Assembly (NCBI RefSeq): GCF_029203285.1
Contig: NZ_CP115669.1
Span: 5,828,001 to 5,892,000, forward strand
Reading direction: 5' to 3'
DNA length: 64,000 bases
Source: Pseudomonas sp. PSE14
GTDB taxonomy: Bacteria > Pseudomonadota > Gammaproteobacteria > Pseudomonadales > Pseudomonadaceae
Position numbers and translations under genes: made by a program. Positions 1-64,000 of the stretch are shown here, one piece after another. The notes under the pieces were generated by a model, which was not told the origin of the DNA, searched no databases, and saw only the letters and a program-made list of their open reading frames with translations. The stretch's first letter is position 1. The number at the start of each line of letters is the position of its first letter.

Positions 1-915
1 GCGCGAGTTGGCCGAGCAGACTTCGCCCTGGTTGAAGAAGATGCCGAAGGCGGCCTTCTCGGCGGCGAGATCGAGGTCGCGGCAGTCGGCGAACACCAGG
101 TTCGGGCTCTTGCCGCCGCACTCCAGCCAGACCTGCTTGAGGTTGGACTGGGCGGAATACTGCATGAAGTACTTGCCAACCTGGGTCGAGCCGGTGAACA
201 CCAGGGCGTCGACGTCCGGGTGCAGGCCGAGGGCCTTGCCGGCGGTCTCGCCCAGGCCCGGCACGACGTTCAGCACGCCTTCGGGCAGGCCGGCTTCCAG
301 TGCCAGCTCGGCCAGGCGCAGGGCCGAGAACGGCGACTGCTCGGCGGGCTTGAGCACCACGGAGTTGCCGGCGGCCAGGGCCGGCGCCAGCTTCCAGGCG
401 GCCATGTCGAGGGGGAAGTTCCACGGCACCACGGCGCCGATCACGCCCAGCGGGGTGCGGGTGATGGTGGCCAGGGCGTTCTGCGCAGTCGGCGCGACCT
501 GGTCGTAGAGTTTGTCGAGGCTTTCGGCGTACCAGGAGAACACGCCGGCAGCGCCGGGCACGTCGATGTTCCAGGCGTCCATCACCGGCTTGCCCATGTT
601 CAGGGTGTCGAGCAGGGCCAGTTCGTCGCGGTGCGCCATCATCAGTTCGGCGAGCTTGAGCAGCACGACCTTGCGCTCCCGCGGCGCCATGCGCGCCCAG
701 GGGCCTTCTTCGAAGGCCTGGCGGGCGATGCGCACGGCGGCGTCGACTTCGGCCTCGCCGCAGGCAGCGACATTCGCCAGCAGACGGTTGGTCGCCGGAT
801 CGATGGAAGCGAAGGTGGCGCCGTCACGAGCGGCCACGCGGCGGCCGCCGATCAGGGCGCTGTCGATGAAGGTCTGCCGGGCAGCGCGCTGCTGCCAGTC
901 GTTGAGCTCGTACAC
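1..915 (-). CDS. Aldehyde dehydrogenase (NAD-dependent, PuuC/AldH-like), C-terminus cut by window edge
   Basis: An NAD(P)+-dependent aldehyde dehydrogenase of the ALDH superfamily, oxidising an aldehyde to its acid in the cytosol. 305 codons are visible; the last part of the catalytic domain and the oligomerisation domain lie beyond base 1. Seen: the substrate/cofactor stretch PWNFP, the Rossmann motif FTGST, the general base in LECGGKSP (about E265) and the nucleophile in NQGEVCS (about C300). The N-terminal region resembles the gamma-glutamyl-aminobutyraldehyde dehydrogenase (PuuC/AldH) branch, but the substrate is an inference. The GTG start at 915 was preferred to the adjacent TTG because GGAG lies 7 bases upstream. 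A 183-base gap holding an AT-rich stretch (about 1000-1035) separates it from the nitrilase-like gene on the same strand and probably contains its promoter. Confidence 0.93.
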   Translation of the reverse strand, partial: MYELNDWQQRAARQTFIDSALIGGRRVAARDGATFASIDPATNRLLANVAACGEAEVDAAVRIARQAFEEGPWARMAPRERKVVLLKLAELMMAHRDELALLDTLNMGKPVMDAWNIDVPGAAGVFSWYAESLDKLYDQVAPTAQNALATITRTPLGVIGAVVPWNFPLDMAAWKLAPALAAGNSVVLKPAEQSPFSALRLAELALEAGLPEGVLNVVPGLGETAGKALGLHPDVDALVFTGSTQVGKYFMQYSAQSNLKQVWLECGGKSPNLVFADCRDLDLAAEKAAFGIFFNQGEVCSANSR

Positions 916-1098
916 CAAGGCACTCCTGCTTCAGTCGCGTCGAGGCGACTTTGTTTGTTCTGGATGTGCAATCGATGGTCGCCCAAGCCCCGGCATAGGA
1001 AAATTATTAAATTTGTCTTCGGGGTATATGAAAAAGCTGGGCAGCACGCACCACGTCGGTTCGCGGTGGGCCGACGCGCACCGCTTCGGGCCACTTCG

Positions 1099-1899
1099 TC
1101 AACGGGTGAGCGCGCTGTACATCTCCGGGCGGCGACCAGGCAGATAGGGGAAAGTCTCGCTCAGGCGGGCGCGCTGGTTCGGATCCAGGTCGACCAGCAG
1201 CAGGCTTTCGCCCGTACCCGCCGCCGCCAGCCGTTCGCCATCGGGCGCAGCGACGCAGGAACCGCCGAGAAACTGCAGCCCCTCCTCCACCCCGCAACGA
1301 CTGCAGCAGGCGACGAACAGCTGGTTCTCCAGCGCCCGCGCCGGAGCGATCACGCTCGATACCACGCCGTATTCGGGGGTCAGCGCGGTGGGGATGAGCA
1401 CCAGCCCGGCGCCGTTCAGGGCATGGGTACGCACCGCCTCGGGGTATTCCAGGTCGACGCCATTGAGCAGCCCGATGCGCCAGCCGGCGTATTCGAAGGG
1501 CTGCGGCAGGCGATCGCCGGCGCTGAACAGCTCCGCTTCCATGGCGCCGAACAGGTGCGTCTTGCGGTAATGGGCGATGGGCTCGCCGCTCGGGCCGATC
1601 ACCTGCACCGAGTTGTACGGCTTGCCGCCCTGGGGATGGCGTTCGGCGTAGCCGTAGGCGATGGCGACGCCCAGGCGCCGCGCCACCAGCTCGCCGATGC
1701 AGCGCGCCGACGGTCCGTCCGCCGCCTCGGCCAGCTCGGCCATGCGCTGCGGGACGTTGTAGCCGCCCAGCCACAGCTCCGGGCACAGCAGCAGCTGCGC
1801 GCCGGCAGCCGCGGCGGCATCGGCCTGGCGCTCCAGCTGTTCGAGATTGCCGGCGATGTCACCGGGAAGTCCGCAGGTCTGCCACAAGGCGATGCGCAT
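1099..1899 (-). CDS. Carbon-nitrogen hydrolase (nitrilase superfamily) lacking the catalytic cysteine
   Basis: A 266-residue protein with the whole nitrilase-superfamily fold, most like the R-stereoselective amidase (RamA) / deaminated-glutathione amidase type. The catalytic Glu is seen in LCPELW (E41) and the Lys in YRKTHLFG (K113). At the nucleophile site the family has G-L-L-I-C-Y-D-x-E-F-P-E, but this protein reads G-L-L-N-G-V-D-L-E-Y-P-E, so Cys is replaced by Gly147 and the two flanking residues also differ. The reading frame is otherwise uninterrupted, so it is either a pseudoenzyme or has an unusual mechanism. The ATG at 1899 was chosen because GGAG lies 9 bases upstream and the MRIALWQ start matches the family; the open frame continues upstream only through unconserved sequence. 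It is divergent from the LysR gene at 2090. Confidence 0.88.
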   Translation of the reverse strand: MRIALWQTCGLPGDIAGNLEQLERQADAAAAAGAQLLLCPELWLGGYNVPQRMAELAEAADGPSARCIGELVARRLGVAIAYGYAERHPQGGKPYNSVQVIGPSGEPIAHYRKTHLFGAMEAELFSAGDRLPQPFEYAGWRIGLLNGVDLEYPEAVRTHALNGAGLVLIPTALTPEYGVVSSVIAPARALENQLFVACCSRCGVEEGLQFLGGSCVAAPDGERLAAAGTGESLLLVDLDPNQRARLSETFPYLPGRRPEMYSALTR

Positions 1900-2089
1900 G
1901 AGCTTTACTCCGAGCTGCGTGTAGGAAAATTGCGCGGTCGCCGGAGTATGCCCGTGCCCGGCGGGACGCAGCAGACGGTCAAGGCCATGAAAAATGTGGT
2001 CGGCGGCGAGGAAAATCTTCGCCACGGGCCGCCCCCGCGGGCAGGCGCAACACGGTATCTTGTATAAAAAAGCATCAACGAGGCGTGCA

Positions 2090-2998
2090 GTGGCTTCCTA
2101 TACCTTGCGGCAATTGAAGTATTTCGTGACCACCGTGGAATGCGGCAGCGTGGCCGAGGCCTCGCGCAAGCTGTACATCGCGCAGCCATCCATCTCCACG
2201 GCGATCAAGGGTCTGGAGGAGAGCTTCGGCGTGCAGCTGTTCATCCGCCACCATGCCCAGGGCGTGTCGCTCACCCCCAGCGGCGCGCGCTTCTACCGCA
2301 AGGCGCAGGAACTGCTGCGCATGGCCCATGAGTTCGAGCAGAACGCCCTGGCGGACAACGACGTGGTGGCCGGGCAGATCGACATCGGCTGCTTCGAGAC
2401 CGTCGCCCCGCTCTACCTGCCGCGCCTGATCGCAGGCTTCCGCGAGCGCTATCCGGGGGTGGAAATCCGCATCAGCGACGGCGAACAGCAGGAACTGGTG
2501 CAGGGCCTCACCGCCGGCCGCTTCGACCTCGCGCTGCTCTACGACCACGACCTGGACGGCACCATCGCCACCGACCCGCTGATGCCGGCCCAACGGCCCT
2601 ATGCGCTGCTGCCGGAGGACCATCGCTTCGCCCAGCAGGACAAGGTGTCCCTGCGCGACCTGGCCTTGGAGCCGATGATCCTGCTCGATGTGCAGCCAAG
2701 TCGTACCTATTTCGTGAGCATCTTCGAGGAACTGGGACTGAACCCGCACATCGCCTTCAGCTCGCCGTCGATCGAGATGGTGCGCGGCATGGTCGGCCAG
2801 GGCTTCGGTTTCTCGGTGCTGGTCACCCGCCCGCACTCGGAGTGCACCTACGACGGCAAGAAGGTGGTGATGGTGAACATCGCCGAGGACGTCAGCGCCT
2901 CCGGCCTGGTCGCCGCCTGGCTCAAGCGCGCCCAGCTGACCAAGCCGGCGCAGCTGTTCGTCGACTACGCGCGGGAAGAGTTGAGCGGCAAGCACTGA
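2090..2998 (+). CDS. LysR-family transcriptional regulator
   Basis: A 302-residue LysR-type regulator. The N-terminal winged helix-turn-helix (about residues 5-62) reads LRQLKYFVTTVECGSVAEAS followed by a canonical recognition helix with QPSISTAIKGLE. A substrate-binding domain follows from about residue 90 to the end, with the typical RFDLALLY strand. The GTG start at 2090 places the HTH at the usual distance from the N-terminus and has GAGG 6 bases upstream; the longer upstream frame is unconserved. It diverges from the nitrilase-like and aldehyde dehydrogenase genes and is the natural candidate regulator for them. The inducer is unknown. A weak T-rich/A-rich segment (2058-2072) sits in the 190-base divergent region. 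Confidence 0.93.
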   Translation: MASYTLRQLKYFVTTVECGSVAEASRKLYIAQPSISTAIKGLEESFGVQLFIRHHAQGVSLTPSGARFYRKAQELLRMAHEFEQNALADNDVVAGQIDIGCFETVAPLYLPRLIAGFRERYPGVEIRISDGEQQELVQGLTAGRFDLALLYDHDLDGTIATDPLMPAQRPYALLPEDHRFAQQDKVSLRDLALEPMILLDVQPSRTYFVSIFEELGLNPHIAFSSPSIEMVRGMVGQGFGFSVLVTRPHSECTYDGKKVVMVNIAEDVSASGLVAAWLKRAQLTKPAQLFVDYAREELSGKH

Positions 2999-3016
2999 GG
3001 CTGCTTTTCACTTTTC

Positions 3017-3190
3017 GTAGGAGCGAGCTTGCTCGCGAACCCGCCCAACTGCAGGGCTGTTCGCAAGCAAGGACTGGGCGCCCCTCGCTCCCGCAAAAGC
3101 CGTCCAAACGTCCCCCACAGGAGCGGACCATGCCCGCGATTTTCCGGCCCGGTACCGTGCCGTGCGATTCGCGAGCAAGCTCGCTCCCAC
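3017..3190. repeat. Cluster of three REP units, including one insertion variant
   Basis: Three Pseudomonas REP units occupy most of the 333-base gap 2999-3331. A forward unit (GTAGGAGCGAG..TTGCTCGCGAAC) spans 3017-3040. An inverted unit at 3059-3094 carries a 12-base GC-rich insert between its two halves. Another inverted unit spans 3167-3190. The opposed outer units could fold into a long hairpin at RNA level, as in REPIN pairs. The rest of the gap (3191-3331) shows only a possible -10 (TACAAT, 3288-3293) ahead of the next gene. Confidence 0.9.
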
Positions 3191-3331
3191 GAAGAGCCGT
3201 CTGGCCACAATGCAACCACCGGTGCAATCACAGGCGCAGGAAAATCCCTCCCATCATCCCCGCTGCCCCCAATCGTCCCCAGGGGGTTACAATCCCGCCC
3301 CCTTTTCAGCTTTTCTTCGCCTCACCGCCCC

Positions 3332-4360
3332 ATGCTCATCTGGAAAGAGCGCGTGCAGCGCCTGATCACCCTCGTCCTCGGCCTGCTGCAGCGCTACCCG
3401 CACCTGGTCGCCCTGTTCGGTTTCTGTTCCGGGGTGTTCAGCTTCATCATGGTGGACCGCCACCGCGCCGGCTTCGCCCGGGTAATGGCCATCGTCATGC
3501 TGGTGAGCTGGGTCTGGCTGATGCTGGAGAACCTGCTCACCGACCGCTTCAAGCGCCGCTTCGGCTGGGAGGTACCGCCGGGGCTGCTGCGCTACGCGAC
3601 TCAGCTGATTCACCAGGAAAGCCTGTTCTTCTGCCTGCCGTTCTTCTTCATCACCACCACCTGGAACAGCGGCCAGGCCCTGTTCACCGGCGCGCTGACG
3701 CTGGCCGGGCTGATGGCGATCACCGACCCGATCTACTACAAGTTCCTCTCGGTGCGGCGCTGGACCTTCCTCGGCTACCACACCCTGACGCTGTTCGCGG
3801 TGCTGCTCACCGCCCTGCCGATCATCCTCCACCTGAGCACGCCGCAGAGCTACCAGGCGGCACTGGGCATCGCCGTGCTGCTGTCCTTCCCGAGCCTGGC
3901 GGTGACGGTGAAGATCCACAAATGGTGGCGCTGGCTCGCCCTCGTCGGCCTGACCTTGTCGATTGGTGCGGTGGGCTGGTTCGCCCGCGCCTGGGTGCCG
4001 CCCTCGACCCTGTGGATGACCGAGATGGCGGTGACCGAAAGCTTCGACAACGCCCAGCGCACCCCCGGCGACAGCCTGGATACCGTCAGCGTCGCGCAGA
4101 TCAAAGCCCAGGGCCTCTACGCCTACACCGCGATCACCGCCCCGCGGGGGCTGAATGAGCGCATCTACCACGCCTGGCGCCTGAACGGCCAGGAAGTCGA
4201 CCGCATCGCCCTGGACATCAAGGGTGGCCGCGAGGCCGGCTACCGCGCCTGGACGCACAAGCAGAACTTCCCGACCGACCCGGTGGGCAACTGGCAGGTG
4301 CAGGTGCTGACGGAAGCCGGCCAGGTCATCGGTACGCTGCGCTTCGAGGTCACGCCCTGA
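3332..4360 (+). CDS. DUF5924 / DUF2914 integral membrane protein
   Basis: A 342-residue membrane protein of unknown function. About seven hydrophobic helices span residues 10-225, the region called DUF5924 in Pseudomonas. The C-terminal soluble part, from about residue 240, is a DUF2914-type domain with the pattern Y-x-x-T-x-I-x-A-P-x-G-L-N-E-R-I-Y-H-x-W and an ending (W-Q-V-Q-V-L-T, I-G-T-L-R-F-E-V) that resembles a carbohydrate-binding or cell-surface sandwich. The ATG at 3332 is the first start that gives a normal N-terminus; the frame upstream runs back through REP sequence and is not coding. It stands alone between a REP cluster and the thioesterase gene 78 bases downstream. No function is assigned. 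Confidence 0.88.
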   Translation: MLIWKERVQRLITLVLGLLQRYPHLVALFGFCSGVFSFIMVDRHRAGFARVMAIVMLVSWVWLMLENLLTDRFKRRFGWEVPPGLLRYATQLIHQESLFFCLPFFFITTTWNSGQALFTGALTLAGLMAITDPIYYKFLSVRRWTFLGYHTLTLFAVLLTALPIILHLSTPQSYQAALGIAVLLSFPSLAVTVKIHKWWRWLALVGLTLSIGAVGWFARAWVPPSTLWMTEMAVTESFDNAQRTPGDSLDTVSVAQIKAQGLYAYTAITAPRGLNERIYHAWRLNGQEVDRIALDIKGGREAGYRAWTHKQNFPTDPVGNWQVQVLTEAGQVIGTLRFEVTP

Positions 4361-4438
4361 CCCGCCGGTATCCTTGACCCAGGGCGGCGCTTTCCCCTAC
4401 AAGACCCTCTTCCGAGAACAAAAAGCGCCGAGAGAGTC

Positions 4439-5278
4439 ATGACCGATACTGCCCTGCACCCATTCGACCGCGCCGTCGCCCTGCAACCCGTGGAAGGCCA
4501 GCCCGACCTCTACGACGGCCACACCAGCCCGGACTACTGGAACATGGTCGGCCCCTTCGGCGGCATTACCGCGGCCATTCTCCTGCAGGGCGCGTTGCGC
4601 CATCCGCAGCTGCTCGGCAGCCCGCTCTCGCTGACGGTGAACTACGCCAGCGCCGTGGTGGCCGGGGCGTTCCAGGTCCAGGCCACGCCGGTCCGCACCA
4701 ACCGCTCCACCCAGCACTGGCTGCTGCAGCTGCTGCAGGCCGATGAAAGCGGCGAGCAGCAGGTCACCACCACCGCCACCCTGGTCACCGCCCTGCGCCG
4801 CGAGACTTGGAGCCAGAGCGACCTGCACATGCCACAGGTGACCCCGCCCGGCGAACTGGAGCGGATGTCCCTTGCGGGCAAGAGCGTGGCCTGGCCGCAG
4901 CAGTACGAAATGCGCGCCGCCAGCGGCAGCATCCCGACCCGCTGGGACGGCAGCGGCGAGCACAGCCGCAGCCAGTTCTGGCTGCGCGACGCCCAGCCCC
5001 GCCCGCTGGACTTCCTGTCGCTGGCGGCGATGAGCGACATCTTCTACCCGCGCGTCTGGCTGCGCCGCGCCACCCCGGTACCGGCAGGCACCGTGTCGAT
5101 CACCACCTACTTCCATACCGACCACGCGCAACTGGCGGAAGTCGGCACCGGCTACCTGCTCGGCGACGCCCGTGGACAGGCCTTCCGCAATGGTTTCTTC
5201 GACCAGGCGGCGGAGCTGTGGAGCGAGTCGGGCGAACTACTGGCGACCAGCAACCAGATCGTTTACTACAAGGAATGA
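4439..5278 (+). CDS. Acyl-CoA thioesterase, double-hotdog (TesB-like) family
   Basis: A 279-residue protein with two hotdog halves, typical of TesB-like acyl-CoA thioesterases (4HBT_3 type), which hydrolyse acyl-CoA to free acid and CoA. Seen: the N-terminal half with W-N-M-V-G-P-F-G-G-I-T-A-A, where the helix that packs against the first sheet begins, and the C-terminal half with P-R-P-L-D-F-L-S-L-A-A-M-S-D and the final strand G-F-F-D-Q-A-A-E-L-W, then L-L-A-T-S-N-Q-I-V-Y. The chain length the substrate needs cannot be read from the sequence. It is transcribed alone; a REP pair and a bidirectional terminator follow directly. Confidence 0.9.
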   Translation: MTDTALHPFDRAVALQPVEGQPDLYDGHTSPDYWNMVGPFGGITAAILLQGALRHPQLLGSPLSLTVNYASAVVAGAFQVQATPVRTNRSTQHWLLQLLQADESGEQQVTTTATLVTALRRETWSQSDLHMPQVTPPGELERMSLAGKSVAWPQQYEMRAASGSIPTRWDGSGEHSRSQFWLRDAQPRPLDFLSLAAMSDIFYPRVWLRRATPVPAGTVSITTYFHTDHAQLAEVGTGYLLGDARGQAFRNGFFDQAAELWSESGELLATSNQIVYYKE

Positions 5279-5281
5279 ACC

Positions 5282-5350
5282 TGTAGGAGCGAGCTTGCTC
5301 GCGAACCAGGTCCGCAGTGGGGCCGGTTCGCGAGCAAGCTCGCTCCCACA
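5282..5350. repeat. REP pair (inverted)
   Basis: Two REP units in head-to-head orientation (about 5283-5306 and 5326-5349) separated by a short GC-rich loop, immediately after the thioesterase stop codon. The arms are almost perfectly complementary. Confidence 0.92.
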
Positions 5351-5356
5351 AGATGC

Positions 5357-5385
5357 AAAAAGCCCGGCGCATGGCCGGGCTTTTT
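5357..5385. terminator. Bidirectional rho-independent terminator
   Basis: A perfect 8-bp stem AGCCCGGC/GCCGGGCT with a 5-base loop, flanked by an A-run on the left and a T-run on the right. It can therefore stop both the thioesterase transcript and the convergent yjdM transcript. Confidence 0.9.
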
Positions 5386-5402
5386 GTTGGGGGCGAGAAG
5401 GC

Positions 5403-5744
5403 TCAGACCTTCTTCACGAACTCCGACTTCAGCTTCATCGCGCCGATGCCGTCGATCTTGCAGTCGATGTCGTGGTCGCCGTCTACCAGGCGGATGTTCT
5501 TCACCTTGGTGCCGACCTTCACCACCAGGGACGAGCCCTTGACCTTCAGGTCCTTGATCACGGTGACGGTGTCGCCGTCCTGCAGCAGGTTGCCAACGGA
5601 ATCCTTGATCACGCGGGCATCGCCGTCCGCTTCGGCCGCACCATTGGCGGACCACTCGTGGGCGCACTCCGGGCAGATCAGCAGATCGCCGTCTTCATAG
5701 GTGTACTCGGAGTTGCATTTCGGGCAGGCAGGCAAGGTGCTCAC
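5403..5744 (-). CDS. yjdM: YjdM (PhnA-type) zinc-ribbon protein
   Basis: A 113-residue protein of the YjdM/PhnA family. The N-terminal zinc ribbon has two Cys pairs, CPKC near residue 7 and CPEC near residue 25, with the linker S-E-Y-T-Y-E-D-G. The C-terminal PhnA domain ends with the hallmark [20 protein letters not shown]. The old link to alkylphosphonate use is not supported by context here, and the function remains unclear. The GTG at 5744 ([10 protein letters not shown]) was preferred to the GTG at 5756 because GAGA lies about 6 bases upstream of it; the outer GTG has no ribosome-binding site. Confidence 0.93.
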
Positions 5745-5974
5745 GGCGATTCTCACATTGGAACGGTTGAAAGACCGCAGAGTATATAAGGTTTAAGCCC
5801 TTCCTGTCGGTACTGCCGTCGGACAGGCCTCTTTCCGTTCTCACAAGAGCGTTTCGGAAAACTCCCAACAAGTCTCGGAACCCACGACATTCCATCTTCC
5901 GCAACACGCGGCAAAGCTTGCCGGCCTCGGTCTTCCGGCCGATTTTCCGCCAACCGTTCAAGAGAGAACACGCC

Positions 5975-6169
5975 ATGAAACGACTCTGCATCCTTCTCGC
6001 CACCTGCGCCGTCCTCGCCGCCTGCGACAAGAAACCCGAACCGGCTCCGCAAGCCAGCGCGCCCGCCGCTCAGCCGGCGGCTCCGGCTCCGGCTCCGGCT
6101 GAGCCTGCCGCCGCACCGACGCAAGCACCACAAGCCACCGAGCAGCCCGCTGAGCAGCAACAGCAGTAA
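5975..6169 (+). CDS. Small Pro/Ala-rich lipoprotein
   Basis: A 64-residue predicted lipoprotein. A short signal peptide (MKRLCILLATCAVL) ends in the lipobox L-A-A-C with the lipidated Cys near residue 16. The mature part is low complexity: AP/PA repeats followed by Q/E residues ending in four Gln. Proline-alanine tracts of this kind usually form extended linkers across the periplasm or at the outer membrane. The ATG at 5975 has a GAGAGAA element at a good distance. No family is recognised. It stands alone in a 468-base space between yjdM and the cytochrome gene. Confidence 0.8.
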   Translation: MKRLCILLATCAVLAACDKKPEPAPQASAPAAQPAAPAPAPAEPAAAPTQAPQATEQPAEQQQQ

Positions 6170-6212
6170 TGCCGAACCGGCGCGCGCCTCGCCTGGCGCC
6201 GCCGGTCCTCCG

Positions 6213-6863
6213 TCAGGGCTGCAGTTGACTGAGATAAGCGCTCAGCGCCGCGATATCGCCATCGCTGAGCGAAACCGCCACCCCGAGCATGGGCGAATCC
6301 GCCCGGCTGGGATCCTTGTCGCGGTAGCGCTGCAGGGCATGACTCAGGTAGGGGCCGGGCTGGCCGGCAATGCGTGGAATGCCGTCGTGCCCCAGTGCGG
6401 CGGCACCGTGGCAGGCGGCGCAGACAGTGCCGAAGCGCTGCGCGCCCTGCGCTGCCAGTGCGTTGTCCACCGGCTCGGTGGCGGGTCTGGGATGGACCTT
6501 CTGCTGGCTGAAGTAGAAGGCGATGTTCACCCGCTCCTCCAGGGTCAGCAGCTTCGCGGCCTGGTTCATCACGAAGTCGGTACGCTGGCGGGTGACGTAC
6601 TTTTCGAAGGCGTCGAACAGGTACTGCGGATTCTGTCCGGCAAGGTTGGGAATGTAGTCACGCTTGCTGTTGCCGTCCTCGCCGTGGCACTTGCTGCACA
6701 GCAGGATGCGCTCCTGCGCCGCGGCGTAGGAACGCTCCCGCGCGGCGGGGTCCTTCTCCAGGGCGGCGAGCCGATCCATCATCTCCGATGACTGACCCAT
6801 TGCCTGGGCACTCGCGCACAGCAGCACCCACAACAGAACGACTCTCCCCATCGCCGCACCCAT
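6213..6863 (-). CDS. Dihaem c-type cytochrome (cytochrome c4-like)
   Basis: A 216-residue periplasmic cytochrome c with two haem-binding motifs, CSKCH (about residues 54-58) and CAACH (about 148-152), each at the start of a class I cytochrome domain. An N-terminal Sec signal peptide is visible (VVLLWVLLCASAQA). The two-domain layout and length are those of cytochrome c4 and its relatives, which carry electrons to terminal oxidases or other periplasmic partners. Axial Met candidates occur in each half. It is transcribed alone. The ATG at 6863 is uncertain; the ATG four codons later is nearly as good. Confidence 0.88.
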   Translation of the reverse strand: MGAAMGRVVLLWVLLCASAQAMGQSSEMMDRLAALEKDPAARERSYAAAQERILLCSKCHGEDGNSKRDYIPNLAGQNPQYLFDAFEKYVTRQRTDFVMNQAAKLLTLEERVNIAFYFSQQKVHPRPATEPVDNALAAQGAQRFGTVCAACHGAAALGHDGIPRIAGQPGPYLSHALQRYRDKDPSRADSPMLGVAVSLSDGDIAALSAYLSQLQP

Positions 6864-6947
6864 GCTCGATTTTCCCAGCGTGGAACATAGAGGCTTTCTG
6901 AAGGAAGTTTCCGACGCAGATCAAGCCGGCACACAAATCCTGCGGAC

Positions 6948-6975
6948 AAAAAAAGGGGGAGCATCGTGCTCCCCC
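6948..6975 (-). terminator. Terminator downstream of pycB
   Basis: A perfect inverted repeat GGGGGAGCA/TGCTCCCCC (6955-6975) preceded on the plus strand by an A-run, which is a T-run on the minus strand. It ends the pycA-pycB transcript. Confidence 0.92.
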
Positions 6976-7009
6976 GGGGACTGAACCTTAAAGACCCGTC
7001 TGTCCTTGG

Positions 7010-8824
7010 TCAGCCTTCAATTTCTACCAGGATCTCACCGGGGTTGACCCGGTCGCCCTTGGCCACGTGAATGGCCTTCACGGTGCCGGCGATGCCCGCC
7101 TGCACCTCGGTTTCCATCTTCATTGCTTCGGTGATCAGCACCGCCTGGCCAGCCTTGACGCTGTCGCCTTCCTTCACCAGCACGTCGACGATGTTGCCCG
7201 GCATGGTGGTGGTGACGTGGCCCGGTTCGCTGGCCTGCTTGCGCTTGTTGCCGCCGCCGCCGATGAACTCGTTGAGCGGCTCGAACACCACCTCTTCCGG
7301 CATGCCATCCACCGACAGGTAGAAGTGGCGCTTGCCGTCGGTCTTCACGCCAACGCCGGTGATGTCCACGCGGTAGCTCTCGCCGTGCACGTCGACCACG
7401 AACTCGGTCGGTACGCCTTCACCACCGGCCGGGGCAACGCCCTTGCCGTTGGGGATTGGCAGCAGCTCTTCGGGCTTCAGGGTGCCGGCGGCGCGCTCCT
7501 CGAGGAACTTGCGGCCGATGTCCGGGAACATGGCGAAGGTCAGCACGTCCTCTTCGGACTGGGCCAGGCTACCGATTTCCTCGCGCAGCTTGTTCAGTTC
7601 CGGCTTGATCAGGTCGGCCGGACGCACGTCGATCACTTCCTCATTGCCGATGGCCTGGCGGCGCAGCGCTTCGTCGATCTTGCCCGGCGCCTTGCCGTAG
7701 CGGCCCTGCAGGTACAGCTTCACCTCGTTGGTGATGGTCTTGTAGCGCTCGCCGGCCAGCACGTTGAAGAACGCCTGGGTGCCGACGATCTGCGAGGTCG
7801 GGGTGACCAGGGGCGGGAAGCCCAGGTCTTCGCGAACGCGCGGGATTTCCGCGAGCACTTCCGGCATGCGGTTCAGCGCGCCCTGTTCCTTGAGCTGGTT
7901 GGCCAGGTTGGAAATCATCCCGCCCGGAACCTGGTTGACCTGCACGCGGGTATCCACGCCGGTGAACTCGCTCTCGAACTGGTGGTACTTCTTGCGCACG
8001 GCGTGGAAGTACATGCCGATTTCCTGGATCAGCTCCAGGTCCAGGCCGGTATCGAACGGAGTGTCGCGCAGAGCGGCGACCATGGATTCGGTACCCGGGT
8101 GGCTGGTGCCCCAGGCCATGCTGGAGATGGCGGTGTCGATACGATCGGCGCCGTTTTCCACAGCCTTCAGCTGGCACATGCTGGCCACGCCGGCGGTGTC
8201 ATGGGAGTGCACCACCACGTCCAGCGGCAGCGCGTCTTTCAGCGCCTTGACCAGTTCGCCGGTGGCGTAGGGGGTCAGCAGGCCGGCCATGTCCTTGATG
8301 GCGATGGAGTCCACGCCCATGTCCGCCATGGCGCGACCCTGGGCCACGAAGGCCTCGATGGTGTGGACCGGGCTGGTGGTGTAGGCAATGGTGCCCTGGG
8401 CGTGCTTGCCGGCGGCCTTCACCGCTTCGATGGAGGTGCGCAGGTTACGCACGTCGTTCATCGCGTCGAAAATGCGGAACACGTCGATGCCGTTGACCGC
8501 CGCCTTGGCGACGAAAGCACGCACCACGTCGTCGCTGTAGTGGCGGTAGCCGAGCAGGTTCTGACCGCGCAGGAGCATCTGCAGGCGGGTGTTGGGCAGC
8601 GCGGCCTTGAGCTTGCGCAGGCGCTCCCACGGGTCTTCCTTGAGGAAGCGCACGCAGGCGTCGAAGGTGGCGCCGCCCCAGACTTCCAGCGACCAGTAGC
8701 CGACCTTGTCGAGCTTGTCGCAGATGGGAAGCATGTCTTCGGTGCGCATCCGGGTCGCCAGCAGCGACTGGTGGGCGTCGCGCAGGATGGTATCGGTGAC
8801 GGTGACTTTCTTGGAAACGGTCAT
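7010..8824 (-). CDS. pycB: Pyruvate carboxylase subunit B (OadA-like, biotin-carrying)
   Basis: The 604-residue carboxyltransferase and biotin-carrier subunit of a two-subunit pyruvate carboxylase, converting pyruvate to oxaloacetate for anaplerosis. Seen: the HMGL-type carboxyltransferase barrel at the N-terminus (TDTILRDAHQSLLATRMR, then LEVWGGATFDAC), metal-binding H-S-H-D-T in the middle, the PYC/OADA domain, and a C-terminal biotinyl domain with the EAMKME motif (biotinylated Lys about 569). There are no sodium-pump subunits beside it, so the carboxylase reading is preferred to oxaloacetate decarboxylase. The ATG at 8824 follows pycA by 11 bases, indicating one transcript. Confidence 0.96.
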   Translation of the reverse strand: MTVSKKVTVTDTILRDAHQSLLATRMRTEDMLPICDKLDKVGYWSLEVWGGATFDACVRFLKEDPWERLRKLKAALPNTRLQMLLRGQNLLGYRHYSDDVVRAFVAKAAVNGIDVFRIFDAMNDVRNLRTSIEAVKAAGKHAQGTIAYTTSPVHTIEAFVAQGRAMADMGVDSIAIKDMAGLLTPYATGELVKALKDALPLDVVVHSHDTAGVASMCQLKAVENGADRIDTAISSMAWGTSHPGTESMVAALRDTPFDTGLDLELIQEIGMYFHAVRKKYHQFESEFTGVDTRVQVNQVPGGMISNLANQLKEQGALNRMPEVLAEIPRVREDLGFPPLVTPTSQIVGTQAFFNVLAGERYKTITNEVKLYLQGRYGKAPGKIDEALRRQAIGNEEVIDVRPADLIKPELNKLREEIGSLAQSEEDVLTFAMFPDIGRKFLEERAAGTLKPEELLPIPNGKGVAPAGGEGVPTEFVVDVHGESYRVDITGVGVKTDGKRHFYLSVDGMPEEVVFEPLNEFIGGGGNKRKQASEPGHVTTTMPGNIVDVLVKEGDSVKAGQAVLITEAMKMETEVQAGIAGTVKAIHVAKGDRVNPGEILVEIEG

Positions 8825-8835
8825 GTACGAGATCC

Positions 8836-10251
<1,416 letters not shown>

Positions 10252-10392
10252 TGCGGCTTTCCCTCGGCCCGGGCCTTGTGGACCCCGGCGTAAAAACCAA
10301 TCGGCAGCTCCGCAACCGGCAGCTGGATATGTTGGCCGGAGCGGGTTCCGGCGTGGATTTACCCTAGCGCGGGAGGGAGGATTAACCAAAAT

Positions 10393-10436
10393 CAATAATT
10401 ATTGGGGTAGCCATAAAGAATGATTTATAGTCATTC
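10393..10436. promoter_or_regulatory. Candidate PycR operator region (two AT-rich palindromes)
   Basis: Two symmetric sites lie in the AT-rich centre of the 211-base pycA/pycR divergent region. CAATAATTATTG (10393-10404) is a perfect 12-bp palindrome. GAATGA-N7-TCATTC (10418-10436) contains TGATTTATAGTCA, which fits the LysR-type T-N11-A box exactly. Their position just upstream of pycR suits autoregulation and control of pycA. Binding is inferred. Confidence 0.6.
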
Positions 10437-10462
10437 GAAAATGTCGTGATCAGGCCCTGAAC

Positions 10463-11413
10463 ATGCGTAAGTCATTGATGCGTATGACCCTTCGCCAACT
10501 GCAGGTTTTTCGCGCAGTGTGCGAAAGCCGTTCCTACAGCCGCGCGGCGGAGGAAATGGCGCTGACCCAACCGGCGGTCAGCCTGCAGATCCGCCAGCTG
10601 GAAGAACTGGTCGGCCAGCCGCTGTTCGAATACATCGGCAAGAAGCTCTACCAGACCGACGCCGCCGACGCCCTGCTGCGCGCGACCAACGACATCTTCC
10701 AGCGCCTGGAAGTGCTGGACATGAACCTCTCCGACCTCAAGGGCTCGCTGCAGGGCCAGTTGCGCCTGGCGGTGGAATCCAGCGCCAAGTACATCACCCC
10801 GCACCTGTTCGCCGCCTTCCACGCGCAGCACCCGGATGTCAGCCTGAACCTCACGGTGGTCAACCGCGCCCAGGCGATCAAGCGCCTGTCGGACAACCGC
10901 GACGACCTGGTGATCATGTCGCTGGTGCCCCAGGACATGGCCCTGGAATTCCTGCCCTTCCTGAACAACCCGATCATCGCGGTGGCGCCACCGGATCACC
11001 CGCTGTGCAATGCCGCCAAGCTGTCGCTCAAGGACCTGGAGCCCTATCCGCTGCTGGTCCGCGAGCCCGGTTCGGGCACGCGCAAGGCCTGCGAGGAACA
11101 CTTCCAGCAGAAGCGCGCGCACTTCCCGCAGACGCTGGAATTCGCATCGCTCGAAGGCTCACGTGAAGGGGTGCTGGCGGGCCTGGGCCTGGCGCTGCTG
11201 CCGCGCCATGCGGTCAGCCGCGAACTGCACTCGGGCCTCTTGCGCGAGCTGCCCGTGGAAGAGCTGCCGCTCTACCGCAGCTGGTGTCTGGTGCACGCCC
11301 GCGGCAAGCGCCTGAGCCCGGTGGCCCAGGCGTTCGTCGCCTTCATCCGTGAAGAGCGGGCACTGATCAGCCAGCTGGCTGAACGTTTCGCCGGCCCGCC
11401 CGTGCAGAAGTGA
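10463..11413 (+). CDS. pycR: LysR-family regulator PycR
   Basis: A 316-residue LysR-type regulator. The HTH (about residues 8-66) reads TLRQLQVFRAVCESRSYSRA and then QPAVSLQIRQLEELVG; the inducer-binding domain follows from about residue 95. The C-terminal half has the CbbR/CysB-like pattern with EPGSGTR near residue 205, found in the CbbR/PycR group. Divergent position next to pycA-pycB, as in P. aeruginosa, identifies it as PycR by context. The start is uncertain among ATGs at 10463, 10478 and 10484; none has a strong ribosome-binding site. Confidence 0.9.
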   Translation: MRKSLMRMTLRQLQVFRAVCESRSYSRAAEEMALTQPAVSLQIRQLEELVGQPLFEYIGKKLYQTDAADALLRATNDIFQRLEVLDMNLSDLKGSLQGQLRLAVESSAKYITPHLFAAFHAQHPDVSLNLTVVNRAQAIKRLSDNRDDLVIMSLVPQDMALEFLPFLNNPIIAVAPPDHPLCNAAKLSLKDLEPYPLLVREPGSGTRKACEEHFQQKRAHFPQTLEFASLEGSREGVLAGLGLALLPRHAVSRELHSGLLRELPVEELPLYRSWCLVHARGKRLSPVAQAFVAFIREERALISQLAERFAGPPVQK

Positions 11414-11582
11414 GGTAGGCGACGGCGATCAGATCGGGGTAATCGGAGGTTTCCACAGCGAGGCGTTGCGCCTCCATGCGGTCCTCGATGGCGCGGCGGA
11501 ACTGCATGCGCCGCTGGTCTTCAAGCTTGCGGCGGGTCTTGGCGTCCAGTTGGAGCTGGGTGTCGTCGATATGGCGGGGCAT
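11367..11582 (-). CDS. Small hypothetical protein, overlapping the 3' end of pycR
   Basis: A 71-residue unrecognised protein, highly charged and probably helical (DAKTRRKLEDQRRMQFRRAI). The ATG at 11582 has GGGAG 7 bases upstream, better than many neighbours, which is the main reason for accepting it. Its last 47 bases run antisense to the end of pycR. It lies 73 bases downstream of, and on the same strand as, the DUF4240 gene. It has no cysteines, signal peptide or membrane segment. It may be a real small gene or a chance frame in GC-rich DNA. Confidence 0.5.
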   Translation of the reverse strand: MPRHIDDTQLQLDAKTRRKLEDQRRMQFRRAIEDRMEAQRLAVETSDYPDLIAVAYLTSARAGRRNVQPAG

Positions 11583-11655
11583 CTCGCATCTCCCAAGGCC
11601 GAAGGGCTGGAGACACGAGAATGGCCCCGGAAGATGACGGTTTGAGGAATCCGCG

Positions 11656-12213
11656 TCAGCCGAACCTTTCGCTGAGCCGGGGCAGCAGGGAATCCAGCTC
11701 GTCCTCGTCCCACTCGGCGTCGATATCCGCTGCGAAACGAATCTCGGCGAGCATCGCCGCCTTCTCCCGCTCGTCCAGCGGATGGGCATCGAGGGCGGCA
11801 TCGAACCTGTCGTAGTCGCGCTGCGTCAGGCCGTGCTTCCGGAAGTAGGCGGCGCAACCGACGTCCAGCATGTCCTCGTCGAACGAGTCGTAAGGCTCGA
11901 CGTCGTCGTATTCGGCGAGGTTCTCGGGGTCGGCCAGGGCATCGAGGAAGACGTAGCGCCCTTGGGCGGTGAGCCAGGCGCGGAAGTAATCGAAACTGTC
12001 GTCGCTGCAGCCGCCGTTGATCACATAGGCCGCGGCCCACAGGCGGTTCTTGTACGACAGTCGCTGGTATTCGCCGAAGATCTGCCCCCACAGCAGGATG
12101 TCGCGCTCGTCCTGCTGGGCCAGAAGCTCCACCAGCTGCGCCGCCACATCGACAGGCGACTCGGCGCGGGCACGAGCGTTATCGATCAGCGTCCAGAATT
12201 GCACATGATCCAT
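11656..12213 (-). CDS. DUF4240 domain-containing protein
   Basis: A 185-residue acidic cytosolic protein that matches the DUF4240 pattern: an N-terminal W-x-L-I-D helix (MDHVQFWTLID), then I-N-G-G-C-S-D-D-S-F-D-Y-F-R-A-W-L, which is the family core, and a very acidic C-terminus (DIDAEWDEDELD). Homologues occur in polymorphic-toxin immunity and in housekeeping contexts; no toxin gene is nearby here. The ATG at 12213 has GGAG 8 bases upstream and starts exactly at the conserved sequence. Confidence 0.85.
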   Translation of the reverse strand: MDHVQFWTLIDNARARAESPVDVAAQLVELLAQQDERDILLWGQIFGEYQRLSYKNRLWAAAYVINGGCSDDSFDYFRAWLTAQGRYVFLDALADPENLAEYDDVEPYDSFDEDMLDVGCAAYFRKHGLTQRDYDRFDAALDAHPLDEREKAAMLAEIRFAADIDAEWDEDELDSLLPRLSERFG

Positions 12214-12306
12214 CACAGGTTCTCCATCGGGCACAGCAACGCACGGGATAGCGCACAGGCGCCAAGGCGCCCGCACGAGGGAATCACGTATCGCTGGCCT
12301 GGTGGA

Positions 12307-13191
12307 TCAGGACGCCTCTTCCGGGCGCTCCTCGTGGCTCTTCACCACTTTCGGCGACAGGCGCAGGCTGCGCAGGCTGCGTTTCACGCTCTTCAAGTGG
12401 TTGACCAGGTCCGGGCCGCGGGCCATGGCCACACCCATCGCCAGCACGTCGATCACCACCAGGTGGGCGATACGCGAAGTCAACGGAGTGTAGATGTCGG
12501 TGTCTTCGTGTACATCCACCGCCAGGTTCACCGTGGCCAGGTCCGCCAGCGGGGTCTGGCTGGGGCACAGGGTGATCAGCGTGGCGCCGGCCTCGCGCAC
12601 CAGGTTGGCGGTCACCAGCAGGTCCTTGGAGCGGCCGGACTGCGAGATGCAGATCGCCACGTCCGAGGGCTTCAGGGTCACCGCCGACATGGCCTGCATG
12701 TGCGGGTCGGAATAGGCCGCCGCCGAGAGCAGCAGGCGGAAGAACTTGTGCTGGGCATCCGCCGCCACCGCGCCGGACGCGCCGAAGCCGTAGAACTCCA
12801 CGCGCTGGGCATGGGCGATGGCCGCGATGGCGCGCTCCAGGGCATGGGTGTCGAGGTGCTCGCGCACTTCCATCAGCGAGTGCAGGGTGGTGTCGAAGAT
12901 CTTCAGGCTGAAGTCCGCCACCGAGTCGGTCTCGTTGATCGAGAACTGACCGAAGCTGGCGCCGGCGGCCAGGCTCTGCGCCAGCTTGAGCTTGAGATCC
13001 TGGAAACCGCTGCAGCCGATGGCGCGGCAGAAGCGCACGATGGTCGGTTCGCTGACGCCAACGCCGTGGGCGAGGTCCGCCATGGAGCTGTGCATGACCG
13101 ATGCAGGGTCCTGCATCACGTGATCGGCAACCTTGAGCTCCGATTTGCGGAGCAGATGACGCGACTGGGCAATGTGCTGCAAAAGGTTCAC
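12307..13191 (-). CDS. RpiR/HexR-family transcriptional regulator
   Basis: A 294-residue RpiR-type sugar-phosphate-responsive regulator. The N-terminal HTH_6 domain (about residues 1-77) contains VSEPTIVRFCRAIGCSGFQDLKLKLAQSL, with the recognition helix typical of HexR. The C-terminal SIS domain (about 120-260) binds a phosphosugar, with the strand ISQSGRSKDLL. In Pseudomonas, HexR answers to 2-keto-3-deoxy-6-phosphogluconate and represses glucose catabolism. This copy differs from the hexR linked to edd/eda and corresponds in position to the second RpiR regulator beside the zwf paralogue (I recall PA5438-PA5439). The GTG at 13191 (VNLLQHIAQSRHLL) gives a normal N-terminus, but no clear ribosome-binding site is visible. 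Confidence 0.9.
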   Translation of the reverse strand: MNLLQHIAQSRHLLRKSELKVADHVMQDPASVMHSSMADLAHGVGVSEPTIVRFCRAIGCSGFQDLKLKLAQSLAAGASFGQFSINETDSVADFSLKIFDTTLHSLMEVREHLDTHALERAIAAIAHAQRVEFYGFGASGAVAADAQHKFFRLLLSAAAYSDPHMQAMSAVTLKPSDVAICISQSGRSKDLLVTANLVREAGATLITLCPSQTPLADLATVNLAVDVHEDTDIYTPLTSRIAHLVVIDVLAMGVAMARGPDLVNHLKSVKRSLRSLRLSPKVVKSHEERPEEAS

Positions 13192-13235
13192 AGGGGTAGG
13201 CTCGGTGATGATTGTCTGAGAATTCTGTAGTCTTG

Positions 13236-13252
13236 TTGTAGTTATACTACAA
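13236..13252. promoter_or_regulatory. Candidate RpiR/HexR operator
   Basis: TTGTAGT-TAT-ACTACAA: perfect 7-bp arms around a 3-base centre, in the 90-base gap between the divergent regulator and zwf. It keeps the TTGT...ACAA ends reported for Pseudomonas HexR sites. It is 30 bases before the zwf start, so binding would block zwf initiation, and it may also affect the regulator's own promoter. A partial half-site (CTGTAG) lies just to its left at 13225-13230. Confidence 0.72.
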
Positions 13253-13281
13253 ATTGACTCGCCAAGCCCAGGGAATAAGTC

Positions 13282-14754
13282 TTGAATACGCCCGCCAGCC
13301 CTAGTCTCCCCAGCTCCTGCGACATCCTGGTGTTCGGCGGTAGCGGCGACCTGGCCCTGCACAAGCTACTGCCGGCGCTCTATCACCTGCACCGGGAAAA
13401 CCGCCTGCCGGCCGACACGCGGATTTTCGCCCTCGCCCGCAGCAACCGCGACACGATGTCCTACCTCGCCCTGGCCGAACGCAATTGCCGCGCCCAGGTG
13501 GCGCGCAACGACTTCTCCGCCGAGGCCTGGCGCAGTTTCGCCCAGCGCCTGGAATACCTGGCGATGGACGCCTCCCAGAGCGCCGACTTCGGCCGTCTGG
13601 CCAAGGCGCTCAAGCGCAGCGAAGGCCGCGTGCTGGTGCATTACCTGGCCACCGCGCCGAGCCTGTTCGCGCCGATCGCGCAGAACCTCAAGGTCGCCGG
13701 CCTGGCCGGCCCCCTGGCGCGCATCGTGCTGGAGAAGCCGCTGGGCCATTCGCTGGATTCGGCGCTGGCGATCAACCAGGCGATCGGCGAGGTGTTCGAC
13801 GAATCCCGGGTGTTCCGCATCGACCACTACCTGGGCAAGGAAACCGTGCAGAACCTGATGGCCCTGCGCTTCGCCAACACCCTGTTCGAGCCGGTGTGGC
13901 GCAACGGGCACATCGACCACGTGCAGATCACCGTCAACGAGACTCTGGGCGTGGAGAACCGCGGCGCCTACTACGACCACGCCGGCGCCATGCGCGACAT
14001 GGTGCAGAACCATCTGCTGCAGCTGCTCTGCCTGGTGACCATGGAAGCGCCGGTGCGCTTCGACGCCGAGGCGGTGCGCAACGAGAAGGTGAAGATTCTC
14101 CAGGCGCTCAAGCCGATTTCCGGGCAGGACGTGCAGGACAAGACCGTACGCGGCCAATACACCACCGGACACATCGGCGGGCAGGAGGTGCCGGCCTACT
14201 GGTTCGAGAAAAATGTCGACAACGACAGCGATACGGAGACCTTTGTCGCCGTACAGGCCGAGATCGACAACTGGCGCTGGTCCGGCGTGCCGTTTTACCT
14301 GCGCACCGGCAAGCGCATGGCGAAGAAGTGCTCGGAGATCGTCATCCAGTTCAAGCCGGCGCCCAACGGGCTGATCGGCGCCGCCAGCACCGCCAACCGC
14401 CTGTGGATAAGGTTGCAGCCCGAAGAGCGCATCAGCGTGCAGCTGATGGCCAAGGCGCCGGGCAAGGGCATGCAGCTGGAGCCGGTGGAGCTAAACCTCA
14501 ACCTGGCCGAGGCCTTCAGCCGCAACAAGCGCCGCTGGGACGCCTACGAGCGCCTGCTGCTGGACGTGATCGAAGGCGACTCGACCCTGTTCATGCGCCG
14601 CGACGAGGTGGAAGCGGCCTGGAGCTGGGTCGACCCGATCATCAAGGGCTGGCAGGAGCACTACCAGAGCCCGCGCCCCTACCCCGCCGGCAGCAACGGG
14701 CCGGAGCAGGCGCAGGCGTTGCTGGAGCTGCAGGGGCGCAAGTGGCTGGAATGA
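13282..14754 (+). CDS. zwf: Glucose-6-phosphate 1-dehydrogenase
   Basis: A 490-residue glucose-6-phosphate dehydrogenase, converting glucose-6-phosphate to 6-phosphogluconolactone with NADP+/NAD+ and feeding the Entner-Doudoroff and pentose phosphate routes. Seen: the Rossmann motif F-G-G-S-G-D-L-A (residues 18-25) and the active-site peptide RIDHYLGKE (179-187) with the catalytic His and substrate Lys; the C-terminal domain has G-V-P-F-Y-L-R-T-G-K-R. It starts at TTG (13282), with AGGGA upstream at normal spacing. Its own divergent RpiR regulator and the operator-like palindrome suggest substrate-dependent repression. It is probably the second zwf of the genome; the edd/eda-linked zwf is not in this window. 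Confidence 0.95.
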   Translation: MNTPASPSLPSSCDILVFGGSGDLALHKLLPALYHLHRENRLPADTRIFALARSNRDTMSYLALAERNCRAQVARNDFSAEAWRSFAQRLEYLAMDASQSADFGRLAKALKRSEGRVLVHYLATAPSLFAPIAQNLKVAGLAGPLARIVLEKPLGHSLDSALAINQAIGEVFDESRVFRIDHYLGKETVQNLMALRFANTLFEPVWRNGHIDHVQITVNETLGVENRGAYYDHAGAMRDMVQNHLLQLLCLVTMEAPVRFDAEAVRNEKVKILQALKPISGQDVQDKTVRGQYTTGHIGGQEVPAYWFEKNVDNDSDTETFVAVQAEIDNWRWSGVPFYLRTGKRMAKKCSEIVIQFKPAPNGLIGAASTANRLWIRLQPEERISVQLMAKAPGKGMQLEPVELNLNLAEAFSRNKRRWDAYERLLLDVIEGDSTLFMRRDEVEAAWSWVDPIIKGWQEHYQSPRPYPAGSNGPEQAQALLELQGRKWLE

Positions 14755-14779
14755 CGTGCCGCATCCTCATGCATGGCCT

Positions 14780-14872
14780 GTAGGAGCGAGGGGGACGCCT
14801 AGTTCTTGCTCGCGAACAACACCTACCGGCAGCTCCGACGCTGGTCGGTTCGCGAGCAAGCTCGCTCCTACG
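14780..14872. repeat. REP pair with an insertion in the left unit
   Basis: The left unit has the normal halves GTAGGAGCGAG and CTTGCTCGCGAAC, but they are separated by a 14-base GC-rich insert (14791-14804). The right unit (about 14849-14872) is a standard inverted copy. The pair lies between zwf and the U32 gene. Confidence 0.88.
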
Positions 14873-14962
14873 AAAAGCGCCTTGGCGTTGACCTCGCTCA
14901 GCACGTACAACCCGCGGATTTCCTAGAGTGGCGGCCTTTTTCCCACGACCCGCTCCGCCACC

Positions 14963-16366
14963 ATGTCCCACACCCCGTTCTCCCCCGAACTGCTCTGCCC
15001 CGCCGGCTCGCTGAAAAGCCTGCGCCACGCCTTCGCCTACGGCGCCGACGCCGTCTACGCCGGCCAGCCGCGCTACAGCCTGCGGGTGCGCAACAACGCG
15101 TTCGACCACGCCAACCTCGCCACCGGCATCAACGAGGCCCACGCCCTGGGCAAGCGCCTCTACGTGGTAGTCAACATCGCCCCGCACAACGCCAAGCTGA
15201 AGACCTTCCTGCAGGATGTCGAATCGGTGATCGCCCTCGGGCCGGATGCGCTGATCATGTCCGATCCAGGCCTGATCATGCTGGTTCGCCAGCATTTCCC
15301 CGAGGTTGATATCCACCTCTCGGTTCAGGCCAACGCGGTGAACTGGGCCAGCGTGGAGTTCTGGCGCCAGCAGGGGCTCAAGCGGGTGATCCTGTCCCGC
15401 GAGCTGTCGCTGGAGGAAATCGGCGAAATCCGCGAACGGGTCCCCGGCATGGAACTGGAAGTCTTCGTCCACGGCGCACTGTGCATGGCCTACTCCGGGC
15501 GCTGCCTGCTGTCGGGCTACATCAACCGCCGCGACCCCAACCAGGGTACCTGCACCAACGCCTGCCGCTGGGAATACCGGACCCACGCCGCCCACGAGGA
15601 CGAACTGGGCCATGCGGTGCGCAACGTCGAACCGACCCTGGGCATCGGCGCGCCGACCCGGGACATCTTCCTGCTCGAAGAAGGCAACCGCCCCGGAGAA
15701 CTGATGGAGGCCTTCGAGGACGAGCACGGCACCTACATCATGAACTCCAAGGACCTGCGCGCCATCCAGCACGTGCAGCGTTTGGCGCAGATGGGCGTGC
15801 ATTCGCTGAAGATCGAGGGCCGCACCAAGTCCCACTACTACGTCGCGCGCACCGCCCAGGCGTACCGCAAGGCCATCGACGACGCCGTCGCCGGCCGTGC
15901 CTTCGACCTCGGCCTGATGGACACCCTCGAATCCCTCGCCCATCGCGGCTACACCGAAGGCTTCCTGCGCCGCCATGTGCATGACGAATATCAGAACTAC
16001 CAGTACGGCCATTCGCTGTCCGAGCGCCAGCAGTTCGTCGGTGAGTTCACCGGCGAGCGCCGCAACGGCCTGGCCGAAGTGCGGGTGAAGAACCGCTTCG
16101 AGGTGGGCGACAGCGTCGAGCTGATGACCCCGGCGGGTAATCGCACGTTGCGTCTGCAGGCATTGGAGAACAGTCGGGGCGAGTCCATCGGCGTAGCGCC
16201 CGGCGACGGCCACATCGTCTATGTCCCGGTCCCCGAAGAGCTGGACCTGCAATACGCCCTGCTGATGCGCAACCTGAACGGCGGCACCACGCGGGATGCG
16301 CGGGAGCCGGCTGCGGCCGGCAGCTGCGGGAATGATTGCGGCAAATGCGGGTGCGGCGGGAACTGA
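14963..16366 (+). CDS. trhP: U32-family tRNA hydroxylation protein (TrhP/YegQ-like)
   Basis: A 467-residue protein of peptidase family U32. The family member TrhP (YegQ) is needed with prephenate for 5-hydroxyuridine formation at the tRNA wobble position; proteolysis is doubtful. Seen: the N-terminal barrel start ELLCPAGSLKSLRHAFAYGADAVYAG, the U32 signature EVFVHGALCMAYSGRCLLS (about residues 171-189), the conserved C-x-x-x-C-R-W around TCTNACRW, and KIEGRTKSHYY. The C-terminal 15 residues are unusually cysteine-rich (CGNDCGKCGCGG) and could hold metal. The ATG at 14963 lacks a clear ribosome-binding site but begins just before the conserved sequence. Confidence 0.92.
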   Translation: MSHTPFSPELLCPAGSLKSLRHAFAYGADAVYAGQPRYSLRVRNNAFDHANLATGINEAHALGKRLYVVVNIAPHNAKLKTFLQDVESVIALGPDALIMSDPGLIMLVRQHFPEVDIHLSVQANAVNWASVEFWRQQGLKRVILSRELSLEEIGEIRERVPGMELEVFVHGALCMAYSGRCLLSGYINRRDPNQGTCTNACRWEYRTHAAHEDELGHAVRNVEPTLGIGAPTRDIFLLEEGNRPGELMEAFEDEHGTYIMNSKDLRAIQHVQRLAQMGVHSLKIEGRTKSHYYVARTAQAYRKAIDDAVAGRAFDLGLMDTLESLAHRGYTEGFLRRHVHDEYQNYQYGHSLSERQQFVGEFTGERRNGLAEVRVKNRFEVGDSVELMTPAGNRTLRLQALENSRGESIGVAPGDGHIVYVPVPEELDLQYALLMRNLNGGTTRDAREPAAAGSCGNDCGKCGCGGN

Positions 16367-16372
16367 TGCCCA

Positions 16373-16540
16373 GGCGTAGGGCGTACAACCGTTCGCGGTG
16401 GTACGCCGATGCACCCTGATCATCAGCAGACGCATCGGTCGAGCTCGAAGCGCCCTGTCACAGGTTTTCAGATTGGAGTTCGCGCGGTCGGAGACCAGGG
16501 GCAAACGGCGTATAACGTCGAACGTTATACGCCCTACGCC
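16373..16540. repeat. Paired inverted repeat of the GGCGTA-type (second repeat family)
   Basis: Two palindromic units face each other across about 100 bases. The left unit starts GGCGTAGGGCGTACAACC (16373) and folds imperfectly on itself to 16413. The right unit contains GGCGTATAACGT-CGA-ACGTTATACGCC (16507-16533), a perfect 12-bp stem, and ends CCTACGCC. The outermost bases of the two units are complementary, so the whole block can close as one long hairpin. It is distinct from the REP family. The intervening 16414-16506 shows no ORF or known motif. Confidence 0.75.
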
Positions 16541-16546
16541 GTTGCC

Positions 16547-17263
16547 TCACGGATTCTGCAGAAACACCACATACCCCCTGAACCACGGGCTCTGCGCCAG
16601 GTAATCCGGCGCCTGCCATTCCCCGTACTGCGCCAGCCCGATGCGGAACGGCAACTGCAACCGGGCCACGCGCGGCAGGTATGCCGCGTAGTTGGGAATG
16701 GTGTGCCGCCCCTGGTAGGTCTGCACCACCACCTCGTCCACCACGCCGGCCAGGCGGTTGATGGTCTCGGGCGCGCCGTTGCTGCCCCAGTCCATCAACC
16801 CGGTGATGCTCAACCGGCAGTCGGGCGGCAGGCGCTTGCGCAGGTCCTGGAGGAAGTCGACGTACTCGCCCAGGTAGCGGGTGCGCGCGTCGAAGTCGAT
16901 CTGCACCCCCACCACCGGATTGCCGGCGGCACGCCAGCGGCGCAGTTGGGCCAGCAGGGTGCGGTAGATATCCTCGTGCCAGCGCAGGGTGTGGGCGCGG
17001 TAGACCACCCAGACCTCGCCCCGGGTCAGGCGCGGAATGGCGATGCCCTGGGCGATCAGCCGGGCGTTGCCATCCTTGTAGCGCGGCGCGCTGACCTGGC
17101 CCTGCAGCACGTAGAGGGTACGCGCCCGGGCCAGCACCGGCTGCGCAGCGACGCCGCTCCACAGCCAGAAGGCGTCGTGGTCGGCCGCGTCCACCTCGCC
17201 CGCGGCAGCGCCGGCGCTGCCCAGCAACAGCAGCGCCAGGGCAACCGCGACGGTCCGCAGCAT
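16547..17263 (-). CDS. DUF3142 domain-containing secreted protein
   Basis: A 238-residue predicted periplasmic or outer-membrane protein. A signal peptide (MLRTVAVALALLLLGSAGAAAG) precedes a single DUF3142 domain with G-V-Q-I-D-F-D-A, the end of a barrel-type strand with conserved acidic residues, and L-S-I-T-G-L-M-D-W. The domain looks like a glycosidase-like TIM barrel, but no activity is established for it. The start codon follows the stop of the upstream large protein by 4 bases, so the two are cotranscribed and probably work together. Confidence 0.87.
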   Translation of the reverse strand: MLRTVAVALALLLLGSAGAAAGEVDAADHDAFWLWSGVAAQPVLARARTLYVLQGQVSAPRYKDGNARLIAQGIAIPRLTRGEVWVVYRAHTLRWHEDIYRTLLAQLRRWRAAGNPVVGVQIDFDARTRYLGEYVDFLQDLRKRLPPDCRLSITGLMDWGSNGAPETINRLAGVVDEVVVQTYQGRHTIPNYAAYLPRVARLQLPFRIGLAQYGEWQAPDYLAQSPWFRGYVVFLQNP

Positions 17264-17267
17264 CGGT

Positions 17268-19445
17268 TTACCAGTAGTACTTCAGCGCCTTCGCCCAGGG
17301 CGTGGCGGCGTACTGGCTCTTCAGCGCGCGGAACCACTGCTTGCGCTGGGACGGGGCGATGTCCTGGCTGCCGCAGCCGTTGAAGCCACTGGGCGCATAG
17401 CAGTTGATCGCGCGGAACAGCGCATAGGCGCGGTCGTCTTCCGGCGCCTGCTTGTCGGCGATGATCTTCAGGTAACCGTCCATGCGCGAATAGGCGGTGC
17501 CGGGGAACAGCGAATCGCTGCCACCCAACTCACGCTCGCCCGGCGGGTTGTCCAGCGGGAAGCCGTCGAGGTTGTTGCGCAGGATGAACTCGCCCAGGCA
17601 GTTCAGCGCCTTCGGCGGCTGCGGGCTCTGCTGCAGGTCGCGGGCCACGTCGACGATGGCCGGGCACTCGTAGCCGCTGTCGTTCTTGCCGCCCGGCCAC
17701 TGGAACAGCGTCAGCGGCATGCTGCCGTAGAGGTAACCGATGCTGGCGCCCAGCGGCTTGTTGGTCGGCTCGGCGGGCAGCAGCGCGAGGTCGTCGATAA
17801 AGGCCTGGTACTGGCCGTGCAGCAGATCCTTGTAGAGCAGGGCGAACAACGCGGTGTCGCGCTCCTCGACCGAGGTCGAGGTGGAGCGCGCCTGCTGGCG
17901 CAGCAGATCGGGGCCGGCGACGTGGCGCAGGAGAATCTCGCGGATGATCGGCGTCTGCACCGGCGAGCCCTCGGCGAAGACCTTCACCAGGCGGTCGCTG
18001 CGCTCGTAGTTGAAGGCCAGGGCCAGTTCCAGCTGGTCGCGCTGCAGCGGTTGCCTGGCCAGGGGCAGCAGGCGCAACCACAGCTTCTCGGCGCTCAGCC
18101 AGTCGTTGCCGGCCTCCAGGGCGAAACCACGCAGCGCCTGCTGGCTGAAGGCGAGGTAGTCGAGCTTCTCGGGAATCTCCTCGGGCAGGCTCTTCAACGC
18201 CTCGGCCGGCTTTTCTTCCACATACAGCTGGTAGGCCGCAGACAGGTAGTCATGCAGGCCAGGCTGCTTGGCGAACAGTTCCTTCTGCCCCGCCAGACCT
18301 GCACTGTCCAGGGCACGCGGCTCGTTCGGCTCGTGATGACGCATCTGCATCAGGTCGAGCACGGCCAGCAGGCGCGGGTCGCGGACGTCCGCCGGGTGGG
18401 CGGTGACCAGCAGCTTGTTGTCGACTTCCTGGATCAGCGGGCCCAGGTCGGCGTCGTGACGGGCGAACAGCTCGGCGTATTCCCCAGCCAGGCGGCCCTC
18501 GTCGCTCATCAGCCAATAGACGCGGCGCAGCAGCCCCTTGGCCGAGTCGGCGTACTGGCCCTGTGGATAACGCTTGAGGTAGTCGCCCAGGCTCGCCTCG
18601 GCGCCCTTCAGGACGTTCTTGTCGACCTTGCGCAGGTCGGGGTAGCCCATGTCGTCGAAGGCGTTCTGCTGGGCCTCGTTGAGCTGGCTGCGGGCGATCA
18701 TGTAGCGGGCGGTTTCCTGCAGCCAGGGCAGGTCGCTGTCCTGCAGGGCGCGGAAGGCCTTGAGCGCCTCGCCGAAGCGGCCGCTGTAGAACTCCGCCGC
18801 GCCCTTGAGGTAGCTGGCGAACGCCTTGCCCGGCGCGGATTGCAGGTCGCCGGGGAGGATGACGGTGAGCTGGGTGTCATCCCACTGGCAGGCGCCGAGC
18901 AGGGTCAGGCGGCCGCGCGCCAGGCTCTGCCGCTCTTCGGCCGACAGCCCTTCCACCAGCAGCAGTTGGCTGAGGAAGTCCTGGGCGGTAGCGGCGTTGT
19001 TGCTGCGGCAGCGGCTGCCTTCGCCGCTGGCGAAGCTGTCGGCGGATTGCGCCAGGCTGTCCGCCGGCAGGCCGATGCGCGCCACCAGGTCGGCCAGCGG
19101 CGCGCTCGCCTGGGTGCCGCTCGCCGGGCCGTCGGCATCGGTGGACTGCCCATCGTCGAGCAGGCGCGCCATCGGGAACGGCACCTTGCCGTAGCCCAGC
19201 TGCTGCTCGTCGTCCGACAGCGGCCGGTCCGGGAGATTCGCCTGGCCGGCGTCGGCCAGCAGCAGCTGCAGGTTGATCCGGCTGTCGTTGCCGGGGCTCA
19301 GGAACGGCAGGCTGTTGCACACGTCCAGCGTGTCGCGCTTGAGGTTCCAGCTCGGGTAGCAGGAATCGTCGCTGCTCGCGCGCGCTTCCTGCACGCCGAG
19401 GCAGCCAATGGTCAGGGCCAGTAGGGTGAGTCCGTGCAGACGCAT
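17268..19445 (-). CDS. Large secreted tetratricopeptide-like protein, function unknown
   Basis: A 725-residue protein with a Sec signal peptide (cleavage probably after QEARA, residue 23). It is mainly helical, with TPR-like elements (for example [15 protein letters not shown] near residues 216-230 and [12 protein letters not shown] near 298). The latter resembles the repeats in outer-membrane assembly proteins such as BamD. Several paired cysteines in the first and last quarters suggest disulfides in the periplasm. It is the first gene of a two-gene unit with the DUF3142 protein. I recall a homologue adjacent to the U32 gene in P. aeruginosa; no activity is known to me. Confidence 0.83.
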
Positions 19446-19692
19446 GGAGGGTCCTTGTCCGTTGAGGCCCGCACGCCGGGCGCGGGAGGTTGGTTCAGGG
19501 GAAGAATCTTACCTCGCCGTCCCCACACTTGCCCGTTTCTATCGTCGCCGGACTGTAACGGCCAGCAACCGCCTGTCAGAGCCTGCGACACGTTGTCCAA
19601 CTGTGGGCTTGTTTGCTCCGGCGCAAAGAAGATTCCAGCCCAAGGGGTATCTCTGTGCTCGACGACAGTTCGTCCATTACGGAGAAGTACTC

Positions 19693-20844
19693 ATGCATGA
19701 TCAGGAAGAGATGTCCCTTTCCCGGCGCAGCCTGCTGGCCGGCGCGGTGGTGCTCGGCGTCACCGGCTCGATGCTCGGCAGCGCGCGCGCCTTCGCCAAG
19801 GGCGAGCCCGCGCCGAAGAACATGGGGCCGGCGCCTGACCTGTCCAAGCTGGAACACGTCCAGGTCGAACTGGTCGCCCCGCCCTTCGTCCACACCCACG
19901 AACAACGCACCACGGGCAAGCAACGCGTGGTCCAGTTCCGCATGGTGATCGAGGAGAAGAAGCTGGTCATCGACGACGATGGCACCGAAATCCACGCCAT
20001 GACCTTCAACGGCTCGGTGCCCGGACCACTGATGGTGGTGCACCAGGACGACTACGTCGAACTCACCCTGGTCAACCCGGCCAGCAACACCCTGACCCAC
20101 AACATCGACTTCCACGCCTCCACCGGCGCCCTGGGCGGCGGCGCGCTGACCATCATTCAGCCCGGCGAAGAGGTGAAACTGCGCTTCAAGGCCACCCGCC
20201 CCGGCGTGTTCGTCTACCACTGCGCGCCGGGCGGGGCGATGATCCCCTGGCACGTGGTCTCGGGCATGAACGGCGCGCTCATGGTGCTGCCGCGCGATGG
20301 TCTGAAGGACCGCGACGGCCGGCCGCTGAAGTACGACAAGGTGTTCTACATCGGCGAGCAGGACTTCTACGTCCCGCGGGACAAGGACGGCAACTTCAAG
20401 CGCTACGCCAAGCCCATGGACGGCTACAACGACATGCAGGAAGTCATGAAGGGGCTGGTCCCCAGCCACATCGTGTTCAACGGCAAGGTCGGCGCCCTGA
20501 CCGGCAAGAACGCGCTGACCGCCAACGTCGGCGAGACCGTGCTGCTGGTCCATTCCCAGGCCAACCGCGATACCCGCCCACACCTGATCGGCGGCCACGG
20601 CGACCATGTCTGGGCCACCGGCAAGTTCAACAACCCGCCGGAGCAGGACCTGGAAACCTGGCTGATCCCCGGCGGCGCGGCCGGCGCATCGCTCTACACC
20701 TTCCTGCAGCCAGGGCTGTACACCTACCTCAACCACAACCTGATCGAGGCCGTCCTGCTGGGCGCCGCCGCCCACATCCAGGTCGAAGGCAAGTGGAACT
20801 CCGACCTGATGTCCCAGATCGAGCCGCCGACGCCGATCAAGTAA
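19693..20844 (+). CDS. nirK: Copper-containing nitrite reductase NirK
   Basis: A 383-residue periplasmic enzyme that reduces nitrite to nitric oxide with one electron. A twin-arginine signal ([10 protein letters not shown], residues 8-17) exports it folded. Two cupredoxin domains follow. Type 1 copper ligands are H136, C177, H187 and M192 ([27 protein letters not shown]); type 2 ligands are H141, H176 and H348 (NHNLIEA). Catalytic Asp (D139) and His (in [11 protein letters not shown]) are present. All ligands are intact. The ATG at 19693 has GGAG 8 bases upstream; the longer upstream frame is not coding. The 247 bases before it contain no recognisable ANR/DNR box. nirV follows after 61 bases. 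Confidence 0.97.
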
Positions 20845-20905
20845 GGCCCACGGCCGGCTCCCCGGAGCCGGCCATTTCCCGGTCTCTTCCCGGACATCGC
20901 AGCCC

Positions 20906-21718
20906 ATGCGCAAGACAACCCTGATCGGTGTGCCCGTCGCGCTCCTGGTCGGCGCTGCCGCCCTGCTGCCACGGCCGCAGTACGACCCGACGCTGGCGCC
21001 GGAAACCGTGACGCTGGCGCCGCGTGAGTTCAGCTTCCGCCCCGCCGGCGACTACTGGCAGGAAAAACGGGCGGTGGACGCGCCGTCGCGGCGTGAACAT
21101 CTCGCCCCCCGCTTCGAAGTCATGAAATTCCAGGTCAGCCAGGGTGAGTACGCTCGCTGCGTAGCCGACGGCGACTGCCTGGCACTCGACACCCGCTCAC
21201 CGAGCCCGGACCTGCCGCTCACCGGCGCCAGCCTGCTGGACGCGCAGCTCTATGCCGACTGGCTGTCCCGGCGCACCGGGCAACGCTGGCGCCTGCCCAC
21301 CGACCAGGAGTGGGCCTTCTTCGCCGGCTCGCGCTGGGCCGATGACGCCCTGCGCATCGAGGACGACGACGGCAGCAACCCGGCCCGGCGCTGGCTGGCC
21401 CGCTACCGTTTCGAGGCCGAGACCCGCACCAGCGCCTCGGCATCGCCGCAGACCCGCGGCAGCCACGGCCTGAACGAGTTCGGCGTGGCAGACCTGGGCG
21501 GCAACGTCTGGGAATGGACGCAAAGCTGCCACCAACGGGTGAGCCTCGACGCCCAGGGCCGCCAGACCGATCGTGCGCAGTACTGCTCGATCCGCATCGC
21601 CGAGGGCCGCCACCGCGCCGCCATCAATGATTTCGTCCGCGACGCCCGCGGCGGCGGCTGCAGCGCCGGGCAGCCGCCGGACAACCTGGGCTTCCGCCTG
21701 GTCAGGGACATCCCTTGA
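20906..21718 (+). CDS. nirV: NirV (formylglycine-generating-enzyme-like protein)
   Basis: A 270-residue protein of the FGE-sulfatase/SUMF1 fold. An N-terminal signal or anchor (TLIGVPVALLVGAAALL) precedes the domain with F-E-V-M-K-F-Q-V-S-Q-G-E-Y, W-R-L-P-T-D-Q-E-W, D-L-G-G-N-V-W-E-W-T and a C-terminal R-D-A-R-G-G-G-C...L-G-F-R-L-V. NirV proteins are linked almost always to nirK; their exact role in NirK maturation or function is not known. The gene stops 65 bases before the Crp/Fnr regulator and probably shares the nirK transcript. Confidence 0.92.
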   Translation: MRKTTLIGVPVALLVGAAALLPRPQYDPTLAPETVTLAPREFSFRPAGDYWQEKRAVDAPSRREHLAPRFEVMKFQVSQGEYARCVADGDCLALDTRSPSPDLPLTGASLLDAQLYADWLSRRTGQRWRLPTDQEWAFFAGSRWADDALRIEDDDGSNPARRWLARYRFEAETRTSASASPQTRGSHGLNEFGVADLGGNVWEWTQSCHQRVSLDAQGRQTDRAQYCSIRIAEGRHRAAINDFVRDARGGGCSAGQPPDNLGFRLVRDIP

Positions 21719-21783
21719 TTCCCCTCAAGTCCCGCGACCCGCCATCGCAAGTATGCTGCGGCGGGACCCAGGGAATCGTAGCC

Positions 21784-22509
21784 GTGACCACCCATCTCTC
21801 CGTCAACCGCGCCTGGCTGGCCAACCTGCCGCCCTTCGCCAACAGCAGCCGCGAAGAACAGGACGACATCCTGCGCGAAGCCAGCGTGCTGCGTCTGCGC
21901 AGCGGCGCCACCGTGTTCGAGCAGGGCGCGCCGGCGCAAGCCTTCTACCTGCTGGTCCATGGCCGCCTGAAGGCGACCCAGCTCACCGGCGACGGCCAGC
22001 GCGTGCTGGTGCGCATGGTCAATCCGGGCGATCTGTTCGGTTTCGCCCGCGCCCTCGGCCGGCCGGACTACCCCGCCACCGCCTGCGCAACCCTGGACAG
22101 CCTGGCGCTGGCCTGGCCGACCAGCCAATGGGAACCCCTGCTGGCGCGCCACCCCGGCTTCGCCCTGAACACCGTGCAGGCCATCGGTGAGCGCCTGCAG
22201 GAGGCCCACGTGCGCTTCTGCGAACTGGCCACCGAGGAAGTCGAACGGCGCGTCGCCCACGCCGTGCTGCGGCTGATCCAGCACTCCGGTTTTCCGGAGG
22301 CGGACGGCATCCGCATCGATTTCCCGGTCACCCGCCAGGATATTGCCGAGATGACCGGCACCACCCTGCACACCGTCTCGCGCATCCTCAGCGCCTGGGA
22401 GGACCGCGGCCTGGTTCGCGGCGGACGGCAGAAACTGCTGGTATGCGCCCCGCAGCAGCTGATGCAGATCGCCGGCGACGAGCGGGAACCCGCGCGCGAA
22501 GGCGCTTGA
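21784..22509 (+). CDS. Crp/Fnr-family regulator (DnrE/NnrR-like)
   Basis: A 241-residue Crp/Fnr-type regulator. The N-terminal cyclic-nucleotide-binding fold (about residues 20-130) contains G-A-T-V-F-E-Q-G-A-P-A-Q-A-F-Y and G-D-L-F-G-F-A-R-A. The C-terminal HTH (183-212) reads T-R-Q-D-I-A-E-M-T-G-T-T-L-H-T-V-S-R-I-L. It lacks the N-terminal cysteines that hold an Fe-S cluster in FNR/ANR, so it would not sense oxygen as they do. Its location between nirV and dnrN suggests an NO- or nitrite-related role. The GTG at 21784 was chosen for AGGGA upstream. It is only distantly like the Dnr encoded 0.9 kb downstream. Confidence 0.9.
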   Translation: MTTHLSVNRAWLANLPPFANSSREEQDDILREASVLRLRSGATVFEQGAPAQAFYLLVHGRLKATQLTGDGQRVLVRMVNPGDLFGFARALGRPDYPATACATLDSLALAWPTSQWEPLLARHPGFALNTVQAIGERLQEAHVRFCELATEEVERRVAHAVLRLIQHSGFPEADGIRIDFPVTRQDIAEMTGTTLHTVSRILSAWEDRGLVRGGRQKLLVCAPQQLMQIAGDEREPAREGA

Positions 22510-22519
22510 CTGCAATCAA
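22506..22519. promoter_or_regulatory. ANR/DNR-type box upstream of dnrN
   Basis: TTGAC-TGCA-ATCAA, one mismatch from the TTGAT-N4-ATCAA consensus. It overlaps the TGA stop of the upstream regulator (22507-22509) and lies 86 bases before the dnrN start, a normal distance for a class II FNR-type promoter. Confidence 0.82.
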
Positions 22520-22604
22520 GGAGCTCCGCGCGCGGCCCTCCCTAGACTGGCAACCACCATCACGACGACTGCGGCCGCCGTGCCCCACTGAACCGAGGCC
22601 CGCC

Positions 22605-23276
22605 ATGACCGACAACCTTACCGAACACACCCTGAGCGACCTGGCCTTCAGCCTGCCGGGCAGCACCGCGCTGTTCCACGACTACAAGCTCGACTTCTGC
22701 TGCGCCGGCCAGCGCAGCCTGGGCGAAGCGGCCAGCGAGCAGGGCCTCGACGCCCAGCGCATCGCCGCTGAGCTGCAGGCGCTGCCGCCCGCGAACGATC
22801 AGATCGACTGGCGATACAGCAGCAACGACCAGTTGATCGACCACATCCTGGAGCGCTACCACAAGGTCCACCGTGAGCAGTTGCCGGCGCTGATCCCGCT
22901 GGCCGAACGCGTCGAGAAAACCCATGCCGCGCATCCGCAGTGCCCGGCCGGCCTGACCGCGCACCTGAAGAAGATGCAGGAAGAACTGGAATGGCACATG
23001 TGCAAGGAAGAAAGCGTGCTGTTCCCCTGGCTGCGCCAGGGCATTCCGCTGACCCACGTGCAGGGGCCGATCGGCGTGATGCGCCATGAGCACGACGAAC
23101 ACTCGCAGTCCCTCGCCGTACTGGCCGACCTGACAGGGGACCTCACCGTGCCGGCGGACGGCTGCAACAGCTGGCGCCGGCTCTACAGCGGCCTGGAAGA
23201 GCTGCGCCGCGACCTGATGCAGCACATCCACCTGGAGAACAACCTGTTGTTCCTGGGCGCCAATCACCCGGCCTGA
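22605..23276 (+). CDS. dnrN: Iron-sulfur cluster repair di-iron protein (DnrN/YtfE/RIC)
   Basis: A 223-residue cytosolic RIC protein that repairs Fe-S clusters damaged by nitric oxide. The N-terminal ScdA_N domain has the family Cys pair D-F-C-C-A-G-Q-R (C32, C33). The C-terminal four-helix hemerythrin-like domain carries the di-iron His/Glu ligands, seen in L-I-D-H-I-L-E-R-Y-H-K-V-H, E-L-E-W-H-M-C-K-E-E, R-H-E-H-D-E-H and H-I-H-L-E-N-N-L-L-F. The ATG at 22605 has GAGG 6 bases upstream. The box at 22506-22519 places it under Dnr/Anr control, which fits its role in NO defence. Confidence 0.95.
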   Translation: MTDNLTEHTLSDLAFSLPGSTALFHDYKLDFCCAGQRSLGEAASEQGLDAQRIAAELQALPPANDQIDWRYSSNDQLIDHILERYHKVHREQLPALIPLAERVEKTHAAHPQCPAGLTAHLKKMQEELEWHMCKEESVLFPWLRQGIPLTHVQGPIGVMRHEHDEHSQSLAVLADLTGDLTVPADGCNSWRRLYSGLEELRRDLMQHIHLENNLLFLGANHPA

Positions 23277-23384
23277 GCGCCGGCCCTGGAGCCAGGAGGA
23301 CGACCAGTGACAGCTTGTCTCACCACGCTGCCAGGTGGCATCGCGCATACTGGCGGGATTGTCCCCGCCCAGGAGCGCTCCGCC

Positions 23385-24068
23385 ATGCTCGCGCATCGCG
23401 TCCACCACCAGATTCTGTGCGGCCACCATCTGTTCAACGTGCTCAACGAAGAACAGATGGAGCAGCTGCTCGCCACCAGCACGCTGCTCAACCTGGAGAA
23501 AGGCGACAAGCTGTTCCTCCAGGGCGAACCGGCCCACGCCTTCTATTTCGTGATTTCCGGCGCGGTGAAGATCTTCCGCCTGACCCCGGAGGGCCAGGAG
23601 AAGGTGCTGGAAGTCGTCGGCAGCCGGCAGACCTTCGCCGAGGCCATGATGCTGATGGACACGTCCAACTATGTGGCCTCGGCCCAGGCGCTGGAGCCCA
23701 CCCAGGTCTACCGCTTCGCCAACCGCACCTACATGGAGCTGCTGCACAGCAACCCGCAGCTGCCCTTCTCCCTGCTCGCCACCCTCTGCGTGCGCCTGCA
23801 CCGGCGGATCAACGAGATCGAGACGCTGTCGCTGAAGAACTCCACCCACCGCGTGGTGCGCTACCTGCTGACCCAGCTGAACCGCCAGGGCAGCGAGGAC
23901 CACCGCTTCGAACTGCCGATGGCCAAGCAACTGGTGGCCGGGCACCTGTCGATCCAGCCGGAAACCTTCTCCCGCGTGCTGCGGCGGCTGATCGACGAGA
24001 ACATCATCGACCTCAACGGCCGCACCGTGCAGGTGCTCGATGTCGCGCGCCTGGAACAGTTCGAGTAA
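23385..24068 (+). CDS. dnr: NO-responsive regulator Dnr (Crp/Fnr family)
   Basis: A 227-residue haem-dependent NO sensor that activates nir and nor promoters. It matches the P. aeruginosa DNR sequence closely as I recall it, with the shared stretches QGEPAHAFY and VKI-x-RLTPEGQEK, and FAEAMM-x-MDT-x-NYVA. The HTH is A-K-Q-L-V-A-G-H-L-S-I-Q-P-E-T-F-S-R-V-L-R-R-L, with E193 and R197 in the recognition helix that reads TTGAT half-sites. It has no Fe-S cluster cysteine set. The ATG at 23385 has AGGAG 9 bases upstream. dnrP follows 3 bases after the stop. Confidence 0.95.
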   Translation: MLAHRVHHQILCGHHLFNVLNEEQMEQLLATSTLLNLEKGDKLFLQGEPAHAFYFVISGAVKIFRLTPEGQEKVLEVVGSRQTFAEAMMLMDTSNYVASAQALEPTQVYRFANRTYMELLHSNPQLPFSLLATLCVRLHRRINEIETLSLKNSTHRVVRYLLTQLNRQGSEDHRFELPMAKQLVAGHLSIQPETFSRVLRRLIDENIIDLNGRTVQVLDVARLEQFE

Positions 24069-24071
24069 GCC

Positions 24072-24254
24072 ATGCGTCAGTGCCTGTACTGCCAGCACGA
24101 GAGCCCCGAGGGCCATGCGGATTGCCCGCAGTGCGGGATGCCGTTGCCGGTGGACCAGGAACGGGCGAAGCAGCGCCGGCTGCGGCGCTTCGCCTGGTAC
24201 TGCGCGTTTCTTACGGTGTTCTGTCTGGTGATGATGGTCTGGTTACCGCGCTGA
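24072..24254 (+). CDS. dnrP: DnrP-like small zinc-ribbon membrane protein
   Basis: A 60-residue protein with two Cys pairs, C-L-Y-C and C-P-Q-C, forming a small zinc ribbon in residues 4-22, followed by a basic stretch (ERAKQRRLRR) and one C-terminal transmembrane helix (WYCAFLTVFCLVMMVWL). The DnrP name is used for such proteins beside dnr in Pseudomonas; the function is not known. It starts 3 bases after the dnr stop and is surely cotranscribed. A REP pair follows. Confidence 0.8.
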   Translation: MRQCLYCQHESPEGHADCPQCGMPLPVDQERAKQRRLRRFAWYCAFLTVFCLVMMVWLPR

Positions 24255-24276
24255 GCCCCAAACCGGACTGCCCCTT

Positions 24277-24345
24277 GTAGGAGCGAGCTTGCTCGCGAAC
24301 AGGCCCCACCGCGGGATTTGGTTCGCGAGCAAGCTCGCTCCTACA
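24277..24345. repeat. REP pair between convergent dnrP and norD
   Basis: A standard head-to-head REP pair (24277-24300 and 24322-24345) between two converging transcripts. No U-tract terminator is visible nearby, so the REP hairpin may itself protect or end both mRNAs. Confidence 0.92.
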
Positions 24346-24363
24346 GGAATGCGTCGTCCGCCG

Positions 24364-26211
24364 TCAGCCCTGTCGACGGGTGAGCTGCCGATACAACTGC
24401 GGCAAGCGCACCGGCAGCTGCGCCGGATCGTTGATCAGCAGGTAACCCTGACTGCCGAACAGGTGCGGCAGGTAGTCCGCCGCCTCGCGGTCGATGGTGA
24501 TGCAGAACGGCAACAGCCCGGCGCGGCGCGCTTCCAGCACCGCCTGGCGGGTGTCCTCGACGCCGTAGCGGCCCTCATACAAGTCCAGGTCATTGGGCTT
24601 GCCGTCGGTGAGGATCAGCAACACGCGCTGACGTTCCTTGCGCTCCAGCAGCAGTTGCGTGGCCCGGCGGATCGCCGCGCCCATGCGCGTGTAATAGCCG
24701 GGGCGCAGTGCGCGAATACGCCCGCGCACGGTGTCGTTGTGGCGCTCGTCGAAGGTTTTCAGCTGGGTCAGGCGCACCTGCTGGCGGCGCAGCGAGGAGA
24801 AGCCGTAGAGCGCGAAACGATCGCCCACCGCCTGCAGCGCCTCGCCGAACAGCAGCAGACTGTCGCTGATCAGGTCGATCACCCGGTGCTCGTTGTCGAT
24901 GTGCGCGTCGGTGGACATCGACAGGTCCGCCAGCAGCAGGCAGGCCAGGTCGCGGCGGGCCTGCCGGCGTTCCAGGAACAGCCCCGGCTCGCTGCACGCA
25001 CCCAGGCGCCGTTCGACGCTGAAATCCAGCCAGGCTTCCAGGTCCAGTTCCGCGCCCTGGGGTTGCCGGCGCAGCCACTGCGGTTGCTGGCGCAGGCTTT
25101 CGAACTGCCGGCGCAGGCGCCGTGCGGTGGGCGCCAGGGCGTCGGGAAGCGGCGCAGGCACAGCATCGCACGGCAACATCGGTTGCAGGCAGACGTGGTC
25201 GTCGATCAGTCGCTGGCGACGGTAATCCCACTCCGGCAAACGGATGCCCTCGCCCAGCGGCACGTCATCGAAGTCGGCGGCCGGCAGGTCGAGATCGAGC
25301 TTCAGCCCACCGCCCTTCTTCTGCCGCTGGCGGGACAGGCTCAGATGATCGAGGTCGTCGGCGACCTTGGCCGCGTCGAGGTCCTCGCTGTCGTCGCCGG
25401 CGCGGTCCAGTTCGACGTGCTCGGACCAGCTGAACAGATTCTCCAGGCGGAACAGCAGCAGGCCGCCGCGACCGGGGTCCTGCTCGGTACGTTCGCCGCG
25501 TTTGCGCGCCACACCCTTGGCCTCGCTGTGGGCGGAGCGGCCGTGTTCGTCGCCGTCAATCAGATCGGTGTGCTGCGGTGCGGCCAGGCGTTGCGGCGGG
25601 TAGAGCCACAGTGGCACTGGCCAGGGCGCCTTCTCGCTGCGTGGCAGGCGCGCGACGCTGCCCGGTTCGCACAACGCCTGTTGCAGTGCGCGTTCCAGTG
25701 CCGCCTCGGCGGGCGGCAGCACGGCGGGATCGGGGCGCAGGCAGAGCAGCGCCTCCACCAACCGCTGATAGCGCGGACGTAACAGCGGGTAGCGCTCGAG
25801 CACGGCAAGGGTCCAGGTCTGATTGTCCTGTGCCCAATGGCGCATCGGCTGGCTATGGGCAGCGAGCAGCGCCAGCCAGCGGTACAGCTCCCGGTTCAGG
25901 TCGGCATCCGGGAACACCGCCAGCTGCGCGGGCAGGCGCAGGGAGTCGGCGTCGAACCAGGCCACCGGCAATTGCTGGCAGGTGCCGGCCACCTGTTGCA
26001 GCAGGCTGCGCCGCACCAGCAGTTCGCGGGCGCTGGCCGCTTCCACGCCGACGCCGGCTTCACCGCCGGTGCCACGGAACAGCAGCAACAGGCGGCGCCG
26101 CATCTCGTCCAGGGTCACCGCCGCTTCCTCGAACTCCGGGCTAGCGCGGCGGGTGATGAAGCGGTGCCAGACGCGGCCGAAGCCTTCTTCGATTTCGAGG
26201 TGGATGGTCAT
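24364..26211 (-). CDS. norD: Nitric oxide reductase activation protein NorD
   Basis: A 615-residue cytosolic protein needed for assembly or activation of NO reductase. The first two thirds are charged and poorly structured, rich in Arg/Glu/Asp. A C-terminal von Willebrand factor A domain (about residues 420-610) has the MIDAS motif D-L-S-M-S (D429, S431, S433) and L-T-D-G-K-P-N-D. With the AAA+ ATPase NorQ it forms a MoxR/VWA pair of the kind that inserts metal or remodels a partner. The ATG at 26211 has GGAGG 5 bases upstream. It is separated from norB by a terminator and a repeat array, so it probably has its own promoter; none is obvious. Confidence 0.95.
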   Translation of the reverse strand: MTIHLEIEEGFGRVWHRFITRRASPEFEEAAVTLDEMRRRLLLLFRGTGGEAGVGVEAASARELLVRRSLLQQVAGTCQQLPVAWFDADSLRLPAQLAVFPDADLNRELYRWLALLAAHSQPMRHWAQDNQTWTLAVLERYPLLRPRYQRLVEALLCLRPDPAVLPPAEAALERALQQALCEPGSVARLPRSEKAPWPVPLWLYPPQRLAAPQHTDLIDGDEHGRSAHSEAKGVARKRGERTEQDPGRGGLLLFRLENLFSWSEHVELDRAGDDSEDLDAAKVADDLDHLSLSRQRQKKGGGLKLDLDLPAADFDDVPLGEGIRLPEWDYRRQRLIDDHVCLQPMLPCDAVPAPLPDALAPTARRLRRQFESLRQQPQWLRRQPQGAELDLEAWLDFSVERRLGACSEPGLFLERRQARRDLACLLLADLSMSTDAHIDNEHRVIDLISDSLLLFGEALQAVGDRFALYGFSSLRRQQVRLTQLKTFDERHNDTVRGRIRALRPGYYTRMGAAIRRATQLLLERKERQRVLLILTDGKPNDLDLYEGRYGVEDTRQAVLEARRAGLLPFCITIDREAADYLPHLFGSQGYLLINDPAQLPVRLPQLYRQLTRRQG

Positions 26212-26274
26212 GGCGCCTCCGGAAGGCAGAGAGAAGGAACAGGGCACGGTGTCCCAACAGAACACCGAGCCAGT

Positions 26275-26387
26275 CCCCTCTCCCTTCAGGGAGAGGGTTA
26301 GGGAGAGGGTTAGGGAGAGGGTGCTACCGGCCACTCCGGCGCTGGGTGCGGCCCTCTCCCCCCGCCCTCTCCCTGAAGGGAGAGGGC
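26275..26387. repeat. CCCTCTCCC-type repeat array with a short tandem expansion
   Basis: Palindromic units of the CCCTCTCCCTTCAGGGAGAGGG kind (third repeat family in the window) at both ends of the block. After the left unit, a 12-base motif (GGGAGAGGGTTA) is repeated in tandem, giving three GAGAGGG steps. It fills the space between norD and the norCB terminator. Confidence 0.85.
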
Positions 26388-26435
26388 GCTGAAAGCGCTA
26401 CCGGCCAGATCGCAGCCCGGCAGGCTCCGTAAACG

Positions 26436-26468
26436 TCAAAAGGGCCCGCCGCAAAGCGGACGGGCCCG
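26436..26468 (-). terminator. Terminator of norCB
   Basis: On the minus strand, GGGCCCG...CGGGCCC forms a strong stem followed by TTTT. It lies 16 bases after the norB stop. Confidence 0.85.
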
Positions 26469-26483
26469 GGTGGACGGTATCGA

Positions 26484-28351
<1,868 letters not shown>

Positions 28352-28408
28352 GGGGCCCTCCTAGGTCACGGTCGGTGCCATTGTAGGAACCGTCCCCAGG
28401 CGTCTCGC

Positions 28409-28422
28409 TTGATGGCAATCAA
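28409..28422. promoter_or_regulatory. ANR/DNR box of norCB
   Basis: TTGAT-GGCA-ATCAA, a perfect match to the FNR/DNR consensus. It is in the 113-base gap between norF and norC. Distance and direction fit norCB; the norF side is only its 3' end. Confidence 0.92.
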
Positions 28423-28464
28423 GAAAGACCAATGCTTCCAGTCAGGTATTTTTCCGAAGAGAAA

Positions 28465-28713
28465 TCAGTGAGTTGCGTGCAGCGCCAGGATCACGCCGGT
28501 GATCACCAGCGGCCAGCCGAGCAGCAGCGAACGCCACAGCCAGGGGCCGTGACCCAGCTCCATGAAACGCAGCGCGATGAGCCAGGCCTTGCCCAGGCCG
28601 AGCAGCAGGATCAGCGCCACCGGCAGCAGCGCATCGGGCGCGTGATGGCCCAGCCAGACACCAGCCACCGACATCGGCAACATCAGCAGCCAGGCGGCCA
28701 GCAGCGTCTTCAT
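28465..28713 (-). CDS. norF: NorF/NirP-like small membrane protein
   Basis: An 82-residue protein with two to three membrane helices (LLAAWLLMLPMSVAGVWLG, LLPVALILLLGLGKAWLIAL and a C-terminal one), of the cytochrome-oxidase-subunit-IV-like NorF type. Such proteins accompany NorE and support full NO reductase activity in other denitrifiers. Its ATG overlaps the norE stop as ATGA (28710-28713), indicating translational coupling. Confidence 0.88.
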   Translation of the reverse strand: MKTLLAAWLLMLPMSVAGVWLGHHAPDALLPVALILLLGLGKAWLIALRFMELGHGPWLWRSLLLGWPLVITGVILALHATH

Positions 28714-29303
28714 GCGCCGGGCGCCAGCACGTAGACCAGCGGAAACAGCACCACCCAGACCAGGTCGACCATGTGCCAGTACAGCGCGCCGGACTCCAAC
28801 CCGCCCAGGGCTTCGCGGCGGTACGCGCCCTGCAGGCAGCGCAGCGTCATCCAGGCGAGGATGACCAGCCCGAGCCAGACGTGCAGGAAGTGGAAGCCGG
28901 TGATCAGCCAGAACAGGGTGAAGAAGGTGCTGAATTCCAGGTCCAGCCCGCGCGCCGCGAGGTGATGGTATTCCGCGGACTTCAGCAGCACATGGGCCAG
29001 CCCCAGCAGCACCGCGACGCCGAGCAGGAGCGCCGCGCGGCGCTGGTGGCCGTGGCGCACCTGCTCCACCGCCAGCGCCGCGCAGAAACCGGCGGTGAGC
29101 AGGGTCAGGGTCAGCGCCAGGGCGGTGGACAGGTCCAGTTGCGCGCGGCCGGCGCGAAAGCTCTCGACATCCAGGTGCTGGGCCACGGCGAAGACGATGA
29201 TCAGGATGGCGAAGACCGTCAGCTCGGCGAGGATGAAGAACCACATCGCCAGATCACCCGGCAGGTGCCGGGGGCTGACTGACAGCTCAGGCGAAGTGGA
29301 CAT
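28710..29303 (-). CDS. norE: NorE/NirO-like cytochrome-oxidase subunit III homologue
   Basis: A 197-residue integral membrane protein of the cytochrome c oxidase subunit III family with five or so helices. Typical elements are H-L-P-G-D-L-A-M-W-F-F-I-L-A-E-L-T-V-F and W-L-I-T-G-F-H-F-L-H-V, then S-G-A-L-Y-W-H-M-V-D-L-V-W. NorE is an accessory of cNOR in several denitrifiers; its mechanism is unclear. The proposed ATG lies 17 bases inside the end of norQ and no better start is seen downstream. Confidence 0.9.
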   Translation of the reverse strand: MSTSPELSVSPRHLPGDLAMWFFILAELTVFAILIIVFAVAQHLDVESFRAGRAQLDLSTALALTLTLLTAGFCAALAVEQVRHGHQRRAALLLGVAVLLGLAHVLLKSAEYHHLAARGLDLEFSTFFTLFWLITGFHFLHVWLGLVILAWMTLRCLQGAYRREALGGLESGALYWHMVDLVWVVLFPLVYVLAPGA

Positions 29304-30084
29304 CGACCAGGTCCATCAGCGCCGCGACCGTGGCTTCGTCGTCCGACAGCGGCTCGGCGAGCCCAGCGCGGCAGGCATCGCGCGGCGCCACCCCGGCATT
29401 GAGCAGGCGCGCGGTGAGTACCAGCAGGCGTGTCGAGCAGACTTCCTCCAGCTCCTGCCGCCCCAACCGGCGCAGGGCCACGCCCAGCTGCGTCAGGCGT
29501 TGCGCCAGCTCGGGAGAAACGCCGGCCTCGCGGACGATAATCGCGGCTTCCAGCTCCGGCGTCGGGTAGTCGAAGCGCAGGGCGACGAAGCGCTGGCGGG
29601 TGCTGGGCTTCATGCCCTTGAGCAGGTTCTGGTAGCCAGGGTTGTAGGACACCACCAGCATGAAACCCGGCGGTGCCACCAGGGATTCGCCGGTGCGCTC
29701 GATGAACAGCTCGCGGCGGTCGTCCGCCAGCGGGTGCAGCACCACCACGGTGTCCTGCCGCGCCTCCACCACTTCGTCCAGGTAGCAGATGCCGCCTTCG
29801 CGCACCGCACGGGTCAGCGGGCCGTCCTGCCACCAGGTGCCGTCGCTGCCGATCAGGTGGCGGCCGACCAGGTCCGCCGCCGACAGGTCATCGTGGCAGG
29901 CCACGGTGTACAGCGGCAGGTTCAGGCGCTGGGCCATGTACTGGACGAAGCGAGTCTTGCCGCAGCCGGTCGGGCCCTTGATCAGCACCGGCATGCCCTG
30001 CGCGGAAGCCTCGGTGAACAGCGTCACCTCATTGCCGGATGGCTGATAGAAGAGCGGCGAAATGTTCTGCGCAGGGGCATTCAT
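29287..30084 (-). CDS. norQ: NorQ/NirQ AAA+ ATPase of the MoxR type
   Basis: A 265-residue MoxR-type AAA+ ATPase that acts with NorD to activate NO reductase. Walker A is G-P-T-G-C-G-K-T (37-44) and Walker B is I-C-Y-L-D-E-V (99-105). Sensor-like segments are seen in S-Y-N-P-G-Y-Q and R-Q-R-F. In P. aeruginosa it is called nirQ and is divergent from the cd1 nitrite reductase genes; here it is divergent from nirM alone. The ATG at 30084 shows no Shine-Dalgarno sequence. It heads the norQ-norE-norF unit. Confidence 0.95.
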   Translation of the reverse strand: MNAPAQNISPLFYQPSGNEVTLFTEASAQGMPVLIKGPTGCGKTRFVQYMAQRLNLPLYTVACHDDLSAADLVGRHLIGSDGTWWQDGPLTRAVREGGICYLDEVVEARQDTVVVLHPLADDRRELFIERTGESLVAPPGFMLVVSYNPGYQNLLKGMKPSTRQRFVALRFDYPTPELEAAIIVREAGVSPELAQRLTQLGVALRRLGRQELEEVCSTRLLVLTARLLNAGVAPRDACRAGLAEPLSDDEATVAALMDLVDVHFA

Positions 30085-30165
30085 GGCGGAGGAATCTCGG
30101 TAGGAAAGTTCGCTTAGCACGCTATCCAGCGTGGCGTATCGCCTCAAGCACGGCGCCCGAAGTTC

Positions 30166-30179
30166 TTGATTGGCATCAA
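30166..30179. promoter_or_regulatory. ANR/DNR box between norQ and nirM
   Basis: TTGAT-TGGC-ATCAA, a perfect consensus. It lies 81 bases from the norQ start and 105 bases from the nirM start in a 200-base divergent gap, so one box could serve both promoters. Confidence 0.92.
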
Positions 30180-30284
30180 GCGGAAGCCGCACGGGCCGCT
30201 CCTAGAATCGCCACAGACGCCGGGCGGGAAGCCGGCGAAAACGATCGGCGCCTCGAGGCGCCCAGCCTGTGAGGAGAGACGTTC

Positions 30285-30590
30285 ATGAACAAAGCCCTGG
30301 TAGCCCTGCTGTTCGGCGGCATGCTGGTGCAGACCACCGCCATGGCCAGCACCGGCGAGGAGCTGTTCAAGGCCAAGGCCTGCGTGGCCTGTCATGCCGT
30401 CAACAAGACGGTGGTCGGGCCGGCCTTCAAGGAAGTTGCAGCGAAGTACGGCGCCGACGGTGTCGCGCACATCAGCAACAGCATCGAGACGGGCAGCAAG
30501 GGCGTGTGGGGTCCGATCCCGATGCCGGCCAACGCCGTCAGCCCGGATGAGGCCAAGACTCTCGCCGAGTGGATCGTCACCCTCAAGTGA
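30285..30590 (+). CDS. nirM: Cytochrome c551 (NirM)
   Basis: A 101-residue periplasmic monohaem cytochrome. The signal peptide ends at M-A-S/T (about residue 21); the haem site is C-V-A-C-H (33-37) and the axial Met is in G-P-I-P-M-P (M80). The sequence follows P. aeruginosa c551, including GVWGPIPMP. It donates electrons to nitrite reductase and NorC. In P. aeruginosa nirM follows nirS; here no cd1 enzyme is present and NirK is the likely partner. A strong GAGGAGAG site precedes the ATG. Confidence 0.95.
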   Translation: MNKALVALLFGGMLVQTTAMASTGEELFKAKACVACHAVNKTVVGPAFKEVAAKYGADGVAHISNSIETGSKGVWGPIPMPANAVSPDEAKTLAEWIVTLK

Positions 30591-30603
30591 CGCCACTCCG
30601 CGC

Positions 30604-30626
30604 GGCCGGCACGCTCAGTGCCGGCC
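30604..30626. other. GC-rich hairpin at the nirM / GGDEF-EAL convergence
   Basis: GGCCGGCAC-GCTCA-GTGCCGGCC, a perfect 9-bp stem overlapping the stop codon region of the minus-strand GGDEF-EAL gene. There is no U-tract on either side, so intrinsic termination is uncertain; it may only stabilise mRNA 3' ends. Confidence 0.6.
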
Positions 30627-33458
30627 GACGCTCCTCAGCAGCTCCAGGCAATCCCCCGCCGCCAGCGGCGGGCTGATCAGGAAGCCCTGGATCTCGTCGC
30701 AGTGGTGGGCACGCAGGAAGCGCAGCTGCTCGGCCTGCTCGACCCCCTCCGCCACCACCTTCAACTCCAGGCTGTGCGCCATGGCGATGATCGCCCGGGT
30801 GATGGCCGCATCCTCGCCCTGCTGTGACAGGTCGCGGATGAAGGTCTGGTCGATCTTCACGTAGTCCACCGGGAAGCGCTTCAGGTAGCTGAGCGAGGAA
30901 TAGCCGGTACCGAAGTCGTCGATGGCCAGTTTCACGCCCATCTCGCGCAGCTGGCGGAAGGTCGTGGTGACGCTCTCGACGTTGTCCAGCAGCTGGCTTT
31001 CGGTCAGTTCCAGCTCCAGCAGGTGCGACGGCAGGCCGGTTTCCTCCAGCACGGTGCGCACCAGGTCGACCAGGTTGCCGGTGCGCAGCTGATGCACCGA
31101 GAGGTTCACCGAGACCCGCAGCTCATGGCCCTGGAGTTGCCAGGCGCGGGCCTGCTGGCAGGCGCGGCGCAGGACGAACTCGCCGATGGCGCCGATCAGC
31201 CCGGTTTCCTCGGCAAGGCCGATGAAGTCCCCCGGCGGCACCATGCCCATCTCCGGATGGCGCCAGCGCACCAGCGCCTCGGCGCTGTCCAGGCGCTCGT
31301 TGGCGAGGTTCAGCTTGGGCTGGTAGTGCACATCCAACTGGCCCTCGTCGATGGCCTTGCGCAGCCGGGTTTCCAGTTGCAGGCGCTCCAGGGTGCAGGC
31401 CTGCAGGTTGTCGGTGAAGAACTGGAAGGTGTTGCCGCCCAGGTGCTTGGCATGCTGCATGGCCATGTTCGCCTGGCTCATCAGCGCGGAAATTTCCCAG
31501 GCGTTGTCCGGCAGCAGGCTGATGCCCACCGAGGCGCTGATCACCAGTTCGTGGCCGCCCACGGTCATCGGCGTGCGCAGCTTGGCCAGCAGGCGGCTGG
31601 AGAGGCGCGCCAGCGCCGCGAGGCTGGCGTAGGAGTCGATCAGCACGGCGAATTCATTGCCGGACAGCCGGGCGATGGTGTCGGCCTCGGGCACCGTCTG
31701 GGTCATGCGCCGGGACATCTGCCGCAACAGCTGGTCGGCGACTTCATGGCCGAGGCTGTCGTTGAGCAGCTTGAAGCGGTCCAGGTCGATCAGCAGCAGC
31801 GCCGCCGTGCGGCCTTCCTGGCGGGCGCGCTGGCTGGCCTCGTGCAGGCGCTCCTTGAACAGCGTGCGGTTGGCCAGGCCGGTGAGTTCGTCGTAGTGCG
31901 ACAGGTAGCGCAGGCGCTCCTCGGCGTCGCGGCGGGCGGTGAGATCGGCGAAGAAGCCGACCACATGGGTCACCTGGCCACGGCCATCGCGCACCACGTT
32001 GAGCTGCAGCCACTGCGGGTACAGCTCGCCGTTCTTGCGCGTCTCGATCAGTTCGCCCTGCCAGGTACCCTGGCATTCCAGTTCGGTGCGGATCGCCTGG
32101 TAGCGGCGCAGGGTCTCCGCGGAGCCCATCAGCCGGCTGACGTTGCGCCCCAGCAGCTCCTCGCGGCGGTAGCCGGTAAGGCGGGTGAAGGCCTCATTGA
32201 GGGCCAGCAGGCGGTAGTTCGGGTCGAGGATGATGATGCCTTCGCTGGCCGCCTCGAACACCGTGGCGGCCAGGCGCTGCTCTTCCTCGCGCAGCTTGCG
32301 GGCGGAAATGTCGCAGCGGGTGCCGACCATCCGCGTGACCTGCCCGAGGGCGTCGCGCTCCATCGCCCGCCCGCGGTCCTCGACCCAGACCCAGTGGCCG
32401 TCGGCATGGCGCACGCGGTATTCGATGCGGTAGCCGTCGGTGCGGCCCTTGAGGTGTTCGACCAGCGCCCGGCGCAGCAGCGGCAGGTCGTCCGGGTGCA
32501 GGCGCGGGCGCAGGTCATTGCGCACGCTCTTCACCGCTGCCTGGGTGAGGCCGAAGATTTCCTCCAGGTGCGAGTGGTGCACCTCGTCGGTCAGCAGGTT
32601 CCAGTCCCACAGGCCCAGCTCGCTGGCTTCCAGCGCCAGGGCCAGGCGCGCCTCGGTGTGGCTGAGCTGCGCGCTGCCGGCCTCGACCCGCGCCTGCAGA
32701 GCGTCGCGGGCACGGCACAGCTCGCGTTCGGCACGGCGGCGCTGTTCCACTTCGCGTTCCAGGTCCTGGTTCAGCGCCTCGGTCTGGCCCTTGGCGCGCT
32801 CCAGGTGCGCCACCAGCGCCTGGGCCTGGAAACGCCGCAGCAGGCTGGTGTGGACCAGCCGGTGAATCTGCCAGGCCACCACCAGCAGCGCCGCCAGCAG
32901 GATCACCCCGAGCACGCCCCAGCCCTGCTGCAACGGGTTTTCGCTGAGCAGCAGATAGGCAATCGAGGGAAACAGGCAGGGCAAGGCGAAGGTGAGGAAG
33001 GCCGGCAGGCTGACCGCGTAAGCCACGCTGGCCGAGAGGATGGCGGCGGCGATCAGGCCGAACACCAGGGCCTGCTGGAGGAAGGCGTCCGCCGGAACCA
33101 GGGCGATGGCGGCAAAGGCGAGGGTCAGGCCGGAGGCCCCGGCGCCGAACAGGAAGGCGCGTTGCCAGTGCGGGCTGGCCTGGCGCTCGGCGCAGGCGCC
33201 GTTGAACGCCGAAACCTGGATCAGCCGCAACACCGCCAGCAGCACCAGCGATACCAGCCAGCCGCCGAGCAGCAGGGTGGATACCCGCTCCCACAGCAGG
33301 CCGGCACAGGCCAGACCGTTGAGCAGCATGAGCAGCGTCGGAATCCGCGACCCCTGATACAGCAGGCGGGTGCGTTCGACGGCAATCTCGTGAGCATACT
33401 GCTGGCGGATCTCGGCATGGCTCACCGGGATCGCCGAAGGCTCTACATACGCAGTCAT
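30615..33458 (-). CDS. Membrane PAS-GGDEF-EAL protein, probable c-di-GMP phosphodiesterase
   Basis: A 947-residue signalling protein. Five or six membrane helices (about residues 38-200) precede a coiled coil (about 210-270), two PAS domains (about 270-390 and 395-510), a GGDEF domain (about 520-685) and an EAL domain (about 700-940). The GGDEF motif reads S-G-N-E-F (599-603), which removes key catalytic and metal residues, so cyclase activity is unlikely. The EAL domain keeps E-A-L (727-729), N785, E820, D847-D848, K868, E904 and Q924, so c-di-GMP hydrolysis is likely. I recall PA5442 next to uvrD in P. aeruginosa as the counterpart. It is divergent from uvrD. The start ATG has only a weak ribosome-binding site. 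Confidence 0.92.
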   Translation of the reverse strand: MTAYVEPSAIPVSHAEIRQQYAHEIAVERTRLLYQGSRIPTLLMLLNGLACAGLLWERVSTLLLGGWLVSLVLLAVLRLIQVSAFNGACAERQASPHWQRAFLFGAGASGLTLAFAAIALVPADAFLQQALVFGLIAAAILSASVAYAVSLPAFLTFALPCLFPSIAYLLLSENPLQQGWGVLGVILLAALLVVAWQIHRLVHTSLLRRFQAQALVAHLERAKGQTEALNQDLEREVEQRRRAERELCRARDALQARVEAGSAQLSHTEARLALALEASELGLWDWNLLTDEVHHSHLEEIFGLTQAAVKSVRNDLRPRLHPDDLPLLRRALVEHLKGRTDGYRIEYRVRHADGHWVWVEDRGRAMERDALGQVTRMVGTRCDISARKLREEEQRLAATVFEAASEGIIILDPNYRLLALNEAFTRLTGYRREELLGRNVSRLMGSAETLRRYQAIRTELECQGTWQGELIETRKNGELYPQWLQLNVVRDGRGQVTHVVGFFADLTARRDAEERLRYLSHYDELTGLANRTLFKERLHEASQRARQEGRTAALLLIDLDRFKLLNDSLGHEVADQLLRQMSRRMTQTVPEADTIARLSGNEFAVLIDSYASLAALARLSSRLLAKLRTPMTVGGHELVISASVGISLLPDNAWEISALMSQANMAMQHAKHLGGNTFQFFTDNLQACTLERLQLETRLRKAIDEGQLDVHYQPKLNLANERLDSAEALVRWRHPEMGMVPPGDFIGLAEETGLIGAIGEFVLRRACQQARAWQLQGHELRVSVNLSVHQLRTGNLVDLVRTVLEETGLPSHLLELELTESQLLDNVESVTTTFRQLREMGVKLAIDDFGTGYSSLSYLKRFPVDYVKIDQTFIRDLSQQGEDAAITRAIIAMAHSLELKVVAEGVEQAEQLRFLRAHHCDEIQGFLISPPLAAGDCLELLRSVGRH

Positions 33459-33636
33459 AGGCAGTTTTTCTTGTAGGTTCTGGCCTAAGAGTCGGCGGAG
33501 CATAACCGAGGACAATCCTCCGCTAACAGCATCACAGATGGCATTTGGCCGGCTGCCTGCCCAACTTTCGTCGGGAATACGCCGGACGGCGGGCCGGTTT
33601 GCCGGGGAAAACCGCCCGTCGGTAGAATGCCGTCCC

Positions 33637-35817
33637 ATGAACGATGACCTCTCCCTCCTGCTCAACTCCCTCAATGACCCGCAGCGCCAGGCCGTGGCCG
33701 CGCCGCTGGGGCGCCAGCGCGTGCTCGCTGGCGCCGGGTCCGGCAAGACCCGCGTGCTGGTGCACCGCATCGCCTGGCTGATCCAGGTGGAGCGCGCCTC
33801 GCCGCACAGCATCCTGGCCGTGACCTTCACCAACAAGGCCGCCGCCGAGATGCGCGCGCGGATCGAGCAGCTGCTGGGGATCAACCCGGCCGGCATGTGG
33901 GTCGGCACCTTCCACGGCCTCGCGCACCGCCTGCTGCGCGCGCACTGGCAGGAGGCCAACCTGCCGGAGAACTTCCAGATCCTCGACAGCGACGACCAGC
34001 TGCGCCTGGTCAAGCGCGTGGTGCGCGAGCTGGGGCTGGACGAGCAGCGCTGGCCGCCGCGCCAGGCCCAGTGGTTCATCAACGGGCAGAAGGACGAGGG
34101 CAACCGCCCGCAGAACATCCAGGCCAGCGGCGACCTGTACCTGTCGACCATGGTCAGCATCTACCAGGCCTACGAAGAAGCCTGCGCCCGCGCAGGCGTG
34201 GTGGACTTCGCCGAGCTGCTGCTGCGCTCGCTGGACCTCTGGCGCAACCGCCCGAGCCTGCTGGAGCACTACCAGCGGCGCTTCCGCCACATCCTGGTGG
34301 ACGAGTTCCAGGACACCAACGCCGTGCAGTACGCCTGGCTGCGTTTCCTCGCCAAGGGCGGCGAAAGCCTGATGGTGGTGGGCGACGACGACCAGTCGAT
34401 CTACGGCTGGCGCGGCGCGAAGATCGAGAACATCCAGCACTTCGCCGATGATTTCGCCGGCACCGAGGACATCCGCCTGGAGCAGAACTATCGCTCCACC
34501 GCGACCATCCTGAAGGCCGCCAACGCCCTGATCGCCAACAACAGCGGGCGCCTGGGCAAGGAACTGTGGACCGACGGCGTCGACGGCGACCCGATCACCC
34601 TCTACGCCGGCTTCAACGAACACGACGAGGCACGCTACATCGTCGAAACGATCGAAGACGCCCTGCGCAAGGACGGTTTGAAGCGCAGCGAAATCGCCAT
34701 CCTCTACCGCTCCAACGCCCAGTCCCGCGTGCTGGAAGAAGCGCTGCTGCGGGAGAAGATCCCCTACCGCATCTACGGCGGCCAGCGCTTCTTCGAACGC
34801 GCCGAGATCAAGAACGCCCTGGCCTACCTGCGCCTGATCCGCCTGCGTGACGACGACGCCGCGCTGGAGCGGGTGATCAACGTGCCGCCGCGCGGCATTG
34901 GCGAGAAGACCGTCGAGGCGATCCGCAACGCCGCGCGCCTGAACGGCACCTCCATGTGGCGCGCGATCAACGACGTGATCGCCGCCAAGGCCGTGGCCGG
35001 CCGCGCCGCCAGTGCGTTGAATGGTTTCCTCGAAGCTGTCGACCTGCTGGCGCTGAAGGTGGAAGGCCTGCCGCTGCACCAGATGACCCAGATCGTCATC
35101 GAGCAGTCCGGCCTGATCACCTACCACAAGGAAGAGAAGGGCGAGAAAGGCCAGGCCCGGGTGGAAAACCTGGAAGAACTGGTCAGCGCCGCCCGCGCCT
35201 TCGAGACCCCGGACGACGAGGACACCCCGCCGCTGGTGGCCTTCCTCGACCACACCGCGCTGGAATCCGGCGACACCCAGGCCGACGCCTTCGAGGACAG
35301 CGTGCAGCTGATGACGCTGCACAGCGCCAAGGGCCTGGAGTTCCCGCTGGTGTTCCTCGCCGGCATGGAAGAAGGCCTGTTCCCGCACAAGATGAGCCTG
35401 GAAGAACCCGGGCGCCTGGAAGAAGAACGCCGTCTGGCCTATGTGGGCATCACCCGCGCCATGCAGCGTCTGGTCATGACCTACGCGGAAACCCGCCGCC
35501 TGTACGGCAGCGAGACCTACAACAAGGTCTCGCGCTTCGTCCGCGAAATCCCGCCGAGCCTGATCCAGGAAGTGCGCCTGTCCAACTCGGTGAGCCGCCC
35601 GCTGTCGGGCAACCAGCGCAGCGGCAACCTGTTCAGCGGCGCCAGCGTCCCGGACACCCCGTTCAGCCTCGGCCAGTCCGTGCGCCACCCGCTGTTCGGC
35701 GACGGCGTGATCCTCAACTTCGAAGGCTCCGGCGCCCAGGCGCGGGTGCAGGTGAACTTCGACAGCGAGGGCAGCAAGTGGCTGATGATGGGTTACGCGA
35801 AGCTGGAAGCGATCTGA
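33637..35817 (+). CDS. uvrD: DNA helicase II UvrD
   Basis: A 726-residue superfamily 1A 3'-5' DNA helicase acting in nucleotide excision and mismatch repair. Seen in order: motif I A-G-A-G-S-G-K-T (31-38), motif Ia T-F-T-N-K-A-A-A-E-M, motif II V-D-E-F-Q-D-T-N, motif III D-D-D-Q-S-I-Y-G-W-R-G-A, motif IV L-E-Q-N-Y-R-S, motif V L-M-T-L-H-S-A-K-G-L-E-F and motif VI A-Y-V-G-I-T-R-A. The C-terminus keeps the Tudor-like fold (V-R-H-P-x-F-G-D-G-V-I). The ATG at 33637 is the normal start; the frame upstream is not coding. No LexA box was recognised in the 178-base promoter region. Confidence 0.98.
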   Translation: MNDDLSLLLNSLNDPQRQAVAAPLGRQRVLAGAGSGKTRVLVHRIAWLIQVERASPHSILAVTFTNKAAAEMRARIEQLLGINPAGMWVGTFHGLAHRLLRAHWQEANLPENFQILDSDDQLRLVKRVVRELGLDEQRWPPRQAQWFINGQKDEGNRPQNIQASGDLYLSTMVSIYQAYEEACARAGVVDFAELLLRSLDLWRNRPSLLEHYQRRFRHILVDEFQDTNAVQYAWLRFLAKGGESLMVVGDDDQSIYGWRGAKIENIQHFADDFAGTEDIRLEQNYRSTATILKAANALIANNSGRLGKELWTDGVDGDPITLYAGFNEHDEARYIVETIEDALRKDGLKRSEIAILYRSNAQSRVLEEALLREKIPYRIYGGQRFFERAEIKNALAYLRLIRLRDDDAALERVINVPPRGIGEKTVEAIRNAARLNGTSMWRAINDVIAAKAVAGRAASALNGFLEAVDLLALKVEGLPLHQMTQIVIEQSGLITYHKEEKGEKGQARVENLEELVSAARAFETPDDEDTPPLVAFLDHTALESGDTQADAFEDSVQLMTLHSAKGLEFPLVFLAGMEEGLFPHKMSLEEPGRLEEERRLAYVGITRAMQRLVMTYAETRRLYGSETYNKVSRFVREIPPSLIQEVRLSNSVSRPLSGNQRSGNLFSGASVPDTPFSLGQSVRHPLFGDGVILNFEGSGAQARVQVNFDSEGSKWLMMGYAKLEAI

Positions 35818-35827
35818 CGGCTCTTTT

Positions 35828-35905
35828 GTAGGAGCGGGCTTGCTCGCGAACGGATTCACCGGCGGCTCTGGCGCCGAGATGTTCGCGAGCAAGCTCGCTC
35901 CTACA
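35828..35905. repeat. REP pair between uvrD and the Kef gene
   Basis: Head-to-head REP units with a one-base variant in the left arm (GAGCGGGCTTG). It separates convergent uvrD and the antiporter gene. Confidence 0.92.
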
Positions 35906-35913
35906 GTCAATCC

Positions 35914-37674
35914 TCAGTGCTGCCCGCCGCCGTTCTGCTCGAAGGTCTCGATCAGCGCCACCTGCATCCGCGAGTGCACGCGGATGAACCAGCGCCAGAA
36001 CACCGCGATCACCAGCGCGGCGATCAGCACGACCACCACCAGCAGCTCGCCCGGCGGCAGGATGCTCGAGCTGAGCGCCGCCAATAGCAGCATCATGCCA
36101 CCCAGCGACAGCAGCGGGATCAGCTCGGAAATCACCCGGCGCACCCGCGCCGTATGGCGACCGGCGCTTTCCGCCTTCACGCCCATCTCCGCCAGCAGCA
36201 TCGCCAGCGCCTTGAGCTTGCGGTAGGCGGCGATCAGGAACGGCAGCGACAGCAGCAACGCGGCGCCCCAGACCAGCGCCTTGTGAAGCGCCTCCTGCTC
36301 GACGATATCGGCCAGCCACTGGGAGAGGGTCCCGGCGAAGTAGGCCAGGCCGAAGAAGATGGCGATCACCAGGGTCAGGTTCACACCCACCTGCAGCAGG
36401 ATGCGGCGGATCAGCCCGGCGAGGATCGCCTTGTCGCCGCGCGGCTTGATGCTGCGCAGCCATTCGCCGTACAGGCTGAACACCCGCACCATGGGCGACG
36501 GCAGGCTGCGCCCCAGGTACAACGCCAGCGGGTCGGCGGAGCGGATCAGGTAGGGGGTCAGCAGCGTGGTAATGGCCGATACGCCGACCACCACCGGGTA
36601 GAGGAAGTCGCTGGTCACACCCAGGCTCATGCCCAGCGCGGCGATGATGAAGGAGAACTCGCCGATCTGCGAAAGGCCCATGCCCACGCGCATCGAGGTA
36701 CGCCCATCGTTGCCGGCGATGAAAGCGCCGGCGCCGCACGACACCAGCTTGCCCAGCACCACCACCAGGGTGATCACCAGGATCGGCGCGGCGTAGTCCA
36801 CCAGCACCCTGGGGTCGATGGTCAGACCGATGGCGACGAAGAAGATCGCGCTGAACATGTCGCGCACCGGCTCCATCAGGCGCTCGATCTGCACCAATTG
36901 GCGCGACTCGGCCATGATCGCGCCGATCAGGAAGGCGCCCAGGATCATGCTGTATTCCAGCTTCACCACCAGCAGGCAGAAGCCGAAGCACAGGCCGAGC
37001 ACCGTCACCAGCAGCATCTCGTTGCTTTCGAATTTCGCCACGTAGGCCAGCAGGCGCGGCACCAGCAGAATGCCGACGACCAGCGCGACGACCATGAACA
37101 GGCTGAGCTTGCCGACCGTGGAGAACACCTGGTCGGCCTCCACCGTGCCGCTCACGGCGATGCCGGAGAACAGCGCGATGATGCCGATGCCGAGGATGTC
37201 CTCGATGATCAGCACGCCGAAGATCAGCTGGGCGAAGCGCTCGTTCTTCATCTTCAGGTCGCCGAGGACCTTGATGATGATGGTGGTGGAGGACATCGCC
37301 AGGATCGCGCCGAGGAACAGCGAATCCATGGTGTTCCAGTCGAACAGCCGGCCGATCTCGAAGCCGGCCCAGATCATCAGGGTGATCTCCAGGAAGGCAG
37401 CGATGAAGGCCGTGGCGCCGACCTGGAATAGCTTGCGCAGGGAGAATTCCAGGCCCAGGCAGAACATCAGGAAGATCACCCCCAGCTCGGCGAGGGTCTT
37501 GATCGTGTCTTCGTCGTGCACCAGGGCGAACGGCGGGGTGTGCGGGCCGATGATCACGCCGGCGATGATGTAGCCCAGCACCACCGGCTGCTTGAAGCGA
37601 TGGCAGAGGATGGTGACGAAGCCGGCGATCAGCATGATCACCGCAAGGTCCTGAATGAAGTCGATGGCATGCAT
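35914..37674 (-). CDS. Kef-type cation:proton antiporter without an RCK domain
   Basis: A 586-residue membrane protein of the monovalent cation:proton antiporter-2 family. Twelve or so helices are visible; family motifs include V-V-L-G-Y-I-I-A-G-V-I-I-G-P and the conserved membrane Asp in I-I-E-D-I-L-G-I, then G-L-S-Q-I-G-E-F-S-F-I. Unlike KefB/KefC or the second antiporter in this window, it has no TrkA-N domain; the last 200 residues are instead further hydrophobic helices. The ion is K+ or Na+ by family, not determined here. Confidence 0.92.
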   Translation of the reverse strand: MHAIDFIQDLAVIMLIAGFVTILCHRFKQPVVLGYIIAGVIIGPHTPPFALVHDEDTIKTLAELGVIFLMFCLGLEFSLRKLFQVGATAFIAAFLEITLMIWAGFEIGRLFDWNTMDSLFLGAILAMSSTTIIIKVLGDLKMKNERFAQLIFGVLIIEDILGIGIIALFSGIAVSGTVEADQVFSTVGKLSLFMVVALVVGILLVPRLLAYVAKFESNEMLLVTVLGLCFGFCLLVVKLEYSMILGAFLIGAIMAESRQLVQIERLMEPVRDMFSAIFFVAIGLTIDPRVLVDYAAPILVITLVVVLGKLVSCGAGAFIAGNDGRTSMRVGMGLSQIGEFSFIIAALGMSLGVTSDFLYPVVVGVSAITTLLTPYLIRSADPLALYLGRSLPSPMVRVFSLYGEWLRSIKPRGDKAILAGLIRRILLQVGVNLTLVIAIFFGLAYFAGTLSQWLADIVEQEALHKALVWGAALLLSLPFLIAAYRKLKALAMLLAEMGVKAESAGRHTARVRRVISELIPLLSLGGMMLLLAALSSSILPPGELLVVVVLIAALVIAVFWRWFIRVHSRMQVALIETFEQNGGGQH

Positions 37675-37774
37675 GGTCGGCGGTCCTCGCGGCGTGGGGT
37701 CTGGGGATCGCGCGGCGAAGGCCTCGCTCAGCGAAGCCTATCATCCGGATTTCGCCGCCCGGCGGCTCTGAAAG

Positions 37775-37793
37775 AATCAGTAACAGACTGATT
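37775..37793. promoter_or_regulatory. Inverted repeat in the antiporter / Tim44-like divergent region
   Basis: AATCAGT-AACAG-ACTGATT, perfect 7-bp arms in the 239-base gap between two divergent genes. With no U-tract and in a divergent region, an operator is more likely than a terminator. The binding factor is unknown. Confidence 0.5.
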
Positions 37794-37913
37794 TGGAAAG
37801 GGAATCCACAGACCCCATATAGGGCAACAGCGCGAAACAAAATCCGGCTGGCCCTCACCGGCATAGCTCGGCAACATGACGCGCGTCGAATACCAACCAA
37901 GAGAATGACAACG

Positions 37914-38789
37914 ATGAAGCGCTTTCTCAGCCTTGCCATGGCCTTCTGTGTCGCCGTGACGCTCAGCCTCGACGTCAACGCCGCCAAACGTTTCGGTGGC
38001 GGCAAGAGCATGGGCTCGGCGCCGAGCCACCAGACCCGCCAGGCGCAACCTTCCGCCGCCCCGACTTCCCCCACCGCGGCGCCTGCCGCTACCGGCGCTG
38101 CCGCTGGCGCAGCCGGTGCCGCCGCCAAGAGCGGCGCTTCGCGCTGGCTCGGCCCGCTGGCCGGCCTGGCCGCCGGTGGCCTGCTCGCTTCCATGTTCAT
38201 GGGCGATGGCTTCCAGGGCATGCAGTTCCTCGACATCCTGATCATCGCGCTGATCGCGTTCATCGCCTTCCGCTTCATCGCTTCCCGTCGCCGCCAGCAG
38301 CAGGGCCACCAGCCCGCCATGGCCGGTCATGCACCGATGCAGCGTGAAATGCCGGCCCAACCGTCGGTCTTCGGTGGCGCCGCTCGTCCGGTGATGGACA
38401 CCCGCCCGGTGATCAACGCGCCGAGCTGGTTCGATGAAACCCGCTTCATCGGCGCGGCCCGCGAGCACTTCATGTCCCTGCAGCAGCACTGGGACGCCAA
38501 CGAGATGGACAAGATCGCCGAGTTCGTCACCCCGCAGATGCTGCAGTTCCTCAAGCAGGAACGCGCCGACCTGGGCGACGGCTACCAGTCCACCTACATC
38601 GACAACCTCGACGTGCAGCTCGAAGGCGTCGACGACAATGCCGAGAAGACCATCGCCACCCTGACCTTCAGCGGCGTGTCGAAGTCCTCGCGCTTCGACC
38701 AGGGCGAGCCCTTCAGCGAAAGCTGGCGCATGGAGCGTGCCCAGGGCGAAAACCAGCCCTGGCTGGTGGCGGGCATCCGTCAGAACTGA
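37914..38789 (+). CDS. Tim44-like domain membrane protein
   Basis: A 291-residue exported protein. A signal peptide (KRFLSLAMAFCVAVTLSLDVNA) precedes an Ala/Pro/Gly linker (about residues 40-80), a transmembrane segment (LDILIIALIAFIAFRFIA) and a Tim44-like C-terminal domain with F-D-E-T-R-F-I-G-A-A-R-E-H-F and W-D-A-N-E-M-D-K-I-A-E-F-V-T-P. In bacteria these proteins are of unknown role. The ATG at 37914 was preferred to that at 37905 because GAGA is at proper spacing only for the former. A strong terminator follows. Confidence 0.88.
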   Translation: MKRFLSLAMAFCVAVTLSLDVNAAKRFGGGKSMGSAPSHQTRQAQPSAAPTSPTAAPAATGAAAGAAGAAAKSGASRWLGPLAGLAAGGLLASMFMGDGFQGMQFLDILIIALIAFIAFRFIASRRRQQQGHQPAMAGHAPMQREMPAQPSVFGGAARPVMDTRPVINAPSWFDETRFIGAAREHFMSLQQHWDANEMDKIAEFVTPQMLQFLKQERADLGDGYQSTYIDNLDVQLEGVDDNAEKTIATLTFSGVSKSSRFDQGEPFSESWRMERAQGENQPWLVAGIRQN

Positions 38790-38806
38790 TCCTGCGCGCA
38801 ACACTG

Positions 38807-38835
38807 AAAAAGCCCGGCCTTGGCCGGGCTTTTTC
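38807..38835 (+). terminator. Rho-independent terminator of the Tim44-like gene
   Basis: AAAAAGCCCGGCC-TT-GGCCGGGCTTTTT, a symmetric stem with flanking A- and T-runs, 18 bases after the stop. Confidence 0.94.
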
Positions 38836-38983
38836 GTTTCTCGGGGAAGATCGATGCGCTGGACTCCCCTCGCCCGGCACCTGAGCCGCCCGTCCGGCCA
38901 GCGCTCCCGCAGTGGTCTTGCGCCGAGGGCCGGCTACTACTGTATAAAGCGCGCCATTCGTCGAAAGTAGAGAGGCCCCGCCT

Positions 38984-39385
38984 GTGGAAGATGTGATCGA
39001 GAAACTGCGTGAAGCGAACGAACCGGTTCCCGTCCCGCTGGAATTGCCGGACGAAGAACTGCTGGTGGAGATCGAAGAAGCCCTGCTGATAGGCATTCCG
39101 TCGGAATTCCGCGAGTTTCTTCTGCAGGTCAGCGACGTGGTTTACGGCCGCCTGGAACCCGTCACGGTGACCGATCCGCACTCCCATACCTACCTGCCGG
39201 AGGTGGCCGCCGTGGCCTGGTCGATGGGCCTGCCGCGCGAGCTGATACCGCTCTGCGCCGATGGTGACGACTACTACGCGGTGGCCGAAGACGGCGAAGT
39301 GGTGCTCTGGGCCGACGGCGAGCTCACCGAGGAAACCTGGGACTCGGTATGGACCTGGGCACGCGACGTATGGCTCGACACCTGA
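38984..39385 (+). CDS. SMI1/KNR4 family protein
   Basis: A 133-residue acidic cytosolic protein with the SMI1/KNR4 (SUKH) fold: I-G-I-P-S-E-F-R-E-F-L-L-Q-V-S-D-V-V-Y-G near residues 37-55, and L-I-P-L-C-A-D-G-D-D-Y-Y-A-V near 87-100. SUKH proteins are often immunity factors, but no toxin gene is adjacent and this type is common as an orphan in pseudomonads. The GTG start at 38984 has GAGAGG 8 bases upstream. Confidence 0.87.
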   Translation: MEDVIEKLREANEPVPVPLELPDEELLVEIEEALLIGIPSEFREFLLQVSDVVYGRLEPVTVTDPHSHTYLPEVAAVAWSMGLPRELIPLCADGDDYYAVAEDGEVVLWADGELTEETWDSVWTWARDVWLDT

Positions 39386-39494
39386 GCCGGAGCTTCGGAA
39401 TTTCCTGAAACTTCGGTGGTCTCACTGGCAACTCACCGTACCTTCGGCCCCTTTGCTGTCCAGGCCAGGCACGATGCCTTGTTGTGGAGATGCT

Positions 39495-39707
39495 ATGAAG
39501 TTCAAAGCCCTGTTCACCAGCCTGTTGCTGCTCGGTCTCGCCGGATGCGCCGACAAGGCCGTGGTGACGCTGCAGGATGGCAGCGAAATACTGGTGAAGG
39601 ATCACTCTGATTACGACAAATACAATGACTACTACGAATTCGAGCAGCTCAATGGCGAGACCATCCTGATCAAGAAGGATAATGTCCGCTTCATCAAGAC
39701 ACCCTGA
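39495..39707 (+). CDS. YgdI/YgdR-type small lipoprotein
   Basis: A 70-residue lipoprotein of the YgdI/YgdR (DUF903) family. The signal peptide (KALFTSLLLLGL) ends in the lipobox L-A-G-C (Cys about 18). The mature part is a small beta-barrel-like SH3-type unit with V-T-L-Q-D-G-S-E-I-L-V-K-D and the ending I-K-K-D-N-V-R-F-I-K. The function is unknown. GGAG stands 6 bases before the ATG. Confidence 0.9.
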   Translation: MKFKALFTSLLLLGLAGCADKAVVTLQDGSEILVKDHSDYDKYNDYYEFEQLNGETILIKKDNVRFIKTP

Positions 39708-39793
39708 GTGCCGACACGGTGAGATGTCGATCAGCGAGGAGGTGAGCGCAGCGCTCGCGCTCCTGGCTGATCCAATCCGCTTCGCTGCGGGGC

Positions 39794-40459
39794 CTATCGC
39801 GCCCCCAGCCGTCCCCCGCTCTCCAGTTCGAGCAGATTGAGCAGGTACTGGCCGCAGTAGCCCAGGTCCTGCTCGACGGCTTTGCGCGCGCCCGCGCCAT
39901 CGCCACGCTCCAGGGCGCGCAGCGCGTCTTCGTGGAAGTCGTTCAGGCGCAGCGACAGGTCGGCCTCGGTGAACAGGCGGTTGAAGAACGGCCCGACCTG
40001 CAGCCAGAGCGCCTCGATCATGCGCAGCAGGGTCGGGTTGCCGCAGGCGCTGTAGAGCGTGAGGTGGAACAGGCTGTTGGCGTCCAGATAACCCTGGACG
40101 TCGCGGGCATTCAGCGCATTTTCCATGCGCTCGGTGCATTCGCGCAGCACCTCCATGTCAGCCGGGCGCAGATGCCGGGCCGCATCCTCCACCGCCAGTC
40201 CCTCCAGGGATTGCCGCACCTGCAGGATCTGCAGGTAGCGCTCGCGGGTCATCACCGGTACCCGCAGCGAGCGCTGCGGCTCGCCTTCGAGCGCACCCTC
40301 GGCGACCAGCCGCTGCAAGGCGGCGCGCACGGGCATCGGGCTCGTGCCCCACTCCTGGGCCAGGTCGCGGATCTTGAGCCGCTCGCCGGGCTGGAAGCGC
40401 CCGCTCAATAGAGCCTGGCGCAGGTTCAGGTACAGCTGCTCCTGAAGGTTGTCGGCCAT
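39794..40459 (-). CDS. GntR-family (FadR subfamily) transcriptional regulator
   Basis: A 221-residue regulator. The N-terminal winged helix (about residues 5-68) has R-L-K-I-R-D-L-A-Q-E-W-G-T-S-P-M-P-V-R-A-A-L-Q-R-L. The C-terminal FCD domain (about 78-205) contains the metal-binding pattern D-A-N-S-L-F-H-L-T-L. It is divergent from the aminotransferase gene, and two TGTGATCACA palindromes lie in the gap, so it probably represses the aminotransferase-GS cluster. I recall the same arrangement at PA5525. The ligand is unknown. Confidence 0.92.
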   Translation of the reverse strand: MADNLQEQLYLNLRQALLSGRFQPGERLKIRDLAQEWGTSPMPVRAALQRLVAEGALEGEPQRSLRVPVMTRERYLQILQVRQSLEGLAVEDAARHLRPADMEVLRECTERMENALNARDVQGYLDANSLFHLTLYSACGNPTLLRMIEALWLQVGPFFNRLFTEADLSLRLNDFHEDALRALERGDGAGARKAVEQDLGYCGQYLLNLLELESGGRLGAR

Positions 40460-40558
40460 CGCACGTCACTCCCGGCCGGCCGGCGGCGCCGGCAGTTGGG
40501 CGAAGGTCAGGCTGCAGTTGTGCATCATCTTGCGTATCCCTTGTTTTCGATCAGACAG

Positions 40559-40637
40559 ATTCTGTGATCACAGAATTCTTTACAGGGCAGATTATCAGGC
40601 TACACATCCTCTGTATTGACTTTTTTGTGATCACAAA
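40559..40637. promoter_or_regulatory. Twin TGTGATCACA operators of the GntR regulator
   Basis: ATTCTGTGATCACAGAAT (40559-40576) is a perfect 18-bp palindrome and TTTGTGATCACAAA (40624-40637) a perfect 14-bp palindrome with the same core, 65 bases apart centre to centre (about six helical turns). The second follows a TTGACT -35-like element (40616-40621), so it would cover the aminotransferase promoter. This spacing suits cooperative binding or looping by the divergent GntR protein. Confidence 0.78.
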
Positions 40638-40673
40638 TAGAAGATGTGCAAAAAAACAAACGAGGTGTGCAAC

Positions 40674-42068
40674 ATGACCGCCAGCGGAATCGCCCAACAG
40701 GCCGTCGATCTCTTCACCGCCCGTGAGCGCCAGCGCTTCCTGGAACAGAACCCCAAGTCCGTCGCCCTCGCCGAGCGCGCGCACAAGTCGCTGTACGCCG
40801 GCGTGCCGATGCACTGGATGGCCGACTGGTCCACGCCGTGCCCGCTGTTCGTCGAGCGCGCCCAGGGCGCCCGCTTCTACGATGTGGACGGCCATGACTA
40901 CGTGGACTTCTGCCTGGGCGACACCGGCAGCATGTTCGGCCACTCCCCGGCGCCGATCGCCCGCGCCCTCGCCGAGCAGGGCGCCCGCGGCCTGACCACC
41001 ATGCTTCCGGGCGAAGACGCCGTGGTCTGCGGCGAACTGCTCGCCGCGCGCTTCGGCCTGCCCTACTGGCAGGTGACCGCCACCGCCACCGACTCCAACC
41101 GCTACGTGCTGCGCTGGGCCCGCGCGGTGACCAAGCGCAAGACCCTGCTGGTGTTCGACGGCTGCTACCATGGCACCGTGGACGACGTGATGGTGCGCTA
41201 CCGTGACGGCGAGACCGTGCACCGCTCCGGCCTGGTCGGCCAGGCCTACGACCTGACCCAGCACAGCCGCTCCATCCCGTTCAACGACGTGGAAGCGCTG
41301 GAAGCCGCGCTGGCCCAGGGCGACGTCTGCGCCCTGCTGTGCGAACCGGCGATGACCAACATCGGCATGGTCCTGCCCGATCCGGGCTTCATGCAGAAGT
41401 GCCGCGAACTGACCCGCAAGTACGGTTCGCTGCTGATCATCGACGAAACCCACACCATCTCCACCAACATCGGCGGCTGCACCCAGCTGTGGAACCTCGA
41501 CCCGGACTTCTTCGTGGTCGGCAAGCCGATCGCCGGCGGCGTGCCCTGCGGCATCTTCGGCTGCAGCGCGGAGATGGCCGAACGCATGGCCGCCTCGCGC
41601 AAGAGCGCCCAGGAAGACAGCCATGGCCACGGCCACAGCGGCATGGGCACCACGCTCTCGGCCAACGCCCTGGCCATGCACTGCATGCGCGCCAACCTGG
41701 AACAGGTGATGACCCAGGCCGCCTACGACCACATGCTGCCGCTGGCCAAGCGCCTGGCCGACGGCTTCCGCACGCTGATCGCCAAGCACGAGCTGAAGTG
41801 GTCGGTGACCGAGCTGGGCGCGCGCAGCGAATTCCAGTTCTGCCCCGTCTCGCCGCGCACCGGCGCCGAGGCCGAAGCGGCCTTCCACGACGAGCTGCAG
41901 ATGGCGCTGCACCTGTACCTGATCAACCGCGGCATCCTGATCACGCCGTTCCACAACATGACCTTGTGCTGCCCGGACACCACAGCCGAAGACGTGGATC
42001 GCCTGATCGCGACGCTGGATGCGGGCATCACCGAGCTGCTGGCCATCCCCGGCGCCCGCGAGGCCTGA
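40674..42068 (+). CDS. Class III (GSAM-like) PLP-dependent aminotransferase
   Basis: A 464-residue aminotransferase of fold type I, class III. Seen: the PLP phosphate region, the cofactor Asp in L-L-I-I-D-E-T-H (D257) and the Schiff-base Lys in V-V-G-K-P-I-A-G-G (K284). A His-rich insert (S-H-G-H-G-H-S-G) near residue 325 just before the conserved G-M-G-T-T-L-S-A-N is unusual. The substrate is unknown; the next gene is a gamma-glutamylpolyamine-synthetase-like enzyme, so an amine or amino acid is likely. The ATG at 40674 has GAGG 8 bases upstream. It is the PA5523-like gene by recalled order. Confidence 0.92.
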   Translation: MTASGIAQQAVDLFTARERQRFLEQNPKSVALAERAHKSLYAGVPMHWMADWSTPCPLFVERAQGARFYDVDGHDYVDFCLGDTGSMFGHSPAPIARALAEQGARGLTTMLPGEDAVVCGELLAARFGLPYWQVTATATDSNRYVLRWARAVTKRKTLLVFDGCYHGTVDDVMVRYRDGETVHRSGLVGQAYDLTQHSRSIPFNDVEALEAALAQGDVCALLCEPAMTNIGMVLPDPGFMQKCRELTRKYGSLLIIDETHTISTNIGGCTQLWNLDPDFFVVGKPIAGGVPCGIFGCSAEMAERMAASRKSAQEDSHGHGHSGMGTTLSANALAMHCMRANLEQVMTQAAYDHMLPLAKRLADGFRTLIAKHELKWSVTELGARSEFQFCPVSPRTGAEAEAAFHDELQMALHLYLINRGILITPFHNMTLCCPDTTAEDVDRLIATLDAGITELLAIPGAREA

Positions 42069-42077
42069 TCAAAACCT

Positions 42078-42154
42078 GTAGGAGCGAGCTTGCTCGCGAA
42101 CCCGCCTCAAGGCGGATTTGCAGGAAAGCGTTCGCGAGCAAGCTCGCTCCTACG
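42078..42154. repeat. REP pair inside the aminotransferase-GS unit
   Basis: A head-to-head REP pair in the 128-base gap between two same-strand genes, a place where it may dampen or differentially stabilise the two parts of one transcript. Confidence 0.92.
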
Positions 42155-42196
42155 AAAAGCAAATACCCCCGGCGCACCGCGCCACCGAGGACCATC

Positions 42197-43564
42197 ATGC
42201 AATTCGCCGATCGAAAGGAAGCCGAAGCCTTCCTCGCCGCCCACCCGGACGTGCGCAGCCTCGAACTCTTCATCATCGACTCCAACGGCATCCCGCGCGG
42301 CAAGCTGCTGCACCGTGACGAGCTGCTGGCGATCTACGACAACGGCCGCCCGCTGCCCAGCTCGATCCTCGCGCTGACCGTGCAGGGCGAGGACGTCGAG
42401 GGCACCGGGCTGGTCTGGGAAGTCGCCGACGCCGACTGCTGGACCTACCCGCTGCCCGGCAGCCTGACCCTGCAACCCTGGCGCGCCAGCCCCACCGGCC
42501 AGCTTCAGGTGAGCATGCACCCGGCCCAGGGCCTGCCGGCCACCCCGGCCGACCCGCGCCAGGCACTGAGCCGCGTGGTCGACCGGCTGAAAGCCGACGG
42601 CTTCCACCCTGTGATGGCGGTGGAGCTGGAGTTCTACCTGCTGGACAAGCAGCGCGACGCCAACGGCCGCCCGCAGCCGGCGGTGCAGATGAACGGCATC
42701 CGCCCGGAGGCGCCGCAGGTTTACGGCGTCTACGAGCTGGAACAACTGCAACCGTTCCTCGACGACCTCTACGCCGCCTGCGAAGTGCAGGGCCTTCCCG
42801 TGCGTACGGCGATTTCCGAGTACGCGCCGGGCCAGGTCGAGCTGACCCTGGAGCACCGTTTCGACGTGATGCAGGCCATCGACGAAGGCGTGCGCTACAA
42901 GCGCCTGGTGAAAGGCGTGGCGAACAAGCACGGCCTGCAGGCCTGCTTCATGGCCAAGCCGTTCGGCGACCGCGCAGGCTCCGGCATGCACCTGCACGTC
43001 AGCCTGGCCGATGAGCAGGGCAACAACCTCTATGCCAGCGAAGACATTCACGGCACCCCGCTGCTGCGCCACTCCATCGGCGGCATGATGGCGCGCCTGC
43101 TGGATTCCCTGGCGATCTTCTGCCCCAACGCCAACTCCTTCCGCCGCTTCCAGGCCAACAGCTACGCGCCGCTGGCCAAGAGCTGGGGCGTGAACAACCG
43201 CACCGTGTCCTTCCGCGTGCCCGGCGGCCCGGCCAAGAGCCGGCACATCGAGCACCGCATCTGCGGCGCCGATGCCAACCCCTACCTGGCGGCGGCGGCG
43301 ATCCTCGCGGCGATCCACGAAGGCATCCGCGAGCAGATCGATCCGGGCGCGCCCATCGTCGGCAACGGCTACGAGCAGGCCACCGAGTTCCTGCCCACCG
43401 ACTGGCTCACCGCGCTGCGCGCGCTGGAGTCCTCCACCTGGGCCCGCGAGGCGCTGGGCGAGGAATTCCTCAAGGTGTTCCTGGCGATCAAGTGGGAGGA
43501 ATACCGCCAGTTCATGGGCGAGGTCGGCGAGCAGGACTGGCGCTGGTACCTGCATCACGCCTGA
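42197..43564 (+). CDS. Glutamine synthetase-like protein (gamma-glutamylpolyamine synthetase type)
   Basis: A 455-residue member of the glutamine synthetase superfamily, GlnA-like type near PuuA/PauA. Such enzymes attach glutamate to amines with ATP. Seen: the N-terminal beta-grasp, the metal and glutamate ligands in M-A-V-E-L-E-F-Y-L-L and E-Y-A-P-G-Q-V-E-L, ATP-binding K-P-F-G-D-R-A-G-S-G-M-H-L-H and the C-terminal R-H-I-E-H-R-I-C-G-A-D-A-N-P-Y-L. The adenylylation Tyr loop of true GlnA is not present. Pairing with a class III aminotransferase and an SDR points to catabolism of an amine. The ATG at 42197 has GAGGA upstream. Confidence 0.92.
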   Translation: MQFADRKEAEAFLAAHPDVRSLELFIIDSNGIPRGKLLHRDELLAIYDNGRPLPSSILALTVQGEDVEGTGLVWEVADADCWTYPLPGSLTLQPWRASPTGQLQVSMHPAQGLPATPADPRQALSRVVDRLKADGFHPVMAVELEFYLLDKQRDANGRPQPAVQMNGIRPEAPQVYGVYELEQLQPFLDDLYAACEVQGLPVRTAISEYAPGQVELTLEHRFDVMQAIDEGVRYKRLVKGVANKHGLQACFMAKPFGDRAGSGMHLHVSLADEQGNNLYASEDIHGTPLLRHSIGGMMARLLDSLAIFCPNANSFRRFQANSYAPLAKSWGVNNRTVSFRVPGGPAKSRHIEHRICGADANPYLAAAAILAAIHEGIREQIDPGAPIVGNGYEQATEFLPTDWLTALRALESSTWAREALGEEFLKVFLAIKWEEYRQFMGEVGEQDWRWYLHHA

Positions 43565-43602
43565 TCGGCGGGCTGAACCGGTCACTCCGTGCCAGGGCTT
43601 CC

Positions 43603-43717
43603 CCCTCACCCCAGCCCTCTCCCTCAGGGAGAGGGAGCCGTCCGTGCCGGCTGACGATACCGTTTCGTCCTGCACCGATCGGTCCCCTCTCCCCCTGGGA
43701 GAGGGTTAGGGTGAGGG
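43603..43717. repeat. 115-bp composite repeat, copy A
   Basis: Starts CCCTCACCCCAGCCCTCTCC and ends GGGAGAGGGTTAGGGTGAGGG, so the two ends are inverted repeats. A central segment (GTGCCGGCTGAC) is shared with copy B at 57348-57462, which has the same length. It lies in the 396-base gap between the GS-like and SDR genes. The rest of that gap (43718-43868) shows no ORF. Confidence 0.85.
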
Positions 43718-43868
43718 GCTCTTGCAAGCGCTGACCGGGCACAAATCCACCAGACGAATCGCTCAAGGCGGGCCGTACTTTTCGCGTACCCGCTGACACA
43801 CGACAGCCTTACGAAAAATTTACCCTGTCAGACTGAAGAATCTGGTCTTTTCTTGGTCTGTAATTGCA

Positions 43869-43888
43869 CGGGACGCAGGTGCGTCCCG
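43869..43888. other. Perfect hairpin in the SDR leader
   Basis: CGGGACGC-AGGT-GCGTCCCG, an 8-bp stem with a 4-base loop, about 73 bases before the SDR start. It has no U-tract. It may be an operator or a 5' UTR element. Confidence 0.5.
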
Positions 43889-43960
43889 TCGTCGAAACGG
43901 CGCCCGCCGGTACTGCCTGCCGGCCGCCGTCCTCTCTCAGGCAGGGAGAACCCGTAGACA

Positions 43961-44719
43961 ATGAGCACTCCTGTCGTACTGATCACCGGCGCTGCCGGTG
44001 GCCTCGGAAAAGCCATCGCCAAACGTTTCGCCCAAAGCCACTGGCGCATCGCCGCCACCGACGTGGACAAGGCTGGCCTGCACGCGCTGAACGCCCAGGT
44101 ACCGCTGGACGCCACCGCTGTGGGCGACCTTCGACGAGCCGACAACTGCCACAGCCTGGTCTCCGACATCCTCGCCCGCACCGGTCGCCTCGACGCCCTG
44201 GTGAACGCCGCCGGCGTGTGGCGCGAAGGTCCGGTGGAAGACTTCAATGAGGATGACTTCGACCTGGTGCTGGGGGTCAACCTCAAGGCCGCCTTCTACA
44301 TGTGCCAGGCCGCGACGCCTTACCTGAAGGAAAACCACGGCTGCATCGTCAACATCTCCAGCGACTCCGGCCGCCAGGCCTATCGCGGCTCCGCGGCCTA
44401 CTGCGCGAGCAAGGCGGCGCTGACCATGCTCACCCGCACCCTGGCCCTGGAGCTGGCCGAGTCGGGCGTGCGGGTCAACGCCATCTCCCCGGCCGACATC
44501 GCCACGCCCATGCTCGACTACCAGGCCGAGCGCTACGGGCAGGGCAACCCGGACGCCTACAAGCGCGCGCTGCTGAAGGATTATCCACAGGGCAAGGTGG
44601 CGCGCTTCATCCGTCCCGAAGAAGTCGCCGAACTGGTCTGGTACCTGTGCAAACCGGAATCCGAAGCCATCACCGGCGCGGACCTGGCGATCGACTTCGG
44701 TCTCTCGGCCGGACGCTGA
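43961..44719 (+). CDS. Short-chain dehydrogenase/reductase (SDR)
   Basis: A 252-residue classical SDR. The cofactor motif is T-G-A-A-G-G-L-G (about 9-16), the N-A-A-G motif is at about 84-87 and the catalytic Y-C-A-S-K at about 147-151. A Ser precedes in I-S-S-D-S-G. The acidic residue after the second strand (A-A-T-D-V) favours NAD(H). The substrate is not known; the position follows the aminotransferase-GS pair, which may share the pathway. GGGAG is 11 bases upstream of the ATG. Confidence 0.93.
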   Translation: MSTPVVLITGAAGGLGKAIAKRFAQSHWRIAATDVDKAGLHALNAQVPLDATAVGDLRRADNCHSLVSDILARTGRLDALVNAAGVWREGPVEDFNEDDFDLVLGVNLKAAFYMCQAATPYLKENHGCIVNISSDSGRQAYRGSAAYCASKAALTMLTRTLALELAESGVRVNAISPADIATPMLDYQAERYGQGNPDAYKRALLKDYPQGKVARFIRPEEVAELVWYLCKPESEAITGADLAIDFGLSAGR

Positions 44720-44732
44720 TCCGGCACCACCG

Positions 44733-44760
44733 AACGGGCGGCCAATGGCCGCCCGTTTTG
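44733..44760 (+). terminator. Rho-independent terminator of the SDR gene
   Basis: ACGGGCGGCC-AAT-GGCCGCCCGTTTTG: a 9-10 bp GC-rich stem and a short T-run, 14 bases after the stop. Confidence 0.88.
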
Positions 44761-44878
44761 CATCCGTCGGCGGGCATTGGCGCCCATGGCCAATGAGCGG
44801 TATAGAAAAAACTGTGTCGTCAGCCCCGCCCCGGTGCGTCCAGAGTGGGTCCCTTTTCCATTCGCCACAGAGAACAGC

Positions 44879-45358
44879 ATGGAACCCGGCAACCACCAGC
44901 TCAGCATGACCGTCCTGATGACCCCCGACATGGCCAACTTCTCCGGCAATGTCCACGGCGGCACCCTGCTCAAGTACCTCGACGAAGTCGCCTACGCCTG
45001 CGCCAGCCGCTATGCCGGCCACTATGTCGTCACCCTGTCGGTGGACCAGGTGATCTTCCGCGAGCCGATCCACGTCGGCGAACTGGTCACCTTCCTCGCC
45101 TCGGTGAACTACACCGGCCGCACCTCCATGGAGATCGGCGTGAAAGTGGTCACCGAGAACATCCGCGAAAAGTCCGTGCGCCACACCAACAGCTGCTTCT
45201 TCACCATGGTGGCGCTGGACGACGAGCGCAAGCCCACGGTGGTTCCGCAACTGGAGCCGCAGACCAAGGACGAGAAGCGCCGCTTCGCCCAGGCCCAGCA
45301 GCGCCGCCAGCTGCGTCAGGAGCTGGAACAGCGCTACAAGGCAATTCGCGACGAATGA
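44879..45358 (+). CDS. Acyl-CoA thioesterase, hotdog (YciA/BACH-like)
   Basis: A 159-residue single-hotdog thioesterase. The family core is N-F-S-G-N-V-H-G-G-T-L-L-K-Y-L-D-E-V-A-Y-A-C-A (about 20-42), with the active-site Asp/Asn and the long helix. The C-terminal 30 residues are charged and helical (F-A-Q-A-Q-Q-R-R-Q-L-R-Q-E-L-E-Q), typical for this subgroup. It hydrolyses acyl-CoA; chain length is unknown. The ATG at 44879 was chosen because conservation starts there. Confidence 0.92.
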   Translation: MEPGNHQLSMTVLMTPDMANFSGNVHGGTLLKYLDEVAYACASRYAGHYVVTLSVDQVIFREPIHVGELVTFLASVNYTGRTSMEIGVKVVTENIREKSVRHTNSCFFTMVALDDERKPTVVPQLEPQTKDEKRRFAQAQQRRQLRQELEQRYKAIRDE

Positions 45359-45563
45359 CAGACGATCGCGACATTTCTTGATAAGAATTGCCTGTGTCGC
45401 GAAAAATTTCTGCCGCGTCAACAGGTTACTCTTGCGTGAAAGCAATGTAGGAATTCATTTCAGCGCCTAGAGTTTTCGTACGCGGGTTTGCCCCCGTGAT
45501 CCACCTTCGAGCAACCCGGGCCCGCCGGCTCCGGTTGCTCCCTGCGTGCCCGGAGCCCAGACC

Positions 45564-47267
45564 ATGCATCACACGCCCCTGCTTACCACCCTCGCCGTCG
45601 GCTTCGTGCTGGCCTTCGTCCTCGGCGCCCTGGCCAACCGCCTGCGCATCTCGCCGCTGGTGGGCTACCTGGTCGCCGGCGTACTCGCCGGCCCCTTCAC
45701 CCCCGGTTACGTCGCCGACCAGGCGCTGTCCGGCGAGATCGCCGAACTGGGCGTGATCCTGCTGATGTTCGGCGTCGGCCTGCACTTCTCGCTGAAGGAT
45801 CTGCTGTCAGTCAAAGCCATCGCCATCCCCGGCGCGGTGGTGCAGATCGGCGTCGCCACTCTGCTGGGCATGGGTTTGGCCTGGATGATGGACTGGCAGT
45901 TCGGCGCCGGCCTGGTGTTCGGCCTGGCGCTGTCGGTAGCCAGTACCGTGGTCCTGCTGCGCGCCCTGGAACAGCGCCAGCTGATCGACACCAAGCGCGG
46001 CCGCATCGCCATCGGCTGGCTGATCGTCGAGGACCTGGCGATGGTCCTCACCCTGGTGCTGCTGCCAGCGCTGGCCGGCTCCCTGGGCGGCACCGCCGAC
46101 GGCAATGAAGGCGGCGTGCTGCTGCCGATCCTACTGACCCTGGGCAAGGTCGCCGCCTTCGTCGCGGTGATGATCCTCGGCGGCCGCCGCATCGTGCCCT
46201 GGGCTCTGGAGCGCGTAGCCAAGACCGGCTCGCGCGAGCTGTTCACCCTGGCCGTGCTGGCCATTGCCCTGGGCATCGCCTACGGCTCGGCGGTGGTGTT
46301 CGGCGTGTCTTTCGCCCTCGGCGCCTTCTTCGCCGGGATGATCCTCAACGAGTCCGAGCTCAGCCACGAGGCGGCGGAAAACTCGCTGCCGCTGCGCGAT
46401 GCCTTCGCCGTGCTGTTCTTCGTCTCGGTGGGCATGCTGTTCAACCCGGCCATCCTGGTCCAGGAGCCGCTACCGGTGCTGGCCACCTTCCTGGTCATCG
46501 TGTTCGGCAAGTCCGTGGCGGCGTACATCATCGTGCGGCTGTTCGGCCATCCCAACAGCACCGCGCTGACCATCGCCGCGAGCCTGGCGCAGATCGGCGA
46601 GTTCTCCTTCATCCTGGTCGGCCTGGGCGTCAGCCTGAACCTGCTGCCCGAAGCCGGCCGCGACCTGGTACTGGCCGGGGCGATCCTGTCGATCCTGGTC
46701 AACCCGCTGCTGTTCATCGCCATCGACCGCCTGCAGGCGCGCCAGGCGCAGAAGGCCGAGAGCGAGCCGGGCGTGGTGCAGGTGGAAGCCCCCGACCTGC
46801 CGCCGCCGGTGCTGGAGCATGATCACGCGATCCTCATCGGCCACGGCCGGGTGGGTGCGCTGGTCAGCGAGCGCCTGCGCCAGGACAAGGTGCCGGTGGT
46901 AGTGATCGAGGACAAGCGCGAGAAAGCCGCCGAACTGCGCGAGCACGGCCTCTGCGTGGTGGTCGGCAACGCTGCCCACCCCGAGGTACTGGCCCAGGCC
47001 AACATCGCCTCGGCACGCTGGCTGCTGATCGCCATTCCCAACGGTTTCGAGGCCGGGACCATCGCCAGCCACGCGCGGGCGATCAACCCGAACCTGGACA
47101 TCATCGCCCGCGCCCACTTCGACACCGAGGTGGACTACCTGGAACAGAACGGCGCCAACCTGGTGATCATGGGCGAACGCGAAATCGCCCGTGGGATGGT
47201 CGAGCGGGTGGAGCGGCAGGGCGCCGGGGAAGCCGTCAGCGACGATCCGCTGCCGCAGTCGGCCTGA
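45564..47267 (+). CDS. YbaL/KefB-type cation:proton antiporter with RCK (TrkA-N) domain
   Basis: A 567-residue antiporter. About 12 membrane helices (residues 5-390) include L-V-G-Y-L-V-A-G-V-L-A-G-P, I-V-E-D-L-A-M-V with the ion-path Asp, and S-L-A-Q-I-G-E-F-S-F-I. A cytosolic TrkA-N/RCK domain follows from about residue 420, with the nucleotide motif G-H-G-R-V-G. The layout is that of YbaL and glutathione-gated KefB/C. I recall PA5518 at this spot. GGAG is 9 bases before the ATG at 45564. Confidence 0.94.
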   Translation: MHHTPLLTTLAVGFVLAFVLGALANRLRISPLVGYLVAGVLAGPFTPGYVADQALSGEIAELGVILLMFGVGLHFSLKDLLSVKAIAIPGAVVQIGVATLLGMGLAWMMDWQFGAGLVFGLALSVASTVVLLRALEQRQLIDTKRGRIAIGWLIVEDLAMVLTLVLLPALAGSLGGTADGNEGGVLLPILLTLGKVAAFVAVMILGGRRIVPWALERVAKTGSRELFTLAVLAIALGIAYGSAVVFGVSFALGAFFAGMILNESELSHEAAENSLPLRDAFAVLFFVSVGMLFNPAILVQEPLPVLATFLVIVFGKSVAAYIIVRLFGHPNSTALTIAASLAQIGEFSFILVGLGVSLNLLPEAGRDLVLAGAILSILVNPLLFIAIDRLQARQAQKAESEPGVVQVEAPDLPPPVLEHDHAILIGHGRVGALVSERLRQDKVPVVVIEDKREKAAELREHGLCVVVGNAAHPEVLAQANIASARWLLIAIPNGFEAGTIASHARAINPNLDIIARAHFDTEVDYLEQNGANLVIMGEREIARGMVERVERQGAGEAVSDDPLPQSA

Positions 47268-47316
47268 GGCGCAACGTTCTGGATAGATGCCCAGGCCAGT
47301 AATCGCGCCTGGGCGG

Positions 47317-47401
47317 GTTCGCGAGCAAGCTCGCTCCTACAGGTCAGGTCTGAGCTGCTTTTCGTAGGACCGAGGGGGACGCCCAGTCCTTGCTCGCGAA
47401 C
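47317..47401. repeat. REP pair in reversed order, with insertion variant
   Basis: A standard inverted unit (47317-47340) comes first; the second unit (47364-47401) has the 14-base GC-rich insert also seen near 14791. Both lie between converging antiporter and pdxY genes. Confidence 0.9.
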
Positions 47402-47435
47402 AGCCGTGGCACGATCCGCCACGGCCATCACGAAA

Positions 47436-48305
47436 TCACCCCAGCCTCACCGCCTCGAACTTCACCCGCGGATGCGCGATACGGTCCTGCGCCCTTACCA
47501 GCTCCAGCTCATAGCTGCCGCAGGCCTGGGTCTCCAGCAACACCTCATGCACGGCGGCGGCACAGAATTCGAAGGCGTTGCGCAGGTCGTCGCCCAGCAG
47601 CAGGCGGGCGAGGAACAGCCCGGACGTGAGGTCGCCCACGCCCACCGGCTGGCGCGGGAAGGCCAGCAGCGGGCGGCGCAGGTGCCAGGTCTCGCCCTGC
47701 GTCACCAGCAGCATCTCGAAGGCATCCGCCGGCTTGCCCGGGTAGTTCAGGTGCTTCACCAGGATCGCCTTCGGGCCGCGTTCCAGCAGGCCGCGCGCCA
47801 TCGCCGCGCAATCCTCCAGGGAGGCCGGCTGGCGGTCGCAGAAGCTGTCCAGCTCCAACTGGTTCGGGCACAGGTAATCGGCTACGGCGGCGGCTTCGTC
47901 GAGCAGGAATTCACCCACTTCCGGCGCGACGATGCAGCCCTTCTCCGGATGGCCCATCACCGGGTCGCACAGGTACACCGCGCGCGGATTCACTTCGCGG
48001 ATGCGGCGCACCACTTCGAGGATCGAACGCCCCTGCTCTGCGCTGCCCAGGTAACCCGAGAGCACCGCGTCACAGTTGCCCAGCTCGCCGATGGCGGCAA
48101 TGCCGTCGACCAGCGCGGGAATCTGCTCCGGCGGCAGCACCTGGCCGGTCCAGTGGCCATACTGAGTATGGTTGGAGAACTGCACGGTATTCAGCGGCCA
48201 GACGTTGACCCCGACGCGGCGCATGGGGAACTCGGCGGCGCTATTGCCGGCATGGCCGAAGACGACGTGGGACTGGATGGCGAGAACGTGGGGAGTGCGC
48301 GACAT
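47436..48305 (-). CDS. pdxY: Pyridoxal kinase PdxY
   Basis: A 289-residue ribokinase-like kinase that phosphorylates pyridoxal in B6 salvage. The N-terminus [15 protein letters not shown] carries the substrate site; D-P-V-M-G near 117 and the C-terminal [10 protein letters not shown] contain the ATP/anion hole and the catalytic Asp. The length fits PdxY. It is alone on the minus strand. Confidence 0.96.
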
Positions 48306-48425
48306 AACGGTGTCCTGCTACGGAATGGGGCAGTATGGGGCGCAATTCACAGGCTGTGAACATCCGCCCCTCGCCGCCCGGCGGCGGAGTGAGTAAGCTG
48401 TTGCGCCGACCCCGAGGAAGTTGAA

Positions 48426-48896
48426 GTGGACCTGGGCAATCTTTTCGTCTTCATGCTGGTTGTAGCGGCTGCCGCCTGGTGGTGGCGCGCCCACGGCATC
48501 CGCGAGCGTGCGCTGGTCCTGGCCAAGCAGCACTGCGCGCGCGAGGGCGTGGAACTGCTCGACGAAGCCATGGCCCTGCAACGCATCCGCTTCCGCCGCG
48601 ACGGCCGCAACCACCTGCGCCTGGCCCGCGAATACGGCTTCGAGTTCACCGCCACCGGGCAGGAACGTTACGCCGGCACCATCCGCATGTTCGGCCATTA
48701 CCTGGGCCGCATCGAGCTGGCGCCCTTCCGCATGGAGCCACGCGCCAGCGTTGCGCCGGTCGCCACCTTCAACCCCGCGGACGACGAGATCGTCGACGCG
48801 GTGTTCGACGACACCCCGCCATCACGCCCCAAGGCCGAGGTGGTGCGCCTGGATGAATGGCGCCGGGCACACCAGGACAAGAAAGTCGGCGACTAG
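48426..48896 (+). CDS. DUF3301 family membrane-anchored protein
   Basis: A 156-residue protein with one N-terminal helix (LGNLFVFMLVVAAAAWWW) and a soluble DUF3301 domain: A-K-Q-H-C-A-R-E-G-V-E-L-L-D-E-A-M-A-L and F-E-F-T-A-T-G-Q-E-R-Y-A-G, then a proline-containing tail. Function unknown. It starts at GTG (48426) with GAGGAAG upstream. Its stop overlaps the convergent DUF7079 gene by 4 bases. Confidence 0.87.
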   Translation: MDLGNLFVFMLVVAAAAWWWRAHGIRERALVLAKQHCAREGVELLDEAMALQRIRFRRDGRNHLRLAREYGFEFTATGQERYAGTIRMFGHYLGRIELAPFRMEPRASVAPVATFNPADDEIVDAVFDDTPPSRPKAEVVRLDEWRRAHQDKKVGD

Positions 48897-49246
48897 AGCT
48901 TCGCGCGGATCTTGCGCCAGTCCTTTTCCACCGCTGCCGTCATCGCCTTCCGCAACAACCAGCAACGCCCACGGTGCCAGGGCGAATGCCGACGCTTCTG
49001 GTTGCGCCGACAGGCCTCGAACAGCCAGTCCGGATCGAAACCATCCCACACGCCCGCCGTCGCCCAGGTGTTGGTCCAGACCACCGGTGCCACTTCCAGG
49101 CGGTAGATCGCCTCCAGCTCCGCCACGGAAAAGCCGCTGATCGCCAGGGTCTTCGCGATGGCGGCGCGGCCGGACTTATCCAGCTCGGTGTCCAGCCACA
49201 GCTCGGACAGCGCCAGCCAGACGGACTCGCGGGCCGGGTCGTTCAT
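48893..49246 (-). CDS. DUF7079-type small conserved protein
   Basis: A 117-residue cytosolic helical protein. The pattern W-L-A-L-S-E-L-W-L-D-T-E and V-A-P-V-V-W-T-N-T-W-A-T-A-G-V-W-D-G-F-D matches a small conserved family present in many pseudomonads (DUF7079, from memory). Its ATG overlaps the stop of the upstream hydrolase gene as ATGA (49243-49246), so the two are translationally coupled. Confidence 0.8.
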   Translation of the reverse strand: MNDPARESVWLALSELWLDTELDKSGRAAIAKTLAISGFSVAELEAIYRLEVAPVVWTNTWATAGVWDGFDPDWLFEACRRNQKRRHSPWHRGRCWLLRKAMTAAVEKDWRKIRAKL

Positions 49247-50121
49247 TCATGGCCCAGCAGGAAGCGCGAAACACGCTCCGCGCTGTCCTCGGGATACTCC
49301 TGCATGAAGCAGTGCCCGCCGTCGACGCATTGCCCACTGACCGCCGGGTTGCTCGCGCACCAGCGCGCCACCGCCTTGGGCACGAAGGGGTAGGTGTGCT
49401 CGCCGAACAGCACCTGGGTCGGCGTCACCACCTTGTTCAGCGAAGGCCACAGGCGCTTGGGGAAGGAGCTGAAGATTTCCGCCTCGCGGCTGGGCCGGCA
49501 TTTCAGCTCGACGCCGCCCTCCACCGTCTTCATCGCGTGCTCGACGTAGGCCCAAAGCGCCGCGTCGGTCCAGCCCTTGAAGATGCCCCGTCCATGCAGT
49601 CCGGCGTAGGCGGCCTCGCGGTCCGGCCAGCGGCTGCGCCGTGCGCGCGCCTTCTGCACCATGGTGCGGCGCTGGTGCAGGCCGAGCACCTCGGAGAGCG
49701 CCATCACGCCGATCATCGCCGGGGTGAACAGCACCGGATCGAGCAGCACGGCGCGGCGGAACAGCTGCGGATGACGCCCGAGGATCAGGCTGGTCAGCAC
49801 GCCACCAAAGCTGTGCCCGCAGGCATACGTCGGTACGTCGCCGAAGACTCCGCGTCCGGCCTCGAAGGCTTCCACCGCCATCTCGGCGTTGCGGTTCCAG
49901 CCATGGAAGCGCCCGCCATGGTCGCTGTCGCCGTGGCCCTGGACATCGCACAGCCAGAGGTCGAAATCCTTCGCCAGCAGTTTCAGCATTGGCTCATAGG
50001 CGCGGGTGCAGAAGCCGTTACCATGAATGAAGTGCAACAGCGGCTTGCCGCTGGGCTCGCTGCGCCAGCCGCGCAGGGTGAAACCGGCGGACCCTTCGTG
50101 GGTCCAGGACAACAACTGCAT
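49243..50121 (-). CDS. Alpha/beta-fold hydrolase
   Basis: A 292-residue alpha/beta hydrolase. The oxyanion-hole motif is I-H-G-N-G-F (about 32-37), the nucleophile elbow G-H-S-F-G-G has Ser near 103, the Asp is probably in the H-T-Y-P-F / V-L-F-G-E segment and the His in D-G-G-H-C-F near 268. The substrate is unknown; lactonase, esterase or haloalkane-type activities are all possible. It is the first gene of a two-gene unit. Confidence 0.92.
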   Translation of the reverse strand: MQLLSWTHEGSAGFTLRGWRSEPSGKPLLHFIHGNGFCTRAYEPMLKLLAKDFDLWLCDVQGHGDSDHGGRFHGWNRNAEMAVEAFEAGRGVFGDVPTYACGHSFGGVLTSLILGRHPQLFRRAVLLDPVLFTPAMIGVMALSEVLGLHQRRTMVQKARARRSRWPDREAAYAGLHGRGIFKGWTDAALWAYVEHAMKTVEGGVELKCRPSREAEIFSSFPKRLWPSLNKVVTPTQVLFGEHTYPFVPKAVARWCASNPAVSGQCVDGGHCFMQEYPEDSAERVSRFLLGHE

Positions 50122-50226
50122 GGATGCGTCTCCGTCAGGACGCCCGCAGTGTAACGAGGCGGCCGGGCGCCGAACCAGTGCAACAACATGCTATCGTCGC
50201 CGTCCTATGCTCGACTTGCTTCGAAA

Positions 50227-51986
<1,760 letters not shown>

Positions 51987-51990
<4 letters not shown>

Positions 51991-53321
51991 GCCAGACCAT
52001 TCTCTTCGTCGACGACGAAGCCGCCATCCGCGAAGCCGTGCAGCAGTGGCTGCAACTCTCCGGCTTCGACGTGCGCCTGTGCAGCAGCGCCGACGAGTGC
52101 CTGAAGAGCGTGGCGCGCGAGCTGCCCGACGTGATCATCAGCGATGTGCGCATGCCCGGCACCGACGGCCTGGCCCTGCTCGAACGCCTGCAACAGCTCG
52201 ACCGCGACCTGCCGGTGATCATGGTCACCGGCCACGGCGACGTGCCCATGGCGGTGCAAGCCATGCGCCAGGGCGCCTACGACTTCATCGAGAAGCCCTT
52301 CACCCCCGAACGCCTGCTCGACAGCCTGCGCCGCGCCCTGGAGAAACGCCGGCTGGTGCAGGAGAACCGCCAGCTGCGCGAACAGGCGGCGCTCAAGGAC
52401 CAGATCGAATCGCGCCTGCTGGGCGTGTCGCGGCCGATGGAAACCCTGCGCCGGCAGATCATGGCGCTGGCCGGCACGCCGGTGAATGTGCTGATCCGTG
52501 GCGAGACCGGCAGCGGCAAGGAACTGGTCGCGCGCTGCCTGCACGAATTCGGCCCGCGCGCCGGCAAACCCTTCGTCGCGCTGAACTGCGCGGCGATCCC
52601 CGAGCAGTTGTTCGAGACCGAACTGTTCGGCCATGAAAGCGGCGCCTTCACCGGCGCTCAGGGCAAGCGCATCGGCAAGCTGGAACACGCCAACGGCGGC
52701 AGCCTGTTCCTCGACGAGATCGAAAGCATGCCGCTGGCCCAGCAGGTCAAGCTGCTGCGCGTGCTGCAGGAACAGCAGCTGGAGCGCCTGGGCTCGAACC
52801 AGAGCATCAAGGTCGATTTGCGGGTGATCGCCGCGACCAAGCCTGACCTGCTGGAAGAAGCCCGCGCCGGACGCTTCCGCGAAGACCTGGTGTACCGCCT
52901 GAACGTCGCCGAACTGCGCCTGCCGCCACTGCGCGAGCGCCGCGAGGACATCCCGCTGCTGTTCGAGCACTACGCCGGGCTGGCCAGCGAGAAGTTCGCC
53001 CGCGAAGCCGTGCCGCTCTCCGCCACCGAGCTGGCCCGCCTGCTCGCCCACGACTGGCCGGGCAACGTGCGTGAACTGGCCAATGCCGCCGAGCGTCACG
53101 TGCTCGGCCTGGACCGCGACGAGGCGCCCGTCGAGCCGGCCGGCAACGGCCTGTTCGAACGCATGGAAGCCTACGAGGCGCAGTGCATCCGCCAGGCGCT
53201 GGCCCAGTGCAAGGGTGATATCAAGGCGGTGATGGAGCTGCTCGGCCTGCCGCGCCGCACCCTCAACGAGAAGATGCAGCGCCACGGGCTGAGCCGCGGG
53301 GATTACCTGGGCGAGGACTGA
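51987..53321 (+). CDS. mifR: Sigma-54-dependent response regulator, DctD/MifR-like
   Basis: A 444-residue NtrC-family activator. The receiver domain has the phospho-acceptor D53 (I-S-D-V-R-M-P). The AAA+ domain has Walker A G-E-T-G-S-G-K-E (172-179) and the sigma-54 contact G-A-F-T-G-A (219-224); the C-terminal Fis-type HTH is in the last 45 residues. The start overlaps the kinase stop as ATGA, so the pair is translationally coupled. The target transporter genes are not in this window. Confidence 0.92.
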
Positions 53322-54307
53322 GGCTGGCTCTGGCGCTTCGGCAACCAACGTCCGCCGAGGCGCGCCCAGCACGCGAGCAACAGCAGCGGCCCGAGGATCG
53401 CGATCGACGCCATCAGGGGCAGGCCGGCGGAGGTCTGCGCGCGCGTCAGCGCTTCATGGAACAGCACGTAGCCGAGCACGCCGAGCAGCACCGTGCAGAG
53501 CAGCCAGCCAAGACCGATGGTCACACCCGCCAGCAGTACGCGGCCGGCCGAATAGCACGGCAGCCGGCCTGCAAGCCGCGTGTAGATGCACAGCAGAACC
53601 AGCGCGGAGGGAATCATCCAGGCCAGGACCTCCAGCGCAGTTCCCCAGTACCCCATCCGGTTGAGCACGAAGAGACGCACCAGCCCCGAAAGCAGCTTTG
53701 CGGTGAACCCGGCGAAGGCAAGAGCAACCCCGACCGCGACGTGCATCCGCCGGATCGACGGCAGCACCTCCGAGAGCTGGCGCTCAGCGCGCGAGCGGGT
53801 CGCCGCCAGAACCACCCACAGGCAGATCAGGTACAGACCCAACTGCACCAACGCCCCGCCAGACAGTGCGATCGGTATGACAATGAACGACTGGTCGCTG
53901 AGATCGCCCAGCCAGAAGGCGAATTCCTGTATCGGCTGAACGAGCACCTTGCTGTAAAGCTGCTCGGCGGCGATCTGCAGCACGAAAAACACCATCACGA
54001 TGATCGCCAGGGGGCGGAATCGCCGTATTGCGTGGCGCTCGCGCTGGGCCTGCATGAACAGCACCACCAGGGCGGCGCTGACGGCCAGGGACGACAGCCA
54101 GGGACCGAGCAGGCCCGGCACGGCGTGCAGCAGTTCCCCGATGGGAGCGCCGCCGAGCCACTGCCGCAGCAGGTCCGCCAGCACCGCGCCGGCGCCGAGC
54201 AGGAACAGCGCGGCAGCCACCAGATAGGGCTGCCGGAGCGCCGGAACGGAAGCACCCGTTTCCGCCGCGCGTTCAGCCCTTGGGGCGATGAAGGGGCTTT
54301 CCTGCAC
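53303..54307 (-). CDS. Hypothetical multi-pass membrane protein, paralogue 1
   Basis: A 334-residue protein with about eight membrane helices after a 20-residue polar N-terminus. No family is recognised. It shares R-Q-P-Y at the first helix, Q-R-E-R-H-x-I-x-R-F-R-P-L after the second, and a similar helix layout with the next gene, so the two are tandem duplicates. The C-terminus overlaps the end of mifR by 19 bases on the other strand. Function unknown; the polar loop with R-E-R-H may face the cytosol. Confidence 0.8.
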   Translation of the reverse strand: MQESPFIAPRAERAAETGASVPALRQPYLVAAALFLLGAGAVLADLLRQWLGGAPIGELLHAVPGLLGPWLSSLAVSAALVVLFMQAQRERHAIRRFRPLAIIVMVFFVLQIAAEQLYSKVLVQPIQEFAFWLGDLSDQSFIVIPIALSGGALVQLGLYLICLWVVLAATRSRAERQLSEVLPSIRRMHVAVGVALAFAGFTAKLLSGLVRLFVLNRMGYWGTALEVLAWMIPSALVLLCIYTRLAGRLPCYSAGRVLLAGVTIGLGWLLCTVLLGVLGYVLFHEALTRAQTSAGLPLMASIAILGPLLLLACWARLGGRWLPKRQSQPQSSPR

Positions 54308-54368
54308 GAATCAGTATCCTGGGCGATGGGAGCGAAGCGTCATTATGCCCGGGATACAGCGCGCGGGA

Positions 54369-55358
54369 TCAGCTCGCCCGCGCGGGGAAGAACCAGCCGG
54401 TGCTCCACCGCGTCAGCGGCCAGAGCGCCGCCAGGCAGAGGATGGCGGGCACCAGCACGATCGGCGGCGGATTGAGATAGTTACCGCTGTCCAGCACCAG
54501 GAACGCCAGAACAATCGAACAGAGCAGCACGCAGGCGCCCCACATCGTCAGCAGTACCAGCGAAGCGCCCAGGACCCGGCCGGCGGCAAAGCGCTCCACC
54601 TGCGCAGGCAACCGTGCCCTTGCCGCCAGCATGACCACCGCGAACGGCACCGCGCAGCCGATGAACTGGAAGAATGGCTGCCAGTAATCGCCCTCCCGGT
54701 AGAGCATCATCACACTGACCGCCAGGGATGACGCTGCCTTGTAGAGCACTGCGCTGAAGCACAGCCCGATACCCAGCGCCACCTGCCAGCCGGCCACGGG
54801 CGTGCGCAAACCCTTGGCGATGCGCTCCGAGCCGGAGCGAGCCAGGCACAGCACCAGCCACAAGGGCAGCAGGCAGGTCAGCAGCAGGTTCAGCAGGCCG
54901 CTGCCCTGCGTATACAGGAGCACCCAGAACTGACGGTTTTCCTGCTCCAGCGCCCAGCCGTAGTACGACGAGCCAAGGACGGCCAGGCCGGCGTTGAGCG
55001 CCAGGCTGCACAGCAGATACAGCACCAGGTAGCCCGCCAGCAGAGCGCCCAGCGGGCGGAAGCGCAGGATGCCGTGGCGCTCGCGCTGGCCATGCACCAA
55101 CAGCAGGACGGCAGCGCTGTAGATGAGCAAGCTGCCCACCGTGCTGGAGATCAGCATCGGCATGACGCGCTCTATCTGCTCGCGGAACTGCGCCCCGCTG
55201 TTGAACCACTGCCACCCCATGCTGAGGCCGAACAGGCAGAGGGTCGCGACGATCTGCGCAACGATGAAGGGGTAGGGCTGGCGGGAAGCGGGCACCGGCA
55301 CGGACTCTGACGAGGTCAGCTCGGCGTGCGGCGTGGCGAAGGGGTTATCGGTGTTCAT
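54369..55358 (-). CDS. Hypothetical multi-pass membrane protein, paralogue 2
   Basis: A 329-residue membrane protein like its neighbour. Shared marks are P-x-S-R-Q-P-Y, Q-R-E-R-H-G-I-L-R-F-R-P-L and the helix pattern. The N-terminus (MNTDNPFATPHAEL) resembles the start of proteins with an N-terminal DUF-type tail in pseudomonads. The ATG at 55358 has AAGGA 8 bases upstream; an ATG three codons earlier is less favoured. It precedes paralogue 1 by 61 bases on the same strand. No function is assigned. Confidence 0.82.
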   Translation of the reverse strand: MNTDNPFATPHAELTSSESVPVPASRQPYPFIVAQIVATLCLFGLSMGWQWFNSGAQFREQIERVMPMLISSTVGSLLIYSAAVLLLVHGQRERHGILRFRPLGALLAGYLVLYLLCSLALNAGLAVLGSSYYGWALEQENRQFWVLLYTQGSGLLNLLLTCLLPLWLVLCLARSGSERIAKGLRTPVAGWQVALGIGLCFSAVLYKAASSLAVSVMMLYREGDYWQPFFQFIGCAVPFAVVMLAARARLPAQVERFAAGRVLGASLVLLTMWGACVLLCSIVLAFLVLDSGNYLNPPPIVLVPAILCLAALWPLTRWSTGWFFPARAS

Positions 55359-55431
55359 GGGCGGCATCCTTGTCGAACCGCGCCGATTCCACCAGAAGCC
55401 TGCCGCCGTTGCCAAGCGGTTGCGTGCAGAC

Positions 55432-55457
55432 AAAAAAAAGCCGCTGATAGCAGCGGC
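55432..55457 (-). terminator. Rho-independent terminator (minus strand), end of an unassigned transcript
   Basis: On the minus strand GCCGCTG-CTAT-CAGCGGC followed by eight T. It lies upstream of the paralogue 2 gene and 226 bases beyond the first terminator (55658-55685), so it must end a separate transcript that begins between them. That interval (55458-55657) has no convincing ORF but holds GGTCAA-GTATA-TTGACC (55556-55572), a perfect 6-bp-arm inverted repeat. A small RNA gene is possible. Confidence 0.85.
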
Positions 55458-55657
55458 CTTGAGATAGACGTCGATTCGGAGCAATCACATATCAACGTCG
55501 GGAAGCTTGCCGGCGGTGAGGCCGGGAACGGCGCTCCTCGAAAGCAGCGCTGTTGGGTCAAGTATATTGACCGATCAGACAGGAATACAGGCCGCTGGCA
55601 GCGAAAGACTGTTACAGCATCTGTAATAGTCGCCTTCCAGCCGCAGGAAACACAGGC

Positions 55658-55685
55658 AAAAAAACGCCGCATGTCTTATGCGGCG
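55658..55685 (-). terminator. Terminator of the small secreted protein gene
   Basis: CGCCGCAT-N5-ATGCGGCG, a perfect 8-bp stem followed on the minus strand by seven T, 54 bases after the stop at 55740. Confidence 0.92.
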
Positions 55686-55739
55686 CAAGGTGTTGAGAAG
55701 CCCGGCTCACGCACCGGGCCTCCCGGGGGAAGTGGCCGA

Positions 55740-55934
55740 TCAGGAATCGGCGCGGCTGTCGGCAGCGGCCTTGGCAGTCTGCTCGGCGGACTGGGCCTGC
55801 TGCTGGGCAATGGCGGCTTCGTTGGCCTTGACCATCTTGTCGGTCATCAGGCGCGACTCTTCGGCGAAGCTCAGTTGGGTGAAGGACAGCGTGCAAACGG
55901 ACAGCAGGGCAGCAACATAAAACGAACGGGACAT
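55740..55934 (-). CDS. Small secreted protein, Ala/Gln-rich
   Basis: A 64-residue protein with a clear Sec signal peptide (SRSFYVAALLSVCTLSFTQLSFA, cleavage near residue 24) and a short, polar helical mature part (E-E-S-R-L-M-T-D-K-M-V-K-A-N-E-A-A-I-A-Q-Q-Q ...). It has no cysteine after the signal and no known domain; it might be a periplasmic amphipathic helix. AAGGATC precedes the ATG at 55934 at proper spacing, and a strong terminator follows, which supports a real gene. Confidence 0.78.
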   Translation of the reverse strand: MSRSFYVAALLSVCTLSFTQLSFAEESRLMTDKMVKANEAAIAQQQAQSAEQTAKAAADSRADS

Positions 55935-56116
55935 GATGAAGATCCTTTCTGAACACCCGGTTGGGCGGGGTTGGAGAAAGGTTACGGCGCAACAGTCGGG
56001 CGAAAAATAGCTAGCTAACCAACAAAGCATTGCCTAAAAAGCAACAATCGTCGGCGATCGTTCGAGAAGCCCGATATAGAGCATCCCGTGGCGATCTGTC
56101 GCAGCCTGGCGGTGGC

Positions 56117-57052
56117 TCAGGCCCAGTTGACGGGATCGTTGAGCGCTGCTTCGTCTTCCTCGAAGACCTTGGGCAGTTCCGCCTTGAGGAACTCGACCCA
56201 GGTGCGGATCTTCGCATCGAGGAATCGCCGCGATGGGTACAGCGCATAGATCTGCCGCACATGCAGGCTGTGCCGGGGCAGCACGCGCACCAGCGAACGC
56301 TTGCGCAGGGCGGGCGCGGCGACGTAGCTGGGCAGCAGGCAGATGCCCATGCCGGCGGCGGCGGCGCCGGTGAGCGCCTCGGCGACGTTGACCATGAAGG
56401 TGTCGCGCGGGCGGATCACGCTCGCCTCATTGCCTTCCTCGAAGGCCCAGCCCTCGGGGAAGGTCGGGTCCTGCAGGCGCAGGCACTGGTGCTGATGCAG
56501 GTCGGCGACGCTGGTCGGGGTGCCGCGCCGCTTGAGGTACTCGGGGCTGGCGCAGAGCACGCTGTAGATGGTGCCCAGGGTCTGGGCGACGAACTCGGAG
56601 TCGGGCAGCTCGCGGTCGCGGGTGATCACCACGTCCTGGCCCTCTTCGAGGATGTCCGGCTGGCGCTGGGCCAGGGTCAGCTCGATGTAGACCTCGGGGA
56701 AGGACTCGCAGTAGCGCGAGATCAGCGGGATCAGGTGCTGCTGGCCGAGGCCGGTGAGCGAATGCACGCGCAGGCGACCGCGCGGGTTGAGGTGCGCGCC
56801 GCTGGCTTCGGCCTCGGCTTCGTCGACATCGGCGAGGATTTCCCGACAGCGCTGCAGGTAGCGCTCGCCGGTTTCGGTCAGCGCCAGGCGGCGGGTGGTG
56901 CGGTGCAGCAGGCGGGCTTCGAGCTGGGATTCGAGATCGGAGACGACGCGCGAGACCTGGGCTGTGGATAACCCCAGGGCGTTGGCGGCGGCGGTGAAGC
57001 TGCCGGCATCCACCACCCGGACGAAGGCCCGCATCGCGTGAAGTACGTCCAT
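56117..57052 (-). CDS. LysR-family transcriptional regulator
   Basis: A 311-residue LysR-type regulator of the CrgA/PecT-like group. The HTH reads D-A-G-S-F-T-A-A-A-N-A-L-G-L-S-T-A-Q-V-S-R-V-V-S-D-L-E (about 16-43). The effector domain begins near residue 92 (G-R-L-R-V-H-S) and ends in the Y-P-S-R-R-F-L-D-A-K-I-R-T-W-V-E-F-L motif common to this group. There is no divergent metabolic gene next to it, only the small-RNA-like region, so its target is unclear. Confidence 0.92.
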   Translation of the reverse strand: MDVLHAMRAFVRVVDAGSFTAAANALGLSTAQVSRVVSDLESQLEARLLHRTTRRLALTETGERYLQRCREILADVDEAEAEASGAHLNPRGRLRVHSLTGLGQQHLIPLISRYCESFPEVYIELTLAQRQPDILEEGQDVVITRDRELPDSEFVAQTLGTIYSVLCASPEYLKRRGTPTSVADLHQHQCLRLQDPTFPEGWAFEEGNEASVIRPRDTFMVNVAEALTGAAAAGMGICLLPSYVAAPALRKRSLVRVLPRHSLHVRQIYALYPSRRFLDAKIRTWVEFLKAELPKVFEEDEAALNDPVNWA

Positions 57053-57168
57053 GGATTCCCCTTGCTCATCCAGCTTGTAGGAGACGAAGGCAATTGTTGT
57101 CTTCGCCGCAAAACTGAATCGCAGTATAGGGTCGTTTTTTACCGATTGTTACCACGTATAGTGCCGGC

Positions 57169-57313
57169 CAAGTCGCTGCAGCAACGTTGGGCATACCAGG
57201 CTCATCGTACGGCCGCCGATACACCAATCGACGGCCATCTCCCCCGCGCATACCTGGCTGCAGCGACTGACTTTTTCTCCTGGGGCGGCCATCTGCGGAT
57301 GGCCGCCCTTTTT
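57169..57313 (+). ncRNA. Candidate structured small RNA
   Basis: No ORF, but three features line up. A TATAGT -10-like element lies at 57157-57162. AGTCGCTGCAGC (57171-57182) pairs perfectly with GCTGCAGCGACT (57257-57268), closing a 98-base domain that contains an internal hairpin (GGCCGCCGAT/ATCGACGGCC, 57211-57236). A U-rich single strand (GACTTTTTCTCC) and a 10-bp terminator stem GGGCGGCCAT/ATGGCCGCCC with TTTTT (57283-57313) follow. Predicted length is about 145 nt. The U-rich stretch before the terminator could bind Hfq. It is not recognised as a named RNA family, but a known Pseudomonas family cannot be ruled out. Confidence 0.65.
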
Positions 57314-57347
57314 CGTTTCTGCCGGGTGAGTTCGGCGCGAGGGCGGT

Positions 57348-57462
57348 CCCCTCACCCCAGCCCTCTCCCCCAGGAGAGGGGGCAGTTCGTGCCGGCTGAC
57401 ACTACTGCTTCATCCTTCGCCGGTCAGTCCCCTCTCCCTCTGGGAGAGGGTTAGGGTGAGGG
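57348..57462. repeat. 115-bp composite repeat, copy B
   Basis: Same ends, length and central GTGCCGGCTGAC as copy A (43603-43717), with about 80% identity by eye in the middle. It lies between the candidate small RNA and the flavoprotein gene. Confidence 0.85.
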
Positions 57463-57489
57463 CAGCCCGAAACACCGAAGTACAGTAGG

Positions 57490-57513
57490 GTTCGCGAGCA
57501 AGCTCGCTCCTAC
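57490..57513 (-). repeat. Single REP unit
   Basis: One isolated inverted REP unit, without a partner, just after the end of the flavoprotein gene (minus strand) and before copy B. Confidence 0.88.
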
Positions 57514-57523
57514 AGAAAAGCGC

Positions 57524-58228
57524 TCAGCGCGGCAGCGGGTAGAGACGCTCGTCGAACTGGTCCAGGCGCACGAATTCCAGCGGCTTGTCCTCGTCCAGGT
57601 GCTGCAGGCGCTCCTGGTACTGGCGCAGGAAGTCCACGCGCGCGTCGTTGCTGATGTAGGGCACGTGCCAGGCCACGAAGGGCGGCAGCACGGTCATGCC
57701 GGTGTAGGCCAGGGTGCCGCGCAGGATCGGCCGCAGCATGTCTTCCAGCGGGCCGTGGATGGCGCCTTCGCCGAACATGTGGTCGCGCCCGCCGAGGGTC
57801 ACGGTGACCAGCGCCTTCTTGCCGGCCAGGCCGCCCTGGTCGTAGAAACGCTTGCCGCCGTAGCAGATACCCGAGACCAGCACGCGATCGAACCAGCCCT
57901 TGAGGATGGCCGGCGCGGAGAACCAGTAGATCGGGAAGTTGAAGATCACCAGGTCCGCCCAGAGCAGCTTGTCCAGCTCGGCCTGGATGTCGGCCGCAAT
58001 GGTCTGACTCTTGGCGCCTTCGCGCTGCTCCAGCGCGTAGACGAGATAGTCCGGGTTGCTGCGCGCGCCGAAGTCGGCGGCGCTGGCCACCGGGTTCCAG
58101 TTCATCGCGTAGAGGTCGGAGACCTGCACTTCATGGCCCTGGCCGCGCAGGGTTTCTTCAGCGAGCTTGTACAGCGCGGTGCTGAAGGATTGCGGTTCGT
58201 TGTGGGCGTGGACGATCAGTACGTTCAT
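57524..58228 (-). CDS. NAD(P)H:quinone oxidoreductase, flavodoxin-fold (NQO1/MdaB-like)
   Basis: A 234-residue flavoprotein of the NAD(P)H dehydrogenase (quinone) family. The N-terminal V-L-I-V-H-A-H-N-E-P-Q-S-F-S-T-A holds the FMN/FAD phosphate loop. F-N-F-P-I-Y-W-F-S-A-P-A-I-L-K-G-W-F-D-R-V near 98-118 is the family signature. It reduces quinones or other electrophiles with two electrons. It stands alone on the minus strand. Confidence 0.92.
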   Translation of the reverse strand: MNVLIVHAHNEPQSFSTALYKLAEETLRGQGHEVQVSDLYAMNWNPVASAADFGARSNPDYLVYALEQREGAKSQTIAADIQAELDKLLWADLVIFNFPIYWFSAPAILKGWFDRVLVSGICYGGKRFYDQGGLAGKKALVTVTLGGRDHMFGEGAIHGPLEDMLRPILRGTLAYTGMTVLPPFVAWHVPYISNDARVDFLRQYQERLQHLDEDKPLEFVRLDQFDERLYPLPR

Positions 58229-58280
58229 GTGGATTCCTGGCCAGAAAGTCGGTACCTGTGGGATCGGTGCGCTGGCTCGG

Positions 58281-58491
58281 CACCCTCTCCCCAGCCCTCT
58301 CCCTGAAGGGAGAGGGAGTGTTCGTGTTCATTCTTCAGCGCGAGCCCTCGCCGGTAGCACCGAAGCGCTCGTGCCCCTCGAAGGGAGCTGCAACTAGGCG
58401 GCGGGGCGAAGGTTTCCCCGGTCACCGGCCAACTCCCATCCATTCGAAAACTCCGGACGGCCCCCTCTCCCTTCAGGGAGAGGGGCCCTTC
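58281..58491. repeat. CCCTCTCCC-type repeats flanking a short unassigned stretch
   Basis: Palindromic units (about 58281-58317 and 58462-58491) of the third repeat family flank 140 bases without an ORF, containing a segment GCGAGCCCTCGCCGGTAGC that resembles the interior of the copy near 62906. It separates the aldehyde dehydrogenase and flavoprotein genes. Confidence 0.75.
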
Positions 58492-58497
58492 AGCCAC

Positions 58498-59916
58498 TCA
58501 GAGTTGGATAGCCTTGAGCTCGACAAACTCGTGCAGGCCCTGCTCGCCCCATTCGCGGCCGTTGCCGGATTGCTTGTAGCCACCGAACGGCGCCCGGTAG
58601 TTGAACGCGCCGCCGTTGACGAAGCATTGGCCGGCGCGCATCTGCCGGGCGAGGCGCAGGCCATCTTCGCGGTCTCCCGCCCAGACGGCGCTGGACAGGC
58701 CGAACGGCGAATCGTTGGCGATGGCGATGGCCTCGGCCTCGTCGGCGTAGGGAATCAGGCACAGCACCGGGCCGAAGATTTCCTCGCGGGCGATGCGCAT
58801 CTGGTTGTTCACGCCGGCGAAAATCGTCGGCTGCACGTAGTGACCGCGCTCCAGATGGGCCGGCCGCTCAGCACCGCCGCACACCAGCTGTGCGCCTTCT
58901 TCCTGGCCGACGCGGATGTAATCCAGCACGGTGCGGCGCTGGCCACCCGAGCACATCGGGCCGAGGAAGCTGTCGGCGTCCAGCGGGTCACCCATCTTCA
59001 GCGCGAGGGTTTCGGCGCGGGCGATCTCGACGGCCTCGGCATAGCGATGGGCCGGCAGCAGCATGCGGGTGAGCGCGGTGCAGGTCTGCCCGGAGTTGAT
59101 CATCACGTCCTGCACGCCATGACGCACGGCGGCGGCCAGGTCGGCATCGGCGGTGATCAGGAACGGCGACTTGCCGCCCAGCTCCAGGCACACGCGCTTG
59201 ACCGTCGGCGCGGCGGCTTCGGAGACCTTTACACCGGCACCGGTGGAGCCGGTGAAGGAGACCATGTCCACGTCCGGATGCCGCGCCAGGGCTTCGCCGA
59301 CCTTGGAGCCAGGGCCGCTGACCAGGTTGAATACGCCGGCCGGCAGGCCGATGGCGTGGACCATGTCGGCCAGCAGGAAGGCATGCAGCGGGGTGTCCTG
59401 GCTGGGCTTGACCACCACGGTGCAGCCCGCGGCCAGTGCCGGGGCGAGCTTGCCGATCAGCTGGTGCAGCGGGTAGTTCCAGGGATTGATGAAGGCGCAG
59501 ACGCCCACCGCTTCCTTGACGATCAGCGAGTTGCCGACCTCGCGCACCTCGTCCATGTGCGCGGCCATGTCGGCGTAGCTTTCCAGGCCCTCGATCGGCC
59601 CGTCCACCTGCACCATGCGGCACCACTGCACCGGCATGCCCAGCTCGGCGGTGATCAGCGCGGCCATTTCGTCGGCGCGGTTCTTCAGTTGTTCGGCGAG
59701 GGCGCGGATGTAGCCGGCACGCACGTGGGACGGCGTCTGCGACCAGGCCGGGAAGGCACGGCGCGCGGCGTCCACCGCGCGGTTCACGTCGCCTTCGCCG
59801 CCCAGCGGGACGCGGCCAACGCATTCCTCGGTGGCCGGGTTCTGCACCTCGGCCATGCCCTGCCCTTGCGGCGCCACCCAGGCGCCATCGATGTAGAGCT
59901 GGGTACGATCATGCAT
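58498..59916 (-). CDS. Aldehyde dehydrogenase, probable 4-guanidinobutyraldehyde dehydrogenase
   Basis: A 472-residue ALDH. Catalytic N144 (I-N-P-W-N-Y-P), K170, general base E245 (L-E-L-G-G-K-S) and nucleophile C279 (N-S-G-Q-T-C) are all present. Its start overlaps the aruH stop by 8 bases, so it is the last gene of aruI-aruH-ALDH. The product of AruI is 4-guanidinobutyraldehyde, so this enzyme most likely makes 4-guanidinobutyrate. In P. aeruginosa KauB supplies this step from another locus. The substrate is inferred from context. Confidence 0.93.
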   Translation of the reverse strand: MHDRTQLYIDGAWVAPQGQGMAEVQNPATEECVGRVPLGGEGDVNRAVDAARRAFPAWSQTPSHVRAGYIRALAEQLKNRADEMAALITAELGMPVQWCRMVQVDGPIEGLESYADMAAHMDEVREVGNSLIVKEAVGVCAFINPWNYPLHQLIGKLAPALAAGCTVVVKPSQDTPLHAFLLADMVHAIGLPAGVFNLVSGPGSKVGEALARHPDVDMVSFTGSTGAGVKVSEAAAPTVKRVCLELGGKSPFLITADADLAAAVRHGVQDVMINSGQTCTALTRMLLPAHRYAEAVEIARAETLALKMGDPLDADSFLGPMCSGGQRRTVLDYIRVGQEEGAQLVCGGAERPAHLERGHYVQPTIFAGVNNQMRIAREEIFGPVLCLIPYADEAEAIAIANDSPFGLSSAVWAGDREDGLRLARQMRAGQCFVNGGAFNYRAPFGGYKQSGNGREWGEQGLHEFVELKAIQL

Positions 59917-61099
59917 AGCGTTTTTCCTTGAGCAGTTCGGCAGCGCACAGGGCGATGCGGCGGCAGGCTTCGCGCAGCGGTTCGGCGCCGAGCACCAGCC
60001 CCAGGCGGATGTGCCCGGCGGCGCTGGGACCGAAGGCTTCGCCGGCCAGCACGGAAACGCCGTGGCGGTCCAGCAGCAGATCGGAGAATTCCTGGGCGGA
60101 CAGGCCGGTGGCGCGGATATCCACCATCACGAACATGCCGCCGTCCGGGCGCAGGGCGCGCACGCCGACGCAGTCGGCCAGGCAGTCGATCACCAGGTCG
60201 CGGCGCTGGCGGTAGGCCTCACGCATCGCGTCCAGTTCCGGCAGCTGGGCTTCCAGCGCGGTGCAGGCGGCGTCCTGGATGAAGTCCGGCGAGCCGTAGA
60301 GCATGCACAGGGCGAGGTTTTCCAGGTGCGCGCAGAGTTCCTTCGGGCCCACGACCCAGCCCACGCGCCAGCCGGTCATGGCGTGGGATTTCGACAGGCT
60401 GTTGAGGGTCGCGGTGCGCTCGGCCATGCCCGGCAGGCTGGCGGGGCTGATGTGCTCGCCGTCGAACAGCAGTTCGCTGTAGACCTCGTCGGAAATCATC
60501 CACAGGTCATTTTTTACGCACAGCTCGGCCAGCTTCTCCCAGGTGGCGCGCGGCAGGCTGGCGCCGGAGGGGTTGTGCGGGCTGTTGATGGCCAGGGCGC
60601 GGGTGCGCGGGGTGATCAGCGCGGCGACGTCCTCGGCCTGCACGCGGAAGCCGTGCTCGGAACGTACCGACACCGGGATGACGTTGGCGCCGCAGGCGCC
60701 GAACACCGCTTCGTAGGTGACGTACATCGGCTCGGCGACTATGACTTCATCGCCCGGATTGAGCACGCACTGCGCCACGGCATAGAGCGCGCACTGCGCG
60801 CCGGCCAGCACCACGACCTCGTCGGCGGAGACGGCCTGGCCGCTGCGCTGGGTGTGGCGGCGGGCGATGGCTTCGCGCAGCGAGCGCTTGCCGCGCACGT
60901 CGGCGTAGTGGGTGTTGCCGGCCAGCAGGCTGTCGATGGCCGACTGCACGATGGGCACCGGAGTGTCGAAGTCCGGGTCGCCCACCGACAGCAGGAGGAT
61001 GTCGTCGCCCTGCTCCATGCGCGCCAGGGCGCGGTAGTGGATGTCCCAGGCGGCGGCGCCGTCGCCGGCGATGCGTTGGGTGAAGTTGGAATAGCGCAT
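59909..61099 (-). CDS. aruH: Arginine:pyruvate transaminase AruH
   Basis: A 396-residue class I/II PLP-dependent transaminase. In P. aeruginosa AruH transfers the amino group of L-arginine to pyruvate, giving 2-ketoarginine and alanine. It begins MRYSNFTQRIAG and keeps N-S-P-H-N-P-S-G-A-S, D-E-V-Y-S-E-L and the PLP lysine in S-L-S-K-S-H-A-M-T-G-W-R (K237); the match to the P. aeruginosa sequence I recall is close throughout. AAGGAG precedes the ATG at 61099. It follows aruI by 96 bases. Confidence 0.95.
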   Translation of the reverse strand: MRYSNFTQRIAGDGAAAWDIHYRALARMEQGDDILLLSVGDPDFDTPVPIVQSAIDSLLAGNTHYADVRGKRSLREAIARRHTQRSGQAVSADEVVVLAGAQCALYAVAQCVLNPGDEVIVAEPMYVTYEAVFGACGANVIPVSVRSEHGFRVQAEDVAALITPRTRALAINSPHNPSGASLPRATWEKLAELCVKNDLWMISDEVYSELLFDGEHISPASLPGMAERTATLNSLSKSHAMTGWRVGWVVGPKELCAHLENLALCMLYGSPDFIQDAACTALEAQLPELDAMREAYRQRRDLVIDCLADCVGVRALRPDGGMFVMVDIRATGLSAQEFSDLLLDRHGVSVLAGEAFGPSAAGHIRLGLVLGAEPLREACRRIALCAAELLKEKRYA

Positions 61100-61195
61100 G
61101 GGAATCTCCTTGGAACCTGCCGGCACGGGTGGCAACAGGCTCGAATGCTCAGTGACCACGCCGGAGCCTGCACGGCCCCGGCGAGTACGACGGAC

Positions 61196-62806
61196 CTACT
61201 TGGCGCAGGCGTGTTTCAGCTCGATCAGGGTCACGCCCGGATGGGCGAAGCCGGCGCGCAGGTCGCGCTCCAGTTCGTCCAGGCTCTGCGGCTGGCGCAT
61301 CTGGCAGCCGTAGGCGCGGCCGAGCAGGGCGAAGTCCGGGTTGCGCGGCAGGACGCCGATGGGCTCGATGTCCAGGCCGATCATGTCGTCGCGGATCTGC
61401 CCCAGCGCATCGTTGTTCCACAGCAGCACCACCAGCGGGCTGTCCAGCTCCTCGGTGGCGGTGGCCAGTTCCTGGGCGGTGTAGAGGAAGCCGCCGTCGC
61501 CCACCAGCACCAGGCCCGGACGCTCCGGTGCGCCGAACTTGGCGCCGATGCCGGCGGGCACGCCGTAGCCGAGGGTGCCGTAGCCGGTGGGATGCAGCCA
61601 GCCCCGCGGGGCCTTGCTCGGGTAGAGGTAGTTGCCGCTGTAGGCCAGCTGCGTCATGTCGCTGGCAATGAAGGCGTTGTCCGGCAGGGCCTTGGCGATG
61701 CGCTCCAGGATCGACTTGTGAATCAGTTGCAGCGGCGCGTGGCCGGCATCGATCTGCGCGCGCAGCTCGGCGATCCGCGACTGCGCCTTGGCGGCGTCAC
61801 GGGTGGCGCTGGGCAGCGCGGCGAGCAGCGCTTCGGCGGTGGCCTTGGAGTCGCCCAGCAGCGCCACGGCGCTCGGGTAGAAGTCGTTGAACTTGCGCGA
61901 GTCGACGTCGACGCGGATCACCTCGCCGGTGACCGGCAGGCGGTCGCGCCAGAAGTCGGTGTCGGCCATCTCGGTGCCGATGGCCAGGACCACGTCGGCC
62001 TCGGCGATCATGTCCCAACCGGCCTGGGTGCACAGGGTGGCGCCGGCGGACAGCGGCGCTTCCGGCGCCAGCAGGCCCTTGCCGGCGACGCTGGTGAACA
62101 GCGGCGCGGCCAGGCGCTCGCTCAGCGCGGCCAGGGCGTCGGCGGCGTGCAGCGCACCGCCGCCGGCGATGATCATCGGACGCTGGGCGGCCTTGAGTTT
62201 ATCCACAGCCTGCTGGAGCGCATCGGCGCTGGGCTGGCCACGGCCGGCGCGGCGTACGACTTCGTGGGTCCAGTCGCGGGCGATGGGCGCGGCGAGCACG
62301 TCCAGCGGCACGGAGATGTGCACCGGGCGCGGACGCTCGCTGTCGAACACGGCGTAGGCGCGGGCGATCAGTTCCGGCAGGTCTTCCGGGGTCAGCGCCA
62401 CGGCGGAGAACGCGGTGATCGGCGCGGTCATGGCGCGCTGGTCCTGGGTCTCGTGCAGGCAGCCCCAGCCCTTGCCCAGGCTGGCGGTGTGGTTGACGCT
62501 GGAGATCACCAGCATCGGGATGGAGTCGGCGTAGGCCTGGCCAATGGCGGTGGCGGCGTTGGTCACGCCGGGGCCGGTGATGATGAAGGCCACGCCCGGC
62601 TTGCCGCTGACGCGCGCGTAGCCGTCGGCCATGAAGCCGGCGCCCTGTTCGTGACGGGTCAGCACGTGGCGGATGCCGCTGCCGGGCAGGCCACGGTACA
62701 GCTCCAGGGTGTGCACACCGGGAATGCCGAACACGGTGTCGACGCCGTAGTTGGCCAGCAGGCGGACCAGGGCCTGGCCGCCGGTGAGGGTCTTGTCGTT
62801 TTGCAT
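61196..62806 (-). CDS. aruI: 2-ketoarginine decarboxylase AruI (thiamine diphosphate enzyme)
   Basis: A 536-residue ThDP enzyme of the acetolactate synthase-like family. In P. aeruginosa it decarboxylates 5-guanidino-2-oxopentanoate to 4-guanidinobutyraldehyde. The cofactor-activating Glu is in R-H-E-Q-G-A-G-F-M-A-D-G (E53); the ThDP/Mg motif is G-D-G-G-F-L-Y-T-A-Q-E-L ... L-W-N-N-D. The N-terminal D-K-T-L-T-G-G-Q-A-L-V-R-L-L matches AruI as I recall it. GGGAG lies 7 bases before the ATG. It is upstream of aruH on the same strand. Confidence 0.95.
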   Translation of the reverse strand: MQNDKTLTGGQALVRLLANYGVDTVFGIPGVHTLELYRGLPGSGIRHVLTRHEQGAGFMADGYARVSGKPGVAFIITGPGVTNAATAIGQAYADSIPMLVISSVNHTASLGKGWGCLHETQDQRAMTAPITAFSAVALTPEDLPELIARAYAVFDSERPRPVHISVPLDVLAAPIARDWTHEVVRRAGRGQPSADALQQAVDKLKAAQRPMIIAGGGALHAADALAALSERLAAPLFTSVAGKGLLAPEAPLSAGATLCTQAGWDMIAEADVVLAIGTEMADTDFWRDRLPVTGEVIRVDVDSRKFNDFYPSAVALLGDSKATAEALLAALPSATRDAAKAQSRIAELRAQIDAGHAPLQLIHKSILERIAKALPDNAFIASDMTQLAYSGNYLYPSKAPRGWLHPTGYGTLGYGVPAGIGAKFGAPERPGLVLVGDGGFLYTAQELATATEELDSPLVVLLWNNDALGQIRDDMIGLDIEPIGVLPRNPDFALLGRAYGCQMRQPQSLDELERDLRAGFAHPGVTLIELKHACAK

Positions 62807-62905
62807 GAACGATCTCCCGAATGGTTCTTCGGCGGATAACTGCGAGCGGTTATTCGCGCTACTCGTTGGGGCTCACGCCGAGTCTCCGGCGTGCGCCGCT
62901 TTTGC

Positions 62906-63020
62906 TCCCTCTCCCTTCAGGGAGAGGGCTGGGGAGAGGGGCTCTTGTCGGTGGCACCGAGTTCCGGGCCCACCACCCTCTCCCCCAGCCCCTCTCCCGC
63001 AAGCGGGAGAGGGGAGCGTT
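62906..63020. repeat. CCCTCTCCC-type repeat pair ahead of aruI
   Basis: Units at about 62906-62943 and 62979-63020 face each other, with a core (GGTGGCACCGAGTTCCGGG) between them. The pair lies in the 243-base gap between the acyl-CoA synthetase stop and aruI, so the aruI promoter must be within or downstream of it on the minus strand. Confidence 0.8.
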
Positions 63021-63049
63021 CGTGTTCTTCCTTCAGGTCCTGCTGCCGA

Positions 63050-64000
63050 TCACCCGGCGGTGCGGATCAGCGCATCCACCGCCACGGCGCCTTCGGCGTC
63101 CGCCAGCAGTGGGTTCACATCCAGTTCAAGCAGGTTGTCCACGTGCTCGCAGGCGTAGTCGGCCACCGCGCGGATGGCTTCCACCAGCGCCTCCAGGTTC
63201 ACCGCCGGGCGGCCGCGGAAGCCGGTGAGCAGCGGCGCGCTGCGCAGGCTCAGCAGGGCGTCGCGGATCGCCGCGTCGGTGGTCGGCAGCAGCAGACTGC
63301 GGCTGTCCTTGAGCAGCTCGACGAGGATCCCGCCGGCGCCCAGCACCAGCGCCAGGCCGAAGCCGTTCTCGCGCTTGATGCCGACGATCAGCTCGGCCAG
63401 CGGCGGGTTGGCCATGCTCTCCAGCAGCACCTGGTCGAAGGGCACGCCCGGCGCATGACGGGCGATGTTTTCGCGCATGTCGAACAGCGCGGCTTCCAGC
63501 GCCGCCTCGTTGCGCAGGTTGAGGGCCACGCCGCCGGCTTCGGTCTTGTGCGGCAACTGCGCGCTGACCACTTTCAGCGCCAGCGGGAAACCCACGTCGG
63601 CGGCCGCTTCGCGGGCCTGGGCCGGGGTGCTCAGCGCGGCGCGCGGCAGCGGCAGGCCGAAGGGCTTCAGCGCCTGCTTGGAATTCCATTCATCCAGCAG
63701 GCGGCCTTCGCCGTCGATGGCCTGTGGGCAGAGCGGCACCAGGGCTGCCTCACCACGGACCAGCAGTGTTTCGCGGCGCTGACGGTAATGGGCGATACGA
63801 CCCCAGGCGGCAAGACCGTCTTCCACACCTTGCAGTGCGGCGACGCCGTGGGCGTGCAGCAGTTCGCGGGCATGCTCGGGCAGCAACTCCGGCAATGCCG
63901 AGGCGATGAAGCCCACCTTGCCGTGGCGCTCCAGCGCGGCGCAGTACAGCTCCAGCAGCAGGTCGCACTGCGGGCGCTCGCCGGTCTCTTCACCGGGGTA
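63050..64000 (-). CDS. NDP-forming acyl-CoA synthetase (acetate-CoA ligase family), N-terminus cut by window edge
   Basis: 316 codons of the C-terminal part of an ADP-forming acyl-CoA synthetase/ acetyltransferase-like protein (Acs/PatZ family), open at the right edge. It shows the succinyl-CoA-synthetase-like subunit region and the ATP-grasp_5 domain: L-K-V-V-S-A-Q-L-P-H-K-T-E-A-G-G-V, V-L-L-E-S-M, E-L-I-V-G-I-K-R-E-N-G-F-G and L-E-L-D-V-N-P-L near the C-terminus. It would activate an organic acid with CoA. As it is transcribed toward aruI, it may be part of the same catabolic region, but the substrate is unknown. Confidence 0.9.
   Translation of the reverse strand, partial: YPGEETGERPQCDLLLELYCAALERHGKVGFIASALPELLPEHARELLHAHGVAALQGVEDGLAAWGRIAHYRQRRETLLVRGEAALVPLCPQAIDGEGRLLDEWNSKQALKPFGLPLPRAALSTPAQAREAAADVGFPLALKVVSAQLPHKTEAGGVALNLRNEAALEAALFDMRENIARHAPGVPFDQVLLESMANPPLAELIVGIKRENGFGLALVLGAGGILVELLKDSRSLLLPTTDAAIRDALLSLRSAPLLTGFRGRPAVNLEALVEAIRAVADYACEHVDNLLELDVNPLLADAEGAVAVDALIRTAG

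Follow-up and report, generated by a model that had tools for sequence, protein, structure and literature searches.

A nitrilase-fold protein of Pseudomonas without its nucleophile cysteine is maintained by selection and has a similarly altered counterpart in a second lineage

The amidase NitN of Nesterenkonia AN1 (PDB 3hkx and 5jqn; mutants 4izs, 5nz5 and 5ny7) has its cysteine at position 145. Human beta-ureidopropionase is inactive when Cys233 is replaced by alanine or serine, and its substrate still shifts the oligomer state of the C233S form; GABA is listed as an associative ligand of this enzyme (available part of PMC10741476). The C167A form of human Nit1 still binds Fhit (excerpt of PMC9913352), and a prozyme, a dead paralogue that activates an enzyme, has also been described (excerpt of PMC6221367). 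Pseudoenzymes are a known kind of protein. Searches of open-licence papers turned up no natural nitrilase-superfamily protein that lacks the nucleophile, a state seen here in two lineages, while older or subscription work may hold one. We describe such a protein, encoded in a window of 64,000 nucleotides (the whole stretch of DNA that was analysed) from a Pseudomonas genome consisting of one contig of 5,977,163 bases (G000).

The gene lies at 1099..1899 on the minus strand and its frame is intact, as the initial annotation had claimed: it is open over 266 amino acids plus the stop and encodes a nitrilase-fold (CN_hydrolase) protein without the catalytic Cys. The start codon is the ATG at 1899, with a likely ribosome-binding site, GGAG, at 1908..1911 (minus strand); the mechanical list of open reading frames begins this frame further upstream, at 2025. 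Residues 2-242 match Pfam CN_hydrolase with 163.6 bits (cut-off 23.2) and the predicted model has a pLDDT of 89; by fold and sequence the protein belongs to the nitrilase superfamily. Its scores stay below the curated NCBIfam cut-offs for nitrilase (NF040852, 117.3 vs 500 bits), AguB (TIGR03381, 96.5 vs 410.25 bits) and deaminated glutathione amidase (NF033621, 82.2 vs 355 bits). Two residues of the catalytic triad remain, in agreement with the first reading of the sequence: Glu41, the general-base position (1777..1779, minus strand), and Lys113 (1561..1563, minus strand), each of which is present in 47/47 aligned homologues. Glu121 (1537..1539, minus strand), which we take to be the second catalytic glutamate, is retained too and is aligned with Glu in 21 and with Asp in 22 of the 43 Cys-bearing homologues. 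The nucleophile itself is missing, the residue at position 147 being Gly. Judged from its sequence, the protein belongs by its fold to the nitrilase superfamily while its triad disqualifies it as an enzyme of that superfamily, and we infer that standard acyl-thioester amide hydrolysis is abolished.

The remodelled nucleophile block, residues 146-150, is at 1450..1464 (minus strand) and reads N-G-V-D-L within L-L-N-G-V-D-L-E-Y-P-E, with a GGC codon for Gly147 at 1459-1461; Cys orthologues of the genus have ICFDV. The initial annotation had set N-G-V-D against an expected I-C-Y-D. The replacement of Cys by Gly147 stands, while the norm of the subfamily is ICFD and not ICYD. A sequencing error at about 1456-1470, which it had named as a possible explanation, was rejected: the proteins of G019 and G022 (94% identical to the window protein) have the same NGVDL block in separate assemblies, and further columns are altered alongside. 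Gly is thus conserved throughout the window clade, in 3/3 species.

The distribution of the two forms was examined in 47 distinct aligned homologues, kept from 67 tblastn matches after removal of repeats and of matches not starting at residue 1. Column 147 is Cys in 43 of them and Gly in four. Cys is also present in the removed rows of the window's own genome (L002, L003 and L007), where 10 of the 11 CN_hydrolase matches keep it and the window gene is the exception. Orthologues within the genus (at least 62% identity) were found in 15 of the 25 genomes searched, and four of these carry Gly147 (the window genome, G019, G022 and G005), which excludes the suspicion that homologues at this locus all carry Cys; the remaining 11 do carry it. 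The fourth Gly protein, that of G005, is 62% identical to the window protein and has its Gly147 in the block LGVEL. This second Gly147 lineage, with its parallel changes, was not foreseen by the initial annotation. All ten orthologues from another genus of the family (g14) and the Acidocella orthologue have Cys, so that no Gly form was seen outside the genus among these; a search of sampled genomes of the order gave known matches only, and one of sampled genomes of the phylum added a single row (G1059, 46-47% identity), which carries Cys. A plasmid search returned 555 matching records, each below 60% identity. No second close copy was found in the Gly genomes, and an active close duplicate elsewhere in G000 was rejected, the next best match being a paralogue of 51% identity. 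Since orthologues of sister species at the same locus carry Cys (ICFDV), the Gly state is derived, and the Cys nucleophile was lost in the ancestor of at least three Pseudomonas species.

The window gene is an orthologue of Cys-bearing amidase-like proteins in the NitN/DavA-like part of the superfamily, and it opens a catabolic cluster of the amine/polyamine type. The LysR/ALDH context noted earlier was confirmed: a divergent LysR-family regulator gene lies at 2090..2998 (plus strand) and an aldehyde dehydrogenase gene at 1..918 (minus strand; 306 of its 497 amino acids are encoded within the window and the gene extends into the upstream genome), whose best NCBIfam match is PuuC, below the cut-off of that family. 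The aldehyde dehydrogenase is followed by a class III aminotransferase, a PotD-like binding protein, an NCS1 permease and a histone-deacetylase-fold protein, the last presumably acetylpolyamine amidohydrolase-like. From its gene content the cluster looks like a pathway that takes up an amine, transaminates it to an aldehyde and oxidises this to an acid, and of which the amidase-like protein looks like an accessory part. In the window's own genome, about 6.4 kb past the left end of the window, an AMP-binding acyl-CoA ligase gene (L061 11988-13565) adjoins the deacetylase-like gene; the corresponding stretches of G019 and G022 gave no match to it at that position.

In 17 Pseudomonadaceae loci (the window, L062-L068 and L039-L047, with some genomes represented twice) the gene is flanked by the divergent LysR gene and the aldehyde dehydrogenase, then the class III aminotransferase. 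The PotD-like binding protein and the NCS1 permease were found in 6/6 genus genomes with long flanks and the histone-deacetylase-fold gene in five of them, G011 lacking it. Genes on both flanks match among G000, G019, G022, G006, G005 and G011, and hence a single locus carries either the Gly or the Cys form. At the Acidocella locus (L053) the permease and dehydrogenase genes are present, with LysR and aminotransferase matches absent, and none of these neighbours accompany L048-L052 (41-47% identity). In the other genus the neighbours of the core include a choline dehydrogenase-like enzyme and an importer that has an NMT1-type binding protein: at L066 and L067 the polyamine-type genes are replaced, next to the nitrilase-like, aldehyde dehydrogenase and aminotransferase genes, by an ABC importer and a choline dehydrogenase-like GMC oxidoreductase, which hints that the core may serve different amines.

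The upstream region is preserved in Gly and Cys species alike (12 loci aligned). An imperfect palindrome between the divergent genes, GCGAGGAAAATCTTCGC at 2006..2022, is by its position a candidate LysR site; it is identical in eight of the 12 aligned regions, those of the three Gly trio species and of five Cys species. The remaining four, including G005, have a loosely similar sequence. Elsewhere in the window, the sequence GGAGCGAGCTTGCTCGCGAA occurs in 13 copies within two mismatches, 12 of them exact, and in none of 100 shuffles. The copies are at 3020-3039, 3168-3187, 5286-5305, 5327-5346, 14849-14868, 24280-24299, 24322-24341, 35831-35850, 35882-35901, 42081-42100, 42131-42150, 47318-47337 and 57491-57510; ten of them are arranged as five facing pairs, whose starts lie 41-148 bases from each other, and three are single. 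By their appearance they resemble the REP elements of Pseudomonas.

To place the loss we used a tree of 42 of the 47 rows (L004, L033, L006, L008 and L054 were omitted as distant). The window trio, namely the proteins of G000, G019 and G022, groups with ten Cys orthologues of a sister group (98/99), and G005 groups with the Cys orthologue of G011 (100/99). A tree constrained to unite the four Gly rows is worse by 64.6 log units (AU p = 9.5e-5, in a test for which the Gly group was picked after the residues were known and in which L023, the G005 row, is a long one). With the ten remodelled columns removed, L023 still groups with L022 (100%) and the trio with its Cys sister clade (98%). By the tree and the AU test a single origin of Gly147 by descent was rejected, and no long gene-conversion tract was seen, while there are short patches in which the window resembles G005 more closely than it does its sister.

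These patches bear on the possibility that short gene conversion carried a Gly block of single origin from one lineage to the other, which we regard as very unlikely. The window and G005 are nearly identical in the stretch GGC GTC GAx CTG GAA TAC CCC GAG GCG GTG, but differ at residues 146 and 149, and while Arg201 is encoded by CGT in both, the codon at 200 differs and the patch 200-201 sits about 150 bases from the block. Over residues 145-156 the window bases are closer to G005 (0.86) than to the Cys sister L012 (0.78), as they are in 4 of the other 21 bins; in 17 of the 22 bins the window is closer to L012 or tied. At the third positions of residues 138-160 it agrees with G005 in 16/23 and with L012 in 14/23, but equally well, in 17/23, with the Cys gene L022. 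Even if copied, a tract of about 30 bases was retained in both lineages.

The alteration is not confined to the nucleophile, as had first been supposed: Gly147 is part of a wider change, and the statement that the rest of the protein is conserved holds for the fold and fails for several other columns in which the Cys orthologues are all alike. We compared 26 of 27 rows (one identical row was removed), with 22 hand-picked Cys rows, the locus-type orthologues and Acidocella, serving as reference rather than all 43. Of 99 columns invariant in these 22, the window trio breaks eight (146, 147, 150, 181, 190, 198, 200 and 201) and G005 breaks 11. Six columns are broken in both Gly lineages (146, 147, 150, 181, 200 and 201; hypergeometric chance 1.05e-5), three of them to the same residue (147 G, 150 L and 201 R), and Phe/Tyr148 has become Val in both. 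In 1,000 replicates simulated under LG+G4, which has no column-specific preferences, the maxima were four shared and two identical columns, and they were the same in 1,000 replicates under C20 with its 20 profiles; the simulations averaged 92.8 and 60.6 invariant columns, respectively, vs 99 observed. With such models, and with a measure chosen after the pattern had been seen, the simulations overstate the surprise.

Of the residues that recur, L150 is found in one and R201 in four of the 43 Cys rows, and G147 and V148 in none; Cys-bearing rows outside this set have L150 (L003, L007), R201 (L002, L007, L076) and D200 (L007). A control comparison of two Cys groups, the ten sister orthologues vs L022, scored on the 116 columns that do not vary in the remaining 11 Cys rows, gave three columns changed to the same state (152, 217 and 230), for which common descent within the genus may be the explanation; on the same 116 columns the Gly pair shares eight changed columns, five with the same state. 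A loss of catalysis lifts constraint from the same columns in each lineage, and the sharing of columns is therefore by itself no proof of adaptation.

Positions 181, 198, 200 and 201 presumably line the pocket. Residues 198-201 of the window protein (1297..1308, minus strand) read C-C-S-R, where Y198, N200 and H201 are invariant in 22/22 Cys orthologues; S200 and R201 are among the parallel changes, and C198 belongs to the window clade only and is fixed there. The resulting Cys pair C198-C199 (window 1303-1308, L010 and L011) could be a site for a metal, a disulphide or a replacement nucleophile. It also enters the reading that the protein carries out another reaction, for example by direct attack of water with Glu41 as the base or with C198/C199 as a nucleophile of the window clade. 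Coordinated changes in the pocket region would suit a new reaction, and Glu41, Lys113 and Glu121 are kept in all four Gly rows. However, G005 keeps Tyr198, and C199 occurs in 19 of the 43 Cys-bearing relatives, so no replacement nucleophile was seen that sets both Gly lineages apart; furthermore, the Cys-to-Ala and Cys-to-Ser variants of beta-ureidopropionase are inactive (available part of PMC10741476). Altered chemistry thus seems decidedly unlikely.

To see whether the gene is maintained, we estimated dN/dS, a measurement that the initial annotation had proposed. Within the Gly trio the values were 0.119, 0.130 and 0.080 (95% ranges 0.065-0.212, 0.065-0.233 and 0.032-0.151), that is, 0.08-0.13, which points to purifying selection as among the Cys orthologues: four pairs of the Cys sister group gave 0.132, 0.099, 0.129 and 0.112, and a separate set of five pairs 0.054-0.132. 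Between the window and the sister group the value was 0.204, above those within groups. The 19 positions that vary in the trio spare Glu41, Lys113, Glu121 and block 146-150. Both forms of the gene evolve faster than most of their neighbours. The stem of the trio is longer than that of the Cys sister when all columns are used (0.126 vs 0.067), and equals it outside the ten remodelled columns (0.075 vs 0.081).

These figures weigh on the view that the gene is a relic, in which the amidase step was lost and slow decay is reaching the catalytic columns first. Lost catalytic constraint would by itself predict changes at the same columns in two lineages, and the G005 copy (L023 1501-2289) looks the part: its branch is about four-fold that of its Cys sister (0.29 vs 0.073), the pairwise dN/dS between the two is 0.32, and it has a one-residue deletion near Glu121. 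The long branch and the deletion fit relaxed selection in G005, whose copy may have reached another stage of repurposing or be decaying. A neutral relic would, however, approach a dN/dS of 1, far from the values of the window clade, whose three species have no stop or frameshift, keep the upstream region and show an ordinary stem outside the ten columns. The relic reading is therefore disfavoured for the window clade, and overall we hold it very unlikely. With a catalytic residue lost and both the fold and purifying selection kept, the window protein is probably a pseudoenzyme, and the gene is, on this comparative evidence, a maintained pseudo-amidase rather than a case of ordinary decay.

That the protein is kept intact by selection, and that a second lineage has undergone a similar change, suggests a new and probably non-cutting use. 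Over all its rivals we favour, tentatively and somewhat short of calling it probable, a ligand-binding pseudo-amidase, which would bind an amide or acid of the pathway without hydrolysis and have a regulatory read-out. We favour it because Cys-to-Ala amidases hold amides, the C233S enzyme shifts its oligomer state and the Nit1 mutant binds its partner. The structural matches of the model, taken from a VIA-align comparison, include, per entry titles, NitN C145A with butyramide (4izs) or nicotinamide (5ny7) and PH0642 C146A with glutaramide (6ypa); such engineered nitrilases, holding amides in their crystals, make ligand binding by the window protein plausible. In the mechanism we propose, Gly147 would open space in the pocket, Glu41 and Lys113 would still polarise the bound carbonyl or carboxylate, and Arg201 would contribute a positive charge. 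The protein might then hold an amide or acid of the pathway uncut, for which the make-up of the cluster hints at a GABA-type or other omega-amino acid; the occupied state would be relayed through the oligomeric assembly, and in this way the protein would provide the cluster with feedback or buffering.

Alternatively, the dead protein may act by contact, as a structural or activating pseudo-subunit. It would either be mixed with the Cys-bearing DavA-like paralogue, to which it is about 50% identical, or sit on one of the neighbouring enzymes, aldehyde dehydrogenase or aminotransferase. An intact fold under ordinary selection fits such a subunit, and Nit1 C167A with its Fhit binding (excerpt of PMC9913352) and the prozyme (excerpt of PMC6221367) are precedents. 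A Cys-bearing paralogue is present in G000, G019, G022 and G005, but it is found also in genomes with Cys at the locus, and its presence is therefore untied to the Gly change. Moreover, the parallel changes, among invariant columns, cluster at the nucleophile block, 181 and 200-201 instead of being spread. We thus consider a pseudo-subunit rather unlikely. Returning to the ligand-binding pseudo-amidase, its boldest form, which we consider possible but doubtful, is that a nitrilase-fold amidase at an amine-cluster locus was converted twice into a non-hydrolytic ligand binder through nearly the same pocket changes (Cys147Gly, Phe148Val, Val150Leu and His201Arg, along with 146, 181 and 200), giving a natural sensor that would tune a LysR-controlled pathway. 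The same gene order with the Cys form in sister species and the Gly form here amounts to a natural experiment, and the pairing lets non-catalytic roles of the fold be probed by allele swap.

How does the window protein compare with the known systems? The Cys orthologues at this locus in other species of the genus (L012-L022; 64-82% identity) have the same neighbours, where the flanks were read, and the same type of upstream region; unlike the window protein they carry ICFDV with Cys147, P181, N200 and H201. The DavA-type omega-amidase paralogue (G000:C1:2619518-2620303), which we take to be DavA, is 51% identical to the window protein over the whole length, retains its Cys (ICFDVEFPE) and sits elsewhere in the genome. 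The C233A and C233S forms of beta-ureidopropionase resemble the window protein in having a nitrilase fold without the nucleophile, but they are engineered, human, octamer-forming and distant (24% in the structural alignment). Likewise, the Cys-less forms of NitN are laboratory mutants, whereas the loss in the window protein is natural and comes with further changes. Close Cys orthologues at that locus fix its place, two lineages show it, and it leaves a Cys-less form on which selection can be measured.
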